NCBI GenBank assembly: GCA_902799685.1
Contig: CADCBO010000003.1
Span: forward strand, 208,454 to 272,453
Reading direction: 5' to 3'
Origin: an uncultured Bacteroidales bacterium
Lineage (GTDB): Bacteria > Bacteroidota > Bacteroidia > Bacteroidales > Bacteroidaceae
Length of the DNA: 64,000 nucleotides
Shown here: positions 1-64,000 of the stretch, one piece after another
Numbering within the stretch: the stretch's first letter is position 1
How the letters are laid out: each line of letters opens with the position of its first letter
Program-made: the position numbers and the translations under genes
The notes under the pieces: model-generated
Databases searched by the model: none
Told to the model about the DNA's origin: nothing
Seen by the model: the letters and a program-made list of their open reading frames with translations, nothing else

Positions 1-528
1 GGAAAGCATATTATGTGTGCGTTTATGGACTCAGCGATGTCAGCTTTGCCATTTTTTGCCATAGGTTATCTGTTCAACCGTTTCACAGACATCTTGGTAC
101 CAAACCGATGGGACAAGTTTTTGCCTATTTTCATTGTGGCCTGTTTTGCGCTCACATTTTATGTTGGGGGAAAGTGCAGTTATCGCGTCAATAGTTACCA
201 AATTCATCCGATAATGCAGTACGTCTGTGGCATGACGGGTACGCTGGGCATCATCTTTACAGCTAAGATGCTGCATACACTGCCTTTCGTTACATATTGG
301 GGACGCTACTCAATTATGATTCTCTGTACGCATGGCCTGTTGATCCATTTCTTGATGCTATTTGTGCGGCATGCGCATATTCATATGCCCAGCATGATTA
401 TGGCTATCGTTCTGTTGCCGGTAGTCATGTTCAGTTACCAGTTGATTATACCACTGATGAAGAAATACCTGCCGCATGTGACGGCTCAGAAAGATGTGAT
501 TAAAATTAAAGAAAACAATATACAATGA
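1..528 (+). CDS. Acyltransferase-3 family membrane protein (3' part only)
   Basis: The gene starts before the window; its frame is already open at base 1, so the first ATG at 13 is probably internal. About 176 residues are visible. They are strongly hydrophobic, with roughly five membrane helices and a short basic tail. The helix YWGRYSIMILCTHGLLIH resembles a late transmembrane segment of acyltransferase-3 (OatA/fucose-4-O-acetylase-like) proteins, which move acyl groups onto glycans at the cytoplasmic membrane. The stop overlaps the next start (ATGA at 525), so the two are translationally coupled. The acceptor is probably the glycan made by the downstream genes, which is inference. The catalytic N-terminal half is not visible. 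Confidence 0.7.
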   Translation, partial: GKHIMCAFMDSAMSALPFFAIGYLFNRFTDILVPNRWDKFLPIFIVACFALTFYVGGKCSYRVNSYQIHPIMQYVCGMTGTLGIIFTAKMLHTLPFVTYWGRYSIMILCTHGLLIHFLMLFVRHAHIHMPSMIMAIVLLPVVMFSYQLIIPLMKKYLPHVTAQKDVIKIKENNIQ

Positions 529-1154
529 AACAACTGATTATCATAGGAGCCGGCGGCATGGGCCGCACGCTATACAGTAACATCCTGGAGAGCCGAGGCT
601 ATGGTGAATCATTTGTGGTGAAGGGATTTATTGATGATGACCTCCATGCCCTGGATGGTTTTAATTACTATCCTCCCGTTGTAGGAAAGATCAGTGATTA
701 TATTCCGGAGGCGGATGATGTGTTTGTATGCTCAATAGGAGGTGCTTCACGTAGGCCTTGCATGGAGAGTATCATTAGCCGTGGCGGTGAGTTTATAAAT
801 ATCATTCATCGTACGGCACGTCTGCTTACTAATGTGGCGATAGGCCAGGGTAACTTTATTGGGGCCGATACGGTGATTGGAAACGATGTGGTAATAGGTA
901 ACTACAACATGATTCAGTCATATACCATTATAGGGCACGATGCCCGTATAGGTAATTTTAACCGCATTGATACCAGAGTGACCTGTGTGGGGGGTATTGT
1001 AATTGAGGATGAGGTAAACATTTACACATCGGCCGTAATCAACCATAAGGTAACTGTGGAAAGTAAGTCAAGTGTGGCTGCATTGAGCTTTGTGATCAAG
1101 GATGTGAAAGCTGGGACTACCGTTATTGGTAACCCGGCGAAGAAACTGATGTGA
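525..1154 (+). CDS. NeuD/PglD-family sugar O/N-acyltransferase
   Basis: 209 residues. The N-terminus has a nucleotide-binding-like motif (IIGAGGMGRTL) followed by a left-handed beta-helix of hexapeptide repeats from about residue 95 to the end. This is the layout of PglD, NeuD and EpsM, which acetylate amino sugars or sialic-acid-type sugars using acetyl-CoA. The conserved GHDARIGNF segment carries the histidine used as base in PglD. The ATG lies in an ATGA overlap with the upstream membrane acyltransferase. With the PglC-like and PglE-like genes further down it suggests a bacillosamine-type nucleotide sugar. The real acyl donor could be an acyl-ACP, given the ACP gene that follows; this is speculation. 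Confidence 0.85.
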   Translation: MKQLIIIGAGGMGRTLYSNILESRGYGESFVVKGFIDDDLHALDGFNYYPPVVGKISDYIPEADDVFVCSIGGASRRPCMESIISRGGEFINIIHRTARLLTNVAIGQGNFIGADTVIGNDVVIGNYNMIQSYTIIGHDARIGNFNRIDTRVTCVGGIVIEDEVNIYTSAVINHKVTVESKSSVAALSFVIKDVKAGTTVIGNPAKKLM

Positions 1155-1191
1155 TGAAATTGAAAATTAAAAATTAAAAGTTGAAATATAT
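1155..1191. repeat. A/T-rich heptad-like spacer
   Basis: A 37-bp intergenic stretch of degenerate TTGAAAATTA-type units between the PglD-like gene and the ACP gene. It resembles one arm of the ATTGAGA-heptad elements found elsewhere in the window, without the hairpin core or opposing arm. It may be a decayed copy or simple low-complexity spacer. Confidence 0.4.
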
Positions 1192-1431
1192 ATGGAGATT
1201 GAAGAATTTGTTGAGAATTTTGCCGGTCAGTTTGTAGATACGGATTTGAACGTATTCAGCAAGGACACGGTTTTTCATGAGCTGGATGAGTATTCATCGT
1301 TGATAGCTCTGATGGTTATTTCCATGATTGATGAGGTATATGGGGTGACAGTTGAGTATGATGATATGGCTGCAGCTGTGACCATTGAGGATCTGTTCAA
1401 TACTGTAAAAAGACTGAAGGGAGAACAATGA
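1192..1431 (+). CDS. Acyl carrier protein-like protein 1
   Basis: 79 residues, acidic, with the four-helix ACP pattern. The phosphopantetheine site would be Ser36 in E-Y-S-S-L-I, where canonical ACPs have D-S-L; the Asp is replaced by Ser. The following helix (MVISMIDEVYGV) matches helix II of ACPs. It is too small and too specialised by context to be the housekeeping AcpP, and sits first in an acyl module with two reductases, a ligase, a second ACP and a KAS III. The stop overlaps the next start (ATGA at 1428). Likely role: carrying a short or hydroxy-acyl group for glycan decoration. Activity depends on whether a phosphopantetheinyl transferase accepts the altered site. Confidence 0.75.
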   Translation: MEIEEFVENFAGQFVDTDLNVFSKDTVFHELDEYSSLIALMVISMIDEVYGVTVEYDDMAAAVTIEDLFNTVKRLKGEQ

Positions 1432-2165
1432 CTGAGGCGTACAATCCATTCTCACTTGCGGGTAAGACGGTTCTGGTTACCGGTGCATCATCAGGTATAG
1501 GCAGAGCCACGGCGATAGAGTGCTCGCGGTTAGGGGCTACAGTGGTGGCTACGGGACGTGATGAGGCACGGCTTGGTGAGACTATGGCCGCACTGACAGG
1601 TAAGGGGCATGTATCGATACAGGCTGACCTTACCAAGGCTGAAGACGTGTCAAGGCTGGTGCAGGAGATGCCACAGATAGACGGCTTGGTCTGCAACGCA
1701 GGGATTACGCGTAGAAGGCCGATAAGCTTTGTCAAGGAGGATGAGCTGCAGGAGGTGTTTAACACAAACACTTTTGCATGCTTTACACTGACCAAGGCCA
1801 TAATGAAAGCCAGGAAGATGAACCGTGGCGGTTCTATGGTGTTTGTCTCATCCATGGCTGCCCGTCAGGTGACGCCTGGCAATGCCATGTATGCTGCGTC
1901 AAAGGCTGCGGTTGAATCATTTGCCAGGTCATGTGCGCTGGAATATGCGCCGATGCAGATACGTTCTAACGCAATACTGCCGGGTATGGTTGAGACGCCG
2001 ATGAACAATGAAGGCGGGCTTTCAGCCGAGGCTATTGAACGTGACAAGCAGAATTATCTGATGAAACGCTATGGAAAGCCGGAGGAGATTGCTTGGGGAA
2101 TAATATATCTGTTGTCTGATGCTGGTGCTTGGAGCAGTGGCACATCGATGGAAATAACTTGTTAA
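1428..2165 (+). CDS. SDR-family reductase (FabG-like) 1
   Basis: 245 residues with the classical short-chain dehydrogenase layout: cofactor motif TGASSGIGRA near residue 19, NAG motif near residue 88, catalytic Ser (SSMAARQ) near residue 140 and YAASK (Tyr/Lys) near residue 153. FabG-type enzymes reduce 3-oxoacyl-ACP to 3-hydroxyacyl-ACP with NADPH. Between an ACP gene and a KAS III gene this is the most likely reaction, although a sugar ketoreductase role cannot be excluded. It overlaps the ACP gene by 4 bp. The second SDR follows after a heptad-like spacer. Confidence 0.85.
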   Translation: MTEAYNPFSLAGKTVLVTGASSGIGRATAIECSRLGATVVATGRDEARLGETMAALTGKGHVSIQADLTKAEDVSRLVQEMPQIDGLVCNAGITRRRPISFVKEDELQEVFNTNTFACFTLTKAIMKARKMNRGGSMVFVSSMAARQVTPGNAMYAASKAAVESFARSCALEYAPMQIRSNAILPGMVETPMNNEGGLSAEAIERDKQNYLMKRYGKPEEIAWGIIYLLSDAGAWSSGTSMEITC

Positions 2166-2196
2166 TTGAAAATTGAAAGTTGAAAATTTTGAATTG
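2163..2196. repeat. Degenerate heptad-repeat fragment
   Basis: AATTGAAAATTGAAAGTTG-type units directly after the first SDR stop. They look like a single arm of the ATTGAGA element family. Reading the next gene from the TTG at 2173 would translate this repeat, which is one reason to prefer the ATG at 2197. Confidence 0.45.
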
Positions 2197-2955
2197 ATGG
2201 GTGGATTATTGTGTAATAAGGTTTGCATCATAACTGGTGCTGCACAGGGAATAGGTAAGGGGATTGCGGAACAGTTTGCGGCGGATGGAGCAATTGTCTA
2301 TGCTTGTGACTTACGCGAAGGAAGCATGGATGAGTGGTCAAAGGAATGCTCTGCAAAAACTAGCACTCGTGTTGTTCCTATGTACTTTGATGTGTGTGAC
2401 GCGACTGCAGTGAAGAACGCCTTTATGGCAATTTTCAAGGCTGAAGGGCGTATTGACGTGCTGGTGAACAATGCCGGCGTGGTGTTTAACCGTAGGATTG
2501 GCATGATACGTCGTGATGAGACGGAACTGATGTTCCGCGTGAATGTGATAGCAGTCATTGAGATGGTGCAGCTGGTATCACGGTTGATGGCCAGAAATGG
2601 TGGCGGATCAATTGTCAATATTGCATCGGTTACGGCACAGATAGGTTCACCGGGACAGTCGGCATATTCGGCTACCAAGGGGGCTGTAATATCGTTTACA
2701 AAGTCTGCAGCCAAGGAACTGGCATCACAAGGCATACGTGTGAATGCGGTGGCTCCCGGTATCGTAAAGACAGAACGTTTTGCAGAACTATATGAGAGTG
2801 AAGGGAAGAAAATTGATGATAGGATTTCACGTATAGCATTGGGCCGACTAGGTACGCCCCAGGATATAGCTAATGCTTGTACTTTCCTGGCATCAGACAG
2901 GTCATCTTATATATCTGGTGAGATTCTGGGGGTGAATGGGTGCGCTTCAATTTAA
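2197..2955 (+). CDS. SDR-family reductase (FabG-like) 2
   Basis: 252 residues from the ATG at 2197. The frame is open to a TTG at 2173, but that would translate repeat DNA and add eight residues before the usual SDR start. Motifs: TGAAQGIGKG (cofactor), NNAGV, catalytic Ser in IVNIASVTA, YSATK, and the C-terminal YISGEILGVNG typical of FabG. Together with the first SDR it could provide 3-oxoacyl-ACP reduction, or the two could act on different substrates (acyl and sugar). The stop is 9 bp before the probable ATG of the ligase. Confidence 0.85.
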   Translation: MGGLLCNKVCIITGAAQGIGKGIAEQFAADGAIVYACDLREGSMDEWSKECSAKTSTRVVPMYFDVCDATAVKNAFMAIFKAEGRIDVLVNNAGVVFNRRIGMIRRDETELMFRVNVIAVIEMVQLVSRLMARNGGGSIVNIASVTAQIGSPGQSAYSATKGAVISFTKSAAKELASQGIRVNAVAPGIVKTERFAELYESEGKKIDDRISRIALGRLGTPQDIANACTFLASDRSSYISGEILGVNGCASI

Positions 2956-2964
2956 TTGGGTTTG

Positions 2965-4368
2965 ATGATCTTGAATCTGGACAAGTGGCCTGAGGATGCG
3001 GTTGCGGCGATTGACTGGCAAGGGGAGCAACTGACATACGGTGAGTTGCGGGACTTTGCGGTAAAGACAGAACATCTGATGCCGTCGCGGTCGCTGTTTT
3101 TCCTGCTAGTGGAGAATAATGTTGGTGGAATAGCATGGACAATAGGGAATATCTGTGCCGGGAATGTACCGTTGATTCTGAATGCACATATGGATGAAGA
3201 GCTGTATAAGAGCCTGCATGAGCTCTATCGGCCCCCATTTGTTTGTGTGCCTACGGGTATGGCTGATAAATATCCGTATGAGACGGTTGCTACGTCTTAC
3301 GGCTATACACTGATGAAAACAGGTTGTGAGGCTTGCCAGATGAACGATGAGTTGTCTCACTTGTTGCCGACATCGGGTTCTACAGGCAGTCCCAAGCTGG
3401 TACGTCACAAATATGACAACATAGAGGCTGCGGCCCTTAATATATCCACTTTCTTTGAACTGACAGAGGTAGACCGTCCGTTGATGGTGCTGCCGCTTTA
3501 CTATACGATGGGGCTCTCTATGGTGTTCAGCCATCTTTATGTGGGTGCTACGGTTCTGATAACAAACTTGAGCATGACAGACAGGCGTTTCTGGGCGTTC
3601 ATGAAGGAACAGCATGCTACAAGCTTTACAGGTGTGCCTTACAGCTATGAAATTCTTAACCTGATGCGCTTTTTCCGTATGGACCTGCCGGACCTGACAC
3701 TGCTGACCCAAGGTGGTGGAAAGATGCCACGTGAACTGAACCTTAAGTTTGCTGAGTGGTGCAGGAATACAGGACGGCGATGGATTGCTACTTACGGACA
3801 GTCTGAGTGTACAGCACGTATGGCATGGCTCCCATCCAAGTGGGCGGTAGAGAAAGTGGGCAGTATTGGCATTGCTGTCCCAAATGGCGAACTATCGCTA
3901 ATTGACATGGAAGGTAATCCCATAACTACGCCAGGCGTAGAAGGGGAGATGTGCTATCGTGGCAAGAATGTGACGATGGGGTATGCCAGCAACCGTGAAG
4001 ACCTGCTCCTAGGCGATGAACGGAATGGTTTTATCCGCACAGGAGACTTGGCCTATTTTGATGAAGACGGCTGTTATTATATTGTTGGCCGTATGGGGCG
4101 TTTCCTGAAGCTCTTTGGCATGAGGGTGGGGCTTGATGAGTGTGAGAATAAAATTAAGAGTAAGTTCCCCGGAATAGAATGTGCATGTACGGGCACTGAT
4201 GACAAAATGTTGGTGTACCTGACCGATGAGTCCTATAAGGACAAGGTGAAGGATGAACTTGTGGCCCGTCTGAAACTGGTGGCATCATCCATAGAGGTGC
4301 ACATAATAAATGAAATACCCAAGAACGATACAGGAAAGATTTTATATACAAGACTTGCAGATAAATAA
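2965..4368 (+). CDS. AMP-forming acyl ligase (acyl-ACP synthetase-like)
   Basis: 467 residues from the ATG at 2965; an in-frame TTG at 2956 is the alternative. It is an ANL-superfamily enzyme: P-loop TSGSTGSPKLVRH near residue 134, the YGQSEC motif of the adenylate pocket, the hinge/aspartate motif IRTGDLAYFDEDG and the C-terminal PKNDTGKI with the catalytic Lys. Such enzymes activate a carboxylic acid with ATP and load it on CoA or on the phosphopantetheine of an ACP. It is slightly short for acyl-CoA ligases, and with an ACP gene one base downstream, loading of that ACP is the natural reading. The substrate acid cannot be told from sequence. Confidence 0.85.
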   Translation: MILNLDKWPEDAVAAIDWQGEQLTYGELRDFAVKTEHLMPSRSLFFLLVENNVGGIAWTIGNICAGNVPLILNAHMDEELYKSLHELYRPPFVCVPTGMADKYPYETVATSYGYTLMKTGCEACQMNDELSHLLPTSGSTGSPKLVRHKYDNIEAAALNISTFFELTEVDRPLMVLPLYYTMGLSMVFSHLYVGATVLITNLSMTDRRFWAFMKEQHATSFTGVPYSYEILNLMRFFRMDLPDLTLLTQGGGKMPRELNLKFAEWCRNTGRRWIATYGQSECTARMAWLPSKWAVEKVGSIGIAVPNGELSLIDMEGNPITTPGVEGEMCYRGKNVTMGYASNREDLLLGDERNGFIRTGDLAYFDEDGCYYIVGRMGRFLKLFGMRVGLDECENKIKSKFPGIECACTGTDDKMLVYLTDESYKDKVKDELVARLKLVASSIEVHIINEIPKNDTGKILYTRLADK

Positions 4369-4369
4369 T

Positions 4370-4609
4370 ATGGATAATACACAGAAGTATAATGAAGCGT
4401 TTGTGCATGTATTTGGTGCACAGGCGGATGACCTGAATGATGAATACGGGAAAGACACTGTCCAGGAATGGGATTCAGTGCATCAGCTAAGTCTGGTGGC
4501 GGAGCTGGAAGAGGCTTTTGATATCATGCTGGATCCTGAGGATATCATGGAACTGACATCCTATAAGAACGGTAAGGAATTATTGAAGAAATACGATATT
4601 GAGTTGTAA
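4370..4609 (+). CDS. Acyl carrier protein-like protein 2
   Basis: 79 residues from the ATG at 4370, one base after the ligase stop. The reading frame is open further upstream inside the ligase gene, but a start there would not fit ACP length. The attachment serine is Ser36 in W-D-S-V-H, a near-normal DSL site, followed by the helix LSLVAELEEAF typical of ACPs. The stop overlaps the KAS III start by one base (TAATG). The tight ligase-ACP-KAS III packing suggests the ligase charges this ACP and KAS III elongates or transfers the acyl group. Confidence 0.85.
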   Translation: MDNTQKYNEAFVHVFGAQADDLNDEYGKDTVQEWDSVHQLSLVAELEEAFDIMLDPEDIMELTSYKNGKELLKKYDIEL

Positions 4610-5673
4610 TGGCACGTTGGGAGATTAAGAACGTCAATATAGCCGGTGTATCGATGGCTGTGCCGGAGCATACCGTCAAGACGGCCGATATTGACCTGTT
4701 TACAAAGGAAGAGGCAGATTTGTTTGACAATACTGTAGGCATAAAGTCACGTCACATTGCACCGGATACGATGTGTGCATCAGATATGTGTCAGGCGGCG
4801 GCTGAGAAACTGCTTGCAGAACTTGGCTGGGCCAAGGAGAGTATTGATGCACTTGTGTTTGAGAGTGTCACGGGTGATTACAGGACACCCCCTACATCAT
4901 GTCTGCTGCAATACCGCATGGGGCTGAGTGAGGACTGTTTCTGCGTAGATGTTCCAATGGGTTGCTGCGGCTGCATGTATGCCATTACCGTTGCAGGTAA
5001 CCTGCTTACTACGGGGCAGATAAAACGTGCATTGGTACTGGTGGGTGATACGGCATTAAGGATGGGCTCAATGAAGGATAAGAGCCGTGTGCCGCTGTTT
5101 GGTGATGCTGGTACAGCCTTGGCTTTGGAGTATGACGAGACAGCCAATGACATTATCATAGACTTCCATACGATGGGCAAGGGCTATGAAGCGTTGATGA
5201 CACCACATGGCGGATTCCGGAATCCTGTTACACCACAGTCATTTGAATATGAGGACTTTGGAAACGGTATAGTCAGGGCACCTATACATACCATGATTAA
5301 TGGCATGAAGGTGTTTACCTTTGCCATCAGCCGTCCACCTAAATCTGTGGAAGAGTTTCTGGCCAACTATGGCATAGACCGGGATAAGGATATTGACTTT
5401 TTCCTTATCCATCAGGCTAACAAACTGATTGTGGACCGTGTAGTTAAGAAACTGAAGCTTCCGGATGAGAAAGTCCCTTACAACCTGGAGGAATTCGGCA
5501 ATCTGGGCGGAGCCTCCATTCCATCGCTTATGGTAACACGCATTGCAGACCGTCTGCGCCGTGAATCCTCAACAATCCTAGGTTCATCATTCGGGTTGGG
5601 CCTTAGCTGGGGTACGATGTTACTTAAAACCAAACCGATGGTAATTCCGGATATGATAGTATTGCCAGCATAA
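4609..5673 (+). CDS. 3-oxoacyl-ACP synthase III (FabH-like)
   Basis: 354 residues with a thiolase fold. The catalytic triad is visible: Cys119 in VPMGCCGCMYAI, His268 in FLIHQAN and Asn298 in EEFGNLGGAS. KAS III enzymes condense a primer acyl thioester with malonyl-ACP; divergent family members transfer acyl groups to other acceptors. The paired cysteine around the nucleophile (G-C-C-G) differs from the common A-C-A/S-G. It ends the acyl module and is followed 17 bp later by the phosphoglycosyl transferase. Condensation with malonyl-ACP followed by SDR reduction would give a 3-hydroxyacyl group. Confidence 0.88.
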   Translation: MARWEIKNVNIAGVSMAVPEHTVKTADIDLFTKEEADLFDNTVGIKSRHIAPDTMCASDMCQAAAEKLLAELGWAKESIDALVFESVTGDYRTPPTSCLLQYRMGLSEDCFCVDVPMGCCGCMYAITVAGNLLTTGQIKRALVLVGDTALRMGSMKDKSRVPLFGDAGTALALEYDETANDIIIDFHTMGKGYEALMTPHGGFRNPVTPQSFEYEDFGNGIVRAPIHTMINGMKVFTFAISRPPKSVEEFLANYGIDRDKDIDFFLIHQANKLIVDRVVKKLKLPDEKVPYNLEEFGNLGGASIPSLMVTRIADRLRRESSTILGSSFGLGLSWGTMLLKTKPMVIPDMIVLPA

Positions 5674-5690
5674 TTTATCGGGTATAATAT

Positions 5691-6305
5691 ATGTATAAGT
5701 GTTTCTTTAAACGCTTCATCGACTTCTGGATTGCCCTGATAGCGCTGATATGCATCAGCCCGTTGCTGTTGGTCGTGACAGTATGGTTGTATTTTGCCAA
5801 TAAAGGAGCGGGGATATTCTTCACTCAGGAGCGGCCCGGCAGGAATGCCCGGATATTCAAACTCATCAAGTTTAAGACTATGACTGATAAGTGGGATGAA
5901 GAAGGTAATCCGTTGCCTGATGCTATGCGATTGACTAAGGTAGGCAAGTTTATAAGAAGTACATCGATTGACGAACTGCCGCAGATAATAAATGTTTTGA
6001 AGGGCGATATGGCGCTCATCGGGCCACGTCCGTTGCTGGTAAAATACTTGCCTTTATACAGCGAGGAACAGATGCGTAGGCATGAGGTGCGTCCCGGCAT
6101 CAGCGGATGGGCACAATGTCATGGAAGGAATAATATCAGTTGGACGGAAAAATTCAAATATGATGTATGGTATGTTGACCATCTGTCTCTTTGGACTGAT
6201 ATTAAGGTAATTTGGATTACAATCATGAAAGTGATAAGAAGAGCGGATATCAACAACAAAACGGGGCAATCTGCTACCATAGAACCGTTCAATGGGCATA
6301 ACTGA
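5691..6305 (+). CDS. PglC-like undecaprenyl-phosphate sugar phosphotransferase
   Basis: 204 residues: one N-terminal membrane segment (about residues 12-35) and the bacterial sugar transferase domain. Visible motifs are the catalytic Asp-Glu pair D94-E95 in STSIDELPQI, then ALIGPRPLL and the C-terminal RPGISGWAQ. Small monotopic enzymes of this kind move phospho-sugar from a UDP-sugar to undecaprenyl phosphate, the first membrane step of glycan assembly. The size matches PglC rather than the larger WbaP/WcaJ type. It sits 17 bp after the KAS III gene and 6 bp before the aminotransferase. Confidence 0.9.
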   Translation: MYKCFFKRFIDFWIALIALICISPLLLVVTVWLYFANKGAGIFFTQERPGRNARIFKLIKFKTMTDKWDEEGNPLPDAMRLTKVGKFIRSTSIDELPQIINVLKGDMALIGPRPLLVKYLPLYSEEQMRRHEVRPGISGWAQCHGRNNISWTEKFKYDVWYVDHLSLWTDIKVIWITIMKVIRRADINNKTGQSATIEPFNGHN

Positions 6306-6311
6306 GTAAAA

Positions 6312-7634
6312 ATGGAAAGAAAGAGAATATATCTTTGCCTGGCACACATGTCGGAGGAGGGCCTGGAACAGAAGTTTATACAGGAGGCTTTTGATACCAA
6401 CTGGGTGGTGCCTCTGGGGCCTAATGTGGACGGGTTTGAGAAGGATTTGGAGAAGTTTGTTGGACAGGATAAGCGGGTGGTGGCTTTGTCATCAGGAACA
6501 TCGGCTGTGCATCTGGGATTGGTGAACTGTGGGGTAGGTCCGGGTGATGAGGTGATTACGCAGAGCTTCACTTTCTGTGCCTCAGCTCATCCTATCACAT
6601 ATCTTGGGGCGACACCTGTGTTTGTGGATTCAGAGCCCGACACTTGGAACATTGACCCTGAGCTGATGGAAGAGGCCATCAAAGACCGGATAGCCAAGAC
6701 CGGGAAGACGCCTAAGGCTATAGTGCCTGTGGCATTGTACGGTATGCCATACAAGATAGACCGGATTATGAAGATAGCTGACCAGTATGGTATCCCTGTA
6801 GTGGAGGACGCTGCTGAAGGCTTTGGATCACGCTATCAGGGGCAGGTGCTTGGAACATTCGGAAAGTACGGAGTGCTGAGTTTCAACGGCAACAAGATAA
6901 TTACGACCTCCGGCGGTGGCGCACTGATTACATCCGACGATGATGAGTGGCGGAAGGTTATGATGTATGCAACGCAGTACCGCGAGAGCTATCCTTACTA
7001 CCAGCATGAAAAGATAGGTTATAACTATCGCATGAGTAATATCTGTGCCGGCATAGGCCGCGGGCAGATGACTGTTGCAGAGGCGCATCTGGCTCATCAC
7101 AGACATGTCCAGTCTCTTTATGAGAAACTGTTTGCTGATGTACCGGGCATACATGTTCACAGTCAGCCTGCAACAGGAGATTTTGACTCAAACTATTGGC
7201 TTTGCGCCATCACTATTGATGAGGATGTCAGGATAAAAGACCAGGAGAATGCATACAAGACCATAGTGACAAGTGCTGTGGGTGGTGCAGCCGGCGTGAT
7301 ACATGCGGCTTCACAGGCTATAACAGACTGTCAGCCTAATGATAACGTGGAGGCACTTAGAGAATATCTGAATAAGGCAGGTATTGAGGGCCGGCCATTG
7401 TGGAAGCCTATGCACAAGCAACCTGTTTACTGTGGTAGAAGTGAAAAAGGTAAAGCTATGATTGACAGTTTACCATCGGGAGCAGTATGCTATACCTATG
7501 ACAACAGCGTTGCGTATGTCAATGGAGTGAGTGAGGCTATGTTTAAAATAGGTATGTGCCTGCCTGCAGGCCCCTGCGTCAGCGACGATGACGTGCAGTA
7601 TATAGTTGAGACTATTAAGAGTGCAGTTATATAA
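6312..7634 (+). CDS. DegT/DnrJ/EryC1/StrS aminotransferase (PglE/LegC-like)
   Basis: 440 residues, PLP-dependent fold type I. The Schiff-base lysine is K195 in SFNGNKIITTSGGG, a signature of the PglE/EpsN/LegC branch that converts 4-keto-6-deoxy UDP-sugars to 4-amino sugars with glutamate. It is longer than the usual 380 residues because of an insertion around residues 315-345. With the PglD-like and PglC-like genes it completes two of the three bacillosamine steps. The 4,6-dehydratase (PglF) is not in the window and may lie upstream of base 1. It is the last gene of the glycan cluster; the homocysteine module follows 17 bp later. Confidence 0.88.
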   Translation: MERKRIYLCLAHMSEEGLEQKFIQEAFDTNWVVPLGPNVDGFEKDLEKFVGQDKRVVALSSGTSAVHLGLVNCGVGPGDEVITQSFTFCASAHPITYLGATPVFVDSEPDTWNIDPELMEEAIKDRIAKTGKTPKAIVPVALYGMPYKIDRIMKIADQYGIPVVEDAAEGFGSRYQGQVLGTFGKYGVLSFNGNKIITTSGGGALITSDDDEWRKVMMYATQYRESYPYYQHEKIGYNYRMSNICAGIGRGQMTVAEAHLAHHRHVQSLYEKLFADVPGIHVHSQPATGDFDSNYWLCAITIDEDVRIKDQENAYKTIVTSAVGGAAGVIHAASQAITDCQPNDNVEALREYLNKAGIEGRPLWKPMHKQPVYCGRSEKGKAMIDSLPSGAVCYTYDNSVAYVNGVSEAMFKIGMCLPAGPCVSDDDVQYIVETIKSAVI

Positions 7635-7651
7635 ATTAAATAAACTCAGAA

Positions 7652-8797
7652 ATGACAAAATCATACGACGAGATTAATGAGAAGATCCGCAAGGGTAAGG
7701 CGGTGGTCCTGACGGCCGAGGAGGTATCGGAGATGGCCAAGACTATGGCACCTAAGGAGATTCTTGACAAGGTTGATGTGGTTACAACCGCAACATTCGG
7801 GGCTATGTGCTCCAGCGGCGCGTTCCTGAACTTTGGTCACGCCAATCCGCCCATAAGGATGGAGAGGATTGAGATTAACGGTGTGCCTGTAAGCGGCGGC
7901 CTGGCTGCCGTGGATACGTTTGTGGGTGCTACGGACTGCAATCCGCAGAATCCCACCTACGGCGGCGCACACATAATCCAGGAACTGATTGACGGCAAGG
8001 AACTGACTCTGGAGGCATGGGGTAAGGGTACCGACTGCTACCCGCGCAAGCATATCAAGACTCAGATAAGCCTTAAGACCATCAACGAGGCCATACTGAT
8101 GAATCCCCGTAACGCATATCAGAACTATAATGTGGCCGTGAACTCCACAGACCGCACGCTTTATACATACATGGGCACGTTGCTGCCTCATATGAAGAAC
8201 GCGTCATACAGTTCGGCTGGTGAGCTATCACCGCTGCTCAATGATCCCGAGTGCCGTACCATCGGACTGGGAACCCGCATATTCCTGTGCGGAACCCAGG
8301 GCTACGTGGTATGGAACGGCACTCAGTTCAACTGCTCAAAGCCGCTTAACGAGTATGGTGTGCCCATGGGAAATGCGCGTACATTGGCCCTGATGGGTGA
8401 GATGAGGGAGATGTCGAGCGAGTTCCTGCGCGGCGCTTATTTTGAGAAATACGGTGTTACGATGTACGTTGGTGTGGGTGTGCCCATCCCGCTGCTGGAT
8501 GAGGACCTGGCACACCGCGTGAGCATACGTAACAGCCAGATTGACACATTTATAGAGGATTATGGCCAGAAGGGAGACCTGATTGGTAAAGTCAACTATG
8601 AGCAGTTGCGCTCGGGCGAGATTGAGTTTATGGGCAAGAAGATCCATACCGCTCCTCTGTCAAGCCTCAACAAGGCGCGTAAGATTGCCGCCATCCTGAA
8701 GGATTGGATTGAGAAGGGACAGTTTGAACTGACCGCTCCGGTAAGGCCCATGCCTACGGGAACGTCACTTCAGGGACTTAAAGATTTGAACTTGTAA
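7652..8797 (+). CDS. DUF39 / homocysteine biosynthesis protein (aspartate semialdehyde sulfurtransferase)
   Basis: 381 residues matching the HcyBio (DUF39, COG1900) family over its whole length, including the CSSGAFLNFGH segment and the conserved cysteine in FLCGTQGYV. In methanogens the homologue MA1821 and its ferredoxin partner convert aspartate semialdehyde and sulfide to homocysteine without the O-acylhomoserine route. The next two genes are the known partners. It starts only 17 bp after the glycan aminotransferase with no visible terminator, so it may be co-transcribed with that cluster by read-through. Confidence 0.85.
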   Translation: MTKSYDEINEKIRKGKAVVLTAEEVSEMAKTMAPKEILDKVDVVTTATFGAMCSSGAFLNFGHANPPIRMERIEINGVPVSGGLAAVDTFVGATDCNPQNPTYGGAHIIQELIDGKELTLEAWGKGTDCYPRKHIKTQISLKTINEAILMNPRNAYQNYNVAVNSTDRTLYTYMGTLLPHMKNASYSSAGELSPLLNDPECRTIGLGTRIFLCGTQGYVVWNGTQFNCSKPLNEYGVPMGNARTLALMGEMREMSSEFLRGAYFEKYGVTMYVGVGVPIPLLDEDLAHRVSIRNSQIDTFIEDYGQKGDLIGKVNYEQLRSGEIEFMGKKIHTAPLSSLNKARKIAAILKDWIEKGQFELTAPVRPMPTGTSLQGLKDLNL

Positions 8798-8808
8798 ATC
8801 AGCACATT

Positions 8809-9219
8809 ATGACAAAGAAAGTAGTTATATCATTCCCAGATGGCGAGGCCAGCCGCCCGCTTATCTATGAGCTGATTAAGAAGTATGACATAATGGTCAG
8901 CATCATCAAGGCTGACATTGACGGTGGTCGTCGCGGTAAGCTGGTACTGGAACTGGATTCGGACTCTGACCATATCGCCCAGGCTATTGACTTTATGCAG
9001 AAGAGTGGGGTGGATGTCACTCCGCTGGAGAAGAAGATAACGTTTGATGACGCCAGGTGCATAAGTTGTGGCGCATGTACATCGGCCTGTCCGTCAGGCG
9101 CGCTGTCAATTGGGGCTCCGGATTGGAAACTCAGGTTCCAGCCCGAAAAGTGTGTGGTTTGCAAGCTCTGCATTACATCTTGTCCGCTCAAACTGTTCCA
9201 CATTGAATTTGCAGATTGA
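8809..9219 (+). CDS. NIL-domain ferredoxin, homocysteine module
   Basis: 136 residues. An N-terminal NIL domain (about 1-75, also found in MetN transporters) is fused to a two-cluster ferredoxin. The first cluster motif is CISCGACTSACPSGA and the second CVVCKLCITSCP, so two [4Fe-4S] centres are expected. It matches MA1822, which works with the DUF39 protein in sulfide-dependent homocysteine synthesis, probably supplying reducing equivalents for persulfide handling. It lies 11 bp after the DUF39 gene and its TGA overlaps the next ATG (TGATG at 9217-9221). Confidence 0.88.
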   Translation: MTKKVVISFPDGEASRPLIYELIKKYDIMVSIIKADIDGGRRGKLVLELDSDSDHIAQAIDFMQKSGVDVTPLEKKITFDDARCISCGACTSACPSGALSIGAPDWKLRFQPEKCVVCKLCITSCPLKLFHIEFAD

Positions 9220-9968
9220 TGGAGTACAAGGAGCGCAGTTACCGCAGCCGTTTCTCTGGCGATGAGAGACGCTGGTTCTGCGTTAAGTTCCTGGAATCAG
9301 ATTTATGGATAGGGGTCGATAAGGGCTCCTATTCTGTCTTTATGGAGGCCGATATATATGGGATGATGGTTGAATTGCGCCGCTGCATGGATGCCTATTT
9401 ATTGATGGATCCGCAATACAAGGCCGCTCTGGTGCCATATGATGCAGGTCCGGATGCTCCAGATATCCTGAAAGAGATGTCGCGCGTAAGCCACAAGACC
9501 GGAATAGGACCTATGAGCGCTGTGGCCGGAGCGGTTGCAAAAGCGGTTGCAGATTATATAAAGAGCAAATACAATGTCAAGGAAGTAATAGTAGAGAACG
9601 GCGGCGATATTTACGCAGAGGCTCAGAATGATATGGATATAGCCGTATTTGCCGGCCAGTCACCGCTGTCAGAGAGAGTAGGGCTCCATATCCCCGCCAC
9701 CGCCTTTCCGCTTGGAATCTGCACATCCAGCGGCACGATTGGTCCGTCACTTAGTCTTGGGCGTGCCGATGCAGTGATGATTTTATGCCACGATGTTTTG
9801 CTGGCCGACAGCTATGCCACCGCAATGGCTAACCGTATCCAGACTGTTAATGACCTTCAGCCCGTTATAGACCGCATTACCAACACTCCTGCTATATTGG
9901 GTGCCTTGGCTGTAAAGGATGACCGTATGGCTGTATGCGGGCGGTTTGAGTTACGTTTGTTCAGGTAA
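9219..9968 (+). CDS. UPF0280 family (ApbE-like, COG2122) protein
   Basis: 249 residues from the ATG at 9219; the frame also allows a TTG one codon earlier. It contains the family core around HKTGIGPMSAVAGAVA, the glycine-rich VENGGDIYAE and GICTSSGTIGPSLS. Its fold is distantly related to ApbE flavin transferases. The methanogen homologue (MA1715) has been linked to the same homocysteine pathway as the two upstream genes, so this is the third member of the module. The exact reaction is unknown. The stop is followed by a promoter-like box for the next gene. Confidence 0.8.
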   Translation: MEYKERSYRSRFSGDERRWFCVKFLESDLWIGVDKGSYSVFMEADIYGMMVELRRCMDAYLLMDPQYKAALVPYDAGPDAPDILKEMSRVSHKTGIGPMSAVAGAVAKAVADYIKSKYNVKEVIVENGGDIYAEAQNDMDIAVFAGQSPLSERVGLHIPATAFPLGICTSSGTIGPSLSLGRADAVMILCHDVLLADSYATAMANRIQTVNDLQPVIDRITNTPAILGALAVKDDRMAVCGRFELRLFR

Positions 9969-9994
9969 TATGCGCTGAATAACAAGAAACTGTT

Positions 9995-10002
9995 TATATT
10001 TG
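9995..10002 (+). promoter_or_regulatory. Bacteroidetes-type -7 box for the M6 peptidase gene
   Basis: TATATTTG matches the TAnnTTTG consensus and lies 22 bp before the ATG at 10024. No clear -33 TTTG is seen at the expected distance. Confidence 0.5.
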
Positions 10003-10023
10003 CACACACGGATTCTGTATTAT

Positions 10024-11529
10024 ATGAGAAGGATTTATCTGTTCATAGTTGCAGTTGTAATTGTTCTGACTGTTGATGCCCAGGAGATAGACCGTACCCG
10101 TAACTGTCGTCCCGGACTGGCTGATATCGACTTGAGTGAACATAATTTCCGTCATGCACCGGCTATACTTGGTCAGGATGCCACAAAAGCTGAACGCTGG
10201 TCTCAAGGTGAATCACCGTATATAGGTGACCGCCGTCAACTGGTGGTGATGGCGGCTTTCAAGGACCAGGCATTCAAAGGTGATGAGTTCCAGACAATGG
10301 AACTATGGAACAAGATATTCAATGCCAGGAACTATACCGAAGAACCTTTCAATGGTTCTGTTCATGATTACTTCTATGACCAGAGTTACGGACAGTTCCG
10401 CCTTACATTTGACCTTTACTATGTGGTAGTGGATGATAAGATAAAATATCGCAGTACAAATACTGAAGATGAAAACTCCAAATATCTGGTTCAGGATATT
10501 ATGGAGATAATCAGGAATAAGGTTGATGACTGGGCAATTTATGACTGGGATGATGACGGTTATGTGGATCAGTTGCTCATTATTTATTCCGGAAAAGGCC
10601 AGAATTCGGGCGGTGGCAGTAATACAATCTGGCCCCATCAATGGTGGCTAAGTCAACATAAGGATTGTGAACCTGTCATAGTGGACAGTGGTGGCAAGTC
10701 TTATCTTGTTGATAGTTATTGCTGTGTCCAGGAACTCTATTCGAATGACAGTTATGGAATTTTCGGCACCATCTGCCATGAGTTCAGCCACTGTCTGGGA
10801 CTTCCTGACTTTTACAATGGTTCAACCGAATATCTGGCATCTTGGGATTTAATGGATTACGGCAACTTCAATGGCAAAGGTTTCCGTCCTTGCGGATATT
10901 CCGCTTTTGAACGTTCTTTCATGGGCTGGATGAATCCTGTGGAGTTGAATACCGATACTACAGTTACCGGTATTCCGGAACTTTCGGATCAACCTAAGGC
11001 TTATCTTATACGCAATGACGGCAAGCCTGAAGAGTACTATATAGTGGAGAACAGGCAGCAGACGGGCTGGGATGCAGATCTGCCCGGAAGCGGTATAATT
11101 GTGGCTCATGTGGATTATGATGAATATGTGTTCCTCAAGGGTGTTCCCAATACGTCCAAACGACAGCGTTACTCGATATTCCCTGCCAACAACAAGCAAA
11201 CTGCTTCGGATAAAAACGTCAAGGGCTGGGCGTATCCCTATAATAGCAACAATGAACTGACCAACACATCCGAACCGGCTGCCACGCTTAATAATGCCAA
11301 TGTTGACGGCACGTTGCTTATGTCCAAGCCAATTATCGGAATGACAGTCAGTGACGGTTTGGCTTCATTCAGTTTCCGAAACTTATATACCGGCATAAGT
11401 CATATCTCAAAAGACAATAAGGATGTTGAATCAAATATATGGTTTACCATTGACGGTCGCAGGATTACAGGCCGGCCTTTAACGTCCGGATTGTATATCC
11501 ATGAAGGTAAGCTTTCATTGATAAGGTGA
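10024..11529 (+). CDS. M6-family metalloprotease, secreted
   Basis: 501 residues from the ATG at 10024; the open frame starts 24 bp earlier. Signal peptide MRRIYLFIVAVVIVLTVDAQ. The zinc site is H252-E-F-S-H256 in CHEFSHCLGLPDFYN, the immune-inhibitor-A/M6 pattern with a downstream Asp as likely third ligand. The C-terminus ends in a short domain (IDGRRITGRPLTSGLYIHEG) like the C-terminal tails of exported Bacteroidales proteins, which may be a type IX secretion signal or cell-surface anchor. Function: extracellular protein degradation. It stands between the homocysteine module and GH115 and has its own promoter-like box. Confidence 0.88.
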   Translation: MRRIYLFIVAVVIVLTVDAQEIDRTRNCRPGLADIDLSEHNFRHAPAILGQDATKAERWSQGESPYIGDRRQLVVMAAFKDQAFKGDEFQTMELWNKIFNARNYTEEPFNGSVHDYFYDQSYGQFRLTFDLYYVVVDDKIKYRSTNTEDENSKYLVQDIMEIIRNKVDDWAIYDWDDDGYVDQLLIIYSGKGQNSGGGSNTIWPHQWWLSQHKDCEPVIVDSGGKSYLVDSYCCVQELYSNDSYGIFGTICHEFSHCLGLPDFYNGSTEYLASWDLMDYGNFNGKGFRPCGYSAFERSFMGWMNPVELNTDTTVTGIPELSDQPKAYLIRNDGKPEEYYIVENRQQTGWDADLPGSGIIVAHVDYDEYVFLKGVPNTSKRQRYSIFPANNKQTASDKNVKGWAYPYNSNNELTNTSEPAATLNNANVDGTLLMSKPIIGMTVSDGLASFSFRNLYTGISHISKDNKDVESNIWFTIDGRRITGRPLTSGLYIHEGKLSLIR

Positions 11530-11587
11530 CAAACCGTATTATTTTGTATATTCGCAGTTAAGACAAACAATTCAACCAAATATAAAT

Positions 11588-14140
11588 ATGAGAAGAATTC
11601 TATTAGTCTTTGGCGCTTTTGCGCTGATGTCTCTCTACGGGAGGGCTGCCGATAACAAAGGCATTTCATTCAATGAACTATCCGGTGACCGGTTTACACT
11701 TATTGAGAACGGCAAACCCGTACAGCTTCTGGTTGATGAGACCGACAAGACGGGTGTGCTGATAGCAATTAAGGCATTACAGAAGGACTTTCTGGCTGTT
11801 TCGGGTCAGGAGGCTCAAGTGGTTTACGAGCCCGGTCAAGGCAAACCTGTGATTGTGGGAACCATGGACAGTAAGTACATAGCTCAGATAATCAAGAGCA
11901 AGAAGATAGACAAGAAGGAACTTCAAGGCAAGCGTGAGAAGTATATCATGACTGTGATGGAGAACCCCATTAAGGGTGTTGACGAGGCTCTGGTGATTGC
12001 CGGTAGCGATATGCGCGGTACCATTTACGGCATATATGAGTTGTCTGAGCAGATTGGTGTTTCGCCATGGTATTACTGGGCTGACGTTCCAATTGAGCAT
12101 CAGGATAACATATCTCTGGCCAAGGGTACTTATACAGCAGGTGAGCCAGCAGTTACATATCGCGGCATATTTCTGAACGATGAGGATCCGTGTCTTACAA
12201 CATGGGTAAGGAATACGTTCGGCACACAGCGTGGCGGCCATGAGTTCTATGCATGCTGCTTTGAACTGCTGCTTAGACTTCGTGCCAACTTTATGTGGCC
12301 CGCAATGTGGGGCTGGGCATTCTATGCCGATGACCCAGAAAACATAAAGACTGCCAATGATATGGGTATCATTATGGGAACTTCTCATCATGAGCCTATG
12401 GCACGCAACCATCAGGAATGGGCCCGTAACCCGCGTGCTTACGGCGGCCAGTGGGATTATACAACCAACAAGGATGAACTCAAGAGGTTCTTCCGTGAGG
12501 GCATGGAACGCGCCAAGGATACCGAGGACCTGATTACCATAGGTATGCGTGGAGACGGTGATGCCGAACTGCGCGGAAGCGACGAGGATAATATGAAGAT
12601 GCTGGAGGGTCTGTTCGCCGACCAGCGCCAGATCATCAAGGAGGTGACAGGCAAGCCCGCCGAGCAGCGTCCGCAGGTATGGGCACTCTACAAGGAGGTT
12701 CAGACCTATTATAACAAGGGTCTGCGCGTGCCGGATGATGTGATAATTCTCTTGTCAGATGATAACTGGGGCGACATACGCCGTCTGCCCAATGCCGAGG
12801 AGCGCAAGCGCAAAGGAGGCTGGGGTATGTATTACCACGTGGACTATGTAGGTGCACCGCGTAACTCAAAGTGGCTGAACATTACTCCCATACAGCATCT
12901 TTGGGAGCAGATGCAACTCACATATGACTACGGGGTTGACAAGATATGGGTGCTTAACGTTGGCGACCTTAAGCCAATGGAGTATCCTATAACCCTGTTC
13001 CTGGATATGGCCTGGAATCCAACATCATTCACGGTTGACAACCTGCTGGATCATACCTATGAATTCTGTAAGGAGTTCTTTGGCGAGGAGGAGGCTGCAG
13101 AGGCTGCCCGTATCCTTAACCTGTGCTGCAAGTACAACGGCCGTATCAGCGCCGAGATGCTTGATGCACGTCAGTATTACACATTGGAGACCGGTGAGTT
13201 TGAGCAGGTCTGCGACGATTACGCACGCCTGGAGGCTGAGGCCCTGCGCCAGTACCTGAAACTCAAACCCGAGTACCGTGACGCTTATCAGCAGATAATC
13301 CTGTTCCCTGTTCAGGCTATGGGTAACATCTACGACATGTACTACAGCCAGGCCATGAACCAGAAACTGTCACGTAACAACGATCCTGCCGCAAACTACT
13401 GGGCAGAGCGTTGCGAGCGCGATTTTCAGCGTGACGCCGAGCTATGCGCATACTACAACAAGGAGATGGCCGGTGGCAAATGGAACGGCATGATGATCCA
13501 GAAGCACATCGGTTATACCTCCTGGAACGATAATTTCCGTGCCGATACACAGCCCCGCGTAACCCGCGTTGAGGCAGGTGATAAGGTGGGCGGATACGTA
13601 TTCACCCAAAAGGACGGTGTAGTTGCCATGGAGGCCGAGCATTTCTATTCTCAGGCTCCTGTGACAGCAGGTTCCGCCCAGTGGACTACCATTCCATTCA
13701 TGGGCCGTACGCTGTCCGGTGTGGCTCTGATGCCTTACAGCCAGCCTACTGACGGAGCAAGCATGACGTATAAGTTCAATCTGACAGAGGATGTGGAGAA
13801 TCTCTCGGCTGTTATAGCAGTTAACGCAACTCTGACATTCTATCGTCTTGAAGGACACCGTTACATGGTTAGCCTGGACGGAGGTAAGGAGATTGAGGTG
13901 GTGTTCAACGAGCGCCTGAACGAGGATCAGCGTAACATCTACTCGGTTTATTATCCTACTGTGGCTACGCGCGTCAAGGATGACCGAGTACAGTTGGGTA
14001 AGGCTGCCAAGGGTGAGCATACTCTGACAATACGTCCTATTGAGCCTGGAACAGTATTCGAGAAGGTGGTGATGGATGCCGGAGGCTACATTAAGAGTTT
14101 CCTGTTCATGCAGGAGTCTCCGTACATCAGGGAGAATTGA
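11588..14140 (+). CDS. GH115 family glycoside hydrolase (xylan alpha-1,2-glucuronidase)
   Basis: 850 residues with signal peptide (about 1-20). It matches GH115 along its length: the EPAVTYRGIFLNDEDPCL segment of the catalytic domain, the central RPQVWALYKEV and LLSDDNWGDIRR regions and the C-terminal part after about residue 640 (MIQKHIGYTSWND). GH115 enzymes remove 4-O-methyl-glucuronic acid side chains from xylan polymers. No SusC/SusD pair is next to it. The divergent hybrid regulator 4 kb away and the SGNH esterase could belong to the same xylan response. The last codons and stop overlap an ATTGAGA-heptad element. Confidence 0.9.
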   Translation: MRRILLVFGAFALMSLYGRAADNKGISFNELSGDRFTLIENGKPVQLLVDETDKTGVLIAIKALQKDFLAVSGQEAQVVYEPGQGKPVIVGTMDSKYIAQIIKSKKIDKKELQGKREKYIMTVMENPIKGVDEALVIAGSDMRGTIYGIYELSEQIGVSPWYYWADVPIEHQDNISLAKGTYTAGEPAVTYRGIFLNDEDPCLTTWVRNTFGTQRGGHEFYACCFELLLRLRANFMWPAMWGWAFYADDPENIKTANDMGIIMGTSHHEPMARNHQEWARNPRAYGGQWDYTTNKDELKRFFREGMERAKDTEDLITIGMRGDGDAELRGSDEDNMKMLEGLFADQRQIIKEVTGKPAEQRPQVWALYKEVQTYYNKGLRVPDDVIILLSDDNWGDIRRLPNAEERKRKGGWGMYYHVDYVGAPRNSKWLNITPIQHLWEQMQLTYDYGVDKIWVLNVGDLKPMEYPITLFLDMAWNPTSFTVDNLLDHTYEFCKEFFGEEEAAEAARILNLCCKYNGRISAEMLDARQYYTLETGEFEQVCDDYARLEAEALRQYLKLKPEYRDAYQQIILFPVQAMGNIYDMYYSQAMNQKLSRNNDPAANYWAERCERDFQRDAELCAYYNKEMAGGKWNGMMIQKHIGYTSWNDNFRADTQPRVTRVEAGDKVGGYVFTQKDGVVAMEAEHFYSQAPVTAGSAQWTTIPFMGRTLSGVALMPYSQPTDGASMTYKFNLTEDVENLSAVIAVNATLTFYRLEGHRYMVSLDGGKEIEVVFNERLNEDQRNIYSVYYPTVATRVKDDRVQLGKAAKGEHTLTIRPIEPGTVFEKVVMDAGGYIKSFLFMQESPYIREN

Positions 14141-14261
14141 GAGTTGAGAATTGAGAATTAACACGCACCTGCGTTAATTCCCGCGACATTAAAATAGGTT
14201 CGGAAATTTTTCCGAACCTATTTTATAATTCTCAATTCTCAATTTTCAATTCTCAATTTTT
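14132..14261 (-). repeat. ATTGAGA-heptad element with terminator, copy 1
   Basis: Opposed arrays of ATTGAGA-type heptads (14132-14157 and 14228-14258) enclose a core. Read on the minus strand the core is a hairpin (AATAGGTTCGG / CCGAACCTATT with an AAATTT-containing loop), then AATGTCGCGGG, then ACGCAGGTG. This is the order of the copy at 39899 and, with changes, 58201. It lies between convergent genes and supplies the stop codon of GH115 (TGA at 14138-14140). The hairpin should terminate transcription from both sides. Confidence 0.8.
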
Positions 14262-14263
14262 GA

Positions 14264-14974
14264 TCAGAAGCCTAGGCTGACGGTCAGCCCCAATCCTGGA
14301 GGACCTTCCATAGGTAGCATTACCGACGGGGCAAACTCGAACTGCAGGAGTTTAGCGGCTTCCCTTAATTCCAGCTCATGATTGTATTCATTGGCAATTG
14401 TCTCAAGGGTCTTTTTGGCTTTTCTCTTGCTTAATCTGCCCCAGGTGTAGAATGTAATTGTAGGCACGGCCATTGCTCCGGAAATGATATATAGCTTTTG
14501 CGACAGTTCCGGATCACTTTCCGATTGGTGCGTTGCCGCAATGAGCGTGAGAATGGCAGTAGGGATGGCGCAAAGAATGCCGATACCCTCCTTTGTATCG
14601 CCTTTTATGAATTGCCTCTGTGCTTTTTCATATCTCAGGAACTGCATGGAGTCCAACAGTTGCTTAAGGTCATCTTCACGGATTGCGTTGCCGGCTCCGC
14701 GTCCCTCAACGAATGTGAGACTTCCGCTAAGCCTTTCTATTGCGGTGCTGTCGTTGAGAACGGCAAAGCCGCCCCAGCCGCCACCGCCGCCGAAACCGCC
14801 ACGGCCACCTCCGCCGAATTGACCTCCTCCGCCACCACGGCCTCCACCGCCGCCGAAGCCTCCGCCTCCACCGAAGCCGCCTCCGCCACCGCCTCCTCGC
14901 TGGGCAAAGGTTACGACAGATATCAGGAGAATGAAAAACAGTGTTACAACTCTTTTTATAGTCAGATTGGGCAT
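14264..14974 (-). CDS. Exported glycine-rich protein of unknown function
   Basis: 236 residues. A signal peptide (about 1-24, ending F-A-Q) is followed by about 45 residues of Gly runs broken by Phe, Arg and Gln. The rest has two hydrophobic stretches (around GIGILCAIPTAILTLI and LYIISGAMAVPTITF) and a C-terminus ending in alternating hydrophobic residues and Phe, like a last outer-membrane beta strand. I do not recognise the family. It follows the CotH gene on the same strand with about 75 bp between them; both carry Gly-rich segments right after their signal peptides. It is likely membrane-associated or surface-exposed. Confidence 0.65.
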   Translation of the reverse strand: MPNLTIKRVVTLFFILLISVVTFAQRGGGGGGGFGGGGGFGGGGGRGGGGGQFGGGGRGGFGGGGGWGGFAVLNDSTAIERLSGSLTFVEGRGAGNAIREDDLKQLLDSMQFLRYEKAQRQFIKGDTKEGIGILCAIPTAILTLIAATHQSESDPELSQKLYIISGAMAVPTITFYTWGRLSKRKAKKTLETIANEYNHELELREAAKLLQFEFAPSVMLPMEGPPGLGLTVSLGF

Positions 14975-15048
14975 AGTAATTGCTGGGTTAGTGTTGTTTT
15001 CTTTCTTAGATGTATCAGAACCGTTTTGGTTTAATCGGGAAATGAAAT

Positions 15049-16788
15049 TTACATCCAGTTACTGTCCAGGAAAGCTATGCGGTCTGCGAACCATTTCTTG
15101 AGGGTGGCAATTTCCTGTTCATAGCTTGAGACACGGTATGCAGCGAACATGCCTATGGCATCACCTCCACCAAAACCGCCCATCATTCCACCTCCGAATC
15201 CGCCGAATCCTCCGAACCCGCCGCCGAACCCGTTCTGGCTGCCTGCATTCTGATTGCGTGATTCAGGAACGAGCAGGTCTGTGTATTTGGCATACTGGCG
15301 TTTCTGTGCTTCGGCCAGTTGGGCGGCATGCTCATCTATGTACTTGTTGATATTGTCTATGCTCAATATGTCCTTACGCAGTTCTTTCCAGCGTGCCTTG
15401 ACCTTGGCCATGAAAGCAGGATCCTCTGTGAGGCGTTTCCAAAGGGCAGGGGTGGGGTTGGTCTCTCCGCCTTCATATACCCATGCATCTATCTTGTTGG
15501 CGTTGCAGAAATTGCAGTTGCCGTATGCCAGATTGTAATCCCAAACAGTTCCTGCATGCAGTTTTCCGCCTGTGCCGTCGGCATTCTGTTTCTTCTTGTA
15601 GAAATATGCGCTGCGTTTGAGTCCGTCGGCATTCAGGCTCAACTCTGTATGGATAAAGTAATCCACGAATGACTGTACGCTGATGTATTTGGCATAGCCT
15701 TCATCGGGGTCGGCAAAATTGTCACTCTGGATAACCCTCTCAACCTCCTTTATGTAACTGCTTATGTACTCCTGCTGTTCAGGGGTAATCTTGTCGGCTT
15801 TAGGATAATAGTATGTCCAGGTTACCCTGTTGAATCCTCCCATGCCGCCGCCAAAGCCGCCGAAACCTCCCATTGCACCGCCTCCCATGCTGGTGATGCC
15901 GGGAACATCGGATGTAAATGAAGGTTCGTTTCCTTCAGGAGGGTCAATGCGGACTATGTAACCTCCGGTAATGTCTATACCGCTGTTGTCATTGGGCTTG
16001 AGCTTGGCTATGTCAAGGCGGTTGGCTCCCTGCTTTATCTTTTCACATAGGATATAGACTCCTATGTAGTGGCCGTTCATGACCACTTCACAGTAACGGT
16101 TGCGCGGAGCCCAGTGTCCCATCTGGTTCCAAAGGTCGAATGCAAACGGGTCACGCATCATGGATATGTCATTGTAGGGGGCCAGCAGAACCCAGTCATT
16201 GTCGGCTGGCATGCCTAAGAGTTCCACGTCAAGGTCCTTGCCTTTGTCATCCTTGGTCTCAAAGGTGAAACGTTTCTGTTCAAAGAAGAGAGAAGAGTTG
16301 CCGCGCAGTTTTATTCCTATCCTGCCGTTGTAGCCGTTGGGTTTATCGGTCAGTCTGTTGCGCTTGCCTTTGCCGTTGTCTATGATTTTCATGGATGCTT
16401 CCAGTTTTTCTTCATTAGTGACTGGCTTGCCTCCGGTTTCTATGATTACTATGGGCAGGTCTGATGATGTGAATTCCACATCGTTGCCTTGTGTGCCGTC
16501 ATACTGTACGGTTCCGCCCATCATGCCGAATCCGCCGCCTCCTCCGAAGCCTGCGCTGTTGCCGCCTGGAAATCCGAAACCTCCGGGCATCTGCCGGTTT
16601 TGCTGATCCTGTTCATCGGTGATGGGGAAACGGCCGCCAAACCCTCCGAATCCGCCGAAACCTCCACCACCTCCCGGAAATCCTCCACCACCGGGGAATC
16701 CTCCCCCGAAACCGCCGGGGAACTGGGCAAGGCAATTGGTTGACAACAGGATAACAACTAACAGGGTGCGGATTCTTTCAACTTTCAT
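15049..16788 (-). CDS. CotH-like protein kinase, exported, glycine-rich
   Basis: 579 residues with signal peptide (MKVERIRTLLVVILLSTNCLAQ) and a Gly/Phe/Pro-rich segment to about residue 95. The CotH kinase domain follows: GIKLRGNSS, the KRFTFETKDDKG region, the block NDWVLLAPYND and the metal-site motif VWDYNLAYGN near residue 417. CotH proteins are atypical secreted kinases; in Bacillus CotH phosphorylates spore-coat proteins. Two further Gly-rich insertions occur near residues 300 and 525. Which substrate it acts on is unknown; the adjacent Gly-rich gene product is a candidate by position. Confidence 0.85.
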   Translation of the reverse strand: MKVERIRTLLVVILLSTNCLAQFPGGFGGGFPGGGGFPGGGGGFGGFGGFGGRFPITDEQDQQNRQMPGGFGFPGGNSAGFGGGGGFGMMGGTVQYDGTQGNDVEFTSSDLPIVIIETGGKPVTNEEKLEASMKIIDNGKGKRNRLTDKPNGYNGRIGIKLRGNSSLFFEQKRFTFETKDDKGKDLDVELLGMPADNDWVLLAPYNDISMMRDPFAFDLWNQMGHWAPRNRYCEVVMNGHYIGVYILCEKIKQGANRLDIAKLKPNDNSGIDITGGYIVRIDPPEGNEPSFTSDVPGITSMGGGAMGGFGGFGGGMGGFNRVTWTYYYPKADKITPEQQEYISSYIKEVERVIQSDNFADPDEGYAKYISVQSFVDYFIHTELSLNADGLKRSAYFYKKKQNADGTGGKLHAGTVWDYNLAYGNCNFCNANKIDAWVYEGGETNPTPALWKRLTEDPAFMAKVKARWKELRKDILSIDNINKYIDEHAAQLAEAQKRQYAKYTDLLVPESRNQNAGSQNGFGGGFGGFGGFGGGMMGGFGGGDAIGMFAAYRVSSYEQEIATLKKWFADRIAFLDSNWM

Positions 16789-16867
16789 GTTTATTTCTTG
16801 TAAATATTCTTTCTATTGAATAATACCGTGAAAAGCAAAAAGTTAAATCAGAATCCTTTTAAAACAC

Positions 16868-16899
16868 AATAGGGACGGTTTGACCGTCCCTATTATGTC
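16868..16899 (-). terminator. Intrinsic terminator-like hairpin
   Basis: AGGGACGGT-TTG-ACCGTCCCT, a perfect 9-bp stem with a 3-base loop between the end of the SGNH gene and the start of the CotH gene, both minus. The T-run on the minus strand (TATTGTGTTTT) is interrupted, so efficiency is uncertain. Confidence 0.65.
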
Positions 16900-16918
16900 G
16901 GAGTCGTACCAATGTGAT

Positions 16919-18136
16919 TTATTTGGAAGGATTTCCTTTACGCTCAAACAGTTTCAGGTCTATGCAGTCACCCATCTGCACGTAACCGTCGGCATTTGGA
17001 TGCAGATAGTCATTCTCAAACAGATACTTGGGGTTGAGCTGTGCCGGGTCATTCGGGTTGCCCATAAATGCATCAAAGTCAATGACTCCGTCACAGTAAC
17101 CGCTGGTACGGATCCACTGGTTAAGCTGCTGACGGCCTGCCTCGTGGTTCTCACTGTAGTAGTTGTTGCCCTTGAACTGCATGACGGGTGCTCCATATAC
17201 ATATATGCCACGCTCATGAGCCTCCTGTATTATCTGTTTATAGACTTCAATTATGTCCTTGGCTTTCTGTATGGCATCACCGCGTCCGCCTAGGTCGTTC
17301 ACGCCTTCAAACAGTATGATGTATTTTACGCCCTCCTGCTGGAACAGGTCACGCGGGTAGCGGCTCTTGCCGGTGGGGCCAAGGCCGCCGTTAAGGATGC
17401 AGTTGCCGCCCAGTCCCATGTTGAGCACTGATACCCTTTTTGTCTTTTTGTTTGCAAGCAGACGGCGTGACAGATTATCGGTCCAGCGGTTCTGCTCATT
17501 TGTGGTCGATCCGCGTCCATCGGTTATTGAGTTGCCCAGAACCACAACGGCGCGGGCATTCTTTTCGGCCTTTATCTCTATGGCGTTGATAATGTACCAA
17601 TGGGCGGTCTTGACGGCATTACTGAAGTCTGAGCCCTGACCCTCAATAAGGTAAGAGTCTGTACGTGAACCCGGATGACCGGTAACGCTGGTGGATGAGG
17701 CCTGGCCCAGATGCATGGTTATAGCTACGTTCTGGCGTGTGCCCATGGGGAATTTTACGGGGTCGGATGTAACCAGCTGGCCAGGCTGTATGGTCACTGA
17801 CTTGCTTCCACCGAATGTCAGGCTGACTTCGGTTCCGGCTATGATGTCACTGTTGCTGCCGGCTGTTGCCGCATGTGCAATCTCAGCTGCATTTATGGTG
17901 ACGGGACCATTGCTGAACTCATTTGAAAACTTGACTCTGACTTCTTTACCGCTGATGGATGTCTGTACGATCTGGCGTATGGAGTTGTTCTCCAATCCGG
18001 GGGCAGGGGGGCAGTTGTGCGGTTCAACAACCTGCTCGGCGGTTGCCCAGGTTGCTACCCAATGTTTGCCGGCCGATGCCGGTGACCATGTAAGAACCGT
18101 CAGTGCGACGGCCAGAAGAATAGTATTAACTTTCAT
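16919..18136 (-). CDS. SGNH/GDSL-type esterase, secreted
   Basis: 405 residues from the ATG at 18136. The frame is open to 18508, but that extension covers the divergent promoter region and lacks a signal peptide, whereas M-K-V-N-T-I-L-L-A-V starts one ending in A-S-A-G. An N-terminal beta-rich domain (about 25-170) precedes the SGNH hydrolase domain with block I VVLGNSITDGRG (Ser), block II glycine in MGLGGN, block III Asn in FEGVNDLGG and block V His in YLHPNADGY. Such enzymes deacetylate polysaccharides. It is divergent from the hybrid regulator, so a role in polysaccharide response with GH115 is plausible. A weak -7-like box lies at 18177-18184 on the minus strand. Confidence 0.88.
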   Translation of the reverse strand: MKVNTILLAVALTVLTWSPASAGKHWVATWATAEQVVEPHNCPPAPGLENNSIRQIVQTSISGKEVRVKFSNEFSNGPVTINAAEIAHAATAGSNSDIIAGTEVSLTFGGSKSVTIQPGQLVTSDPVKFPMGTRQNVAITMHLGQASSTSVTGHPGSRTDSYLIEGQGSDFSNAVKTAHWYIINAIEIKAEKNARAVVVLGNSITDGRGSTTNEQNRWTDNLSRRLLANKKTKRVSVLNMGLGGNCILNGGLGPTGKSRYPRDLFQQEGVKYIILFEGVNDLGGRGDAIQKAKDIIEVYKQIIQEAHERGIYVYGAPVMQFKGNNYYSENHEAGRQQLNQWIRTSGYCDGVIDFDAFMGNPNDPAQLNPKYLFENDYLHPNADGYVQMGDCIDLKLFERKGNPSK

Positions 18137-18301
18137 ACCTGTTATTGTTATTTGTTGATTGTCTCTGTTGGATTGGTAAAGATACGGATTTATAACGCAA
18201 CAAGACAACACAACGTCTAATTTAATTAAAAATGTGTTCCGGACATTAGGATTTGTTCCATCCAAGACGACAAAAATGGAACATATATGCATATAAAGGA
18301 T

Positions 18302-18309
18302 TATCTTTG
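18302..18309 (+). promoter_or_regulatory. -7 box for the hybrid regulator
   Basis: TATCTTTG, a perfect TAnnTTTG match, 33 bp before the ATG at 18342. No good -33 element is seen. Confidence 0.55.
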
Positions 18310-18341
18310 CTACACTATTACTTTTCTTAATACTGAACCTG

Positions 18342-21300
18342 ATGCGTAAACCAATAATTGCACTGCTTCTGGGATTGCTTTCCTTCAACCTTGTAACGGC
18401 ACAGCATACATACCGTTTCTCAATAGGCCAATTGTCTGACGACCGTTTCCATGCCATCTGCGAAGATATGTCGGGATTCATCTGGATAGGTACCGAGAAC
18501 GGACTCAACCGTTATGACGGATACCATTTCAATCAGTTCTATCATGATGACAACGATTCGCTCTCGTTAATGAGCAATTACGTAAGGAGTCTTTATACTG
18601 ACAGTGACGGAACGCTCTGGATTGGAACAAACCGCGGTTTACAGTATCTCAAGCCCAGTGAAAAGAGTTTTCATACCGTTCCGTTTCCCGGAGGCAGGTC
18701 TCCGTACATCCAGAAGATATGCCAGTTCCGTGACGGACGCATATGGATTGCCGCCCATAGCGGGATATTCTGGGTTGATCCTGAAGAACCTGACCTGATA
18801 AACAGCGCTGTGAGCATCAATACCAGTCCCCTGGCAGAGGGCGCGTTCAGGACCTTGATAGAGGACCAGGATGGGGTGGTATGGCTGGGTACATCATCCG
18901 GCATTCTGCTGTATGACCCCAAGACCGACAAGGTATCTGAATTCGGCAGGGATATGATAGACCGTAACATCACCGGGATAAACATTGACTCAAACGGTAA
19001 GGTTTTCATAACCACAAACAATCATCTGTTCATGTGGAATCCTTCCAGACACAGTCTTGTAAGGCTTACACCCGACAGCGGAATATGGGAGATAACCCAT
19101 TCGTTCATAGATAAAGACGGCATTAAGATCTCCTTGAGGGGAAAAGGATTGCTGGCTCTTGATGAAGAGATGAGACTGTATAACTTTGAATTGAGTCCGT
19201 CAGACCATAGTCTTGAGAAACTGGATGTAAGCGCCTATTACCGCGACAAGGCAGGAAACAGCTGGATAGGGTGTTTCCTTTCCGATTTCATTCTTGTCAC
19301 CAAGGACAGGAATGAATTTGATTACTTCAGATTCTCCGACTATCGTGAAGAAGTATCGGGTACAGTGACTGCATTGGTGACAGATACTGACGGCAGGCTG
19401 TGGATTGGATACAACAACAACGGACTCACCTGCATGTCAGGTGATGGCAGGGTTTTGAAGAGCAGCCGGAACATGGAATATATCAGCTGCCTGTTCCGTG
19501 ACAGTCAAAACAGGATCTGGGCCGGTCTGCCCGGCGGTGGTCTGGCATTGGTTGATACCCAGACGGGAAAACTCAAGACCGTACTTACAAATGAGAGTTT
19601 CAACGTGTCGTCAATCGCTGAGGATAAAAAAGGCCGCATATATTATTCGGAACTTGGTAACGGATTCAGCAGATTCGATCCGGAAGTCATGAAACCTGAA
19701 CTGTACAGCGAATTTGCAAACAACGGGCCTAACGGCCGTTCACTGGGTAATGAATGGATTCATATCCTGATGATAGACAGCTGGAACAGGCTGTGGATAG
19801 GGCATGACAACGGTGCTGACTGTTATGACATAGACAATGAAAAGTTCACTGACAATAGCAGGCTTCTGGCGGCTATGGGTACATCGGGATGTACCTGCAT
19901 ACTCGAAGAGAAGGAGGGTGTCATCTGGTTCGGTACAGCCAGGGGTCTTGTGGTCTTCAACACCATAAGCGGCCAGACTAAAATACTGAATACCTCATCA
20001 GGCTTGTCAAGTAATGACATACGCGGTATGGTCAAGGATAATGAAGGTTATATCTGGGTTTCCACTCCTGGTGGAGTAAACCGTATCACTCCTGATGATT
20101 ATGAGGTGAGCCGTTTCTTTACCGAGGAGAGGGAATTCAACCGTGTTGCCGCATTCTCTTCTACAGACGAGAGGGTATATTTTGGCAGCAATACGGGAAT
20201 AACCGCTTTCACTCCCTACGATATTTCGACCGAATCAACCGTGAACAAGGTGGTATTGACCGGGTTCTATCTTAACGGCGAGCAGATTACGTCACAATCC
20301 TTATCCGGCGGCAAACGTATATCGGAGAAGCCATTGAGCATATCAGACCAGTTCAGGCTGGCGTACAAGGACAATTCTTTCACATTGGAGTTCAGTACTC
20401 TGAACTATGGTAATGAGATGAGTCTTATATTTGAATACTCCCTGAGTCCCGGTGGAGAGCAATGGACCCGTAACCCTGCCGGAGAGAACCGTTTCACATT
20501 CTCCAAGATGGGTTATGGCAGACATGCACTTTCTGTGAGGGCCAGACTTAATGATATGGTCTCAGAGCCAAGAACTTACATAATAAAGATTGAAGCGCCC
20601 TGGTATGCAACGTCCGTGGCCATCTGCATATATATTATCCTGATGCTCGTTATCATGATGGTCATCTTCAGGATGCGTCACAGAGCACGTCAGAGAGAGA
20701 TGGACGAAGCCAAGTTCCAGTCATTCATAAACGTAGCGCATGAGATTTGTGCTCCTATGACAATGGTCATATCGCCTTTGGAGGACATGCTTCATGATGA
20801 CACAGTTCCGGCTGACATCCAGTCCAATCTGCGTCAGATGCACAGAAGCTCAACCAGGATACTTTCACTGATAAACCAGTTGCTGGACATGCGTAAGTTT
20901 GATGAAGGTCAGATGCAGTTGCATTTTGCCGAGACGGACCTGATAAATTTCCTTATGGGACCGTTTGAGCTTTACATGCAGACGGCCGAAAAGCGCAACA
21001 TAAACTTCCGCTTTAACCATTCCATGGAGGAGCAGCCCGTATGGATAGACCGTGACAGCATAGACAAGGTCATGATGAACCTGCTTTCCAATGCATTCAA
21101 ATATACCCCCGATGAAGGTACGATAGAGTTGAATGTTGAGGTTGGTACCGATGAGCATATAGACGGACCGCTCAAGAACTGGGTGCAGGTATCGGTGTCT
21201 GACACCGGCATCGGACTGGAGAAGGAAGATATAGAGAAGGTGTTTGACCGTTTCTACAGGGCTGACAATAAGGTGACATCGGTTACTATGGGTATGGGTA

Positions 21301-22310
21301 TTGGCTTGAATTACAGTCAGATGCTTATAAGCATGCACAAAGGTACCATAAAGGCTGAGAACCGTCAGGACGGTCAGAACGGAAGCGTGTTCTCGTTCCG
21401 TCTTCCTCTGGGCAACAGCCATCTGGCACCGGAAGATATGGTTGATGCCGGGGATATAGCACGTACGCAGCTGGATAGAAGCAGGGTAAGCATGGATAAT
21501 GATGAGCCGGAGGAGACAAACATTTCCAAAGGAAGTTTAAAGGTACTTCTGGTGGACGATGATGATTCCATGCTTAACTACCTGTCAGACAATCTGAAGC
21601 ATAATTATAAGATAATTACCGCACGCAACGGCAAGGAGGGACTGAAGCTTGCCGTATCGCAGATTCCTGATATTATAATAACAGATGTCGTGATGCCGGA
21701 AATGGATGGAATTCAGCTTGTTAAGTCTCTCAAAGGCAATTCTCTTGTGAGCCACATTCCCATCATAATGCTGTCGGGCAAGAACAAGGTCCAGGACCGT
21801 ATGCTTGGACTGGATACCGGTGCTGACAGTTATCTACCTAAGCCTTTCTACATAAGTGAGCTTAAATCACTGATGGCAAACCTTATAAACAACCGTCTGA
21901 TAGTAAAGGGTAAATTCTCGGGTAAGCAGGAGCAGGCTGAACAGGTCAAGCCTGTGCAGTTTGAATCAAGTGACGAATTGTTCATGAGACGTGTCATGGA
22001 GATTGTCAACAAGAATATCTCTAACAGCGAGTTCAATATTACCCAGATGGTTGATGAGGTGGGAATGAGCCGCACGCAGTTACATAGGAAGCTCAAGGAA
22101 CTGACAGGTTTTTCGGCTTTAAGGTTCGTGCAGAACATCAGGATGCAGCAGGCCATGAAGCTGCTCAAGGAGAAGAAAGTGAATGTATCTCAGATAGCTT
22201 ACAGCGTGGGATTCTCGTCACAGACCCACTTCTCAACCACTTTCAAGCAATATTACGGCGTCAGTCCGACCGAGTATATCAGACAGCTTGAAGCCGACGA
22301 GCAGAAGTGA
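18342..22310 (+). CDS. Hybrid two-component system sensor/regulator
   Basis: 1322 residues in one chain. Signal peptide (1-21); two-bladed-propeller sensor built of WIGT-type reg_prop repeats (about 25-650); Y_Y_Y domain (about 690-755); one membrane helix (about 757-780); histidine kinase with H-box His near residue 799 in VAHEICAPMTM; N-box VMMNLLSNAFKYTP; DTGIGL and GMGIGLNYSQ boxes; receiver domain (about 1067-1185) with phospho-Asp in IIITDVVMPEMDG and Lys in YLPKPF; AraC-type DNA-binding domain (about 1210-1316). These regulators sense oligosaccharides in the periplasm and turn on polysaccharide utilisation genes. The H-box has Cys-Ala where most have Arg-Thr (HEIRTPLT). Targets may include the divergent SGNH esterase and GH115. 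Confidence 0.93.
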   Translation: MRKPIIALLLGLLSFNLVTAQHTYRFSIGQLSDDRFHAICEDMSGFIWIGTENGLNRYDGYHFNQFYHDDNDSLSLMSNYVRSLYTDSDGTLWIGTNRGLQYLKPSEKSFHTVPFPGGRSPYIQKICQFRDGRIWIAAHSGIFWVDPEEPDLINSAVSINTSPLAEGAFRTLIEDQDGVVWLGTSSGILLYDPKTDKVSEFGRDMIDRNITGINIDSNGKVFITTNNHLFMWNPSRHSLVRLTPDSGIWEITHSFIDKDGIKISLRGKGLLALDEEMRLYNFELSPSDHSLEKLDVSAYYRDKAGNSWIGCFLSDFILVTKDRNEFDYFRFSDYREEVSGTVTALVTDTDGRLWIGYNNNGLTCMSGDGRVLKSSRNMEYISCLFRDSQNRIWAGLPGGGLALVDTQTGKLKTVLTNESFNVSSIAEDKKGRIYYSELGNGFSRFDPEVMKPELYSEFANNGPNGRSLGNEWIHILMIDSWNRLWIGHDNGADCYDIDNEKFTDNSRLLAAMGTSGCTCILEEKEGVIWFGTARGLVVFNTISGQTKILNTSSGLSSNDIRGMVKDNEGYIWVSTPGGVNRITPDDYEVSRFFTEEREFNRVAAFSSTDERVYFGSNTGITAFTPYDISTESTVNKVVLTGFYLNGEQITSQSLSGGKRISEKPLSISDQFRLAYKDNSFTLEFSTLNYGNEMSLIFEYSLSPGGEQWTRNPAGENRFTFSKMGYGRHALSVRARLNDMVSEPRTYIIKIEAPWYATSVAICIYIILMLVIMMVIFRMRHRARQREMDEAKFQSFINVAHEICAPMTMVISPLEDMLHDDTVPADIQSNLRQMHRSSTRILSLINQLLDMRKFDEGQMQLHFAETDLINFLMGPFELYMQTAEKRNINFRFNHSMEEQPVWIDRDSIDKVMMNLLSNAFKYTPDEGTIELNVEVGTDEHIDGPLKNWVQVSVSDTGIGLEKEDIEKVFDRFYRADNKVTSVTMGMGIGLNYSQMLISMHKGTIKAENRQDGQNGSVFSFRLPLGNSHLAPEDMVDAGDIARTQLDRSRVSMDNDEPEETNISKGSLKVLLVDDDDSMLNYLSDNLKHNYKIITARNGKEGLKLAVSQIPDIIITDVVMPEMDGIQLVKSLKGNSLVSHIPIIMLSGKNKVQDRMLGLDTGADSYLPKPFYISELKSLMANLINNRLIVKGKFSGKQEQAEQVKPVQFESSDELFMRRVMEIVNKNISNSEFNITQMVDEVGMSRTQLHRKLKELTGFSALRFVQNIRMQQAMKLLKEKKVNVSQIAYSVGFSSQTHFSTTFKQYYGVSPTEYIRQLEADEQK

Positions 22311-22513
22311 TAAAGAGAAATTCAGGGGTATAGTATCAGGAACCGTCGCCACCCTCGGCGCGTCAGAGGGAGGGGCCCGTGCTCAAGAAGATGCTCTGGA
22401 AGGTAGGAGTTTACTCATGCCTTTCAGAGCGTCTTATTGGGGATGGGAGGGATAGGCCCGAAGGGCCGTAGTTCAGGATACTATACCCCTGAATTTCCTT
22501 TATCACTTCTATT
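22303..22513. repeat. Long nested palindrome between convergent genes
   Basis: The two ends are near-perfect inverted copies of about 38 bp (left arm 22303-22341, right arm 22472-22513), both reading AGAAGTGATAAAG(A)GAAATTC and then AGGGGTATAGTATC. Inside is a second inverted pair: AGATGCTCTGGAAGGTAGGAG against CTCATGCCTTTCAGAGCGTCT at about 22389-22436. GGCCCGAAGGGCC forms a further small hairpin. The arms run into the 3' ends of both flanking genes. It could fold into a long branched hairpin, act as a two-way terminator, or be a MITE-like element. No coding content is seen. Confidence 0.75.
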
Positions 22514-23342
22514 CCAAGGTGTGAAGAAACTTTATTTCTTCGGCCCAGAGGGTTTCATCGGGGGTTTCCAGGATGAAGGGGATGTGGTTAAGGTTCTGGT
22601 CCTGCATGATTTTCTTGAAGAAGTCGAGGCCTAAGAAACCTTTGCCTATGGAGTCATGGCGGTCAACGCGTGAGCCAAGTTCCTTTTTGCTGTCATTCAG
22701 GTGTATGGCACGCAGGTAGGAGAGGCCTATTTCGTTGTCGAACTCTTGCCAGACGCGTTCATACTCATTCTTGAGGTCGTAGCCGGCGGTGTAGGTGTGG
22801 CACGTATCTATGCAAACCCCAACGCGGCTCTTGTCATTCACACCGTCTATGATGCGTTTAATCTGCCAGAAGGCGAATCCTATGTTGGAACCCTGACCTG
22901 CAGTGTTTTCTATTACTGCAGTTACGCAGCTGGTCTTTTCTAGAGTCAGGTTTATGCTCTCTGCAATGCGGTCCATGCACTCCTCGGGGGTAATCTGCTT
23001 AAGATGGCTGCCGGGATGGAAGTTCAGCATGGTAAGGCCAAGCTGCTCACAACGCTGCATCTCCTCCAGGAATGATGCGCGTGATTTCTCCAGTCCTTCA
23101 GGATCCGGACTGCCCAGATTGATGAGGTAACTGTCATGCGGAAGTATATATCTTGCCTCAATTCCGGACTTTAACACTTCTGCCTTAAATTTCTCTATTT
23201 CAGCTTGTTGCAGAGGTGAACTAAACCACTGGCGCTGGTTCTTTGTAAACAACGCAAAAGCTGTAGCGCCAACTGCCATTGCATTAACAGGAGCGTTCTG
23301 AACGCCACCCGATGCTGATACATGTGGACCAATTTTTTTCAT
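22509..23342 (-). CDS. nfo: Endonuclease IV (AP endonuclease)
   Basis: 277 residues from the ATG at 23342 ([13 protein letters not shown]); a TTG three codons upstream also opens the frame. TIM-barrel AP endonuclease with the family's zinc ligands visible in FHPGSHL, the [12 protein letters not shown] segment, [38 protein letters not shown] in part, and the C-terminal LETP. It cleaves abasic sites in base excision repair. The length is normal for the family. A GGGG-CCCC palindrome sits 15 bp before the start and may affect its expression. Confidence 0.95.
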
Positions 23343-23356
23343 ATTCTTCAAAAATA

Positions 23357-23385
23357 GAACAATTGGGGTCTGACCCCTTTTGTAC
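23357..23385 (-). repeat. GGGG-CCCC palindromic element, copy 1
   Basis: AACAATTGGGGTCTGACCCC followed by TTTTGTAC. Same family as 27744, 27847 and 45601. It lies just upstream of the endonuclease IV start, unlike two other copies that overlap stop codons. Confidence 0.75.
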
Positions 23386-23397
23386 GATATGTTTCAT

Positions 23398-23477
23398 AAA
23401 TTGAGAATTTAGAATTGAGAATTGAGAATTGACCATGCGGTGCGTTTTTTTAATTTTCAATTCTCAATTTTCAATTA
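23398..23477. repeat. ATTGAGA-heptad element, copy 2 (shortened)
   Basis: Heptad arrays at 23398-23431 and 23451-23477 enclose CCATGCGGTGCGTTTTTTT. The ACGCAGGT half present in other copies is missing, so this is a truncated member. It lies between mutS2 and nfo, both on the minus strand. Confidence 0.75.
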
Positions 23478-23481
23478 ATAA

Positions 23482-26007
23482 TTATCCCAAGTCAACGACG
23501 GTGATGCCGTGACCGCCGAACTGGACATGCTCGTCGTGATAGTCCTTGACTGCAGGAACGGTATGCAGGTACTGGCGTATGAGGTTGCGCAGTATGCCGT
23601 TGCCTGTGCCGTGCAGGATACGCACTCGGCTCATTCCAATCAGTGTAGCGTCATCAATGAAGTGCATTACGGTCTGAATAGCCTCATCACCACGCATACC
23701 GCGAACATCGATATCAGGCTTGAATGCCAGCTTGCGGTTGTATATGTCATCGTGGGTCTGCTTGCTCACGTATGTTGCAGCGCGGACATCCTGCACCTTA
23801 ACGGGTTCGGCGGGCTCCAGGCGGCTGGCCTTTACCGATGTGGTTATCTGACCGAAAGCAACGGATATGTCGTTTTTGTTTACAGCAATCACTTCACCGA
23901 CCTGGGTTTGGCCCGCAAGACGGACTGTATCGCCAACTTTGAATGACTGTTTTGGGGAACTGCTTAATTGAGAATTATCTGTTTTTTCTGAAGTCTGTGA
24001 GGGTTCCACCTTTTTAGGGTGTAGGGCTTTGTCGCGTTTGCGCTGGTCACGACGTTCCTGACTCTGGCGTATGCGCTCCATTTTGCGTTGTATCTTAAGC
24101 TCCTCGTCACTGTTGCCGCGGTCATCGAGAGTATCCTTGAAGTCGGTCAGCTCCTGACGGGCCAGACGCGTCACTTCCTTGTCTGCCTGAGACTCCTTGA
24201 TGGTGCGTATTGTGTTTTCAATCATAGCGTTGGAGTCCTGGATAAGCTGGTCGGCACGCTCCTTGGCCTCACGTATGATTGATTTGCGTTCTTTCTGAAG
24301 CGATTCCAGCTCCTGACGGTGCTGTTCAATCTGCTGGTCCAGCTGTTTCTCAAGCTGATGCACGTTCTGACGCTTGTTCTCCCAGTAACGTTTGTCACGC
24401 ACTATGTCCTGCAGATACTTGTCGGCATTCACGTAGTCACGGCCTACAATCTGTGTGGCATCCTCAATCACATCCTCGGGCAGACCTATCTTGCGTGCTA
24501 TCTCCACGGCAAACGAACTGCCAGGATTGCCAATCTGCAAAATGTATAGCGGCTGCATCAGGTGACGGTCATAGAGCATGGCTCCGTTACGGATACCTTC
24601 GTTGCTGTCAGCGTAATGCTTAAGGTTCTGATAATGTGTGGTTATTATTCCGAATACATGGTTGCGGTTGAAACGCATCAGCACGGACTCCGCTATGGCT
24701 CCACCAATATTGGGTTCCGTTCCGCTGCCGAACTCGTCAATCAGGATAAGGCTTCGGTTATCGGCATACTTCATCATGTTCTTCATGTTGAGCAGGTGGC
24801 TGGAGTAGGTTGACAGGTCATCGTCAATACTCTGCTCATCGCCGATGTCTATGAATATGCTCTTGAATATGCCGGCATGACTGTTGTTACGCATGGGAAC
24901 AGGAATTCCGCACTGAAGCATGTACTGAAGCAGACCGACAGTCTTGAGACAGACTGATTTGCCGCCTGCGTTGGGGCCGGAAATGAGCAGTATACTGTTT
25001 TTGGAATCAAGGTCTATATCCAACGGTACCACTGTCTTGTCATGTTTGGCGAGAGACTGCTTGAGCAGTGGATGTATTGCCTGAACCCAATCAACCACGG
25101 TCTTACGTTCCAGAATGGGCTTGCAGCCGTCAAAATCAATGGCAAGGCGTGCCTTGGCGCGGATAAAGTCTATCTGTGCCATGAAAGAGTATGATTCCAG
25201 TATGGATGGTATCTGGGGACGTATGCCGTCAGTGAAGGCAATCAGTATGCGTGTAACCTCACGGCGTTCATCGGCCTCAAGCTCACGGATACGGTTATTG
25301 GCCTCAACAACCTCCTCTGGCTCAATGAACACTGTCTTTCCCGATGCTGATTCATCATGCACTATGCCACGTATCTTGCGTTTAAGTCCAGGTGCAACCG
25401 GGAGCACAAGACGGCCGTCACGCATGGTGGGTGCGGCATCCTTATCAACAAGGCCATCCGTCTGAGCCTGTTTTAGGATGCTGTTCAGAATACGCGATAT
25501 ACTGAATGATGTGTTGGCCAGGTCCATGCGGATGCGGTACAGATCAGGCGATGCATTGTCCTTGAGCTTACCGAACTTGGTGAGTATGCGGCTAATACCC
25601 TGGGTGATTGCCGGAAATACAGCTACGCTGGCAGCCAGTTCCGACAGGTTGGGGTAGAGTCCCTGATTGTCTTCCTTATTAAGGAAATCCACTATCCCGC
25701 TTATGGTTTCCAGTGAACGCCAAAGGCTTAATAGTTCGGATTCATCCATCCACGTACCTATTACCTTGATGCGGGACAGGGCCTCACGCAGGTCATGATA
25801 GTTCTGGTCGGGGAATGACTTGCCTTCGGTGAGTATCCTGACAAACTCCATGGTCTGGTCCAGCGCCTTCTCCACGGTCTGAAAATCAGTCTGGAACTGC
25901 ATCTGCTCCACAAGTTGTATGCCAAGAGGGCAGATGCAACGGTCTGACAGCATCTTCCTTATCTCGTCAAAACCGGTCTTATTCTCAAAATTGTCAGGGT
26001 AAATCAT
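23482..26007 (-). CDS. mutS2: Endonuclease MutS2
   Basis: 841 residues. An N-terminal MutS-like core and clamp region is followed by the ABC ATPase domain with Walker A GPNAGGKSV near residue 342, Walker B LILIDEFGSGTEP and the GIITTHYQ region. A long charged coiled coil (about 520-650), a beta-barrel linker (FKVGDTVRLAGQTQVGEV) and the C-terminal Smr nuclease domain (DVRGMRGDEA, RILHGTGNGILR) complete it. MutS2 acts in recombination control and, in some species, on collided ribosomes. The length and all domains are normal. Confidence 0.95.
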   Translation of the reverse strand: MIYPDNFENKTGFDEIRKMLSDRCICPLGIQLVEQMQFQTDFQTVEKALDQTMEFVRILTEGKSFPDQNYHDLREALSRIKVIGTWMDESELLSLWRSLETISGIVDFLNKEDNQGLYPNLSELAASVAVFPAITQGISRILTKFGKLKDNASPDLYRIRMDLANTSFSISRILNSILKQAQTDGLVDKDAAPTMRDGRLVLPVAPGLKRKIRGIVHDESASGKTVFIEPEEVVEANNRIRELEADERREVTRILIAFTDGIRPQIPSILESYSFMAQIDFIRAKARLAIDFDGCKPILERKTVVDWVQAIHPLLKQSLAKHDKTVVPLDIDLDSKNSILLISGPNAGGKSVCLKTVGLLQYMLQCGIPVPMRNNSHAGIFKSIFIDIGDEQSIDDDLSTYSSHLLNMKNMMKYADNRSLILIDEFGSGTEPNIGGAIAESVLMRFNRNHVFGIITTHYQNLKHYADSNEGIRNGAMLYDRHLMQPLYILQIGNPGSSFAVEIARKIGLPEDVIEDATQIVGRDYVNADKYLQDIVRDKRYWENKRQNVHQLEKQLDQQIEQHRQELESLQKERKSIIREAKERADQLIQDSNAMIENTIRTIKESQADKEVTRLARQELTDFKDTLDDRGNSDEELKIQRKMERIRQSQERRDQRKRDKALHPKKVEPSQTSEKTDNSQLSSSPKQSFKVGDTVRLAGQTQVGEVIAVNKNDISVAFGQITTSVKASRLEPAEPVKVQDVRAATYVSKQTHDDIYNRKLAFKPDIDVRGMRGDEAIQTVMHFIDDATLIGMSRVRILHGTGNGILRNLIRQYLHTVPAVKDYHDEHVQFGGHGITVVDLG

Positions 26008-26030
26008 TGTAAATGGCTGTTTACGGTAGT

Positions 26031-27383
26031 TTATTCAACAAGGATCCTTATATCGGAAGTACCGGTCCGGTTGGTCAGCCAGTGTCTTATCAGGTCCATG
26101 TCAGGTTGGCTACCCTCCTGAAACCTGATAATGCATATATACGATGTGTCTGTGGCGGTACCGTCAATGTTGTATGAGATATGTCGTTGCAGAGACATAT
26201 CATCCAGCTGCGGAACAAAAATGCCAAGCTCACGGGTCATGCTGCTCACGGCAAGAGTATCGGCCGTGCGAATTGATGACAACTGCTCCTGCAGACGTGA
26301 TATCTGGAGATTTTTCTCGTTAAGCATATTGGTGTAGTTGCTCTGCAGTGCTGTGATGGCAATACCGCCGTCTTCCTGGTTTGACTGACGTACAACAAGA
26401 TCCACCTTAGGCAGATGATATACGGAGGACATCTGGCCGCGTATGTTGTTGATAACGTTGTCTGACAACGGCTCACCGAAAAGACGTACCTCTATGACAG
26501 ACTGTTTCTTGCGTCCGGGATTATACTCTGATGATGACTCCACCACAAATGTATTGTCATAATTGAAGGCCTCTTCTACAAAATGCTTGTAATTGGCCTC
26601 AAATGATGACCTCTGGATGATTGATATGGCTATTATGATACTGGGCAAGGTTACAAGAATGATAATGAGAATCATCATGTTCTTCAATTTCTTGAGTTTG
26701 GCGGGTTCCAGTTCACCTATCATCTGGAATTTCATGACTCTGGTCACGATGAATGAGGCCAGCGCAATGAATATGGTATTGATTGTGAACAGATACAAGG
26801 CACCCAGCATGAATCGGAACTGCAGTGTGGCAAGTCCGTAACCAACGGTGCAGAGAGGGGGCATGAGAGCGGTTGCAATGGCCACACCCGGAATGACCGT
26901 ACCAGTACGGTCCTTACGTGTCTGTGCAACCATTCCTGCCAGGCCGCCGAAGAGTGCTATCAGAATGTCATATGTGGTAGGCTGCGTACGGGCCAGAAGC
27001 TCACTCTGCGTTGATGTTATGAGCGGAAGAGTAAAGAATACGGCCGATGTAATCAAGCTTACCACAATCATGATCAGGAAGTTACGAAGTGATTCCTTGA
27101 GCAGGTTCATATCATATACTCCCATGGAATAACCCATGCCTATGATTGGTCCCATAAGCGGGGAAATGAGCATGGCACCTATGATTACAGCCGTGGAGTT
27201 GGTGTTAAGTCCAAGCGATGCAATGAATATGGCGAATATCAGGACCCAAAGGTTGGTTCCCTTTATCATTATTCCCTTATGCACATTGGAATTAACCTCC
27301 TCCTGCGATGCCGCATCGGCCCCCAATGCAAATCTCTCCAGTATCCTATGCTTGACAAAGTCCGCAACCTTGTTCTTGTCCAT
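26031..27383 (-). CDS. DUF389 family membrane protein
   Basis: 450 residues from the ATG at 27383; the open frame extends 13 codons upstream without a good start context. A short cytoplasmic N-terminus is followed by about six transmembrane helices (residues 40-250) including the conserved AVIIGAMLISPLMGPIIGMG, the hallmark of DUF389/TIGR00341 proteins. A soluble C-terminal half of about 190 residues has a short coiled coil (NEKNLQISRLQEQLSS). Function is unknown; transport or stress sensing has been suggested for the family. It lies 23 bp upstream of mutS2, possibly in one operon. Confidence 0.85.
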   Translation of the reverse strand: MDKNKVADFVKHRILERFALGADAASQEEVNSNVHKGIMIKGTNLWVLIFAIFIASLGLNTNSTAVIIGAMLISPLMGPIIGMGYSMGVYDMNLLKESLRNFLIMIVVSLITSAVFFTLPLITSTQSELLARTQPTTYDILIALFGGLAGMVAQTRKDRTGTVIPGVAIATALMPPLCTVGYGLATLQFRFMLGALYLFTINTIFIALASFIVTRVMKFQMIGELEPAKLKKLKNMMILIIILVTLPSIIIAISIIQRSSFEANYKHFVEEAFNYDNTFVVESSSEYNPGRKKQSVIEVRLFGEPLSDNVINNIRGQMSSVYHLPKVDLVVRQSNQEDGGIAITALQSNYTNMLNEKNLQISRLQEQLSSIRTADTLAVSSMTRELGIFVPQLDDMSLQRHISYNIDGTATDTSYICIIRFQEGSQPDMDLIRHWLTNRTGTSDIRILVE

Positions 27384-27437
27384 CTTATAATATATGAGAA
27401 TATTTTTCTGCAAAGTAATCAAAAAAGTTGGATAGTG

Positions 27438-27469
27438 CTTGTGGTTTCAAAAAAAAATATCCACCTTTG
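27438..27469 (+). promoter_or_regulatory. Promoter of tRNA-Ser
   Basis: CTTG (27438-27441), 20-bp spacer, CACCTTTG (27462-27469). This is close to the Bacteroidetes TTTG / TAnnTTTG pair and lies 37 bp before the tRNA 5' end. Confidence 0.5.
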
Positions 27470-27506
27470 CACCGCTCAAACGGAGAGTGAAAACCGTTAT
27501 GGGTTT

Positions 27507-27591
27507 GGAAGGATGGCAGAGTGGTCGAATGCGGCGGTCTTGAAAACCGTTGACCTTCACGGGTCCGGGGGTTCGAATCCCTCTTCTTCCG
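27507..27591 (+). tRNA. tRNA-Ser (UGA)
   Basis: GGAAGGA pairs with TTCTTCC in a 7-bp acceptor stem (one G-T). The anticodon arm has loop CTTGAAA, anticodon TGA. A long variable arm as expected for serine tRNAs precedes the T-arm GGGTTCGAATCCC. The discriminator is G at 27591 and CCA is not encoded in full. Confidence 0.95.
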
Positions 27592-27597
27592 CAAAAA

Positions 27598-27627
27598 AAG
27601 GGTCGCTTAACGCGGCCCTAATTTTTT
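27598..27627 (+). terminator. Terminator of tRNA-Ser
   Basis: GGGTCGC-TTAAC-GCGGCCC (one T-G pair) followed by TAATTTTTT, seven bases after the tRNA. Confidence 0.8.
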
Positions 27628-27631
27628 CTCC

Positions 27632-27660
27632 AGAAGAGGGATTCAAACCACCCGGACCCG
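27632..27660 (-). other. Inverted copy of the tRNA-Ser 3' end
   Basis: On the minus strand this reads CGGGTCCGGG, TGG, TTTGAATCCCTCTTCT. It matches 27560-27587 of the tRNA except for one inserted T and one C-to-T change in the T-loop. It covers the end of the variable arm, the T-arm and part of the acceptor stem. It is not a tRNA itself. A remnant of a tRNA-targeting element is the likeliest source. Confidence 0.7.
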
Positions 27661-27743
27661 CTTGGTCAACCAACCTATTTTTAGTTTACTCCGTAAACAC
27701 GCTCACTACCGTTCGCTATGGCACGGGTCCTCAGTGCAATATA

Positions 27744-27778
27744 GTACAATTGGGGTCAGGCCCCTTTTGTATCATTTT
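27744..27778 (-). repeat. GGGG-CCCC palindromic element, copy 2
   Basis: GTACAATTGGGGTCAGGCCC and then CTTTTGTATCATTTT. It is the exact inverse of the copy at 27847 over about 33 bases, and the two flank a hairpin terminator, giving a BIME-like pair. Confidence 0.8.
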
Positions 27779-27806
27779 CACTAAAGACAAGTTTTAATTA
27801 CCGGTT

Positions 27807-27842
27807 AACAAAAGCGTCCGGATTAAAATCCAGACGCTTTTT
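27807..27842. terminator. Bidirectional intrinsic terminator
   Basis: AAAAGCGTCCGGATT-AAA-ATCCAGACGCTTTTT: a stem of about 14 bp with one mismatch and T-runs on both strands. It ends the minus-strand GH43 transcript and sits between two inverted palindromic repeats. Confidence 0.85.
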
Positions 27843-27846
27843 GAGT

Positions 27847-27886
27847 AAAATGATACAAAAGGGGCCTGACCCCAATTGTATCATTT
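27847..27886 (+). repeat. GGGG-CCCC palindromic element, copy 3
   Basis: AAATGATACAAAAGGGGCCT then GACCCCAATTGTATCATTT. It is itself an inverted repeat (ATGATACAA / TTGTATCAT). The minus-strand GH43 stop codon (TGA, 27881-27883) lies inside its end. Confidence 0.8.
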
Positions 27887-30031
27887 GCTGATATTGATTT
27901 TATAGACTTTGGTCTGCTTGCTGGTGGTGCCGGGGAAGAGGTATTCGGCTGTGATGACTGCAGTGCCTTCATCGCCCTTGATCTGATCTACCCAGAACTG
28001 CATGGTTGACCAGAGGCACTCTACAGATACCTTTGACTTCTGGCCTGGCTCCAGCTTGTAGTCCATCTCATAATGAGTGTTGTCGGTATAGCCGTTGTTG
28101 TCATTTGAATGAACCGGTTCTGCGGGAAGTTCAATCTCCTTACCACCGATGGTTACGGTCAGATATGGAGGAACGGGGCGCTTGAGTGATGTGGTCTTGG
28201 TGCTGAATCCGCAACCGTAGAACTGACCGATGGCACCGTCAATGGCAGCATCAAATACCAGATAGATGGCGTGCTTGCCCTCTACATCATCAACAAACTC
28301 AGAAACATCGATAGTGTACTTCTCAATTTTGTCAACTGGTGAGTTGGCGGGAATCTTGATTTTTCCTATTTCCTTACCCTTCCAAACATCGTTTGTCCAG
28401 GGACCATCCATCATGACCTTGATGTTGATGCCACCCTCACCGGCTGTACGCTTGAACCATACGTTGAATGATGAGTGTTGTTTTGATGTTGTGCCGTCAA
28501 ATGCCTCGATACCCTTGCTGTCTTTCTTGAGACCTCCCAGACCGAAGTATTTGTAGCCGATGATATCACCAGCGTCAACATTGCATACCTGCTCGTTGTT
28601 CCAGATATCCCAGTTGTCCTGCAGTGAGTTGCGGTTCTGGCCGCCGTTCTTGTTTGTGAATACGCAAGCATAACCTGCAGAATAATATGCGTATGGAGGC
28701 AGACCGTAGATGTTAAATCCCTCGGATGTAACCTCGGCACCGGTGTATGTGTCACCGTTTGATGCCTTGGCCTCCCAGATTTCATTGGGAGCGTATGGGT
28801 CATATCCGTGCAGTACGACCTTACCGCCTTGTGATACAGGTTTCTCGTCAACCTCGATCTTGATGGGGGCAACCATTGCCTGACGTGCGTTACCGTTGCC
28901 TCTCGGAGGACGATGGTAGAATATGTACCACTGGTCACCTATCTTTTCGATACTGCCGTGGGTATTATGTGCAAAGTTACTGGTCATAAGCTTGGTGCCG
29001 TCCTCATTCAAGGTGACGCCACGTGAATCAACTGCAACGCCGCCGCTCTTCCAGGGACCCAGAGGAGAGTCAGCATAGCAGTAACGCAGAGCGGAGTTGG
29101 TTGAACCCAGACCGTAGTCGGGACCTGAGTATCCGGAGAAAATCATCACGTACTTGTTACCCACCTGACGGATGGATGAAGCCTCAAAGAAATTGAACTC
29201 ACCGGGATCCTGACCCTCGGCAAGAGCGGTATAGACTGTACCCTGACGGTCACGTACGCGGCCGTAGCTTGAGCTGGCAGGAAGGAACGGGGTGATACGC
29301 TCGGTGCCGGGACGTACGGAGTACATTGTCTCCTGGTCAAGCTGAGCTGCAGTAGAGCCCTGGAAGCCCCAGTAACCGTATGCGCGGAAACCCTTTGCGT
29401 AATCGGGATCGTTCTTATCGGTTATCTTCTCAATGAATACGGAAGGATCGAATCCTATGCAACTGCCCTCTATTGCAGCACCGTTCTCATCAAGGTTGAG
29501 CGGAGTGAAGGGGCCGTCGGGACGATCGCCCTTGCAGACCATTGCCTCACGACGGGGACCGCGGCTGTGGGGATAGAGATAATAGACTTTCTTATCCTTG
29601 CCCTTGGCATCCTTTTCAATGACCTCGACCAGATCAGGAGCGTACATTACGTCCCAGCGACCGTTGGCAGCCTGGTATGTGAATACAGGGCCTTCATCAC
29701 GCCACTCGTTAAGGTTCTCTATAGGGGCAGACCAGATACGGATATCGGGACCGCAGTAACGGTTGGCGCTTACATCGTGTGAACCGATGATATATGCACG
29801 GAAATGTCCGGGACGGTCAGGGTCTTCAAAAACCTTGGGCTCGCCGTCGGGTACATGCTCCCAGAGGGGCAGGTAGGGGTTACCGCGACCACCGTAGTTG
29901 TGGACAAAACGCTGTGAGGCTTTCACCTGGCCCTCCTGGACCTTTTTTGCAGCGGAAATGTTCTGTGTGGACAGAACCAAAGCACATGCCAAGAGTAGCA
30001 TGATGCTTCTGAAAAGTCTATTGGCTGTCAT
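27881..30031 (-). CDS. GH43-like glycoside hydrolase with C-terminal carbohydrate-binding region
   Basis: 716 residues, signal peptide (about 1-28). The N-terminal 420 residues look like a five-bladed GH43 propeller: NPYLPLWEHVPDGEPKVFED, IIGSHD, MYAPDLVEV, FDPSVF, the central FFEASSIRQVGNKYVMIFSG and AHNTHGSIEKIGDQWYIFYH. A middle beta-rich segment with CBM6-like features (about 430-620) and a C-terminal all-beta domain follow. GH43 enzymes are arabinofuranosidases, xylosidases or galactanases; which one cannot be read here. It has its own promoter and terminator and is not in an operon with SusCD. Confidence 0.85.
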   Translation of the reverse strand: MTANRLFRSIMLLLACALVLSTQNISAAKKVQEGQVKASQRFVHNYGGRGNPYLPLWEHVPDGEPKVFEDPDRPGHFRAYIIGSHDVSANRYCGPDIRIWSAPIENLNEWRDEGPVFTYQAANGRWDVMYAPDLVEVIEKDAKGKDKKVYYLYPHSRGPRREAMVCKGDRPDGPFTPLNLDENGAAIEGSCIGFDPSVFIEKITDKNDPDYAKGFRAYGYWGFQGSTAAQLDQETMYSVRPGTERITPFLPASSSYGRVRDRQGTVYTALAEGQDPGEFNFFEASSIRQVGNKYVMIFSGYSGPDYGLGSTNSALRYCYADSPLGPWKSGGVAVDSRGVTLNEDGTKLMTSNFAHNTHGSIEKIGDQWYIFYHRPPRGNGNARQAMVAPIKIEVDEKPVSQGGKVVLHGYDPYAPNEIWEAKASNGDTYTGAEVTSEGFNIYGLPPYAYYSAGYACVFTNKNGGQNRNSLQDNWDIWNNEQVCNVDAGDIIGYKYFGLGGLKKDSKGIEAFDGTTSKQHSSFNVWFKRTAGEGGINIKVMMDGPWTNDVWKGKEIGKIKIPANSPVDKIEKYTIDVSEFVDDVEGKHAIYLVFDAAIDGAIGQFYGCGFSTKTTSLKRPVPPYLTVTIGGKEIELPAEPVHSNDNNGYTDNTHYEMDYKLEPGQKSKVSVECLWSTMQFWVDQIKGDEGTAVITAEYLFPGTTSKQTKVYKINISK

Positions 30032-30080
30032 TTCTTTGAATTATTATTGGTTTTTAGGTTAATCTTTCAATATTAGATGA

Positions 30081-30088
30081 CAAAAATA
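30081..30088 (-). promoter_or_regulatory. -7 box for the GH43 gene
   Basis: Minus-strand TATTTTTG, a TAnnTTTG match, 50 bp before the GH43 ATG. Confidence 0.5.
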
Positions 30089-30101
30089 GCAAAAAGTTAA
30101 A

Positions 30102-32234
30102 TCAAATCAGGTCCAAAAGTAAAGGAAAATCTGATTCTGATATGCCACGTTCCACAAGCAGGGGCTCATCCTTTTGGAATTCCTTCTCAAACTGTTCCGC
30201 CCCGAGTGATTTGCGGCTCTGGCGATAAAGCGATACGGCACGCTGTATGTCTCCTTCAACAAAATAGGCATGACCTGCGTTGAGGCAGTCGTTACCTGTA
30301 GGCTTGGTATCCAGCAACTTGTCATAATATTCTCTAGCACGGTCAGGCCTGCCGGCCAGGAATGCGCACCAGGCTATGGCCCGCCATGCCTTAGGATAGT
30401 CAGGCTTAAGGTAATCTACCTTGAAGAAACGTGTCAGGGCATCGTCATAGCGCTTAAGGTCCACCAGGCAGTCACCTATCTGGATCTGCAGCGACAGGTT
30501 GTCGGCACTGCGTTTCTCGGCCTGAAGGAGCAGCTCCAAAGCCGCTTCAGGATTGCCTGTAAGTCGGTAGCACTGAGCAGTGTGGCGCAGAGTCCAGCCG
30601 TTGTCCGGTTGCAGTATGTCGGCGCGCCTGTATGCCTCCAGTGCATCTTCATATCTCTGTGTGCGTTGCAGGGCATATCCCATCTGCTGGTAGAAACGGT
30701 AATCGGTGGAATAGGGATGGGCGCTACGCTCCATGAGACGGTATGCCTGCGCCGCCTCATCATAATAGTTCTTGCCTAGCAGCCATGAGGCGATTGCCTG
30801 CTCTGAATCATCACTTTGGAGTAATGGTGACAACGGGCTGTCTATTAGTAGGTTAAGATTGCTGTCAAACGGGTTGCGGAACTCGTGGCGGCGGCTGAAG
30901 AGGTTGAAGAAACGGTACAGGTCATGGGCGTACTGGCGAGCCAGGTTGGATTCCTGCACAGCAGTGGGTGACGGATGCGATTTGGCCTCATCCATAGCAT
31001 CAAGAGCCTCATCAGTAAGCTGTCCGGAAAGCATCTCACGCTGTTCACGCGGTATCTGGCTGAATGTGAGGGCGAACGAATACTTGTCTGAATTACAGAA
31101 CACGCTACTTGCAAGCATGGATTTGCCTATGGCCGATGCCACGCCTTCACTGCCGAAAGCATTCCTTACATCTGGCTGGTCCATGCTGAATACCCGGAAC
31201 CAGTTCTGTATTTCGCGGAAGAAGGGATAGTTCTTGAGGTTGGAGAATGTGCTCATATATACATCGGCACCCTCCATCTGGAGCTCGGTCATCTGCATGA
31301 GCTTGTCCTTGATCTCAGGTTTCTCAATCCATTCGTTCCAGTCAGGGCTTACGTCATCGCGTTCCAGTTCCTCCCGCATAAGGTCACCCAGCTTAGGGTT
31401 ACGCAGCATAGTGGGGATGAACTCCTCGCGCATGCGGCGGTCAATCTCCTTGGTCTCACGGCACAGCAGTAAAGCCATCTGCACCTTCAGCATACGTTCC
31501 TTTATTCCGGGTGCATCACACAACAGAGTGATACGGCTGTTTACTTCGGGGAAGTAGGGCAGTACATCACTGAAACCTCCTGATGTTACGGCTAGACCTG
31601 TGAGGGCGCGTACTGATACCGCAGCACTCAGGTTTTCTGCCGCCTGACACAGGAACAGGCATTTGAGCGGATCGAACCGTTCCATGAGCGATAGTGTCAC
31701 GGCACTTATTACCAGCGCTGAGTCATCTTCCATAACAAGCGGAGAATCAATAAGTTCAAGCAGTGCTGCCGAATCACTTGAACTCCATTGTCCGTTAGTC
31801 CAGATAAGGTCAAACAATAGACCGAGGGCGCGCTCATGTGCCGCTGTATCATTTGTGTCCACAAAGGATTCAAGTATCATGCGGAGACCTTCTATGTTCT
31901 CGGTCCTGGAAAGGCGGGAACGCAGGTGCTGATAGTAGAGCAACATTGACTGTGGCTGAAGTCGTGCCTGAAGCACATCGTCATTCAGCAACAGGGCGCG
32001 GCGGACAAGTTGACGGTACAGTTCTGTGCGGTGTTCATCGGGCGAACCTTGCCCGAAATACTGCAGCATATAGTGGTAGGAACGGTCTATATCCTCGTAT
32101 CTGGAAGTTACAGACCAGTCAGATACACCTGCCATCTGCATCTGGATGCGTTCAAGAGCCTCCTTGAGACGTGAACTTAGCAGCAGATCCTTGATCTGTG
32201 CCGCACGCTGTTTCAAATCCTCATCAACTGTCAT
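30102..32234 (-). CDS. Tetratricopeptide repeat protein
   Basis: 710 residues, no signal peptide. The N-terminal two thirds are helical and unfamiliar. The C-terminal third (about 480-690) contains successive 34-residue TPR units, for example YRFYQQMGYALQRTQRYEDA, PDNGWTLRHTAQCYRLTGNP and PKAWRAIAWCAFLAGRPDRA. TPR arrays bind proteins; the partner is unknown. It lies downstream of pgk on the same strand, separated by a strong terminator, and is probably a single transcription unit. Confidence 0.8.
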   Translation of the reverse strand: MTVDEDLKQRAAQIKDLLLSSRLKEALERIQMQMAGVSDWSVTSRYEDIDRSYHYMLQYFGQGSPDEHRTELYRQLVRRALLLNDDVLQARLQPQSMLLYYQHLRSRLSRTENIEGLRMILESFVDTNDTAAHERALGLLFDLIWTNGQWSSSDSAALLELIDSPLVMEDDSALVISAVTLSLMERFDPLKCLFLCQAAENLSAAVSVRALTGLAVTSGGFSDVLPYFPEVNSRITLLCDAPGIKERMLKVQMALLLCRETKEIDRRMREEFIPTMLRNPKLGDLMREELERDDVSPDWNEWIEKPEIKDKLMQMTELQMEGADVYMSTFSNLKNYPFFREIQNWFRVFSMDQPDVRNAFGSEGVASAIGKSMLASSVFCNSDKYSFALTFSQIPREQREMLSGQLTDEALDAMDEAKSHPSPTAVQESNLARQYAHDLYRFFNLFSRRHEFRNPFDSNLNLLIDSPLSPLLQSDDSEQAIASWLLGKNYYDEAAQAYRLMERSAHPYSTDYRFYQQMGYALQRTQRYEDALEAYRRADILQPDNGWTLRHTAQCYRLTGNPEAALELLLQAEKRSADNLSLQIQIGDCLVDLKRYDDALTRFFKVDYLKPDYPKAWRAIAWCAFLAGRPDRAREYYDKLLDTKPTGNDCLNAGHAYFVEGDIQRAVSLYRQSRKSLGAEQFEKEFQKDEPLLVERGISESDFPLLLDLI

Positions 32235-32273
32235 ACAAAAAGAAACCGCAGGAATTTTGTTCCCGCGGTTTCA
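32235..32273 (-). terminator. Terminator of pgk
   Basis: On the minus strand GAAACCGCGGGAA-CAAAA-TTCCTGCGGTTTC followed by TTTTTGT; a 13-bp stem with one mismatch. It separates pgk from the TPR gene. Confidence 0.85.
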
Positions 32274-32294
32274 AATATACTAATTTTTTATGAA

Positions 32295-33545
32295 TTAGCC
32301 CTTGATTGCAGCGATACCAGGCAGAATCTTACCCTCGATAGCCTCAAGCAGGGCACCGCCACCGGTTGATACGTAAGATACCTTATCGGCAAAACCGAAC
32401 TGCTTTACAGCGCTTACGGAGTCACCGCCACCTACCAGTGAGAAAGCACCGTTATTGGCAGTTGCGTTGGCAACGGCAGTAGCGATAGCCTTTGTACCGG
32501 CCTGGAAGTTGCTGAACTCGAATACGCCTGCAGGACCGTTCCAGAGGATGGTCTTGGAGCTCTCGATGATTCCGGCCATAGCCTTGGCTGAAGCAGGACC
32601 TATATCCATACCTTCCCAACCGTCAGGTACGTTGTTGTTGTCAACCACCTGGGTGTTGGCGTTGTTGTCAAACTTATCGGCTGCAAGGCAGTCAACGGGC
32701 AGGACGATCTTTACGCCCAGCTCCTCGGCCTTCTTGAGGACTGCCAGGGCAACGTCAACCTGATCAGGCTCGCAGAGTGAGTTACCAACCTTACCGCCCT
32801 TGGCCAGAACGAATGTGTAAGCCATACCGCCTATGATAACCAGGTTGTCAACCTTCTGCAGCAGGTTCTCGATGATGGTGATCTTGGAAGATACCTTTGA
32901 ACCACCGATGATAGCGGTTACAGGCTTTACTGAGTTGTTCAGAACCTTCTCAACAGCAACAACCTCCTTCTCCATCAGATAACCGAACATCTTGTGGTCA
33001 GCATCGAAGAAGTCAGCCATAACGGCTGTGGTGGCGTGCTTGCGGTGAGCGGTACCGAATGCATCGTTTACATATACGTCAGCGTAGCTGGCCAGAGTCT
33101 TGGCGAACTCCTTCTGAGCGGCCTTGAGCTCCTTCTTGGCAGCATCGTATGCGGGATCCTCCTTCTCTATGCCACGGGGCTTGCCTTCCTCCTCAGCGTA
33201 GAAACGGACGTTCTCAAGCAGCAGAGCCTCACCGTCCTTAAGAGCGGCAACCTGCTCCTGAGCCTTTGCGCAATCATCGGCAAACTTCACGTCAACACCA
33301 AGGCACTCTGAAACGTGCTTGAGGATGTGCTTGAGTGAATACTTGGGATCCGGATTCTTCTTGGGACGACCCATGTGTGAAGCGATGATAAGACGACCGC
33401 CATCGGCGATGATCTTCTTGAGGGTAGGCATTGCAGCTACGATACGGGTATCGTCTGTAATGTTGAAGTTCTCATCAACGGGAACGTTGAAGTCTACGCG
33501 TACGAAAGTCTTCTTTCCAGCGAAATTGAATTTGTCAATTGTCAT
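32295..33545 (-). CDS. pgk: Phosphoglycerate kinase
   Basis: 416 residues from the ATG at 33545 ([12 protein letters not shown]); the frame opens 12 codons further up but that stretch covers the promoter. Full-length glycolytic enzyme: RVDFNVP at the N-terminus, SHMGRPKK, the GGSKVSSKI substrate segment, the hinge, and [13 protein letters not shown] near the C-terminus. It transfers phosphate from 1,3-bisphosphoglycerate to ADP. The -7 box TAACTTTG lies at 33579-33586 on the minus strand. Confidence 0.97.
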
Positions 33546-33578
33546 AGCTTTATATTGTTTTGGTTTATTTTCGGATTG

Positions 33579-33586
33579 CAAAGTTA
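33579..33586 (-). promoter_or_regulatory. -7 box for pgk
   Basis: Minus-strand TAACTTTG, 33 bp before the pgk ATG, immediately after the end-proximal spacer of the serine acetyltransferase gene. Confidence 0.55.
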
Positions 33587-33611
33587 CTCTTTTTTGGGAT
33601 AAAAGGCCAAG

Positions 33612-34439
33612 CTATTTTTCTCTGTTCTGAAAAAACTTGGAGTAGGGCGGCAGGTCCTGAGTGAGCCAAACGTTACCTCCAATGATGGTGTCATGTCCTA
33701 TGGTAACGCGGCCAAGTACAGAGGTGTTGGAGTAGATGACTACATTGTCCTCGATTATAGGATGGCGAGGTACGTTGATGGGATTGCCGTTCTCATCAAA
33801 CTTGAAGCTCTTGGCACCAAGCGTAACTCCTTGATAGAGTTGAACATGATTGCCTATGATTGCAGTTTCGCCAATAACCACACCGGTACCGTGGTCTATA
33901 CTGAAATACTCACCTATGCGGGCTCCGGGATGGATGTCTATACCGGTAAGCGAGTGAGCAAGCTCAGTGATTATACGGGGCAGGATGGGCACTCCAAGCT
34001 CAAGCAGGCGGTGTGCCATACGGTAGTGGTACATTGCAACCAGTGACGGATAGCACAGTATTACCTCCTCATGGCTCACGGCTGCGGGGTCACCGTCAAA
34101 GATGGCCTTGACATCGGTACCAAGCAGACGGCGCAGCTCCGGTATGCTCTCGATGAACTTCTGTGAACTCTCCTCGGCACAACAGGGCATCGACTCGTGG
34201 AAAATACGGCTTATATAGTCAATCTGATGTGACAGAATGGTATATAGGCGGCTTAAAGACGTGGAGAGGTCAACTGCTCCAAAGAAGTTGCCGAATACCA
34301 CATGGCGGAACAGTTTGACCGCCTCCTTTATTTCGGCACGGTCAATGGAGCGCTCCTCAACATTGGGGATGTACTTATCGGCTTTCTGCAGGGACTTCTT
34401 TACATCCCTGATACTTTCAAAAATGTCTTTCTTTTCCAT
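33612..34439 (-). CDS. Serine O-acetyltransferase
   Basis: 275 residues. An alpha-helical N-terminal domain (about 1-150) precedes a left-handed beta-helix with the SAT signature GIDIHPGARIGEYFSIDHGT, GETAIIGNHVQLYQGVTLG and PIIEDNVVIYSNTSVLG. It acetylates serine with acetyl-CoA, the first step of cysteine synthesis. It resembles the longer EpsC-type branch rather than E. coli CysE. It follows nth by 25 bp on the same strand. Confidence 0.92.
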   Translation of the reverse strand: MEKKDIFESIRDVKKSLQKADKYIPNVEERSIDRAEIKEAVKLFRHVVFGNFFGAVDLSTSLSRLYTILSHQIDYISRIFHESMPCCAEESSQKFIESIPELRRLLGTDVKAIFDGDPAAVSHEEVILCYPSLVAMYHYRMAHRLLELGVPILPRIITELAHSLTGIDIHPGARIGEYFSIDHGTGVVIGETAIIGNHVQLYQGVTLGAKSFKFDENGNPINVPRHPIIEDNVVIYSNTSVLGRVTIGHDTIIGGNVWLTQDLPPYSKFFQNREK

Positions 34440-34464
34440 TGCCTACTGGTAACAGACCGCAAAA

Positions 34465-35100
34465 TTAATCAAAAACACGCAAACATATGTCATTCAGACA
34501 GCAATTTGCACATTTTGGAGCGCGCGCGATGCATACGTATCGGCCATGAAGGATGAGCCAGTGATGAGCGCGTGAAAGTTGCTCTTTCGGGAAATACTTA
34601 ACAAGTTCTTTCTCAACGCTTAACGGGGTGGTGCAGCGCTTGGGTACCAGGCCGATGCGATGGCTTACTCGGAAAACATGGGTATCAACCGGCATCGCCT
34701 GGCCTCCGAATGCCACTGCTGTCATAACGTTGGCGGTCTTTCGGCCTACGCCAGGCAACTGTGTCATGCTATCCAGATCATGCGGGATTTCACCGCCGAA
34801 CCTGTCACAGACCATGCGTGCCATCTGTGCAAGATGCTCTGACTTGGCGTTGGGGTATGATACGCTTTTTACGTATGGGAATATCTGTTCAGGGGTGGCT
34901 GCCGCCATATCCTGAACTGTAGGGAATGCCTTGAAGAGGGCGGGAGTGACCATGTTGACACGCTTGTCGGTGCATTGGGCCGACAGCATGACCGCAACGA
35001 GCAGCTGGTAGGGAGATGAAAAATACAGCTCGGTTGCTGCCTCAGGAAAAGCCTGAGAGAGTCTCTCGCTGCATAAATCGTATAGTTCCCTCTTTTTCAT
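34465..35100 (-). CDS. nth: Endonuclease III
   Basis: 211 residues. Helix-hairpin-helix LPGVGRKTAN with the catalytic Lys, the downstream catalytic Asp in VDTHVFRVSHR, and the C-terminal [4Fe-4S] loop with spacing C-x6-C-x2-C-x5-C (CIARAPKCANCCLNDIC). It is a bifunctional DNA glycosylase/AP lyase for oxidised pyrimidines. Located 13 bp after pheS, so the order pheS-nth-serine acetyltransferase may be one transcript. Confidence 0.96.
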   Translation of the reverse strand: MKKRELYDLCSERLSQAFPEAATELYFSSPYQLLVAVMLSAQCTDKRVNMVTPALFKAFPTVQDMAAATPEQIFPYVKSVSYPNAKSEHLAQMARMVCDRFGGEIPHDLDSMTQLPGVGRKTANVMTAVAFGGQAMPVDTHVFRVSHRIGLVPKRCTTPLSVEKELVKYFPKEQLSRAHHWLILHGRYVCIARAPKCANCCLNDICLRVFD

Positions 35101-35113
35101 AAGAGGCTAATTA

Positions 35114-36133
35114 TCAGTTGGCTGCCTCAAACTCCTTGAGGAAGCGTACATCGTTCTCGGAGAACATACGGAGGTCTTTTACCTGGTATTTGAGGTTTGT
35201 GATGCGCTCAATACCCATACCCAGTGCGAATCCTGAGTATTCCTTGCTGTTGATGCCGTTCAGTTCCAGCACGTTGGGATCTACCATTCCGCAACCCAGG
35301 ATCTCAACCCAACCGGTACCCTTGCAGAAGGGGCAACCCTTACCGCCGCAGATGTTGCAGCTGATATCCATCTCGGCCGATGGCTCCGTGAAGGGGAAGT
35401 AGCTGGGACGCAGACGGATCTTGGTATCGGGACCGAACATCTGCTGTGCAAAGTACAGGAGAACCTGCTTAAGGTCTGCAAAGCTGACATGCTTGTCAAC
35501 GTACAGGGCCTCAACCTGGTGGAAGAAGCAGTGTGCGCGATAGCTGATTGCCTCGTTACGATATACGCGCCCCGGGCAGATAATGCGGATAGGGGGCTCC
35601 GAGACCTCCATCACGCGGCTCTGGACCGATGATGTATGCGTACGCAGGATGATATCGGGATGTGCCTCTACAAAGAAAGTGTCCTGCATATCGCGTGCCG
35701 GATGATCCTCGGCAAAGTTCATTGATGAGAAGACATGCCAGTCATCCTCAACCTCGGGACCGTCGGCAAGCACAAAGCCAAGACGTGAGAATATCTCAAT
35801 TATCTCATTCTTGACAATGGTGAGCGGGTGGCGTGTGCCAAGCTCTACGGGGTAGGCTGTGCGGGTAAGGTCGGGTTTGTCGGCCTCTGCCTTCTGTGCA
35901 TCGAAATACTCCTTGAGGGCGTTAATCTTGTCCTGAGCCATATTCTTGAGCTCATTGAGCTTCTGACCTACCTCACGTTTCTGGTCTGCCGGTACGTTGC
36001 GGAAATCGGCCATGAGGTCATTTATGGCACCTTTCTTGCTCAGATATTTAAGACGCAGTGATTCAAGCTCTTCGGCCGATGATGCCTTAAGCTCTTTAAT
36101 CTCGCTGATAAGTTGTTCTATTTTCTCTATCAT
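35114..36133 (-). CDS. pheS: Phenylalanine--tRNA ligase alpha subunit
   Basis: 339 residues from the ATG at 36133; a GTG one codon earlier is possible. N-terminal coiled coil (1-95), then the class II catalytic core with HPLTIVKNEI, the motif 2 region CFFHQVEALYVD, FTEPSAEMDI, the cysteine-bearing CNICGGKGCPFC and motif 3 GFALGMGIERI. It charges tRNA-Phe with the beta subunit PheT, which is not in this window. The short region to murB holds divergent promoters. Confidence 0.97.
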   Translation of the reverse strand: MIEKIEQLISEIKELKASSAEELESLRLKYLSKKGAINDLMADFRNVPADQKREVGQKLNELKNMAQDKINALKEYFDAQKAEADKPDLTRTAYPVELGTRHPLTIVKNEIIEIFSRLGFVLADGPEVEDDWHVFSSMNFAEDHPARDMQDTFFVEAHPDIILRTHTSSVQSRVMEVSEPPIRIICPGRVYRNEAISYRAHCFFHQVEALYVDKHVSFADLKQVLLYFAQQMFGPDTKIRLRPSYFPFTEPSAEMDISCNICGGKGCPFCKGTGWVEILGCGMVDPNVLELNGINSKEYSGFALGMGIERITNLKYQVKDLRMFSENDVRFLKEFEAAN

Positions 36134-36196
36134 CACGATACTTTTTTACAAGGCGCAAAATTAGCAAAAAACATGCGGAACACAAATTAGATTCTG

Positions 36197-36204
36197 TAAT
36201 TTTG
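36197..36204 (+). promoter_or_regulatory. -7 box very close to the murB start
   Basis: TAATTTTG ends four bases before the murB ATG at 36209. With the usual start of transcription a few bases after the box, the mRNA would have almost no leader. Confidence 0.5.
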
Positions 36205-36208
36205 CAGC

Positions 36209-37210
36209 ATGACAATTAGAGAAAACTGTTCGCTCAAAGACCACAACACTTTCGGTATGGACGTAAAGGCCGACCGTATGGTTGACTGGTCTACTCCCGA
36301 TGAGCTGAAAAGCATCCTGGCAGACCTGGAGGGGCCTGTCCTTATGATGGGCGGCGGCAGCAACCTGCTGTTCATGTCTGATTTCAATGGGACTGTGCTG
36401 CACTCATCGGTTACGACAATTGACATACTGGGTATCACCAACGACCATGTACATATCAGGGTTGGTTCCGGTGTGGTTTGGGATGACTTTGTGGCATGGT
36501 GTGCAGTGAACGGATATTGGGGCGTTGAGAACCTGTCGGCCATTCCCGGTGAAGTAGGGGCCAGCGCAGTCCAGAACATAGGCGCATACGGCGTTGAGGC
36601 GAAGGATGTCATTGATACAGTCCAGACCATTTGCCTGGCCGATGGCAGCGAGCGTGATTTCATCAATACAGAGTGCCGTTACGGATACCGCCAGAGTATA
36701 TTCAAGAATGAACTGAAAGGCCAATATGCCGTTGCATACGTGATATTCACCCTCTCTAGGAAACCTGTGCCCAGGCTGGGTTACGGGGCTCTGGAGCAGG
36801 AGGTTGAGCGTCTGGGCGGTCCGTCACTTGAAAACATCCGCCAGGCGGTCATTTCCATACGCGACAGCAAACTTCCGGATCCCGATGTGCTGGGCAATGC
36901 AGGCAGTTTTTTCATGAATCCGGTCATTACGGAGCAGGATTTCAATATAATAAGGAGCAGTTATCCTGATGTTCCGTCATATCCCGCAGCAGACGGCATG
37001 ATTAAGGTTCCTGCAGGCTGGCTCATAGAAAAGAGCGGCTGGAAAGGCCGCTCACTGGGTCCTGCGGCTGTTTACGAGAAGCAGGCGCTGGTGCTGGTGA
37101 ACAAGGGTGGAGCCACCGGTGCGGATATAAAGCGTCTGGCTGACACCATAATTGAAGATGTAAGACAGAAATTCGGAATAACCCTTTCAACGGAGGTAAA
37201 CTATATATGA
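36209..37210 (+). CDS. murB: UDP-N-acetylenolpyruvoylglucosamine reductase
   Basis: 333 residues. FAD-binding domain with MGGGSNLLF and IPGEVGASAVQNIGAYG, then the MurB C-terminal domain with the proton-donor Ser in GNAGSFFMNPVI and the C-terminal GGATGADIKRL with the catalytic Glu region. It reduces the enolpyruvyl group in peptidoglycan precursor synthesis. The stop overlaps the next start (ATGA at 37207), so the PhnP-like hydrolase is translationally coupled. Confidence 0.96.
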   Translation: MTIRENCSLKDHNTFGMDVKADRMVDWSTPDELKSILADLEGPVLMMGGGSNLLFMSDFNGTVLHSSVTTIDILGITNDHVHIRVGSGVVWDDFVAWCAVNGYWGVENLSAIPGEVGASAVQNIGAYGVEAKDVIDTVQTICLADGSERDFINTECRYGYRQSIFKNELKGQYAVAYVIFTLSRKPVPRLGYGALEQEVERLGGPSLENIRQAVISIRDSKLPDPDVLGNAGSFFMNPVITEQDFNIIRSSYPDVPSYPAADGMIKVPAGWLIEKSGWKGRSLGPAAVYEKQALVLVNKGGATGADIKRLADTIIEDVRQKFGITLSTEVNYI

Positions 37211-37971
37211 AACTCACATTCCTTGGAACAGGAACATCAATAGGCGTACCCGAGATGCGCTGCCACTGTCAGACATGCATGTCGGCAGATCCGCATGACA
37301 AGCGTCTGCGCACATCGGCCCTGATAGAGACAGGCACTACAACAATAGTTATTGACTGTGGTCCTGACTTCCGTCAGCAGACTTTAAGAATAGGTGTTGA
37401 AAATATTGATGCCGTGTTACTTACGCATGAACATTATGACCATGTGGGAGGCTTGGATGACCTGCGTCCTTACTGTACTGACAAGGTAATTCCGGTGTAT
37501 GCCGAACAGAATGTGATACGTCATGTAATGGAGCGTATGCCTTATTGCTTCGGCAGTGAAAAGAAACCGCGTACGCCGACAATGGAACTGCGTGAAATCA
37601 AACCGGGAGAAAGGTTTACCATAGGTGATCTGGAAATACTTCCGCTACGCGTATGGCATGGTACTATGCCGATAGTGGGATTCAGAATAGGCGGATTGAC
37701 CTATATTACTGACATGAAAACAATGGATGAAGATATGTTCAGACTGATAGAAGGAACTCAAACGCTGGTGGTTAACGCCTTGCACACCAAGGAGCATCCT
37801 ACGCACCAGAACGTGCGTCAGGCGGTGTTGTTTGCCGAGCGGGTGGGTGCGCGTGAGACATATTTCATCCACATGAGCCATCGTGCCGGCATGCACGCTA
37901 TCATGAATGCAAAATTTCCTCCTCACGTACAGTTTGCGTACGATGGACAGACAATAATAATTGAGAATTGA
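37207..37971 (+). CDS. PhnP-like MBL-fold metallohydrolase
   Basis: 254 residues. Metallo-beta-lactamase fold with THEHYDHVGG as the dinuclear metal motif, an N-terminal zinc-binding cysteine cluster MRCHCQTC as in PhnP, and a C-terminal HMSHRAG. PhnP-type enzymes are phosphodiesterases acting on cyclic ribose phosphates or related compounds; without phn genes nearby the substrate here is open. Its last residues I-E-N and stop (37969-37971) are encoded by the start of an ATTGAGA-heptad element. Confidence 0.85.
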   Translation: MKLTFLGTGTSIGVPEMRCHCQTCMSADPHDKRLRTSALIETGTTTIVIDCGPDFRQQTLRIGVENIDAVLLTHEHYDHVGGLDDLRPYCTDKVIPVYAEQNVIRHVMERMPYCFGSEKKPRTPTMELREIKPGERFTIGDLEILPLRVWHGTMPIVGFRIGGLTYITDMKTMDEDMFRLIEGTQTLVVNALHTKEHPTHQNVRQAVLFAERVGARETYFIHMSHRAGMHAIMNAKFPPHVQFAYDGQTIIIEN

Positions 37972-38052
37972 AAATTGAGAATTGACCATGCGGTGCGTTA
38001 TACGCAGGTTATGCGTAATAATTCTCAATTTTCAATTCTCAACTCTCAATTT
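37959..38052 (+). repeat. ATTGAGA-heptad element, copy 3
   Basis: Heptad arms 37959-37984 and 38020-38051 enclose CCATGCGGTGCGT and ACGCAGG-TTA-TGCGT. The GCCA...TGGC stem seen in copies 5 and 7 is absent here because the first core motif follows GA instead of TTG. The left arm supplies the end of the upstream gene. Confidence 0.85.
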
Positions 38053-38056
38053 ATTT

Positions 38057-38086
38057 TTTGTAGTCCGTTAGAATATGTTATCTTTG
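38057..38086 (+). promoter_or_regulatory. Promoter of the Na/Pi cotransporter gene
   Basis: -33 TTTG (38057-38060), 18-bp spacer, -7 TATCTTTG (38079-38086). One of the best Bacteroidetes promoter matches in the window, placed right after a repeat element. Confidence 0.7.
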
Positions 38087-38111
38087 TCTCGAATTTTAGA
38101 GGTATTTTTAA

Positions 38112-39899
38112 TTGACGCACCAACTGGGTGCAAAAACTACACAAAAAGTGAATACAGTTTACCAAATTCTTACGATGCTCGGCTGCCTGGCCCTTTTCCT
38201 TTGGGGCATGAATTTGATGAGCAGCAGCCTTCAGAGATTTGCAGGCAAGGGCTTGCGTTCCTTTATTGAGAAAATGACTTCAAACACCGGTAAATGTCTT
38301 TTTACCGGTTTTTTAGTTACCGTTCTCGTGCAGTCATCAACCGCCACGACACTTATGCTGGTAAGTTTCGTGAATGCCGGACTCATGACGTTGCGCAGTG
38401 CCATTGGCGTGATTATGGGTGCCAATATAGGTACAACGGTAACCGCGTGGCTGTTTGCCGTCAGTATGGACGGTTCATTCAGTCTTGGAGCAGTTGCAAT
38501 TCCGCTTATTTTTGTGGGGTTCGTGCTGACATCATTCTTCAAGAAGCAGAAGACCAAGGATTTCGGTTCGTTCCTGATAGGATTTGCATTCCTGTTCCTG
38601 GGTCTGAGCATGCTTAAAGATACATCTTATCCGTTGCTTTCAAGTGAGGCTGTACGTAATTTCCTGGCGCCTATAACAGATATGAAGTTAAGCACCGTAC
38701 TCTTTATTCTCATAGGTGCTGTCATGACATTCTGCCTACAGTCTTCGGCTGCAGCCACCAGTATTACCATGCTTCTTCTGGCTTGCGGTGTGATTACATT
38801 CCCCAATGCAGTAGCGTTCATCCTGGGTGAGAATATAGGAACTACAATTACCTCAAACCTGGCTGCAACATCAACCAATGTGAGTTCCAAGCGTACGGCA
38901 CGTGCGCACCTGGTCTTCAACCTGTTCGGTTCTATATTGGTTATTGCCCTGTTCAGGCCTTATATGATGCTTAATGCCCGCATCGTCGAGGCATTCGGAT
39001 TCCCTAATCCCCTTACAGCCGATTTCAGTATCCTTTCACTTACGGGACTGGAGGGCGAAGCTTTGAAAGCCCAGACCACCTTGGCAAGCAGTCTGCCTTA
39101 CAGCGTCGCTATAGTACACTCGCTGTTCAACATAATCACTACACTTGTCCTGGTATGGTTCATCCCGCAGCTTGAGAAACTTGTCATGAAGATGGTTCCC
39201 AACAAGGAGGAGGAGAAAGAGGTGTTCCATCTGGTTTATATCGGCAAGGGTAACGCCAATCTGGCTGAGTTGTCTATCACTGAGGCACGCAAGGAGATAA
39301 ACCACTATGCTGAGATATGCACAAAGGGATTCGGTTATGTACGTCAAGCCATCGATACCTCCGAGAACGACGGTTTTGAGGAATTCCGCCAGAAACTGGT
39401 CAAATATGAGGAGATAACAGACCGCATTGAGTTTGAGATTGCCACCTATCTGAACCAGGTTAGCCAGAATGACATATCCGAGCAGGCCCGTTTGCAGATC
39501 AAGGCCTATTTCAAGATTATTGGTGAGTTGGAGTCATTAGGCGATTCCGGTGAGGCCATATCGCGTCTGCTGCAGCGTAAGCGTGACCATGAGAAGGTGT
39601 TTGACAAACTGATGCAGGAGCGTATTCATGAGATGCTTGATACCATGCAGAAAGCCTATGAGGTGATGAACCAGAACCTTAAAGCACCTGTGCTTACCGA
39701 TATATCGAACGCCTATCAGGCTGAGGATGCCATCAACAATATGCGTGACAGTCTGCGCGAGGAGCACCTGAAGAACATGGAGGTCAAGTCTTATGACTAT
39801 ACCGCAGGCGTATATTACTTTGACCTGATTCAGGAACTGGAAACCATGGGAGACTTCATGATCAATATCTCCCAGGCTTTGGTGGGATTGAATATTTAA
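38112..39899 (+). CDS. Na/Pi cotransporter family protein with PhoU-like domain
   Basis: 595 residues if translated from the TTG at 38112, which has an AGAGG nine bases upstream; a GTG at 38148 or the ATG at 38175 are alternatives that would keep the first helix. Two inverted NptA-type repeats carry the signatures QSSTATT (about residue 76) and QSSAAAT (about residue 215) within eight or more membrane helices. A PhoU-like helical domain fills about 380-595. It is expected to import phosphate with sodium, or regulate it. It is probably monocistronic. Confidence 0.9.
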   Translation: MTHQLGAKTTQKVNTVYQILTMLGCLALFLWGMNLMSSSLQRFAGKGLRSFIEKMTSNTGKCLFTGFLVTVLVQSSTATTLMLVSFVNAGLMTLRSAIGVIMGANIGTTVTAWLFAVSMDGSFSLGAVAIPLIFVGFVLTSFFKKQKTKDFGSFLIGFAFLFLGLSMLKDTSYPLLSSEAVRNFLAPITDMKLSTVLFILIGAVMTFCLQSSAAATSITMLLLACGVITFPNAVAFILGENIGTTITSNLAATSTNVSSKRTARAHLVFNLFGSILVIALFRPYMMLNARIVEAFGFPNPLTADFSILSLTGLEGEALKAQTTLASSLPYSVAIVHSLFNIITTLVLVWFIPQLEKLVMKMVPNKEEEKEVFHLVYIGKGNANLAELSITEARKEINHYAEICTKGFGYVRQAIDTSENDGFEEFRQKLVKYEEITDRIEFEIATYLNQVSQNDISEQARLQIKAYFKIIGELESLGDSGEAISRLLQRKRDHEKVFDKLMQERIHEMLDTMQKAYEVMNQNLKAPVLTDISNAYQAEDAINNMRDSLREEHLKNMEVKSYDYTAGVYYFDLIQELETMGDFMINISQALVGLNI

Positions 39900-40037
39900 A
39901 TTGAGAATTGAGAGTTGAGAATTGAGAATTATAAAAAAGCGGGCGAAAAATTTCGCTCGCTTTTTTAATGTCGCGGGAATTAACGCAGGTGCTTGTTAAT
40001 TCTCAATTCTCAACTCTCAACTCTCAATTCTCAATTA
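39899..40037 (+). repeat. ATTGAGA-heptad element with terminator, copy 4
   Basis: Left arm 39899-39931; terminator AAAAAAGCGGGCG-AAAAATTT-CGCTCGCTTTTTT (39932-39966); AATGTCGCGGG; AATTAACGCAGGTGC; right arm 39995-40037. It lies between convergent genes. The minus-strand AsmA stop (TTA at 40035-40037) falls in its right end. Confidence 0.88.
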
Positions 40038-43000
40038 TCTGACATTGCCGCGGAGTGTGTTCAGAATATCCTCTTTCATTTGAAGAACCTTCTCCTCGGT
40101 ATTGCCGCGTTTGGACGGCTTGTAGAGCTTGTCATACTTGGGACGGCCCACCTTGATATGTTTGAGCGGAGACTCGGTTATACCGTTTATCGGGCCGCTG
40201 ACGGTAACGCCCAAGCGTATGGGAAGCGGGCATTCTATCAGTGAAACATTGTAGCTGCAGCTAAGATCCTTGTTGATGTTGTGCCGGCCGCTTACTATTG
40301 CTTCGTAGCGGTCCATCTTGATGCGGGTAGGATAGAGGTCCACCTTGTCACGCAGTACCTGAAGCTCAACATCAAGGCTGTCAACGACATTACGGGCATC
40401 CTTGCTCATAAGGAGCTTTTTCTTGATGCTGTTGAAGATTTCATTATCCAATACCACCAGGTCTTTGCCTTCTATGGCAGCAGCGCCTATAAGCGTTGAC
40501 ATGACAGGGAAATAGTCTCCATGCTCTTTGGTGTCGGGTTCCAGGAATGTCTCGGCTGCCAGATGGAACTGTGCCTTGCCGGAGAATGCCTTAAGCATGG
40601 GAACTATAGAGTCAACAGCAGGGATGAGATCTATAAGTTCATCAATTTCAATATCAAGCAGGTGGAAATCAAGTTCCATGAAACGGTCCTCTATCGACGG
40701 GGTCTTGTAGATGGCGGTAAGCTGCATCTCGGCAGCCTTCGATGAGAATCCAAGCTCCTGCAGCACGGCAACGCCGTCCCTGATGGTAATGTCTCCACCT
40801 ACGTTGTTGAATATGTTGTCATTGAAATTGATTTCCGACAGGTTTGTGTAGAGGGTAAGGTCAATACCTTTGGGAACCATGAACGGACCACCGCTTATGG
40901 TGTCCTTGCCAGCCTCTATGTCATCGGCAGTCTTCTGCGCGGCCTCCACGCTTTCTGCATCGGCTCCGGCCAGACTCATGAGCCTGTTGACGTCAACGTA
41001 ATCAGATTCCAGGAAAAGCTCTCCTGTGAGCAGTCCCGTACCGTCTAAGTAGGCACCTATGTTATATACGTCGCCCCACAGCATGATGTCCGAATTGTCC
41101 AGCTCCACACGACAGTCATTGATGTTGAAACGGCCAAGAGAGAAGTCCATATCCAATTGTGGAACTAAGATAGGCTCCTCAAGCATCTCAATATTGGCAT
41201 CGGCCATGGTCATCTTGATCTGGGGATTCCATTTGAGCAGCATGTCATCCTTGGACTCGTCATACTGTGCCATGGCGTGTATGGTTGAATTGCCCAAGGT
41301 GGCGTTTATGGTATTTCCTATGGCGGCCGACAAATCATTGAATGCCACATTAGCCATCATGGCGGTTGTTTTCTCTGCTGGAGCAAGAGTTATGCTGATG
41401 TCAGCATTGTCCATGGCACCGGAAATGGTGTCCATGTCGGCCCTGAGTTTTTCGGCACGAAGGTCCAGTAGGATGTTCATCTTGTTGGTTTCTTCGTTGA
41501 AACCTGCCACCGACGCATTCAGGTCAAGATTGTCGAACGATGCGTTAATGGTGGTGGAATCAATGACTGATACTGCAAGGTCTGCGGCTGAAAGCACGAT
41601 ATCGGCTGTCTGGCGGTTCTTGTCAACGGCCACACGGCTGGGATAGGTGATGTCTGCCGCAAGCTTTCCTGACTGGGCTTTGAGCGAATCATTGATCATA
41701 GCGTCAAGATTGCGTAGAGACAATTTGGCTTTTGCGTCATCCAATACAGACCCCTTGTCGCCAAGAGTGCCTTTCACATTCAGGTCCAGACCAAGTATTC
41801 CGTGAACATCAATGCCATCCAATGCATTCTGGAATGCATCAGGAATCATGGAAATGAGCTTGTCTATATCAAGGTCACGTACAGTCTTTATCCTGGCACG
41901 TCCGGCAACGGCCTGCTGACCGCCCAGCGTACCGTTTGCGCTGAATCCTATCTGCTGGCCGTCAACAGTGGCATTGGCACCTTCCTTTATCTCAAAACGG
42001 GTTATATCCCTGTTGGTGGCCAAAGGAATATTCAGACTCATGGGCCATCCAGGAATGTAGATGTCATTGCCCAGAGCCAGATTCATTGACGGGGTGTTCA
42101 ACTCTGAATTCAGCGCAATGTCATCGCCCTGAATCTTACCGTCGGCATTGAATGATATCTGCGGGCTGTTGACCTTCATGGGATTCTCTCCGCCAGTGTT
42201 CAGCGTGGCACCTTCAATGTCTGCCTTGAGGGTGCTGTTTACGTTTGACATGTCAAGCTTAATTCCGCCGTCTATGTCAAGCAGCAGTTTGTCTATGCCG
42301 GCTTTGGTTACGGAACCTGTTGAATCGGACAGGTTCAATGATATGGTTTGTGAATTGAAAGTGAAACCTTTCACATTGATGCTGTCGCCCAGATATTTGG
42401 CCTTGTCAGCTTTCATGGAGACCGATCCTGTGGATGTGGACATTCCGTCGTTGGAGAAATTCAGGTCCGACGCCTCCATCTTCAGGGCCGATTCCAGGTC
42501 TTTCAAGCCATCCTGCCCCAAGGAACATGTCATATGGTCCAGAATGAGCTTCAGGTTATCCAGGTCGGCATTCATCGTGCCGGCTGCTGCCGATGTCTCC
42601 TTAAGGTTCAAGGTAAGGTTTCCGCTGACGTCATCGTTATATTTGGTCAGGTCTCCGTTAATCCTCAGACCGTCCATGCCGGCACTCACATCGGTTGAAT
42701 CATTCTTGATAGAGGCTTTTACAGACGCTACGGCAATGTCTGCCTTGGCTTCAAGACTGTCGTAGTTGAGTAGTCCTTTCAAATCTATCTCCAGATTGCT
42801 TATCGCAGCATCGGTGCCTGATTTCATGTCGCGGTATGACAAATCCACATCCTTGATAGAAATCTTCTGCAGGTCTGCGTAGATGTCCATTCCGCTATCA
42901 TCCTTCTCCGGTTTCTTTTCATCATTTGAACTGAACACATCCAGATTGGAACGTCCGTCCGATGCAGTAAAGGCATTGGCCTCTACTCCGTTGACATCCA

Positions 43001-43355
43001 GATTGGTAAGGATAATCTTTTTCTCCTTGTATAGGGTCTTGAAATCGACCGTAACGGTAAGGGCGTCTATTGCGGCCAGCGTATCGGAAGGTGAGTCCTC
43101 CATGTCATCATATATGACCAACCCGTTAAGGCGGAATCCCAGAAACGGATATGAACCTATCAGCGCAAGGTCCACTTTGTCAACCTTGGCACGGGCGGGA
43201 GAGTATTTTTCTATGGCCTTCTCTGCTACCTTAGTGAGCCTGGATGGGGTGAAGACAGTCCAGCAAATCAATGCTAAAGCTATGATCACCAGTCCTATTA
43301 TGGAACCAAGTGTAATTCCTGTTATCTTAAGTGTCTTTCTAAGTCCTGTATTCAT
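40035..43355 (-). CDS. AsmA-family protein
   Basis: 1106 residues. One N-terminal membrane helix (about 8-32), then a very long beta-rich region with recurrent Asp-Leu-Asn strand patterns and an AsmA-like C-terminal region. The N-terminus (TPSRLTKVAEKAIEKYSPA, KVDLALIGSYPFLGFRLNGL) is typical of AsmA/TamB-like proteins, now viewed as lipid-transport bridges between inner and outer membrane. It overlaps the upstream small lipoprotein by 4 bp. Its exact cargo cannot be told. Confidence 0.88.
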   Translation of the reverse strand: MNTGLRKTLKITGITLGSIIGLVIIALALICWTVFTPSRLTKVAEKAIEKYSPARAKVDKVDLALIGSYPFLGFRLNGLVIYDDMEDSPSDTLAAIDALTVTVDFKTLYKEKKIILTNLDVNGVEANAFTASDGRSNLDVFSSNDEKKPEKDDSGMDIYADLQKISIKDVDLSYRDMKSGTDAAISNLEIDLKGLLNYDSLEAKADIAVASVKASIKNDSTDVSAGMDGLRINGDLTKYNDDVSGNLTLNLKETSAAAGTMNADLDNLKLILDHMTCSLGQDGLKDLESALKMEASDLNFSNDGMSTSTGSVSMKADKAKYLGDSINVKGFTFNSQTISLNLSDSTGSVTKAGIDKLLLDIDGGIKLDMSNVNSTLKADIEGATLNTGGENPMKVNSPQISFNADGKIQGDDIALNSELNTPSMNLALGNDIYIPGWPMSLNIPLATNRDITRFEIKEGANATVDGQQIGFSANGTLGGQQAVAGRARIKTVRDLDIDKLISMIPDAFQNALDGIDVHGILGLDLNVKGTLGDKGSVLDDAKAKLSLRNLDAMINDSLKAQSGKLAADITYPSRVAVDKNRQTADIVLSAADLAVSVIDSTTINASFDNLDLNASVAGFNEETNKMNILLDLRAEKLRADMDTISGAMDNADISITLAPAEKTTAMMANVAFNDLSAAIGNTINATLGNSTIHAMAQYDESKDDMLLKWNPQIKMTMADANIEMLEEPILVPQLDMDFSLGRFNINDCRVELDNSDIMLWGDVYNIGAYLDGTGLLTGELFLESDYVDVNRLMSLAGADAESVEAAQKTADDIEAGKDTISGGPFMVPKGIDLTLYTNLSEINFNDNIFNNVGGDITIRDGVAVLQELGFSSKAAEMQLTAIYKTPSIEDRFMELDFHLLDIEIDELIDLIPAVDSIVPMLKAFSGKAQFHLAAETFLEPDTKEHGDYFPVMSTLIGAAAIEGKDLVVLDNEIFNSIKKKLLMSKDARNVVDSLDVELQVLRDKVDLYPTRIKMDRYEAIVSGRHNINKDLSCSYNVSLIECPLPIRLGVTVSGPINGITESPLKHIKVGRPKYDKLYKPSKRGNTEEKVLQMKEDILNTLRGNVR

Positions 43356-43711
43356 AGCTTCCGGAATGTTATAATCTCCTCATCATAGTCATTCTTGTCA
43401 TATGCCTCCATCTTCCTGTCTGTGAGAGACTCGATTACAAACGTCAGGTATGCCGACTTGCCTGCTTGACCTGAGCCATGGAACCTGAGCTGAAGCTCAT
43501 CTTCGTCAAGACTCCAGTCAAAATTCAGACCACGGCCGGAATCATCGATAGATGTTCCTGTATGGTCAACCATGAATATATAGTTATAACCATCAGAAGC
43601 CTCCCATGTGCCTATAAGCATGTCCTCATCAAAATTGTTCTTACGGCAACCGGCTAGCAGCACAAGCACTGCGGCCAGTACCAGAAACAAGCGGAATAAT
43701 CTTTTTCTCAT
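43352..43711 (-). CDS. Small lipocalin-like lipoprotein
   Basis: 119 residues from the ATG at 43711 (MRKRLFRLF); an ATG four codons upstream is possible. Lipobox LLAGC predicts a lipidated Cys. The body contains a G-T-W-E motif followed by alternating strands, like the small lipocalin-like lipoproteins common in Bacteroidales. Its stop overlaps the AsmA start, so the two are translated together. A role with AsmA at the envelope is a positional inference. Confidence 0.75.
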   Translation of the reverse strand: MRKRLFRLFLVLAAVLVLLAGCRKNNFDEDMLIGTWEASDGYNYIFMVDHTGTSIDDSGRGLNFDWSLDEDELQLRFHGSGQAGKSAYLTFVIESLTDRKMEAYDKNDYDEEIITFRKL

Positions 43712-43817
43712 GAGCATATTCATGTTAGCGTGTACCTATTATATAACAAGAATGCCGCGAAGTTAGGTATTTTTTGTAAATAGGAGGGCAATATTATGCA
43801 ATTATCAAACAAAAGGG

Positions 43818-43825
43818 TAAATTTG
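43818..43825 (+). promoter_or_regulatory. -7 box for aspS
   Basis: TAAATTTG, a consensus match, 26 bp before the ATG at 43852. Confidence 0.55.
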
Positions 43826-43851
43826 CAGGTCTTTTTTAAGGATAAACCAAA

Positions 43852-45606
43852 ATGTTCAGAACAAAAACTTGTGGAGAGCTACGCCTGGCCGATGCCGGTA
43901 CAAACGTGACATTGGCAGGATGGGTACAGAGAGTAAGGAAAATGGGTGGTATGGTCTTTGTTGACCTGCGTGACCGCTACGGCATAACCCAGCTTGTGTT
44001 TGATGACGCTACCGATGCCGCCCTGTGCGAGCAGGCCAGCCGTCTGGGACGCGAATTCGTGATCCAGGTTACCGGTAAGGTTAGCGAGCGCTCAAGCAAG
44101 AACTCCAAGATCCCCACAGGTGACATAGAAATCCTGGTCAACACTCTGAATGTCATCAATGCGGCTGATACGCCTCCCTTTACCATTGAGGACGATACCG
44201 ACGGCGGTGATGACCTGCGTATGAAATACCGCTATCTTGACCTGCGTCGCCAGTGTGTACGCAAGAACCTGGAACTGCGCCACAAGATGGTCATGGAGAT
44301 ACGTAAGTTCCTGGATGACCTGAACTTCATGGAGGTTGAGACCCCGATTCTGATCAACTCGACTCCCGAGGGCGCACGTGACTTCGTGGTTCCTTCACGC
44401 ATGAATCCCGGTCAGTTCTACGCTTTGCCTCAGAGCCCCCAGATTCTCAAGCAGTTGCTTATGGTTTCAGGTTTTGACCGTTACTTCCAGATAGCCAAGT
44501 GTTTTCGTGACGAGGACCTGCGTGCCGACCGTCAGCCTGAGTTCACCCAGATTGACTGCGAGATGTCATTTGTGGAGCAGGAGGATATCCTGCAGATATT
44601 TGAGGCTATGGCCAAGCACCTGTTCAAGAGCATCCTTGGTATTGAGATGAAGGATCCTTTCCAGCGTATGACCTGGCAGGATGCAATGAAATACTACGGC
44701 AGTGACAAACCGGACCTTCGCTTTGACATGCACTTTGTGGAGCTCATGGATGTTCTCAAGGGCTACGGATTCGGTGTGTTTGACAGCGCCGCTTACATCG
44801 GCGGTATCTGCGCAAAGGGTGCTGCTACTTACACCCGCAAGCAGATTGACGCTCTGACAGAGTACGTTAAGCGTCCTCAGATTGGTGCCAAGGGTATGGT
44901 TTACGCCCGTGTTGAGGCTGACGGCAGCGTCAAGTCATCGGTAGATAAGTTCTATAGCCAGGAGGTTCTGCAGCAGCTTAAGGCTGCCATGAATGCCGAG
45001 GCAGGTGACCTTATCCTCATCCTGAGCGGTGATGACGCCATGAAGACCCGTAAGCAGCTCTCGGAACTGCGTCTTAAGGTGGCCGATGAGCTTGGCCTCA
45101 GAGACAAGAACCAGTTCAAGTGCCTATGGGTGATTGACTTCCCCATGTACGAGTGGAGTGATGAGGAGAACCGTCTGATGGCTATGCACCATCCGTTCAC
45201 ATCACCCAAGCCTGAGGATATTCCTCTGCTTGACACTGATCCCGCCAGCGTCCGTGCCAATGCCTACGATATGGTCATAAACGGTATTGAGGTTGGTGGC
45301 GGCTCTATCCGTATCCACGACAGCAAGCTGCAGGCTACCATATTCAGGATCCTGGGCTTTACTCCTGAGCAGGCTCAGGCCAAGTTCGGATTCCTGATGA
45401 ACGCATTCAAGTTCGGCGCACCTCCTCACGGTGGTCTGGCATTCGGTCTGGACCGCTTTGTGAGCATCTTTGCAAAACTGGACAGCATCCGCGACTGCAT
45501 CGCATTCCCAAAGAACAACTCCGGCCGCGATGTCATGCTCGATGCTCCCGGTCCGCTTGACCAATCCCAACTGGACGAACTTCAGCTCAAAGTTGATGTA
45601 AAATGA
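43852..45606 (+). CDS. aspS: Aspartate--tRNA ligase
   Basis: 584 residues. N-terminal OB-fold anticodon-binding domain (1-110), class II core with motif 2 [16 protein letters not shown], the bacterial GAD insertion domain (about 285-410), and motif 3 [10 protein letters not shown] near the C-terminus. Length and domains are those of bacterial-type AspRS. The final codons and stop (AAA TGA, 45601-45606) lie inside a GGGG-CCCC palindromic element. Confidence 0.97.
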
Positions 45607-45634
45607 TACAAAAGGGGACAGACCCCAATTGTAC
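45601..45634 (+). repeat. GGGG-CCCC palindromic element, copy 4
   Basis: AAATGATACAAAAGGGGACA then GACCCCAATTGTAC, followed by TTTTTTT, so this copy could act as an aspS terminator. Its TGA is the aspS stop codon. Confidence 0.8.
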
Positions 45635-45900
45635 TTTTTTTAGGCCGCTTCTCTATTTTGGGGAGCATTAGCGTAGGGCGTGAAGCGGAGAACCTTGGAG
45701 AATCCCGTTAAGAACGGCGCATGTCTGAGGCATGTTAGGCCCCTGTAGGGGACTAAAAATGCTGAGTTCGACGTTTAGGGTCCGGAGAGGTTCGGAGTAG
45801 CCTGGAGCTGTTGTCTCCCTGCCATAATATTCTGTCTCCGGAAACTGGCTTTGACATTTTATGGAACTTTATCATTTTTAGCAGAAATTTCTTGGTGGAA
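45635..45900. other. Intergenic region with structured and repeated sequence
   Basis: There is no convincing gene between aspS and the FMN riboswitch. The region is rich in small inverted repeats (CCGCTTC ... GAAGCGG around 45646-45692, CCCCTGTAGGGG at 45740-45751). It contains a 45-base segment (45764-45808) that recurs inverted after pyrD. On the minus strand a short open frame of about 45 codons runs through it, ending near 45670; I do not call it a gene. Confidence 0.6.
45764..45808 (-). repeat. 45-base dispersed repeat, copy 1
   Basis: On the minus strand this matches 63878-63922 at 39 of 45 positions by eye; the last 21 bases are identical, including GGACCCTAAACGTCGAACTC. Both copies read GYSxPLRTLNVEL in one frame, so they may derive from a common coding or mobile sequence. 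Confidence 0.75.
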
Positions 45901-45927
45901 TGGGGCAGAAAGCGGAAATTTGCAGGA

Positions 45928-46038
45928 GTTATTTTTCAGGGTGGGGTGAGATTCCCCGACCGGCGGTACAGTCCGCGAGCCGAAAGGCCGAACCGTTGCA
46001 ACTACGGTACCGACAGTATAGTCTGGATGAAAGAAGAA
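45928..46038 (+). promoter_or_regulatory. FMN riboswitch (RFN element)
   Basis: All conserved blocks are present in order: the 5' P1 strand TTTTTC, GGGGTGAGATTCCCC (P2), GACCGGCGGTACAGTCCGC (P3), a variable hairpin GAGCCGAAAGGC, ACCGTTGCAACTACGGT (P4), CCGACAGTATAGTCTGGATG (P5/P6), and the 3' P1 strand GAAAGAAGAA. The purine-rich 3' P1 strand is also the likely ribosome-binding region for the ATG at 46042, so FMN binding would hide it. A promoter-like GAAATTTG lies at about 45914-45921. It controls the TonB-dependent receptor that follows. Confidence 0.95.
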
Positions 46039-46041
46039 TTT

Positions 46042-49000
46042 ATGAAAATCAAGACAGTCCTGTCAGGCGTTATCGCGCCTGCAAAACTCATTTATGCCGA
46101 GGGCATGAATGAGACATCATCCGAGTTAACCAATCCGGCTGTAGCCGGCAGTTTGTCATCCGGTATCATAAGGTTCACATATGTGCTGCTTATGTGTCTT
46201 TTTGTGTCGGCAGGAGTATGGGCTCAGAATACCACTGCAAGCATAAGCGGTTCAGTAAAAGATGAATACGGTGAGCCTATTGAAGTTGCCAACATTCTTG
46301 TTACCAGCAATGACAACGGTGCCATATACGGTGCTGTTACCAATCGTTTCGGCATTTTTTCCATATCCGGACTCAAGCCCGGAAAATATCAGGTCAAGGT
46401 CAGTTTTGTGGGTTATACAGCACTGAGTGTTGACAACGTGGTACTTTCCGTGGGCAAGGACTACAACATCAATGTAGTGTTGAAAGAGGATACCAGGAAT
46501 CTGCCCATGGTGACAATCAGGGGAGAAGACACTCATTTCAACGAAACACGCACGGGTCAGGCATATAACATAAACAGCGAGAGTATGAACCTGCTCCCTT
46601 CAGTTAACCGCAGCATGCTTGATTACACAAGGTTGTCTCCGTACAGTGGCCAGGATAATGCCATGGCTGGCCGAGACGGTCGAGGCACGGCACTTACCAT
46701 TGACGGCGCTGTTATGAACAACAGCTTTGGTCTGTCGGCCGACCTGCCGGGTGCCGGAACACCGATTTCAATTGATGCTGTCGAGGAGATGCAGGTAGCC
46801 ATTGCCCCGTATGATGTGCGTCAGAGCAACTTTACAGGCGGTGGAATAAACGTCATAACCAAGTCCGGCACAAACAGATTCAAGGCCACAGCCTATTATT
46901 ATTTCCATGATGAAAGGCTGCGTGGCAATACCGTCTGCGGAACGGATTTGGGTGATAGGGTAAGCAACAGCAAGACAACATATGGCTTTAACATAGGTGG
47001 ACCGATCATTAAGGATAAGCTCTTTTATTTTGTTAATGCCGAGTACGTTACAACTCCAGGCCCCATCACTGAATGGAAACTTTCCAAGGATGGCGTGGCC
47101 GATGCAGCTGGTATGACAAGCCGTGTTACCGCAGCCGATATGGAACGTTTCAGCGCTGCGCTCCAGACATATGGTTATGACGCAGGCGGTTACAATCTTA
47201 CCAGAGGTGACCAGACCAACACCAAGATGCTGGCGCGCATAGACTGGAATATATCTGATAACCATAATCTTATGCTGCGTTACAACTGGACGGGCAACAC
47301 CCAGTGGAACACTCCCAATGCACGCAGTACGGTAGGGACCAAGGCAGCATCGGATCGTATTTCAAAGAATTCTTACGCATTCCGCAACAACTGCTATACG
47401 ATAAATGACAATGCATGGTCTGCTGTAGCCGAACTCAATAGCCGTCTGAGTGGCAGGATGAACAACAAACTGCTTGCCACGGTATCGGACGTAAGTAACT
47501 TGAGAGGCTCGGAATCAGCCTGGTTCCCACATATAGACATACGCAAGGATGGTGACGCTTTCATGAGTGCCGGCTATGAGCTGTTCTCAAACGGTACCGG
47601 TAACTATGTGCGTACATACAGTTTCTTTGACCATATCCGATGGACAATGGCTCACAGTACTCTCACGGCCGGATTAAGCTACCAGTATCAGAAAGGTGCC
47701 ACAAACTATCGCATGTACGGGACGGGCTATTACCGGTACGCATCATTGGATGATTTCATCAATCAGGCCGCTCCTGTTGCATTCGGAATGACTTATACAT
47801 ACGATGGCATAGATGATCCCGCATCACGCACATCGTTTGGGCAGTCAGCCGTCTTCCTGCAGGCAGAATCCCACATATCTGACAGGTTTACACTTACATA
47901 CGGAATCAGGGCCGACCTTATGCAGTATTATGAGCAGTTGGAAACCAACCAGTCTTTCAAGGATCTTGACTGGACTCTCCATTTCAAGGCCCCCGGAACA
48001 GAAACGGCCGACTACAAATCGCCTGTAATAGACAACGGACGCTGGCCCGATGCAAACGTACAGTGGTCACCGCGTGTAGGATTCAACTGGGATGTTAATG
48101 AACGGGGTAATGTGGTAATTCATGGCGGTGCCGGAATATTTACCGGACGTATTCCGCTTGTATTCTTCTGTACCATTCCCAACAGCAGCGGCATGCTGCA
48201 GAACACCGTGATGTTTAACAAGACTGCCGACAATACTGCTATTGCAAACACTTTCCTGGATGGCCTGGCTGGCAATTTCCTTTATACAGAGGAATCCATG
48301 CGCAACTACCTGGAGCAGAATGACTGTGCAATGAAAGCCAATCCGCATCCATTCCTTACCGGCGCCTCAATAACAGGCATTGACAGCAAATTCAAACTTC
48401 CGCAGGTGTTCAAGACATCAGTTGCCATAGATATAGACCCGGACCTGAGTTTCCCTGCACAAATCTCGATTGAGGGTATTTTCAACAAGGATATCAACGC
48501 TGTTTATGTAGAGAACTACAATCAGATTCATGATGACTGCTACGGACGCTTTTATGGCTTTGACAACAGGGTTGACTATCATAGTGCAGATGTTGTCAAT
48601 ACTTCAGTGTCCAAATCGGGTGGCGCAATGGTGATCAGGAATACCAATAAGGGTTACAGCTGGTCATTCGGAGCCACAATAAAGGCAGAACCGCTGAACA
48701 ATCTCCAAATGGAGCTGTCATATATTCACCAGACAGCATTGTCGGTATCGGACATGATAGGGTCTTCACTCAGTTCAACCTGGAGTAACACTCCCCATGT
48801 GAACAGCCCCAATGAGATGGTGCTACGCCCGTCGGCTTACGTCATTCCCGACAAGTTGTCGGCATCGGCCACATACAGGATTGCTTATGCGCGCAACAGG
48901 TTCATGAGTACAGACCTGGGGCTGTTCTATACAGGTCACACAGGCGGAACCTACAGCTATACATACACCAATGACATGAACGGCGACGGTGCGGCAAATG

Positions 49001-49509
49001 ACCTGTTATGGATCCCGTCATCATCAGGTGAGCTTTTGTTTGACGATATCACTGACAAGAACGGACAGGTTCTATATACCGCCGATGAACAGCGTGCCGC
49101 ATTCTGGGCATTCCTGAATCAGGACTTGTATCTCAGCACCCATATCGGTCAGTATGCAGTGGCCAATGCAGCACTTATGCCTTGGGTACATCGTTTTGAC
49201 CTGCATATAGCCCAGAACTTTAACATTGCAGCTCTCAGGGGTGCCAAACGTGGCAACGAGACGCTTCAGGTATCGCTTGACGTGATGAATGTAGGTAACC
49301 TGCTCAACAGCAACTGGGGCGTGACCCGGACTCCGTCGGCCTGCAACAACGCCAAGATCCTGAATTATGTAAGGACCGAAGAAAACGGTAAGCCCGTCTA
49401 TACTATGGCAACAAACGGCGAAGGCCTTGTTTCCAAGACCTTCGAACCGCTCAAGTCAACTGCCAACTGCTGGTATCTGCAACTTGGCGTCAAGCTGATA
49501 TTTGACTGA
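46042..49509 (+). CDS. TonB-dependent receptor under FMN riboswitch control (candidate flavin importer)
   Basis: 1155 residues from the ATG at 46042, four bases after the riboswitch; the open frame extends up to 45811 but that would translate the riboswitch. An unusual N-terminal stretch of about 40 residues precedes a signal-like segment (FTYVLLMCLFVSAGVWAQ); an ATG at 46105 would shorten it. Then a carboxypeptidase-regulatory-like domain (about 65-150), a plug domain (about 155-270, with GRDGRGTALTIDGAVM and FTGGGINVITKSGTN) and a 22-strand-type barrel to the end, Oar-like. No SusD gene follows. Riboswitch control points to riboflavin or another flavin as cargo; this is inferred, not shown. 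Confidence 0.88.
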   Translation: MKIKTVLSGVIAPAKLIYAEGMNETSSELTNPAVAGSLSSGIIRFTYVLLMCLFVSAGVWAQNTTASISGSVKDEYGEPIEVANILVTSNDNGAIYGAVTNRFGIFSISGLKPGKYQVKVSFVGYTALSVDNVVLSVGKDYNINVVLKEDTRNLPMVTIRGEDTHFNETRTGQAYNINSESMNLLPSVNRSMLDYTRLSPYSGQDNAMAGRDGRGTALTIDGAVMNNSFGLSADLPGAGTPISIDAVEEMQVAIAPYDVRQSNFTGGGINVITKSGTNRFKATAYYYFHDERLRGNTVCGTDLGDRVSNSKTTYGFNIGGPIIKDKLFYFVNAEYVTTPGPITEWKLSKDGVADAAGMTSRVTAADMERFSAALQTYGYDAGGYNLTRGDQTNTKMLARIDWNISDNHNLMLRYNWTGNTQWNTPNARSTVGTKAASDRISKNSYAFRNNCYTINDNAWSAVAELNSRLSGRMNNKLLATVSDVSNLRGSESAWFPHIDIRKDGDAFMSAGYELFSNGTGNYVRTYSFFDHIRWTMAHSTLTAGLSYQYQKGATNYRMYGTGYYRYASLDDFINQAAPVAFGMTYTYDGIDDPASRTSFGQSAVFLQAESHISDRFTLTYGIRADLMQYYEQLETNQSFKDLDWTLHFKAPGTETADYKSPVIDNGRWPDANVQWSPRVGFNWDVNERGNVVIHGGAGIFTGRIPLVFFCTIPNSSGMLQNTVMFNKTADNTAIANTFLDGLAGNFLYTEESMRNYLEQNDCAMKANPHPFLTGASITGIDSKFKLPQVFKTSVAIDIDPDLSFPAQISIEGIFNKDINAVYVENYNQIHDDCYGRFYGFDNRVDYHSADVVNTSVSKSGGAMVIRNTNKGYSWSFGATIKAEPLNNLQMELSYIHQTALSVSDMIGSSLSSTWSNTPHVNSPNEMVLRPSAYVIPDKLSASATYRIAYARNRFMSTDLGLFYTGHTGGTYSYTYTNDMNGDGAANDLLWIPSSSGELLFDDITDKNGQVLYTADEQRAAFWAFLNQDLYLSTHIGQYAVANAALMPWVHRFDLHIAQNFNIAALRGAKRGNETLQVSLDVMNVGNLLNSNWGVTRTPSACNNAKILNYVRTEENGKPVYTMATNGEGLVSKTFEPLKSTANCWYLQLGVKLIFD

Positions 49510-49512
49510 TTG

Positions 49513-50427
49513 TCAGATACAAAGCAAAGCTATTGAAACCGCTGCCAGGATAATTCCCACCACCTGGTGCGGTTTCATCTTTTCATGGAATGCCCATAAG
49601 CCCACGAATGCTCCTATTGCAACAATTCCGATGTTGTGGATGGGGAACAGGATAGAGGAATCTATAGACTTCATTGAGAGCATAAGCATGTATGTGCAGA
49701 AATAATTGATTGCACCAAGTTCTATACCTCCCATGATATTCTTCATGGTGATTGGTATCCGCTTGCCGTCAGGCCCTTTCTTGAAGAAAGAGTATAAGCA
49801 CAGCAGCATTGCCACAAAGAAAACGGATGCCGTTACAAGTGACAGTTCACTGTTTATTGCCTGCTCTGTCATTCCCGCCTTGGTATCGGCTACGGTGACG
49901 TTGTGCTGGATTACCTTGAGGAAAGAGTTGCTGAGTCCGAAAGTGATGAAAACGATTATGGGGGCCAGAATGTCACGGAAGGTGTAAACACGGCCGTCAT
50001 CAGGCTTTCCTGTCCAAACGGTCAGCGTCATGGCTACAAGTACAAGGATTATAAGCAACCACTTAGGCCTGGCGCTGCCCTCAATGAGAAGGAAAGACAC
50101 AATTATAGGTATCACCATCGATGCACGGCTGCATACTGTGGAGATTGCCACTCCGACGCGACGTGTAGAGTCGGAGAGCAGAATCATGCCTGCCATGAAT
50201 ATCAATCCCAAAATAAGCACAGGAACCAGCCAATGTGCCTTGAATGGGTTCACCACCAACTCCCCATGAAGTGAAAAAAGTATGCCTAAAATGAACGCCG
50301 TCAGATAATTGAAGAATATAGCCTGTCCGGAATCCACACCTTTTATGTGGAATATCTTGAACATGACTGAAAACATCGCCGCGCATATGGTAGCGATGAT
50401 AAGATATATGATGCCAGCTAATGCCAT
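49513..50427 (-). CDS. EamA/DMT-family transporter
   Basis: 304 residues from the ATG at 50427 (MALAGIIYLI). The frame is open to 50505, but that would overlap the upstream gene. About ten membrane helices in two EamA repeats, with the typical ATICAAMFSVMFK start and the second-repeat GGIELGAINYFCTYMLMLS. DMT proteins export or import small metabolites. It is convergent with the riboswitch-controlled receptor (3 bp between stops), so it is not in that operon. It follows the beta-barrel gene by 13 bp. Confidence 0.85.
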   Translation of the reverse strand: MALAGIIYLIIATICAAMFSVMFKIFHIKGVDSGQAIFFNYLTAFILGILFSLHGELVVNPFKAHWLVPVLILGLIFMAGMILLSDSTRRVGVAISTVCSRASMVIPIIVSFLLIEGSARPKWLLIILVLVAMTLTVWTGKPDDGRVYTFRDILAPIIVFITFGLSNSFLKVIQHNVTVADTKAGMTEQAINSELSLVTASVFFVAMLLCLYSFFKKGPDGKRIPITMKNIMGGIELGAINYFCTYMLMLSMKSIDSSILFPIHNIGIVAIGAFVGLWAFHEKMKPHQVVGIILAAVSIALLCI

Positions 50428-50440
50428 AATCCTTGTGGTT

Positions 50441-51292
50441 TTATCTTTTTTTGCCTTGTATGTAATGGGAATATCCAATCTGGATGGCCAGATAGTCAAC
50501 GTCACGGGATATGTTGAACTGTGACAGATGTGCCTTGCTGTCGGTCTTTGCCTTGCGCTGAGAGGTATAGCTGTATGTTGCTCCCAGGAGAGGAATACTC
50601 AGCGTGAGGGCACTGTTGTCACGCAACTTGACACATATACCGGCACCTAACTTAAGTCCCGTTGCCCATATATCTGATGTACGGCTTTTATTGAGTTGTT
50701 CCTGATTACCATCTCTTAACGGATAGGATTCAATACGTCCATACTCACCGTAAATACGTGCCTCTCCAAACAGTCCTATGGTCTTGCTGCCAAAGAATGA
50801 CATGTATCTGCGCAGTGCCACGGCTGTCCCCCAGGCTTTGCGTGACATGTGTCGTCCCAGGATGTGGATATTTAGAAGATTGCCTATTGAATCACGTTCT
50901 TCTTCATCATCAATCACACCCATATTAAGCACCTCACGCAGGTCGGCCCTTATGTCTGCATCAAGTTTATATCCACTGTATTCCAGTCGGAAGTCAAGCG
51001 AGACATCGTCTTTAAAGAAGAGTGAGAAACTGGGTGATATGCTGTAATTTACGAACTCACCTTCACCTATATTCAGCAGGGACAGGATGGAATAGCCGTC
51101 GCTTGCAGCATCTCCGCCTGCCTTGATGCTACGGTATCCACCGGTAAGGTTAATGGCACGGTGTCCTTTCTCTATGAAAACCGTAGAGCCTTTTTCCGGG
51201 TCTGTAAAACGGTTAAGGATGCCTCTTTCATTCTGCGCCAGAGCGGAAACTGAAACAAATAGTATTGCCGTAACAAAGGATAATCTTTTCAT
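50441..51292 (-). CDS. Predicted outer-membrane beta-barrel protein
   Basis: 283 residues, signal peptide (about 1-19, ending A-L-A-Q). The mature part is a run of alternating polar/hydrophobic strands (INLTGGYRS, PSFSLFFKDDVSLDFRLEY, IGLFGEARIYGEYGRI, LKLGAGICVKL, LAIQIGYSHYI) as in small outer-membrane barrels of Bacteroidales. No family name can be given. It lies between the M3 peptidase (upstream, 18 bp) and the DMT transporter. Confidence 0.7.
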   Translation of the reverse strand: MKRLSFVTAILFVSVSALAQNERGILNRFTDPEKGSTVFIEKGHRAINLTGGYRSIKAGGDAASDGYSILSLLNIGEGEFVNYSISPSFSLFFKDDVSLDFRLEYSGYKLDADIRADLREVLNMGVIDDEEERDSIGNLLNIHILGRHMSRKAWGTAVALRRYMSFFGSKTIGLFGEARIYGEYGRIESYPLRDGNQEQLNKSRTSDIWATGLKLGAGICVKLRDNSALTLSIPLLGATYSYTSQRKAKTDSKAHLSQFNISRDVDYLAIQIGYSHYIQGKKR

Positions 51293-51310
51293 ATACGTAG
51301 CATTGTTTAG

Positions 51311-53413
51311 TTAGTCAATAAGTCCTCTATTGCGCAACATGGGCTCAACTTTTGGATCGCTGCCGCGGAAACGGCGGTAGAGCTCCATCAGGTCATCGCT
51401 GCCACCTTTTTCAAGAATATTCTGACGGTAGCGCTTTCCAGTCTCTTTGTTCAGCAAGCCCTCCTCAACAAAGCACTGGAAGGCATCGCAGTCCAGGACT
51501 TCGGCCCAGAGATAGCTGTAGTAGCCGGCGCAATAGTCATTGTTGAATATGTGGTTGAAGAATGTGCCTCTGTAGCGGAACTCTATCTCTGGAATCATGC
51601 CCAGTTTGGCCGATATCTCATCCTCAAACTTCTGGTCGTCAAAATTCAGATAATTGGTAAGCATGTGGTATTCCATATCCAAAAGGGCGGCTCCCACAAG
51701 TTCTACGGTCTCAAATCCTGTATTGAAATGGCCTGCGTTCTGCAGCTTGGCTATAAGTTCATCGGGGATAGGCTCACCAGTCTTGTAATGGAAAGCGTAC
51801 TGCTTGAGTATTGTAGGATCAACAGCCCAATGCTCCATTATCTGTGAGCACATCTCGACAAAGTCATTAGGTGTGGCGGTGCCGCTTACGATAGGATAGT
51901 GGCACTTGGTAAGCATTCCATGCAGTGCATGGCCGAATTCGTGGAATACGGTGCGGGCGTCATCGATTGAAAGCAGACAGGGCATATCATCAGTAGGTAC
52001 TGAGAAATTGCATACGTTCACGATGGTGGGACGCTGGCTACGGCCGCCAAAGTCATACTCATCGGTAAAATTGGTCATCCAGGCTCCCTGACGCTTGGTG
52101 GGGCGTACAAAGCAGTCGGTGTAGAAATATGCCAGATGGCTGCCGTCTGCATCAAGGCACTCCCATGTCTCGACCGATGGATGGTAAACGGGCAGATTAT
52201 CAACTTTCTTGAACTTGATGCCAAAAAGTGTCTCTGCAACCATGAACGAACCTTTGCGTACATTGTCCAGACTGAAGTAGGGCATGAGTTCCGATTCGTC
52301 CAGGTCATATTTCTGCTTGCGCAGTTTCTCTGCATAGTACCACCAATCCCAGGCTTCAAGCTTGAAACCGCCTCCTTCGGCATCGATGATTTTCTGGAGT
52401 TCGTCACGCTCGCGTTTTGCCTGCGGAAGCGCATATTTCCATATCTCCATGAGCAGGTCATATGCGGCCTGCGGAGTCTTGGCCATACGGTCCTCTATCT
52501 GGAACTCGGCAAAGTTCTTGAATCCCAACAGCTTGGCCATTTCCAGACGCAGTGACAAGGTCTTCTTGATTATCTCCTTGTTATCATACTCGTTATTGTT
52601 ATTGCCTCGGCTGTAGTAGGCCTTGTACATCTGCTCCCTAAGGTCACGGTCCTTGCAATATTGCAGGAAAGGTATCCAGCAGGGTTTCTGTATGTTGAAT
52701 GCCCATCCGTCCAGACCTTTCTCCCTGGCGCGTGCGGCGGCGCCATCAAGCTGGTCCTGTGGAAGACCTTCCAGACGCTTTATGTCAGTCACGTGCAGTA
52801 TGTATGCATTACTCTCATCAAGGTTGTTTTTGGCAAACTTTATCCTAAGCTGAGCCAGTTCATTCTGTATAGCGACGAAACGGTTCCTGTTTTCATATAC
52901 CAACAAAGCTCCGTTTCTGGCAAAACGGCGGAAATATTTTTCCAGGACCTTCTTCTGTTCTACATTCATGTAAGGCTGGTTATTGTCCCTGTTTACGTAC
53001 AGCAACCTTACTTTGTTAAAGACCTTTTCATTCATGTAAAGGTATGAATCGGCCTCAGTCTGCAAGGGTATTATCTTCTCCTCGGTCTCCTTCATGATGT
53101 CATCGGCATCGGTCTCCATCAGATTGTAGAACACTCCGCTTACCTTGGAAAGGAGCTGGCCGCTGGCCTCCAATTGCTCAATGGTGTTCTGGAATGTGGG
53201 ACTCTCCTCAGATGCCGCAATGGCGTCTATATCGGCCTTTAACTGGCGGAATCCCTCCTCAAAGGCGGGCATATAGTCTTTAGACTGGATTTTGTCAAAC
53301 TCGACGGCGCCGTATGGCAACTGACTTTCCTGGAAGAACGGATTGTTCCTGTTACTGCATGACATAGTTAACATGGCCGCGAATGCGGTTACAATTATTG
53401 TTGATTTGTTCAT
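51311..53413 (-). CDS. M3-family metallopeptidase lipoprotein (Dcp-like)
   Basis: 700 residues. Lipobox LTMSC predicts a periplasmic lipoprotein. The zinc motif is in TVFHEFGHALHGML with a downstream Glu, the thimet oligopeptidase/dipeptidyl carboxypeptidase pattern. The N-terminal helical region and the C-terminal AGYYSYLWAEVLDCDAFQCF are typical of M3A. It should trim peptides in the periplasm. A -7 box lies at 53434-53441 on the minus strand. Confidence 0.93.
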   Translation of the reverse strand: MNKSTIIVTAFAAMLTMSCSNRNNPFFQESQLPYGAVEFDKIQSKDYMPAFEEGFRQLKADIDAIAASEESPTFQNTIEQLEASGQLLSKVSGVFYNLMETDADDIMKETEEKIIPLQTEADSYLYMNEKVFNKVRLLYVNRDNNQPYMNVEQKKVLEKYFRRFARNGALLVYENRNRFVAIQNELAQLRIKFAKNNLDESNAYILHVTDIKRLEGLPQDQLDGAAARAREKGLDGWAFNIQKPCWIPFLQYCKDRDLREQMYKAYYSRGNNNNEYDNKEIIKKTLSLRLEMAKLLGFKNFAEFQIEDRMAKTPQAAYDLLMEIWKYALPQAKRERDELQKIIDAEGGGFKLEAWDWWYYAEKLRKQKYDLDESELMPYFSLDNVRKGSFMVAETLFGIKFKKVDNLPVYHPSVETWECLDADGSHLAYFYTDCFVRPTKRQGAWMTNFTDEYDFGGRSQRPTIVNVCNFSVPTDDMPCLLSIDDARTVFHEFGHALHGMLTKCHYPIVSGTATPNDFVEMCSQIMEHWAVDPTILKQYAFHYKTGEPIPDELIAKLQNAGHFNTGFETVELVGAALLDMEYHMLTNYLNFDDQKFEDEISAKLGMIPEIEFRYRGTFFNHIFNNDYCAGYYSYLWAEVLDCDAFQCFVEEGLLNKETGKRYRQNILEKGGSDDLMELYRRFRGSDPKVEPMLRNRGLID

Positions 53414-53433
53414 ATAATAGGGTTATTTGATTG

Positions 53434-53441
53434 CAAAAATA
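53434..53441 (-). promoter_or_regulatory. -7 box for the M3 peptidase gene
   Basis: Minus-strand TATTTTTG, 20 bp before the ATG at 53413 and just upstream of the EEP gene's stop. Confidence 0.5.
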
Positions 53442-53448
53442 ACATCTT

Positions 53449-54519
53449 TTATCTGTATATGGTAGAATTAACGCGGAAGGTGGCGGAAAGAGGATAATGG
53501 TCACCTAGAGGTGTTGAACCGTCACTCCTCACATAATCTGTTTCATCAATGTTTACGCTAACGGGGGTGAGTTTGGCACCATCTCTGGGATTCAGATAGA
53601 GAATCTTGTCAAGAACCTCACCGTTACGACTGCAATCCTTTGACCATGGATCTCTGGTGACTATACCATCCACAATGCCGGGATAAACGCCGCCGCGTTC
53701 CAGTTCTATCCACACATCACTTACCGTGGCGCGTCCGGTTTGTGCGATATAGTCTATAAACTGGGTCTTTACACTGTCACGGGCATACCATGTGTTCAGA
53801 TCTCCAACTACAATTACCGGGCGTTTGTCCAGATGTTCAAGGATATAATCCCGCAGTTGGCGCCACTGGACCATGCGTGCACGGCGGTCAGGACCGTCAT
53901 TGCCTGCAAACTCATCGGCATCGTCACCGGCATCCATGTGCATGTTGTATATTACCAGTTCGGAACCTCCCTTTAGCTTTACATCATACTGGCGGAATCC
54001 TTTAGTCACAATATCATCCCATGCATGGTTGAGCTTACCGTAGGCTGTAGTCCAACTGATACTGTCTGAACGCTTTGCATCAATATCCTTTTTCCAGAAA
54101 CCATTGATTCCGTCACAAGGGAAACGGGCTTTGACCATCTTGCTTACGTCAATACCGCAATACCAGGAATCCTGGTTGTAATCTGACTTAAGTGCTGAAC
54201 TGAGTTGCTCATTAAAGTCAAAGTTTTCCTGAACGGCTATGAAATCATAATTATGATCAGCCAGATATCTGCTTATCTGTGGTGTCAGTTCTGCACCGGG
54301 ACCATCATCGTTTATGGTTATCTGAACCGTTCCAAGAATTTTGATGGTATTTGGCAGGCCATCTACATTGAGAGTCACAATAGAGAACTCTTCTTCAACA
54401 TCAACCGGTTCACCTTGAGGGGTGTTGTCATCGGCGTCATTATTATTGCACGATGTTATAAAAGCCATACTTAAGAATAGGATAGCGGCCTGTAAGAGTT
54501 TAATATCCTTTCTAAACAT
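53449..54519 (-). CDS. Endonuclease/exonuclease/phosphatase-family lipoprotein
   Basis: 356 residues. Lipobox FITSC followed by an Asn/Asp-rich spacer. EEP fold motifs: IVTLNVDGLP, FIAVQENFDF (metal Glu), VIYNMHMDA, VVVGDLNTWY and the C-terminal GDHYPLSA, where the Asp-His pair closes the active site. Members cleave phosphodiester bonds, including sphingomyelin-type lipids or nucleic acids; the substrate is not readable here. It has a divergent promoter shared with the nicotinamidase gene. Confidence 0.85.
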   Translation of the reverse strand: MFRKDIKLLQAAILFLSMAFITSCNNNDADDNTPQGEPVDVEEEFSIVTLNVDGLPNTIKILGTVQITINDDGPGAELTPQISRYLADHNYDFIAVQENFDFNEQLSSALKSDYNQDSWYCGIDVSKMVKARFPCDGINGFWKKDIDAKRSDSISWTTAYGKLNHAWDDIVTKGFRQYDVKLKGGSELVIYNMHMDAGDDADEFAGNDGPDRRARMVQWRQLRDYILEHLDKRPVIVVGDLNTWYARDSVKTQFIDYIAQTGRATVSDVWIELERGGVYPGIVDGIVTRDPWSKDCSRNGEVLDKILYLNPRDGAKLTPVSVNIDETDYVRSDGSTPLGDHYPLSATFRVNSTIYR

Positions 54520-54551
54520 GTTATTATCAGTTGCTTTGTCAAATAGAATAA

Positions 54552-54579
54552 CAAAAATAGAAAGAAATCACTAAATTTG
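54552..54579. promoter_or_regulatory. Divergent back-to-back -7 boxes
   Basis: TATTTTTG on the minus strand (54552-54559) for the EEP gene and TAAATTTG on the plus strand (54572-54579) for the nicotinamidase gene. Their upstream elements must overlap, so the two promoters probably compete. Confidence 0.55.
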
Positions 54580-54603
54580 CACATTCAAATAACAATTGTT
54601 GTA

Positions 54604-55242
54604 ATGAAAGCAATCAGGATTTTTGCCGCTGCTGTCGCATTCTTGGCTGTGGTGGCTTGCACAGGAAACAAAAAACAGACAGTTATGACAAACCGTGAAC
54701 CCGCAAACATTATGGTAGTGGTTGACCTTCAGAAGGATTTCATTGACGGAAACCTGCCTGCTACCGACGGCACACGCGTTGTGGAGCCTGTAAAGAGCGT
54801 CCTTACCAAGTTTGACAAGGTATATTTTACCCTTGACTGGCATCCATGGAACCACTGCTCATTCAAGGCAAACGGCGGTATCTGGCCTCAGCACTGCGTA
54901 CGCTACACTGTTGGCGCAGCTCTGCCTGACGGTATTCTGGACAATCTGGATATCAATAACGTACGTTTCCTGCCCAAGGGCCAGGCTCAGGACAAGGAGG
55001 AGTACGGTCAGTTTGAGAATACAAAGGGAAATGACCAGGATCTGTTTGTAAAGGGTGACAAGGTTGTTGTATGCGGTATCGCTGCCGAGTACTGCGTACT
55101 GGAGACCCTGAAGAATCTGGTTCGTCTTAGCAAGGAGGTAGGTTTTGAGCTCTCTGTCTATCTGGAGGGCGTAGCCAGCATCGAGACTGTCGATCCGCTG
55201 GTAACCTACATGAACGAGAACAATATAAAGATTTATAAATAA
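54604..55242 (+). CDS. pncA: Nicotinamidase-like isochorismatase-fold protein with lipoprotein signal
   Basis: 212 residues from the ATG at 54604. Residues 1-19 form a lipoprotein signal ending L-A-V-V-A-C19. The enzyme part has the full nicotinamidase set: catalytic D41, K125 and C164 (in GIAAEYCVLETL), and metal ligands D78, H80 and H84 in DWHPWNHC. PncA hydrolyses nicotinamide to nicotinate for NAD salvage, and pncB follows 7 bp later. Known nicotinamidases are cytosolic, so a lipidated form is odd. An internal ATG (Met28, 54685) could make a cytosolic form. Confidence 0.85.
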   Translation: MKAIRIFAAAVAFLAVVACTGNKKQTVMTNREPANIMVVVDLQKDFIDGNLPATDGTRVVEPVKSVLTKFDKVYFTLDWHPWNHCSFKANGGIWPQHCVRYTVGAALPDGILDNLDINNVRFLPKGQAQDKEEYGQFENTKGNDQDLFVKGDKVVVCGIAAEYCVLETLKNLVRLSKEVGFELSVYLEGVASIETVDPLVTYMNENNIKIYK

Positions 55243-55249
55243 GGATTTT

Positions 55250-56446
55250 ATGGAGAGCACTATAGTAAAGAGTGTGCTGGAGAATGACCTGTACAAATTC
55301 TCCATGTCATACTACTACCAACGGACTACTCCCGATGGTATAGGCACATTCAGTTTCAATGACCGCAACGGTATGAAGTTCACGCCCAAGTTTGTGAATC
55401 TGTTACGTAAGGAGTTCAAGAAACTGGAGTCACTTGCCTTGACCGATGAGGAGTTCAAATGGTGCCTCTCCAATATCTATTTCATCCCTCAGTGCTATTT
55501 TGAGTGGCTAAAGGGTTTCAGGTTCAACGCCGATATAATTGACATATCGCTTGATGAAGATGGACACCTGCACATTGAGGCAAAAGACCTTATCTACAAG
55601 GTCACGCTGTATGAAATCCCAATTCTGAGTACGGTATCGGAGGTATATTACAAGATATATGAGAAAACCGAGCCGGACTGGGCATACATAGACAGCCATC
55701 TGGAAAAGAAGGTTGCAATATCAAACGAGAACAAGCTCAAGTTTGCCAACTTTGGTATGCGCCGCCGCTACTCACGTGAGGTTGAGGATCATGTAACAGA
55801 GTATCTGACACGCCACGCCAAGTATTTCATCGGCTCATCGACCGTGTATTTCGCAATGAAATACCAGTCAATCCGTCCGGACCTTAAGCCGATAGGCACC
55901 ATGGCACATGAGCTTATGATGGCTACGGCCGCATTCATGGGTCCCAAGGAGGCAAACTATTACGTTATGCGCAACTGGGCTCAGATATTCGGCGGCAACA
56001 TGGGTACCATGCTGCCTGACTGCTTTACCACACGCGTGTTCCTGCGTAATTTCTCGCTCGATATGGCCAAGCTGTATGACGGCGTACGTCATGACAGCGG
56101 TGATCCGTTTGAGTTCGGTGACAAGATCATAGCCAAATACGAGTCATACCACATAGACCCCATGACCAAGTCAATCGTATTCAGTGACGCCCTTGACTTT
56201 GACCGTGCCCTGGCCATCCAGAAGTACTTTGAAGGTAGAATAAAGGTATCATTCGGCATCGGCACAAACCTGACCAACGATGTAGGCACAGTTGATCCGC
56301 TCAACATCGTAATGAAACTCAAGACCTTCCAGGTCAACCCCCGTCAGCACGTCTACCGTTGCGTAAAAATATCCGACACCCCGGGCAAGGAGCTGGGCGA
56401 TCCCGATGAGGTTCACAGTTACAAAGTGATATTGGGCTTGATTTAA
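55250..56446 (+). CDS. pncB: Nicotinate phosphoribosyltransferase
   Basis: 398 residues. The N-terminus VLENDLYKFSMSYYYQ, the autophosphorylation-site region GTMAHELMMA, and GVRHDSGDPFEFG and FGIGTNLTNDVG are typical of PncB. It converts nicotinate and PRPP to nicotinate mononucleotide. Coupled by position to the nicotinamidase gene, giving a two-gene NAD salvage operon, followed by a heptad element with terminator. Confidence 0.96.
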   Translation: MESTIVKSVLENDLYKFSMSYYYQRTTPDGIGTFSFNDRNGMKFTPKFVNLLRKEFKKLESLALTDEEFKWCLSNIYFIPQCYFEWLKGFRFNADIIDISLDEDGHLHIEAKDLIYKVTLYEIPILSTVSEVYYKIYEKTEPDWAYIDSHLEKKVAISNENKLKFANFGMRRRYSREVEDHVTEYLTRHAKYFIGSSTVYFAMKYQSIRPDLKPIGTMAHELMMATAAFMGPKEANYYVMRNWAQIFGGNMGTMLPDCFTTRVFLRNFSLDMAKLYDGVRHDSGDPFEFGDKIIAKYESYHIDPMTKSIVFSDALDFDRALAIQKYFEGRIKVSFGIGTNLTNDVGTVDPLNIVMKLKTFQVNPRQHVYRCVKISDTPGKELGDPDEVHSYKVILGLI

Positions 56447-56448
56447 AA

Positions 56449-56556
56449 ATTGAGAATTGAAAATTGAGAATTGAGAATTGCCATGCGGTGCGTGGCAATT
56501 TTTTTACGCAGGTTCTGCGTATTAATTCTCAATTCTCAATTCTCAATTCTCAATTA
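56449..56556 (+). repeat. ATTGAGA-heptad element with terminator, copy 5
   Basis: Left arm 56449-56480; TTGCCA-TGCGGTGCG-TGGCAA followed by TTTTTTT (an intrinsic terminator, 56478-56505); ACGCAGGTTCTGCGT; right arm 56522-56556. It ends the pncA-pncB transcript, in sense orientation. Confidence 0.9.
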
Positions 56557-56563
56557 AATTGTG

Positions 56564-56571
56564 TATCTTTG
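56564..56571 (+). promoter_or_regulatory. -7 box for the Nif3-like gene
   Basis: TATCTTTG, 22 bp before the ATG at 56594. The expected -33 position falls inside the heptad repeat. Confidence 0.6.
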
Positions 56572-56593
56572 CAGCACACTTTAAGGAAAGGTG

Positions 56594-57370
56594 ATGAAAA
56601 TCAGGGAGGTAATTGATGCCCTTGAGAGTTTCGCGCCTCTGCCACTGCAGGATGATTACGATAATTCAGGCTTGCAGGTTGGAACTACAGAGACCGAAGT
56701 TTCAGGGGTTTTATTGTGTCTGGACGTGACCCGTCAAGTCGTTGACGAGGCCATCAACAACGGATGCAATCTGATCATTTCGCACCATCCGCTGCTGTTC
56801 CGTCCGCTCAAACGGCTTACCGATGACAGCATAGGGAGTATCGTGATGAGTGCCGTACGCGTGGGAATAACCATTTATGCAAGCCACACCAATCTGGATA
56901 ACGCATACAAGGGCGTTAACATGCGCATTGCAAACGTTCTGGGACTGACCAATATCAAACCTCTCGATGAACAGCCCGATGGCAACGGTGCCGGTATTAT
57001 AGGCCGATTCCCAAAGCCTGTGACTGAGCAGCAGTTGCTCTCTCTTGTTAAGGAGAAGTTTGGCGTAACATGCATCAGACATAACGGAGAGCTGGGACGC
57101 CCCATCAAGCGTATGGCCGTATGCGGAGGCGCAGGCGCCTTCCTGACCGACAAAGCGGTAGCTGCGGGGGCCGATGCATTCATGACCGGCGAGATTGGTT
57201 ATCACCGTTTCTTTGGTTATGACGGCACGATTAAACTGATTGAGGCCGGACATTTTGAGAGCGAACAGTTCACGGTTGACCTTATAGCCGATATCCTTAA
57301 TGAGGAATTCCCAGGCTTAAAAGTGCTTAAAACTAAGAATAAGACGAATCCGATTAATTATTACATATAA
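56594..57370 (+). CDS. Nif3-like dinuclear metal-centre protein
   Basis: 258 residues from the ATG at 56594; a GTG one codon before gives the same frame, and AAGGAAAG lies just upstream. Family motifs: LQDDYDNSGLQVG, ISHHPLLFRPLKR with metal His, ASHTNLDNA, and GEIGYHRFFG near the C-terminus, which holds the other metal ligands. Nif3/YbgI proteins form hexameric toroids; some act as GTP cyclohydrolase-like hydrolases, but the function is unsettled. It is 2 bp ahead of the zinc-ribbon gene. Confidence 0.92.
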   Translation: MKIREVIDALESFAPLPLQDDYDNSGLQVGTTETEVSGVLLCLDVTRQVVDEAINNGCNLIISHHPLLFRPLKRLTDDSIGSIVMSAVRVGITIYASHTNLDNAYKGVNMRIANVLGLTNIKPLDEQPDGNGAGIIGRFPKPVTEQQLLSLVKEKFGVTCIRHNGELGRPIKRMAVCGGAGAFLTDKAVAAGADAFMTGEIGYHRFFGYDGTIKLIEAGHFESEQFTVDLIADILNEEFPGLKVLKTKNKTNPINYYI

Positions 57371-57372
57371 CT

Positions 57373-58200
57373 ATGGCAACAAAAGAAGTAAAGAAAGACC
57401 CCAGTGAGTACTCAGTAGAAGAGAAACTCCAGTCACTGTATCAGCTGCAGACCATGCTGACCGAGATTGACAAAATCAAGACACTGCGCGGCGAGCTGCC
57501 TCTTGAGGTTCAGGACCTGGAGGATGAGATAGCCGGTCTGACAACACGTATAGAGAAGGCCAATGCCGATGTGATTGAGATGAGCAAGGGCGTGGCAGAG
57601 AACAAGAATGTGATTGAGGTGTCAAAAGCACAGATAGCCAAGTATCAGGGACAGCAGGAGCATGTGAGCAACAACCGTGAGTTTGACTCACTTAACAAGG
57701 AGATTGAGTTCAAGAGCCTGGAAGTGGAGCTGGCCGAAAAGCGCATACGCGAGTTCAACGCCGGAATCAACGCTAAGAAGGAAGAGATTGAGAGCAACAA
57801 GGCTCTTGTCGAGGAGAAGAAACAGGATCTTGAGGTCAAGAAGTCAGAACTCCATGAGATTATAGAGGAGAACCGCCAGGAGGAGGAGCGTCTGCGTGAG
57901 AAGTGCAAGAACCTGGAGCTCAACATTGAACCGCGTCTGCTTCAGTCATTCAAGCGTATCCGCAACAACACCCGCAACGGTCTGGGTATTGTTTATGTAC
58001 AGCGTGAATCATGCGGCGGTTGCTTCAACAAGATTCCGCCTCAGCGCCAGCTGGATATCCGCATGCGCAAGAAAATCATCGTTTGCGAGTATTGCGGCCG
58101 TATCATGATTGACCCAGAACTGGCAGGTGTAAAGGAGGAGCCCAAGCAGACTGAGGCACCCAAGCGCCGTACGCGCAAGGCGGCAGCCGAGGATGAATGA
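57373..58200 (+). CDS. Coiled-coil protein with C4-type zinc ribbon
   Basis: 275 residues. Residues about 15-195 form a long charged coiled coil (many Glu/Lys heptads). The C-terminal zinc ribbon has CGGCFNKIPP and CEYCGRIM (two C-x2-C knuckles), then a basic tail. This is the zf-RING_7/DUF164 family, often next to Nif3 genes in Bacteroidetes; it is thought to bind nucleic acid, with unknown function. Co-transcribed with the Nif3-like gene. Confidence 0.9.
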   Translation: MATKEVKKDPSEYSVEEKLQSLYQLQTMLTEIDKIKTLRGELPLEVQDLEDEIAGLTTRIEKANADVIEMSKGVAENKNVIEVSKAQIAKYQGQQEHVSNNREFDSLNKEIEFKSLEVELAEKRIREFNAGINAKKEEIESNKALVEEKKQDLEVKKSELHEIIEENRQEEERLREKCKNLELNIEPRLLQSFKRIRNNTRNGLGIVYVQRESCGGCFNKIPPQRQLDIRMRKKIIVCEYCGRIMIDPELAGVKEEPKQTEAPKRRTRKAAAEDE

Positions 58201-58320
58201 TGTCAATTTTCAATGAACAATTGACAATGATAAAAGCCTTCGGAAAGAAATTTCCGGAGGCTTTTAATGTCTCGGGCTATTACGCAGGTACTGCGTATTC
58301 ATTGTCCATTGTCCATTAAT
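58201..58320 (+). repeat. Heptad element with terminator, copy 6 (divergent)
   Basis: Arms are of ATTGACA/TTGTCCA type rather than ATTGAGA. Core: AAAAGCCTTCGGAAA-GAAA-TTTCCGGAGGCTTTT (58232-58266), AATGTCTCGGG, ATTACGCAGGTACTGCGTATT. It has the same architecture as copies 1 and 4 with a different stem sequence. It lies between convergent genes. Confidence 0.85.
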
Positions 58321-58772
58321 CATAGTTCCTGGTACAAAGGGATATCAAGCAGAAAAGAGTATTTTCCTGTATCGTAGTCCATCCTGACACAGTAGTGCTT
58401 AAGTCCGTTACTCACTATTAGGTAATCTACATGGAGTACAATGTTGTAGCGTGCTATCTGATCAAAGACTTTTTGGGTTATGGCAACATTAGGACGTTTG
58501 TATTCAACTATTACCTTTGGAATTCCGCATTTGTCGTAGACTACCGAATCGCATCGGCGGCTCATCCCGTTCAATCCTATAGTTTGTTCGTTTGCGATAT
58601 GCGATAGGGGGTATCCTTTATGGTTAACAAGGTATGATACAAATGCCTGACGCACGTTTTCTTCGGGTGTGAAGGCTGTCCATATTTTGCGAATAGGGTC
58701 CCAAATGGCAATTTTGCCCGCCTGTTCGGATATTTTGGGCTCAAAAGGTGGCAAATTCAAATTATCAGTCAT
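58320..58772 (-). CDS. HSDR_N-like (type I restriction R N-terminal) nuclease-fold protein
   Basis: 150 residues. The core has a PD-(D/E)xK-like arrangement: R-R-C-D-S-V-V-Y, then IVEYKRP. It matches the stand-alone HSDR_N proteins common in Bacteroidetes. There are no hsdM, hsdS or helicase genes nearby, so it is not a restriction system. Function unknown; DNA-related by fold. Divergent from holA. Confidence 0.75.
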   Translation of the reverse strand: MTDNLNLPPFEPKISEQAGKIAIWDPIRKIWTAFTPEENVRQAFVSYLVNHKGYPLSHIANEQTIGLNGMSRRCDSVVYDKCGIPKVIVEYKRPNVAITQKVFDQIARYNIVLHVDYLIVSNGLKHYCVRMDYDTGKYSFLLDIPLYQEL

Positions 58773-58779
58773 ATCTTTG
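58772..58779 (+). promoter_or_regulatory. -7 box for holA
   Basis: TATCTTTG, 59 bp before the holA ATG. It overlaps the first codon of the divergent HSDR_N gene. Confidence 0.55.
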
Positions 58780-58838
58780 TAATCAACAATATAGAGTAAC
58801 CGTACTCTTGGGTTGCGAATATAATAAAAGGATTTGAA

Positions 58839-59885
58839 ATGGCAACATCAGGAACAGCATACCGCCAGGTCATAAAGGAACTTGAGAGTGGTAAATATAG
58901 AACTGTATATTATCTGATGGGGGACGAACCGTTCTTCATTGACTCCATATCGGACTATATAAGGGAACATGCGCTTCCTGAGGAGGCCAGGGATTTCAAC
59001 CAGATGGTGCTGTATGGTAACGAGACCACTATGAATGAGGTGATACAACGCGCCAGAGCATATCCTATGGGTGCCGACAGGCAGGTGATAATAGTAAAAG
59101 AGGCGCAGTACCTTATGAAAAAGGACTCGGAGACTGGCGGAAGTCCATCGGATATCCTGGCTTCTTACATAAACCATCCACAATCCAGCACCGTCCTTGT
59201 GTTCTGCCACAAGAACGGATCGCTGGACAAGCGTAAGAAAATTGTGGCCGTAATAGAGAAGAACGGCCTGCTGTTTGAATCCAAAAAGATAAAAGACGAT
59301 GCGCTTCCGGACTTTATAGGCGAGTTCCTGAACGAGCACGGACTACGTATGTCGCCCAAGGGAATGTCCATGATGAGCGAATCTGTAGGTGCTGATTTGT
59401 GCCGTATGAACGGAGAACTTGAGAAACTTGTCACTGCACTGCCGGCCGGCACGAAAGAAATTACTCCGGAGTTCATAGAAGAGCATGTGGGTATTAGCAA
59501 GGATTACAACATTTTTGAATTCCGTGATGCAATCATAAACAAGAACATAGAAAAAGCCAATAAGATTGCTGCATATTACGAAAGCAATCCCAAAACATAT
59601 CCCATGCAACTGGTTACGGCTGCAATATTTCCGTATTTTGCCAATCTGATGCTGGCATTTTACGCTCCTGACAAGACCGACCGTGGAATAGCAGATCAGC
59701 TTGACCTGAAGAGTACATGGGGGGTAAGGGACTATACCACAGGAATGCGCAACTATACTGCAACACAGACCATGAAAATAATTACCACCATACGCAAGTA
59801 TGACGGCAAGTCAAAAGGTGTTGACGCTACCGCTAATACAGGCGAGGGGCTTTTAAAAGAGTTGCTGTATCTGATTCTTCACTGA
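58839..59885 (+). CDS. holA: DNA polymerase III delta subunit
   Basis: 348 residues. HolA pattern: YYLMGDEPFFIDSISDYI at the start, VIIVKEAQYL, the AAA+-like lid region GISKDYNIFEFRDAI and a C-terminal helical collar ending in VDATANTGEGLLKELLYLIL. The delta subunit opens the sliding clamp in the clamp loader. Typical length. A terminator follows at about 59975. Confidence 0.93.
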   Translation: MATSGTAYRQVIKELESGKYRTVYYLMGDEPFFIDSISDYIREHALPEEARDFNQMVLYGNETTMNEVIQRARAYPMGADRQVIIVKEAQYLMKKDSETGGSPSDILASYINHPQSSTVLVFCHKNGSLDKRKKIVAVIEKNGLLFESKKIKDDALPDFIGEFLNEHGLRMSPKGMSMMSESVGADLCRMNGELEKLVTALPAGTKEITPEFIEEHVGISKDYNIFEFRDAIINKNIEKANKIAAYYESNPKTYPMQLVTAAIFPYFANLMLAFYAPDKTDRGIADQLDLKSTWGVRDYTTGMRNYTATQTMKIITTIRKYDGKSKGVDATANTGEGLLKELLYLILH

Positions 59886-59974
59886 TTTAATCTGTCTTTC
59901 GTGAGATTCTAATATTTCCGATAATCGGTCGGGATTTTTCAAAATTTTAAAATCTCGGCTATTATCTGTTTTTC

Positions 59975-60007
59975 AAGGCTGCCAACAGGGTAGCCTTTAG
60001 TATTTTT
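59975..60007 (+). terminator. Terminator of holA
   Basis: AAGGCTGCC-AACA-GGGTAGCCTT followed by TAGTATTTTTT, about 90 bp after the holA stop. Confidence 0.65.
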
Positions 60008-60393
60008 TAACCATTACAATTGTAAATAATTCCACATGAGCGCATCAAAAGGCATGCTGTTTATGCACCATATCATAACACAAATGTAACGATTCATACG
60101 CATATCTTCTGCCCAATAACAACAAGGCTCAGAATTATGCAAAATTGCATACAAAATAGTTATCGAATGATAAAATGCTATTTATCAGAGATTTTACAAC
60201 CTTGTATTTAAACTAACGCAGAAATATATCACATGATATTATGCAAAATGGTAATTATTGTTCGATTATGGAGTAGGTGATGTAATATAACAACCTATTA
60301 TTCATATTATTAGATGTAATTACTGAACTAAATTCCATGATTCTGGCACTATATAGCCAAACAAATGCAATAGGTTGCAAATAATGTCGATTG

Positions 60394-60477
60394 ACAAATG
60401 TGAATTTTACATTTGTTGATTACATTTGTAATAATACAAATGTGTTTTGTGAATCAAAAACAAATCAATACATTTGT
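60394..60477. promoter_or_regulatory. Operator-like cluster of ACAAATGT motifs
   Basis: Five copies of ACAAATGT or its reverse ACATTTGT at 60394, 60409, 60422, 60436 and 60470. The first two and the next two form inverted pairs separated by 7 and 6 bases. This is what a dimeric HTH repressor site looks like, and the XRE gene starts 30 bp downstream. Confidence 0.7.
60446..60476 (+). promoter_or_regulatory. Promoter of the XRE gene
   Basis: -33 TTTG (60446-60449), 19-bp spacer, -7 TACATTTG (60469-60476), 31 bp before the ATG. The -7 box overlaps the last ACATTTGT motif, so a repressor bound there would block transcription. Confidence 0.7.
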
Positions 60478-60506
60478 AACATAGACATCAAAACGTCATT
60501 TTTACA

Positions 60507-60989
60507 ATGAGAGAGAGACTTGAAGAATTGATGGAACTGCTAAAACTGACTCCAACGCAGTTCGCTAATGCAATTGGAGTGCAGCGGACAACGCTTCAGC
60601 ATATTCTGAGCGGCAGGAACGAACCTAGTCTTAAGATTATCATGGCCATCCACAACAGTTTCCCTGATGTGGAACTTGAATGGTTGCTTAACGGCAAGGG
60701 TCAGGCTATTCCCGGTTTGAAGCAACAGAATCAAACAACAACAGACCAGGATTATCCTCTTCTGCCCGGTATGGATGCGTATTTTCCGGATGACGGCAGG
60801 AAATCTTCCGTTTATCAAAATGTCAGAGAGGTAGAAAACACTTCCAGACAGCGTAAAAAACATAATAATAAGGACTTTACGCCTTCATCTGACACACGTG
60901 TTGAATGTAAGGAAAAAGTGATAAAAGAAGTCGTGGTTTTCTTTGAGGACGGGACATATCAAAAATTTTTATCGGAATTAAAAAAATAA
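60507..60989 (+). CDS. XRE-family transcriptional regulator
   Basis: 160 residues. N-terminal helix-turn-helix (about 1-65) with the XRE pattern PTQFANAIGVQRTTLQHILSGRNEPS, where residues about 25-38 are the recognition helix, then LEWLLNGKG. The rest is polar and low in structure, ending in a short conserved-looking piece (KEKVIKEVVVFFEDGTYQKF). It looks like the small phage-repressor-like regulators of Bacteroidetes. The inverted repeats upstream suggest autoregulation. No phage genes are nearby. The downstream lipoprotein gene may be a target. Confidence 0.85.
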   Translation: MRERLEELMELLKLTPTQFANAIGVQRTTLQHILSGRNEPSLKIIMAIHNSFPDVELEWLLNGKGQAIPGLKQQNQTTTDQDYPLLPGMDAYFPDDGRKSSVYQNVREVENTSRQRKKHNNKDFTPSSDTRVECKEKVIKEVVVFFEDGTYQKFLSELKK

Positions 60990-61059
60990 TACGGTTTTTT
61001 TGATTTTTTTAAATTTGATGCTTATTTTTGCTGAAAACAAGATTAAACTATTTACAACT

Positions 61060-61986
61060 ATGAAAAAATATCTATTTTTATTTGCTGTCGCAGCTTTTAT
61101 GCTCGGCGGTTGCCGTAGCAGCAAGGAGGCATCAAAAACAAATCAGAATGAGGTTTGGCAGACTTTGCTTGTAAAGCAACTTGACGCACAGATTCAGGAT
61201 CAGATTATTACAGTCAGGTATAACAACGGTACCGTTCTCTGCTATAGGATTCTGGATAATTTCGGTAACGTGACCGTTACATGGGACCATACAAACGGCA
61301 GAAAGAGCTTTGACGATGGCCCAAGTAATTATAAAGGTGATATCAGCATACCTTCATTCATAGTTACCGGTGAGAATGATGAGTTTACATTCCGCGTTAT
61401 GGAGATTGACCAGAATGCATTCTACGATTGCCCGGAGGTTACGTCTATAGACATACCTTATAGTGTATTGCGTATCGTGAATGACGCATTCAAGGGTTGC
61501 TCAGGCGTAAAGAGATATACCGTAAACGAGAACAATCAGTCATATAAGGATGTTGATGGTGTGCTGTTCAGTAAGGACAACAGGATGCTTGTCAAGTATC
61601 CGGCCAAGAAGGCTCTGACCGATTACGTGATATCCGAGGAGGTATCTCTGATATGCACCGAGGCATTCACTGACAATACTTTCCTCAGAAAGGTCAATAT
61701 CGGAAACTTTGTTACTGCAGTAAGTGACTTTGCATTCAAGAACTGCACTGCTCTTGAGGAGGTTGAGATAGGCAGTAACGTCAGGATTCTGGGTGTTGAC
61801 GCTTTCAAGAACTGTCCCAAGCTTACCCTGATCAATGCTCACGGTGTATTCCCGCCGCATAACAGTCCTACAGTATTTGATGATGCTACCAAGCAGAACG
61901 CTAAGCTGTATGTGCCCAGAGGCCAGATGATGAACTACAAGAGACGTCTGGAGTGGCGTGACTTTAAGACCGTACAGGAATATTGA
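61060..61986 (+). CDS. BspA-like leucine-rich repeat lipoprotein
   Basis: 308 residues from the ATG at 61060; the frame opens at 61000 but M-K-K-Y-L-F-L-F starts a good lipoprotein signal ending L-G-G-C. The mature protein has LRR_5/BspA-type repeats (FYDCPEVTSIDIPYSVLRIV, FKNCTALEEVEIGSNVRIL, FKNCPKLTLINA). BspA-like proteins are surface adhesins or ligand binders. It follows the XRE gene by 70 bp, on the same strand. It ends in an ATTGAGA-heptad terminator element. Confidence 0.88.
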   Translation: MKKYLFLFAVAAFMLGGCRSSKEASKTNQNEVWQTLLVKQLDAQIQDQIITVRYNNGTVLCYRILDNFGNVTVTWDHTNGRKSFDDGPSNYKGDISIPSFIVTGENDEFTFRVMEIDQNAFYDCPEVTSIDIPYSVLRIVNDAFKGCSGVKRYTVNENNQSYKDVDGVLFSKDNRMLVKYPAKKALTDYVISEEVSLICTEAFTDNTFLRKVNIGNFVTAVSDFAFKNCTALEEVEIGSNVRILGVDAFKNCPKLTLINAHGVFPPHNSPTVFDDATKQNAKLYVPRGQMMNYKRRLEWRDFKTVQEY

Positions 61987-61987
61987 T

Positions 61988-62101
61988 CAATTGAGAATTG
62001 AGAATTGAAAATTGAGAATTGCCATGCGGTGCGTGGCAATTCTTTTTTTGCGCAGGTACATGAGTATTAATTCTCAATTCTCAATTCTCAATTCTCAATT
62101 A
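61988..62101 (+). repeat. ATTGAGA-heptad element with terminator, copy 7
   Basis: Left arm 61988-62020; TTGCCA-TGCGGTGCG-TGGCAA then TTCTTTTTTT (terminator); GCGCAGGTACATGAG in place of the ACGCAGGTNNTGCGT palindrome; right arm 62069-62101. Sense to the upstream BspA-like gene. Confidence 0.9.
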
Positions 62102-62106
62102 TTTCC

Positions 62107-62114
62107 TACCTTCG
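62107..62114 (+). promoter_or_regulatory. -7-like box for pyrK
   Basis: TACCTTCG, one mismatch to TAnnTTTG, 19 bp before the ATG at 62134 and directly after the heptad element. Confidence 0.4.
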
Positions 62115-62133
62115 CATCCACATTAAACAATGT

Positions 62134-62913
62134 ATGAAAAAGTTCCAAACCGATTTGTTTGTGGCCGATAACCATTTGGTAGGTCCTTGTGCCACACTGT
62201 TGACATTGCAATATCCCGGAGATTTGCCCGATATGGTTGCCGGACAGTTCGCAGAACTACAGGTTTCAAGTGCAAAAGTGTTGCTACGCAGGCCTATCTC
62301 CATTCATGCCATTAACAGCGAAAGGAACCTTGTGGAGTTCCTGATCCAGATAGTAGGTGAAGGAACCCGTTCACTTGCAGAACTCAAGCAAGGTGATAAG
62401 GTTAATGTCCTGTTGCCGCTTGGAAACGGTTTCAGTTACCGCACTACTCATGTAGCCCGTCCGTTGCTTATTGGTGGCGGAGCGGGAGTGGCACCGTTGC
62501 TGTTCCTTGGCCAGGAGCTTGCAGCACACGGAATACGCCCTACGTTCCTGTTTGGAGGCCGCACGGAAGAGCTTATCCTACGTAAGGAGGAGTTCCAAAA
62601 GTACGGTGATTTGTTCATGACTACCGAGGACGGTTCGGCTGGTGAGAAGGGCTTTGTGACAAATCACAGCCTGCTTATGGACAGCGAGCAGTTTGACAGG
62701 ATATATGCATGCGGCCCAACACCTATGCTTAAGGCTGTTGCACGTTGGGCAAAGGAACATGAAACGGCTTGTGAGGTGTCTCTTGAGCACCGTATGGCCT
62801 GTGGAATAGGCGCTTGTCTTTGCTGTGTGGAGGATACTGCCGATAGCGGAAATGTGTGTGTATGTAAAGAGGGTCCGGTTCTCAATATTGACAGACTGAA
62901 ATGGTTCAATTAA
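62134..62913 (+). CDS. pyrK: Dihydroorotate dehydrogenase B, electron-transfer subunit
   Basis: 259 residues. Ferredoxin-reductase-like FAD domain with [15 protein letters not shown]-binding domain with [16 protein letters not shown] and YACGPTPML, and the C-terminal [2Fe-2S] loop with four cysteines in [11 protein letters not shown] and CVCKEGPV. It passes electrons from the catalytic subunit PyrD to NAD+. It overlaps pyrD by 13 bp, which keeps the two subunits in step. Confidence 0.95.
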
Positions 62914-63809
62914 ACACTAAGATTGGCTCACTGGAGCTCAAGAACCCGGTCATGACTGCATCGGGCACGTTCGGTTATGGCACTGAGTACGCTGATTTCA
63001 TGGATATCAATCGTCTTGGCGCCATCATAGTAAAAGGTACCACACTCAATCCGCGCCAGGGAAATCCTTATCCCCGTATGGCCGAGACTCCGTCGGGGAT
63101 GCTCAATGCAGTTGGCCTGCAGAACAAGGGCGTGGACTATTTTGTGGACCACATCTATCCTGAGGTGCGCAAATTCCAGACTAACGTCATTGTGAACGTA
63201 TCGGGCTCATCTATTGAGGATTATGCTCAGTGCGCAAGCATAATAAATACTCTCGATGACATTCCGGCCATTGAACTCAATATCTCTTGCCCTAATGTGA
63301 AGCAGGGCGGCATGGCGTTCGGTGTCAAGCCAGAAAGCGCTGCTCAAGTTGTGAGTGCTGTGCGCAAGGCTTATGATAAGACTTTGATTGTCAAGCTTTC
63401 ACCTAATGTGACCGATATTACTGAGATTGCACGGGCAGTTGAGGGGGCTGGTGCCGATAGCGTATCGCTCATCAACACCATGCTTGGTATGGCAATCGAT
63501 GCCGAGAAGCGCAAACCTATCCTGTCAACTGTTACCGGCGGAATGAGCGGTCCTGCAGTCAAGCCTGTTGCTCTGCGTATGGTTTGGCAGACTGCAAAAG
63601 CTGTCAAGATTCCCGTAATAGGCTTAGGCGGCATCTGCTCTGCTACCGATGCAATTGAATTCCTTTTGGCTGGTGCATCGGCTATTCAGATTGGTACGGC
63701 AAATTTCATAGATCCCGCTATCTCAGAGAAAGTCGTTGATGGTATACAGGAGTATCTTGAACGTCACGGCTTTGCCTCCGTTCAAGAAATCATAGGAGCT
63801 TTAGAATAG
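62901..63809 (+). CDS. pyrD: Dihydroorotate dehydrogenase B (NAD+), catalytic subunit
   Basis: 302 residues, class 1B. FMN-binding TIM barrel with [39 protein letters not shown] carrying the active-site Cys, KLSPNVTD, and the phosphate-binding GLGGI and [10 protein letters not shown]. It oxidises dihydroorotate to orotate in pyrimidine synthesis, with PyrK. A terminator lies at 63918-63962. Confidence 0.97.
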
Positions 63810-63877
63810 GTTTCTGGGGGAACTTTTGGGTTATTGACGTCAAAACTACGCCGAACTAACAGATTTGGCTACCAGCA

Positions 63878-63922
63878 CCTCCGGGCTACTCCAGACCACT
63901 TCGGACCCTAAACGTCGAACTC
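63878..63922 (+). repeat. 45-base dispersed repeat, copy 2
   Basis: Partner of 45764-45808 in the opposite orientation; 39 of 45 bases agree and the last 21 are identical. It runs directly into the pyrD terminator. Confidence 0.75.
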
Positions 63923-63962
63923 CTCCTTTCCAGTTGAAATCCAACTATTTTGGAGTTTTTTT
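63918..63962 (+). terminator. Terminator of pyrD
   Basis: Outer stem AACTCC / GGAGTT with an inner AGTTG-AAATC-CAACT hairpin, followed by seven T residues. Confidence 0.65.
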
Positions 63963-64000
63963 CAAATTAATTTTTTGCTTATGTGCCACATTACAAAAGG

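Follow-up and report, generated by a model that had tools for sequence, protein, structure and literature searches.

According to the available part of the text of Sun et al. (2013), FMN regulons comprise genes for riboflavin synthesis and riboflavin transporters, none is reported in Bacteroidaceae, and neither "TonB" nor "outer membrane" occurs (PMC3766115). The transporters named for FMN riboswitch regulons in the accessible portion of another source are RibU, ImpX, RibXY, PnuX, RfnT and RibZ (PMC6593275). In transporter surveys, as far as the available excerpts go, other carriers are named, a TonB receptor for riboflavin is absent, and no description of the passage of vitamin B2 across the outer membrane was found (PMC4418817, PMC6593275, PMC12934955). 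No pairing of an FMN riboswitch with a TonB receptor was found in the literature searched. A parallel is offered by BtuB, the B12 receptor of E. coli, which is under an adenosylcobalamin riboswitch. It is likewise an outer-membrane vitamin receptor repressed by its cofactor at translation initiation, although ligand, aptamer and receptor differ; repression by FMN is predicted for the locus described here.

The window, a stretch of 64,000 nucleotides, comes from an uncultured Bacteroidaceae genus whose named relatives are mostly from the ruminant gut. Its forward strand carries an FMN riboswitch aptamer (RFN element, RF00050) at 45928-46042, which the Rfam covariance model, run with cmscan, scores at 102.8 bits (gathering score 66.2, E 9.6e-23). 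This is the only RF00050 match in the assembly (85.8% complete). The element is complete, as the initial annotation had it, with all model positions 1-138 covered, but the gap of four bases to the start codon given there was not upheld: the match reaches as far as the first base of the receptor's ATG (46042) and, the outermost standard P1 pair being A45931-U46039, P1 ends two bases before the ATG. The pairs of P1 (45931-45937 with 46033-46039), mapped from the Rfam alignment, cover bases -9 to -3 relative to the ATG. P1 is weak and A/U-rich and has a non-standard pair at its outer end, which would suit a decayed relic. Such decay is highly improbable, as 26 genomes of the genus carry full-length matches of 93-113 bits, far over the threshold.

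No intrinsic terminator was found within 45560-46200, in or near the leader. The earlier idea that FMN might block translation through the 3' strand of P1 fits the position of this helix. When cytoplasmic FMN is low, P1 would be open and ribosomes would start at the ATG just downstream; when FMN is bound, P1 would shut over these bases and initiation would be blocked. In btuB the SD sequence is sequestered in a separate stem-loop, whereas here P1 itself adjoins the start codon. The riboswitch likewise lies right against the start codon in G197, G374 and G294.

The regulated gene (46042-49509, forward strand) encodes a TonB-dependent receptor of 1155 aa, called Oar-like here after the initial annotation, a label that comes from no tool output. 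Pfam matches are CarboxypepD_reg (PF13620/PF13715) at residues 67-158 and the barrel PF25183 (E 1.7e-45, best stretch residues 387-1089), and a hydrophobic, signal-peptide-like stretch was read by eye at 46162-46224 of the same strand. The predicted structure has a pTM of 0.64, with the plug region at low confidence, and 214 solved structures match it at E<=0.001; all of the 50 listed are described as TonB-dependent receptors or transporters. PF25183, the model and these matches together point to a large transmembrane beta barrel, in agreement with the TonB-type receptor of more than 1100 residues first proposed. The PF07715 plug, not matched in the window protein at E<=0.001, is matched in its relative from genome G092 (E 6.7e-6). 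With SusC/RagA the protein has in common a carboxypeptidase-like domain near the N-terminus, which is the region matching TIGR04056, but it reaches 45.5 bits against a cut-off of 368.25, and the SusD gene that stands alongside SusC/RagA is missing beside it. Pfam and locus comparison identify its neighbours as aspS (43852-45606, forward strand), conserved upstream, and a convergent EamA-family transporter gene (49513-50505, reverse strand), found in 34 of the 37 genomes of the genus and in 0 of 39 others (E<=1e-40). The initial annotation was thus right that neither a SusD partner nor a downstream riboflavin-synthesis gene is present.

Neither RibH nor RibB is matched in any of the 37 genus genomes (most of them <90% complete), and RibF is kept in 36 of them. 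From this gene content the genus is predicted to consist of riboflavin auxotrophs. When riboswitch-receptor pairs were sought across the 344 genomes of the order, as had been suggested, they were found in 32 genomes spanning 17 families, namely in 31 of the 70 RibH-less genomes and in 1 of the 274 RibH-bearing ones (Fisher p 1.5e-23, kinship among genomes uncorrected). The exception, G286, carries, besides RibH, a rib operon under riboswitch control; a classified riboswitch-receptor locus is missing from 39 of the 70 genomes without RibH. Riboswitches preceding rib genes occur in 38 of the 69 classified genomes, all RibH-bearing. In total 74 genomes match the riboswitch, the unclassified ones being same-genus repeats (G411, G353, G400), cut by a contig end (G334) or below the cut-off (G356). 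The locus has the aptamer and the flavin-supply control of known FMN regulons; their targets are riboflavin synthesis genes or transporters, whereas the target here is an outer-membrane receptor.

Because an FMN sensor sits on a receptor gene in apparent auxotrophs, vitamin B2 import may well begin at this receptor, a strong candidate for that first step. We consider it probable that the locus, in a genus that seems to have lost riboflavin synthesis, encodes an FMN-repressed, TonB-dependent importer of riboflavin or a closely related flavin. The proposal of a candidate FMN-controlled flavin importer is strengthened by the absence of RibH and RibB with retention of RibF, by the co-occurrence across the order, and by a slot shared with a classical receptor. 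An FMN-regulated receptor in flavin-importing genomes would make the outer-membrane step of B2 uptake directly testable; the pair would also predict riboflavin dependence in uncultured gut and other Bacteroidales and serve as a marker for many auxotrophs.

The receptor behind the regulatory RNA appears to be exchangeable, either a classical plug-type or an Oar-like protein filling the one slot beside aspS. Of the genus genomes, 26 have the riboswitch, and the receptor behind it is Oar-type in 21 of them and classical in 5. A classical TonB receptor also lies behind the same riboswitch in sister genera, and outside the genus the riboswitch-linked receptor is mostly of this type. At E<=1e-60, 31 of the 37 genus genomes have an Oar-like receptor, 5 a classical one, 1 neither and none both; the Oar-like gene therefore replaces the classical one rather than adding to it. 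Family models give the classical receptor only weak, sub-cutoff matches to haem, B12 and other receptors. The best solved-structure matches of its model (9c4o, 6v81) are PqqU/YncD, a TonB-dependent receptor for PQQ, itself a redox cofactor, at 14% identity and a TM of about 0.53-0.55 from a moderate-confidence model, a match that hardly separates it from siderophore receptors.

The solved-structure matches of both receptor models single out no flavin receptor, and the substrate might be a larger flavin source, such as FMN/FAD, a flavinylated peptide or a flavoprotein, for which FMN regulation would look alike. The large size of the Oar-like protein would suit this, as would the resemblance of its model to the ferredoxin receptor FusA, which ranks third among many TonB-dependent transporters. 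Moreover, genomes in which a classical and an Oar-like receptor stand side by side (G092, G301, G404, G338, G174, G227) could divide free from bound flavin between them. Yet the fold likeness is unspecific, many siderophore receptors scoring much the same (TM about 0.4, normalised by query length), and genomes of the genus seem to manage with one receptor type, whichever it is. We regard a larger substrate as possible but doubtful, and favor riboflavin or a close flavin.

The conserved RNA does not end at the start codon, a point that, like the receptor exchange, goes beyond the initial annotation. Covariation identifies two hairpins on the forward strand within the first 24 codons, both common to the two receptor types: HP1 (46064-46081), with 7 bp and a 4-nt loop, and HP2 (46087-46113), with 12 bp and a 3-nt loop. 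For HP1, 100% of 133 cells are paired and 3 of 7 pairs have changed on both sides; for HP2, 86% of 228 cells are paired, against 31-45% in slid controls, and 9 of 12 pairs have changed on both sides. Jointly, 12 of 19 pairs have done so. Since this covariation is common to both receptor types, conserved RNA structure continues into the coding sequence, a case of riboswitch-locus RNA kept across two unrelated receptor genes. The alignments comprised 20 (A3) and 21 (A4) of the 26 genus loci; G002, G005, G021 and G026 (and G020 in A3), left out, resemble the rows kept, and G034 was left out as both hairpins are missing there despite its riboswitch. When single genes were put to synonymous-codon tests, no more than 19 of 26 reached p<0.05.

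HP1 and HP2 (+22 to +71) lie close to where a putative attenuator has been reported in E. coli btuB (+18 to +48 of the coding region); in the available part of that report the larger role is given to Rho-dependent termination deeper in the coding region (PMC11162775). Both hairpins are probably part of the same regulatory RNA as the riboswitch. On translated mRNA the ribosome would melt them, and after blocked initiation they would form and reinforce the shut-off through attenuation, mRNA decay or slower re-initiation, much as suggested for the beginning of the btuB coding region.

Alternatively, the hairpins could be unrelated to the riboswitch and serve to stabilise the mRNA or to make elongation pause early in the synthesis of an exported protein. 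They fall within the signal-peptide-like stretch of the classical gene, and in G038 the model R1 has one weaker match (E 7.5e-4), which falls where a gene among conjugation genes begins; by eye its product looks exported. We find this reading rather unlikely, as Oar-type genes retain the hairpins and have another such stretch after them, HP1 is present in 25 of the 26 riboswitch loci of the genus, and R1 found nothing in the riboswitch-less Oar loci L129 and L132. A general genome-wide element was also considered and set aside, since in G000 R1 matches nowhere but here. Nor did R1 find either hairpin in L037 and L055, which carry classical receptors of the sister genera g2 and g7.

Pairwise comparisons place the receptor exchange at the riboswitch/start-codon boundary. 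A stretch of about 2.1 kb that ends 3 bases beyond the riboswitch is 92% alike in G011 (classical) and G020 (Oar-like); the two are unrelated after it and become 81% alike from the EamA gene onward. G017 and G000 have the same pattern, likeness stopping 19 bases past the riboswitch. The G011 classical gene is split over two frames and so may be broken or misassembled. In seven genus genomes the Oar-like gene has no FMN riboswitch match, five of these genes being directly behind aspS and two elsewhere (this search used stricter filters, by which weak matches can be lost). A simple one-time origin of the riboswitch-Oar fusion is not supported: Oar genes with and without riboswitch are intermixed in the gene tree, and G011 and G017 nest among Oar genomes in the linked-gene tree, which covers 28 of the 37 genomes, 10 of its rows being less than half filled.

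The first 40 codons of the Oar-like gene (46042-46161, forward strand), before its signal-peptide-like stretch, form a leader whose DNA resembles the classical gene's start, as would hold for most riboswitch-Oar genes. Of nine leaders tried among 21, seven beat all 105 controls, G034 barely; G033 gave a weak result and G032 failed. That synonymous divergence in the leader is low, as measured over 18 of the 21 Oar-type genes (G034, G018 and G005 left out), could reflect a young leader rather than RNA constraint.

This resemblance would also suit a history in which the classical receptor is the sole flavin importer and the Oar-like protein a general receptor left behind the riboswitch after classical loss, flavin entering otherwise. 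Oar-like relatives do occur in prototrophs, and some genus Oar genes follow aspS without a riboswitch match. We judge this history distinctly unlikely, however, in view of the mutual exclusion of the two receptors in the genus, the riboswitch and covarying hairpins kept by Oar-type genomes, the separate recruitment of Oar-like genes elsewhere to loci with an FMN riboswitch, and the association of Oar-like genes outside the genus with missing rib genes (9 of 11 genomes without RibH and RibB versus 15 of 72 others). It is quite possible, if short of probable, that a portable regulatory RNA, an aptamer plus two hairpins with its effector part past the start codon, was joined to two unrelated receptor families and that the receptors were exchanged more than once at the boundary between riboswitch and start codon. 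The Oar-like proteins would then be a second, separately recruited class of flavin importer in many auxotrophic Bacteroidales, even without the riboswitch.

In four other families, FMN-riboswitch loci have an Oar-like gene following a classical receptor. These genes were rejected as orthologues of the one in the window: all six, together with the G077 gene, fall across a split with support 100 in a quick, midpoint-rooted tree. In G345 an Oar-like gene lies behind a riboswitch-controlled rib operon.

A scan of the whole window with Rfam placed an FMN riboswitch at 45928-46042 on the forward strand. Its match extends over the full model and, at 102.8 bits, exceeds the gathering score of 66.2, so the complete RFN element proposed in the initial annotation was borne out; the only other match was a tRNA (27507-27591). 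No second FMN riboswitch was found in the window's assembly (2.81 Mb, 37 contigs, 85.8% complete). The open reading frame of the receptor runs on the same strand from the ATG at 46042 to 49509; Pfam assigns it a carboxypeptidase-regulatory domain and an outer-membrane barrel (PF25183). As the next gene is convergent and encodes an EamA-family transporter (49513-50505, reverse strand), the absence of a SusD partner and of a riboflavin-synthesis (rib) gene downstream also held. The initial observation was right, and its reading of the receptor as an FMN-controlled outer-membrane flavin importer is upheld as a well-supported candidate, the importer being putative. New here are an order-wide link to predicted auxotrophy, receptor exchange behind one riboswitch and covarying hairpins inside the coding sequence. 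Half of 18 relative loci were 60-74% identical and belonged to metagenome assemblies filed under Bacteroidaceae or Bacteroidales, of which several (RGIG, RUG and other isolates) derive from water buffalo, yak and reindeer; the remaining nine were 38-42% alike, with Prevotella and Flavobacteriia among them.

Searched with stricter filters, 39 of 120 relative genomes carried an FMN riboswitch, exactly one each, and 26 of these belonged to the window's genus (37 genomes). Directly behind it stood an Oar-like receptor in 21 of the genus loci (one, in G005, at a contig end and typed by its leader alone); in the other five it was a classical plug-type receptor of 752-759 aa, the G011 gene being split over two frames. 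The order aspS, riboswitch, receptor, EamA is largely syntenic in the genus, and the receptor ATG begins in the final three bases of the riboswitch match or directly after it. In two sister genera (four genomes), the riboswitch lies ~84-98 bases before a classical receptor, counting to homologous starts judged by eye, and the first ATG of that frame falls 22-97 bases past the riboswitch. Two riboswitch-to-ATG spacers from one sister genus (L037 and L051, genomes G037 and G066) have in common, by eye, an inverted repeat, TTGAATTGT ... ACAATTCAA, and would constitute a different platform. In other families, the FMN riboswitch precedes either a classical-type receptor or riboflavin-synthesis genes.

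The riboflavin-synthesis proteins RibH (PF00885) and RibB (PF00926) had no match among the 37 genus genomes; they were present in 68 and 69 of the 120 relatives, respectively, and the FAD synthetase domain of RibF was found in 36 of the 37, a pattern that predicts dependence on external riboflavin in the genus. Outside the genus, 11 of 83 relatives lacked both RibH and RibB, and the riboswitch-receptor locus occurred in seven of these 11 against none of the other 72. An even draw of 344 genomes from the order yielded 74 with an FMN riboswitch match and 70 without RibH. The riboswitch-receptor pairs that the initial annotation had suggested seeking across Bacteroidales were present in 32 of the 344, spread over 17 families: 31 of the 70 RibH-less genomes against one of the 274 others (Fisher p = 1.5e-23, kinship not corrected). 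Sixty-nine riboswitch genomes of the order were classified after their loci had been fetched; 31 had a receptor only (including G219, whose Oar-like gene runs off its contig), 37 had only rib genes, and one, G286, had both. Of all the evidence for flavin supply as the putative function of the receptor behind the riboswitch, this order-wide association with missing RibH is the strongest. Counting against it are 39 RibH-less genomes without a riboswitch-receptor locus, many assemblies being incomplete. In G286, one of two FMN riboswitches (L179 and L217) sits on a rib operon and the other precedes a classical receptor that seems to be interrupted in its first frame. Behind a riboswitch-controlled rib operon lies an Oar-like gene, truncated where the contig stops, at locus L210 (G345), and a TonB receptor at L222 (G250).

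The Oar-like gene itself, outside the genus, was found in nine of 11 genomes lacking RibH and RibB against 15 of 72 others (p = 1.5e-4), with 5/5 against 9/31 in family f1 alone and 4/6 against 6/41 in the other families. Six genomes of four families (G092, G301, G404, G338, G174 and G227) have the riboswitch followed in a row by a classical receptor and an Oar-like gene. With the G092 Oar-like protein as query, one such gene was found in 27 of 34 riboswitch-receptor genomes and none in seven. Since all six in-row genes branched apart from those of the genus, five of them as one clade, their recruitment was separate. On this evidence a putative flavin-related role of the Oar-like family is supported, short of proof. 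In a prototroph without an FMN riboswitch match (L245, G074), an Oar-like gene adjoins a classical receptor.

Of the 37 genus genomes, whole-genome searches at E<=1e-60 found 31 with the Oar-like gene, five with the classical receptor, none with both and one, G015, with neither. The classical-type G011 and the Oar-type G020 share 92% identity over a stretch that starts 2.1 kb upstream and ends 3 bases past the riboswitch; their receptor regions are unrelated, and similarity resumes, at 81%, from the EamA gene onward. G017 (classical, intact) and G000 form the same mosaic, with similarity lost 19 bases after the riboswitch, and a tree built from linked genes places G011 and G017 among the Oar-type genomes. 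Together these patterns suggest that the receptor was exchanged in place under a retained riboswitch. The Oar-like gene lacks a riboswitch match in seven genus genomes, lying directly behind aspS in five (G016, G024, G030, G035 and G003) and elsewhere in two (G001 and G027); G004, G009 and G028 were left out of this count because their gene is partial and its upstream region could not be judged. Riboswitch-less Oar genes start straight with the signal peptide and most riboswitch-Oar genes have ~40 extra codons at the start (both by eye). At the DNA level these codons look like the beginning of the classical gene: of nine leaders tested, seven outscored every one of 105 control gene starts (G034 by a narrow margin), with G033 weak and G032 negative.

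Two hairpins, HP1 (46064-46081) and HP2 (46087-46113), together span 22 to 71 bases past the A of the ATG. All seven HP1 pairs are kept in 25 of the 26 genus riboswitch loci, under both receptor types, G034 alone lacking HP1; a control scan of windows at least 200 bases downstream gave 32/1104. In alignments that leave out G034, which has neither hairpin, all 133 HP1 cells (20 sequences) were paired against 22-47% when slid, with both sides changed in three of seven pairs. For HP2, 86% of 228 cells were paired against 31-45% when slid and both sides had changed in nine of 12 pairs, its register having been taken from the window's own fold, which biases the paired-cell count in its favour, and the compensatory changes less so; its outer pairs are shifted in classical genes. 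The joint covariation score was 0.468, and shuffles gave 0.260. When 76 genomes were searched with a covariance model made from 21 genus loci, it recovered 25 of the 26 genus riboswitch loci, missing G034, along with a second contig end in G005; the match after these was a gene start in G038 (E 7.5e-4) and the remainder had E 0.06 or more. A random synonymous-codon test on single genes was modest (p<0.05 in 19/26). In 18 Oar-type genes, codons 8-24 showed 0.186 synonymous differences per site against 0.60-0.67 in the mature protein, and a pN/pS of 0.92 against 0.15-0.34; the leader peptide shows no sign of purifying selection. The low synonymous values continue outside the hairpins, at 0.22 in codons 2-7 and 0.29 in codons 25-42, and so fit an RNA constraint but also a leader that arose more recently than the remaining gene. 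The case for HP1 and HP2 as real RNA structure rests on the compensatory changes, for which the peptide does not account. At three loci of another family (L173, L204 and L206; genomes G197, G374 and G294), the riboswitch likewise adjoins a classical receptor's start codon; their folds contain possible in-frame hairpins of different sequence, and the covariance model of hairpin loci had no match there.

Bacteroidota often lack a Shine-Dalgarno sequence. When the aptamer and its closing stem P1 were enforced in an energy model, the 12 bases just upstream of the ATG went from a mean unpaired probability of 0.79 to one of 0.42, a drop suggesting that FMN would close the start region directly; in the same model the first codons remained open and HP1 and HP2 mostly folded. 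PMC11162775 describes a putative btuB attenuator at +18 to +48, citing earlier work in which it was needed to repress transcription, and itself assigns the greater share to Rho-dependent termination at +81 to +210. The position of HP1/HP2 matches that putative attenuator, and shut-off could proceed in two steps resembling btuB, with the hairpins as the second element.

AlphaFold models of the Oar-like (pTM 0.64, mean pLDDT 68.8) and classical (pTM 0.60, mean pLDDT 59.3) receptors were of moderate quality, and both matched TonB-dependent transporters. The first structural matches were YddB (6ofr) and PqqU with PQQ (9c4o), respectively, with scores that did not separate them from siderophore receptors. 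In the literature searched, mostly outside subscription papers, we found no report of an FMN riboswitch joined to an outer-membrane receptor. A preprint on 1,291 Bacteroidales genomes (PMC12934955) describes, in its accessible text, riboflavin synthesis as highly conserved and the transporters RfnT, RibZ and ImpX as sporadic; the terms TonB and outer membrane are absent from that text.

The EamA gene was present in 34 of 37 genus genomes and none of 39 others (E<=1e-40). Because ImpX and RibN belong to the same EamA superfamily, the transporter is a candidate inner-membrane partner of the receptor. On the other side of the riboswitch, a 1106-aa protein (40035-43355, reverse strand) is conserved near aspS in the genus and had no Pfam match at E<=0.001. 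At 54577-56443 on the forward strand, an isochorismatase-type hydrolase, which has a lipoprotein-like N-terminus and by eye looks nicotinamidase-like, lies beside a nicotinate phosphoribosyltransferase; near this B2 locus, the two would form a vitamin B3 salvage pair, the hydrolase perhaps being exported.
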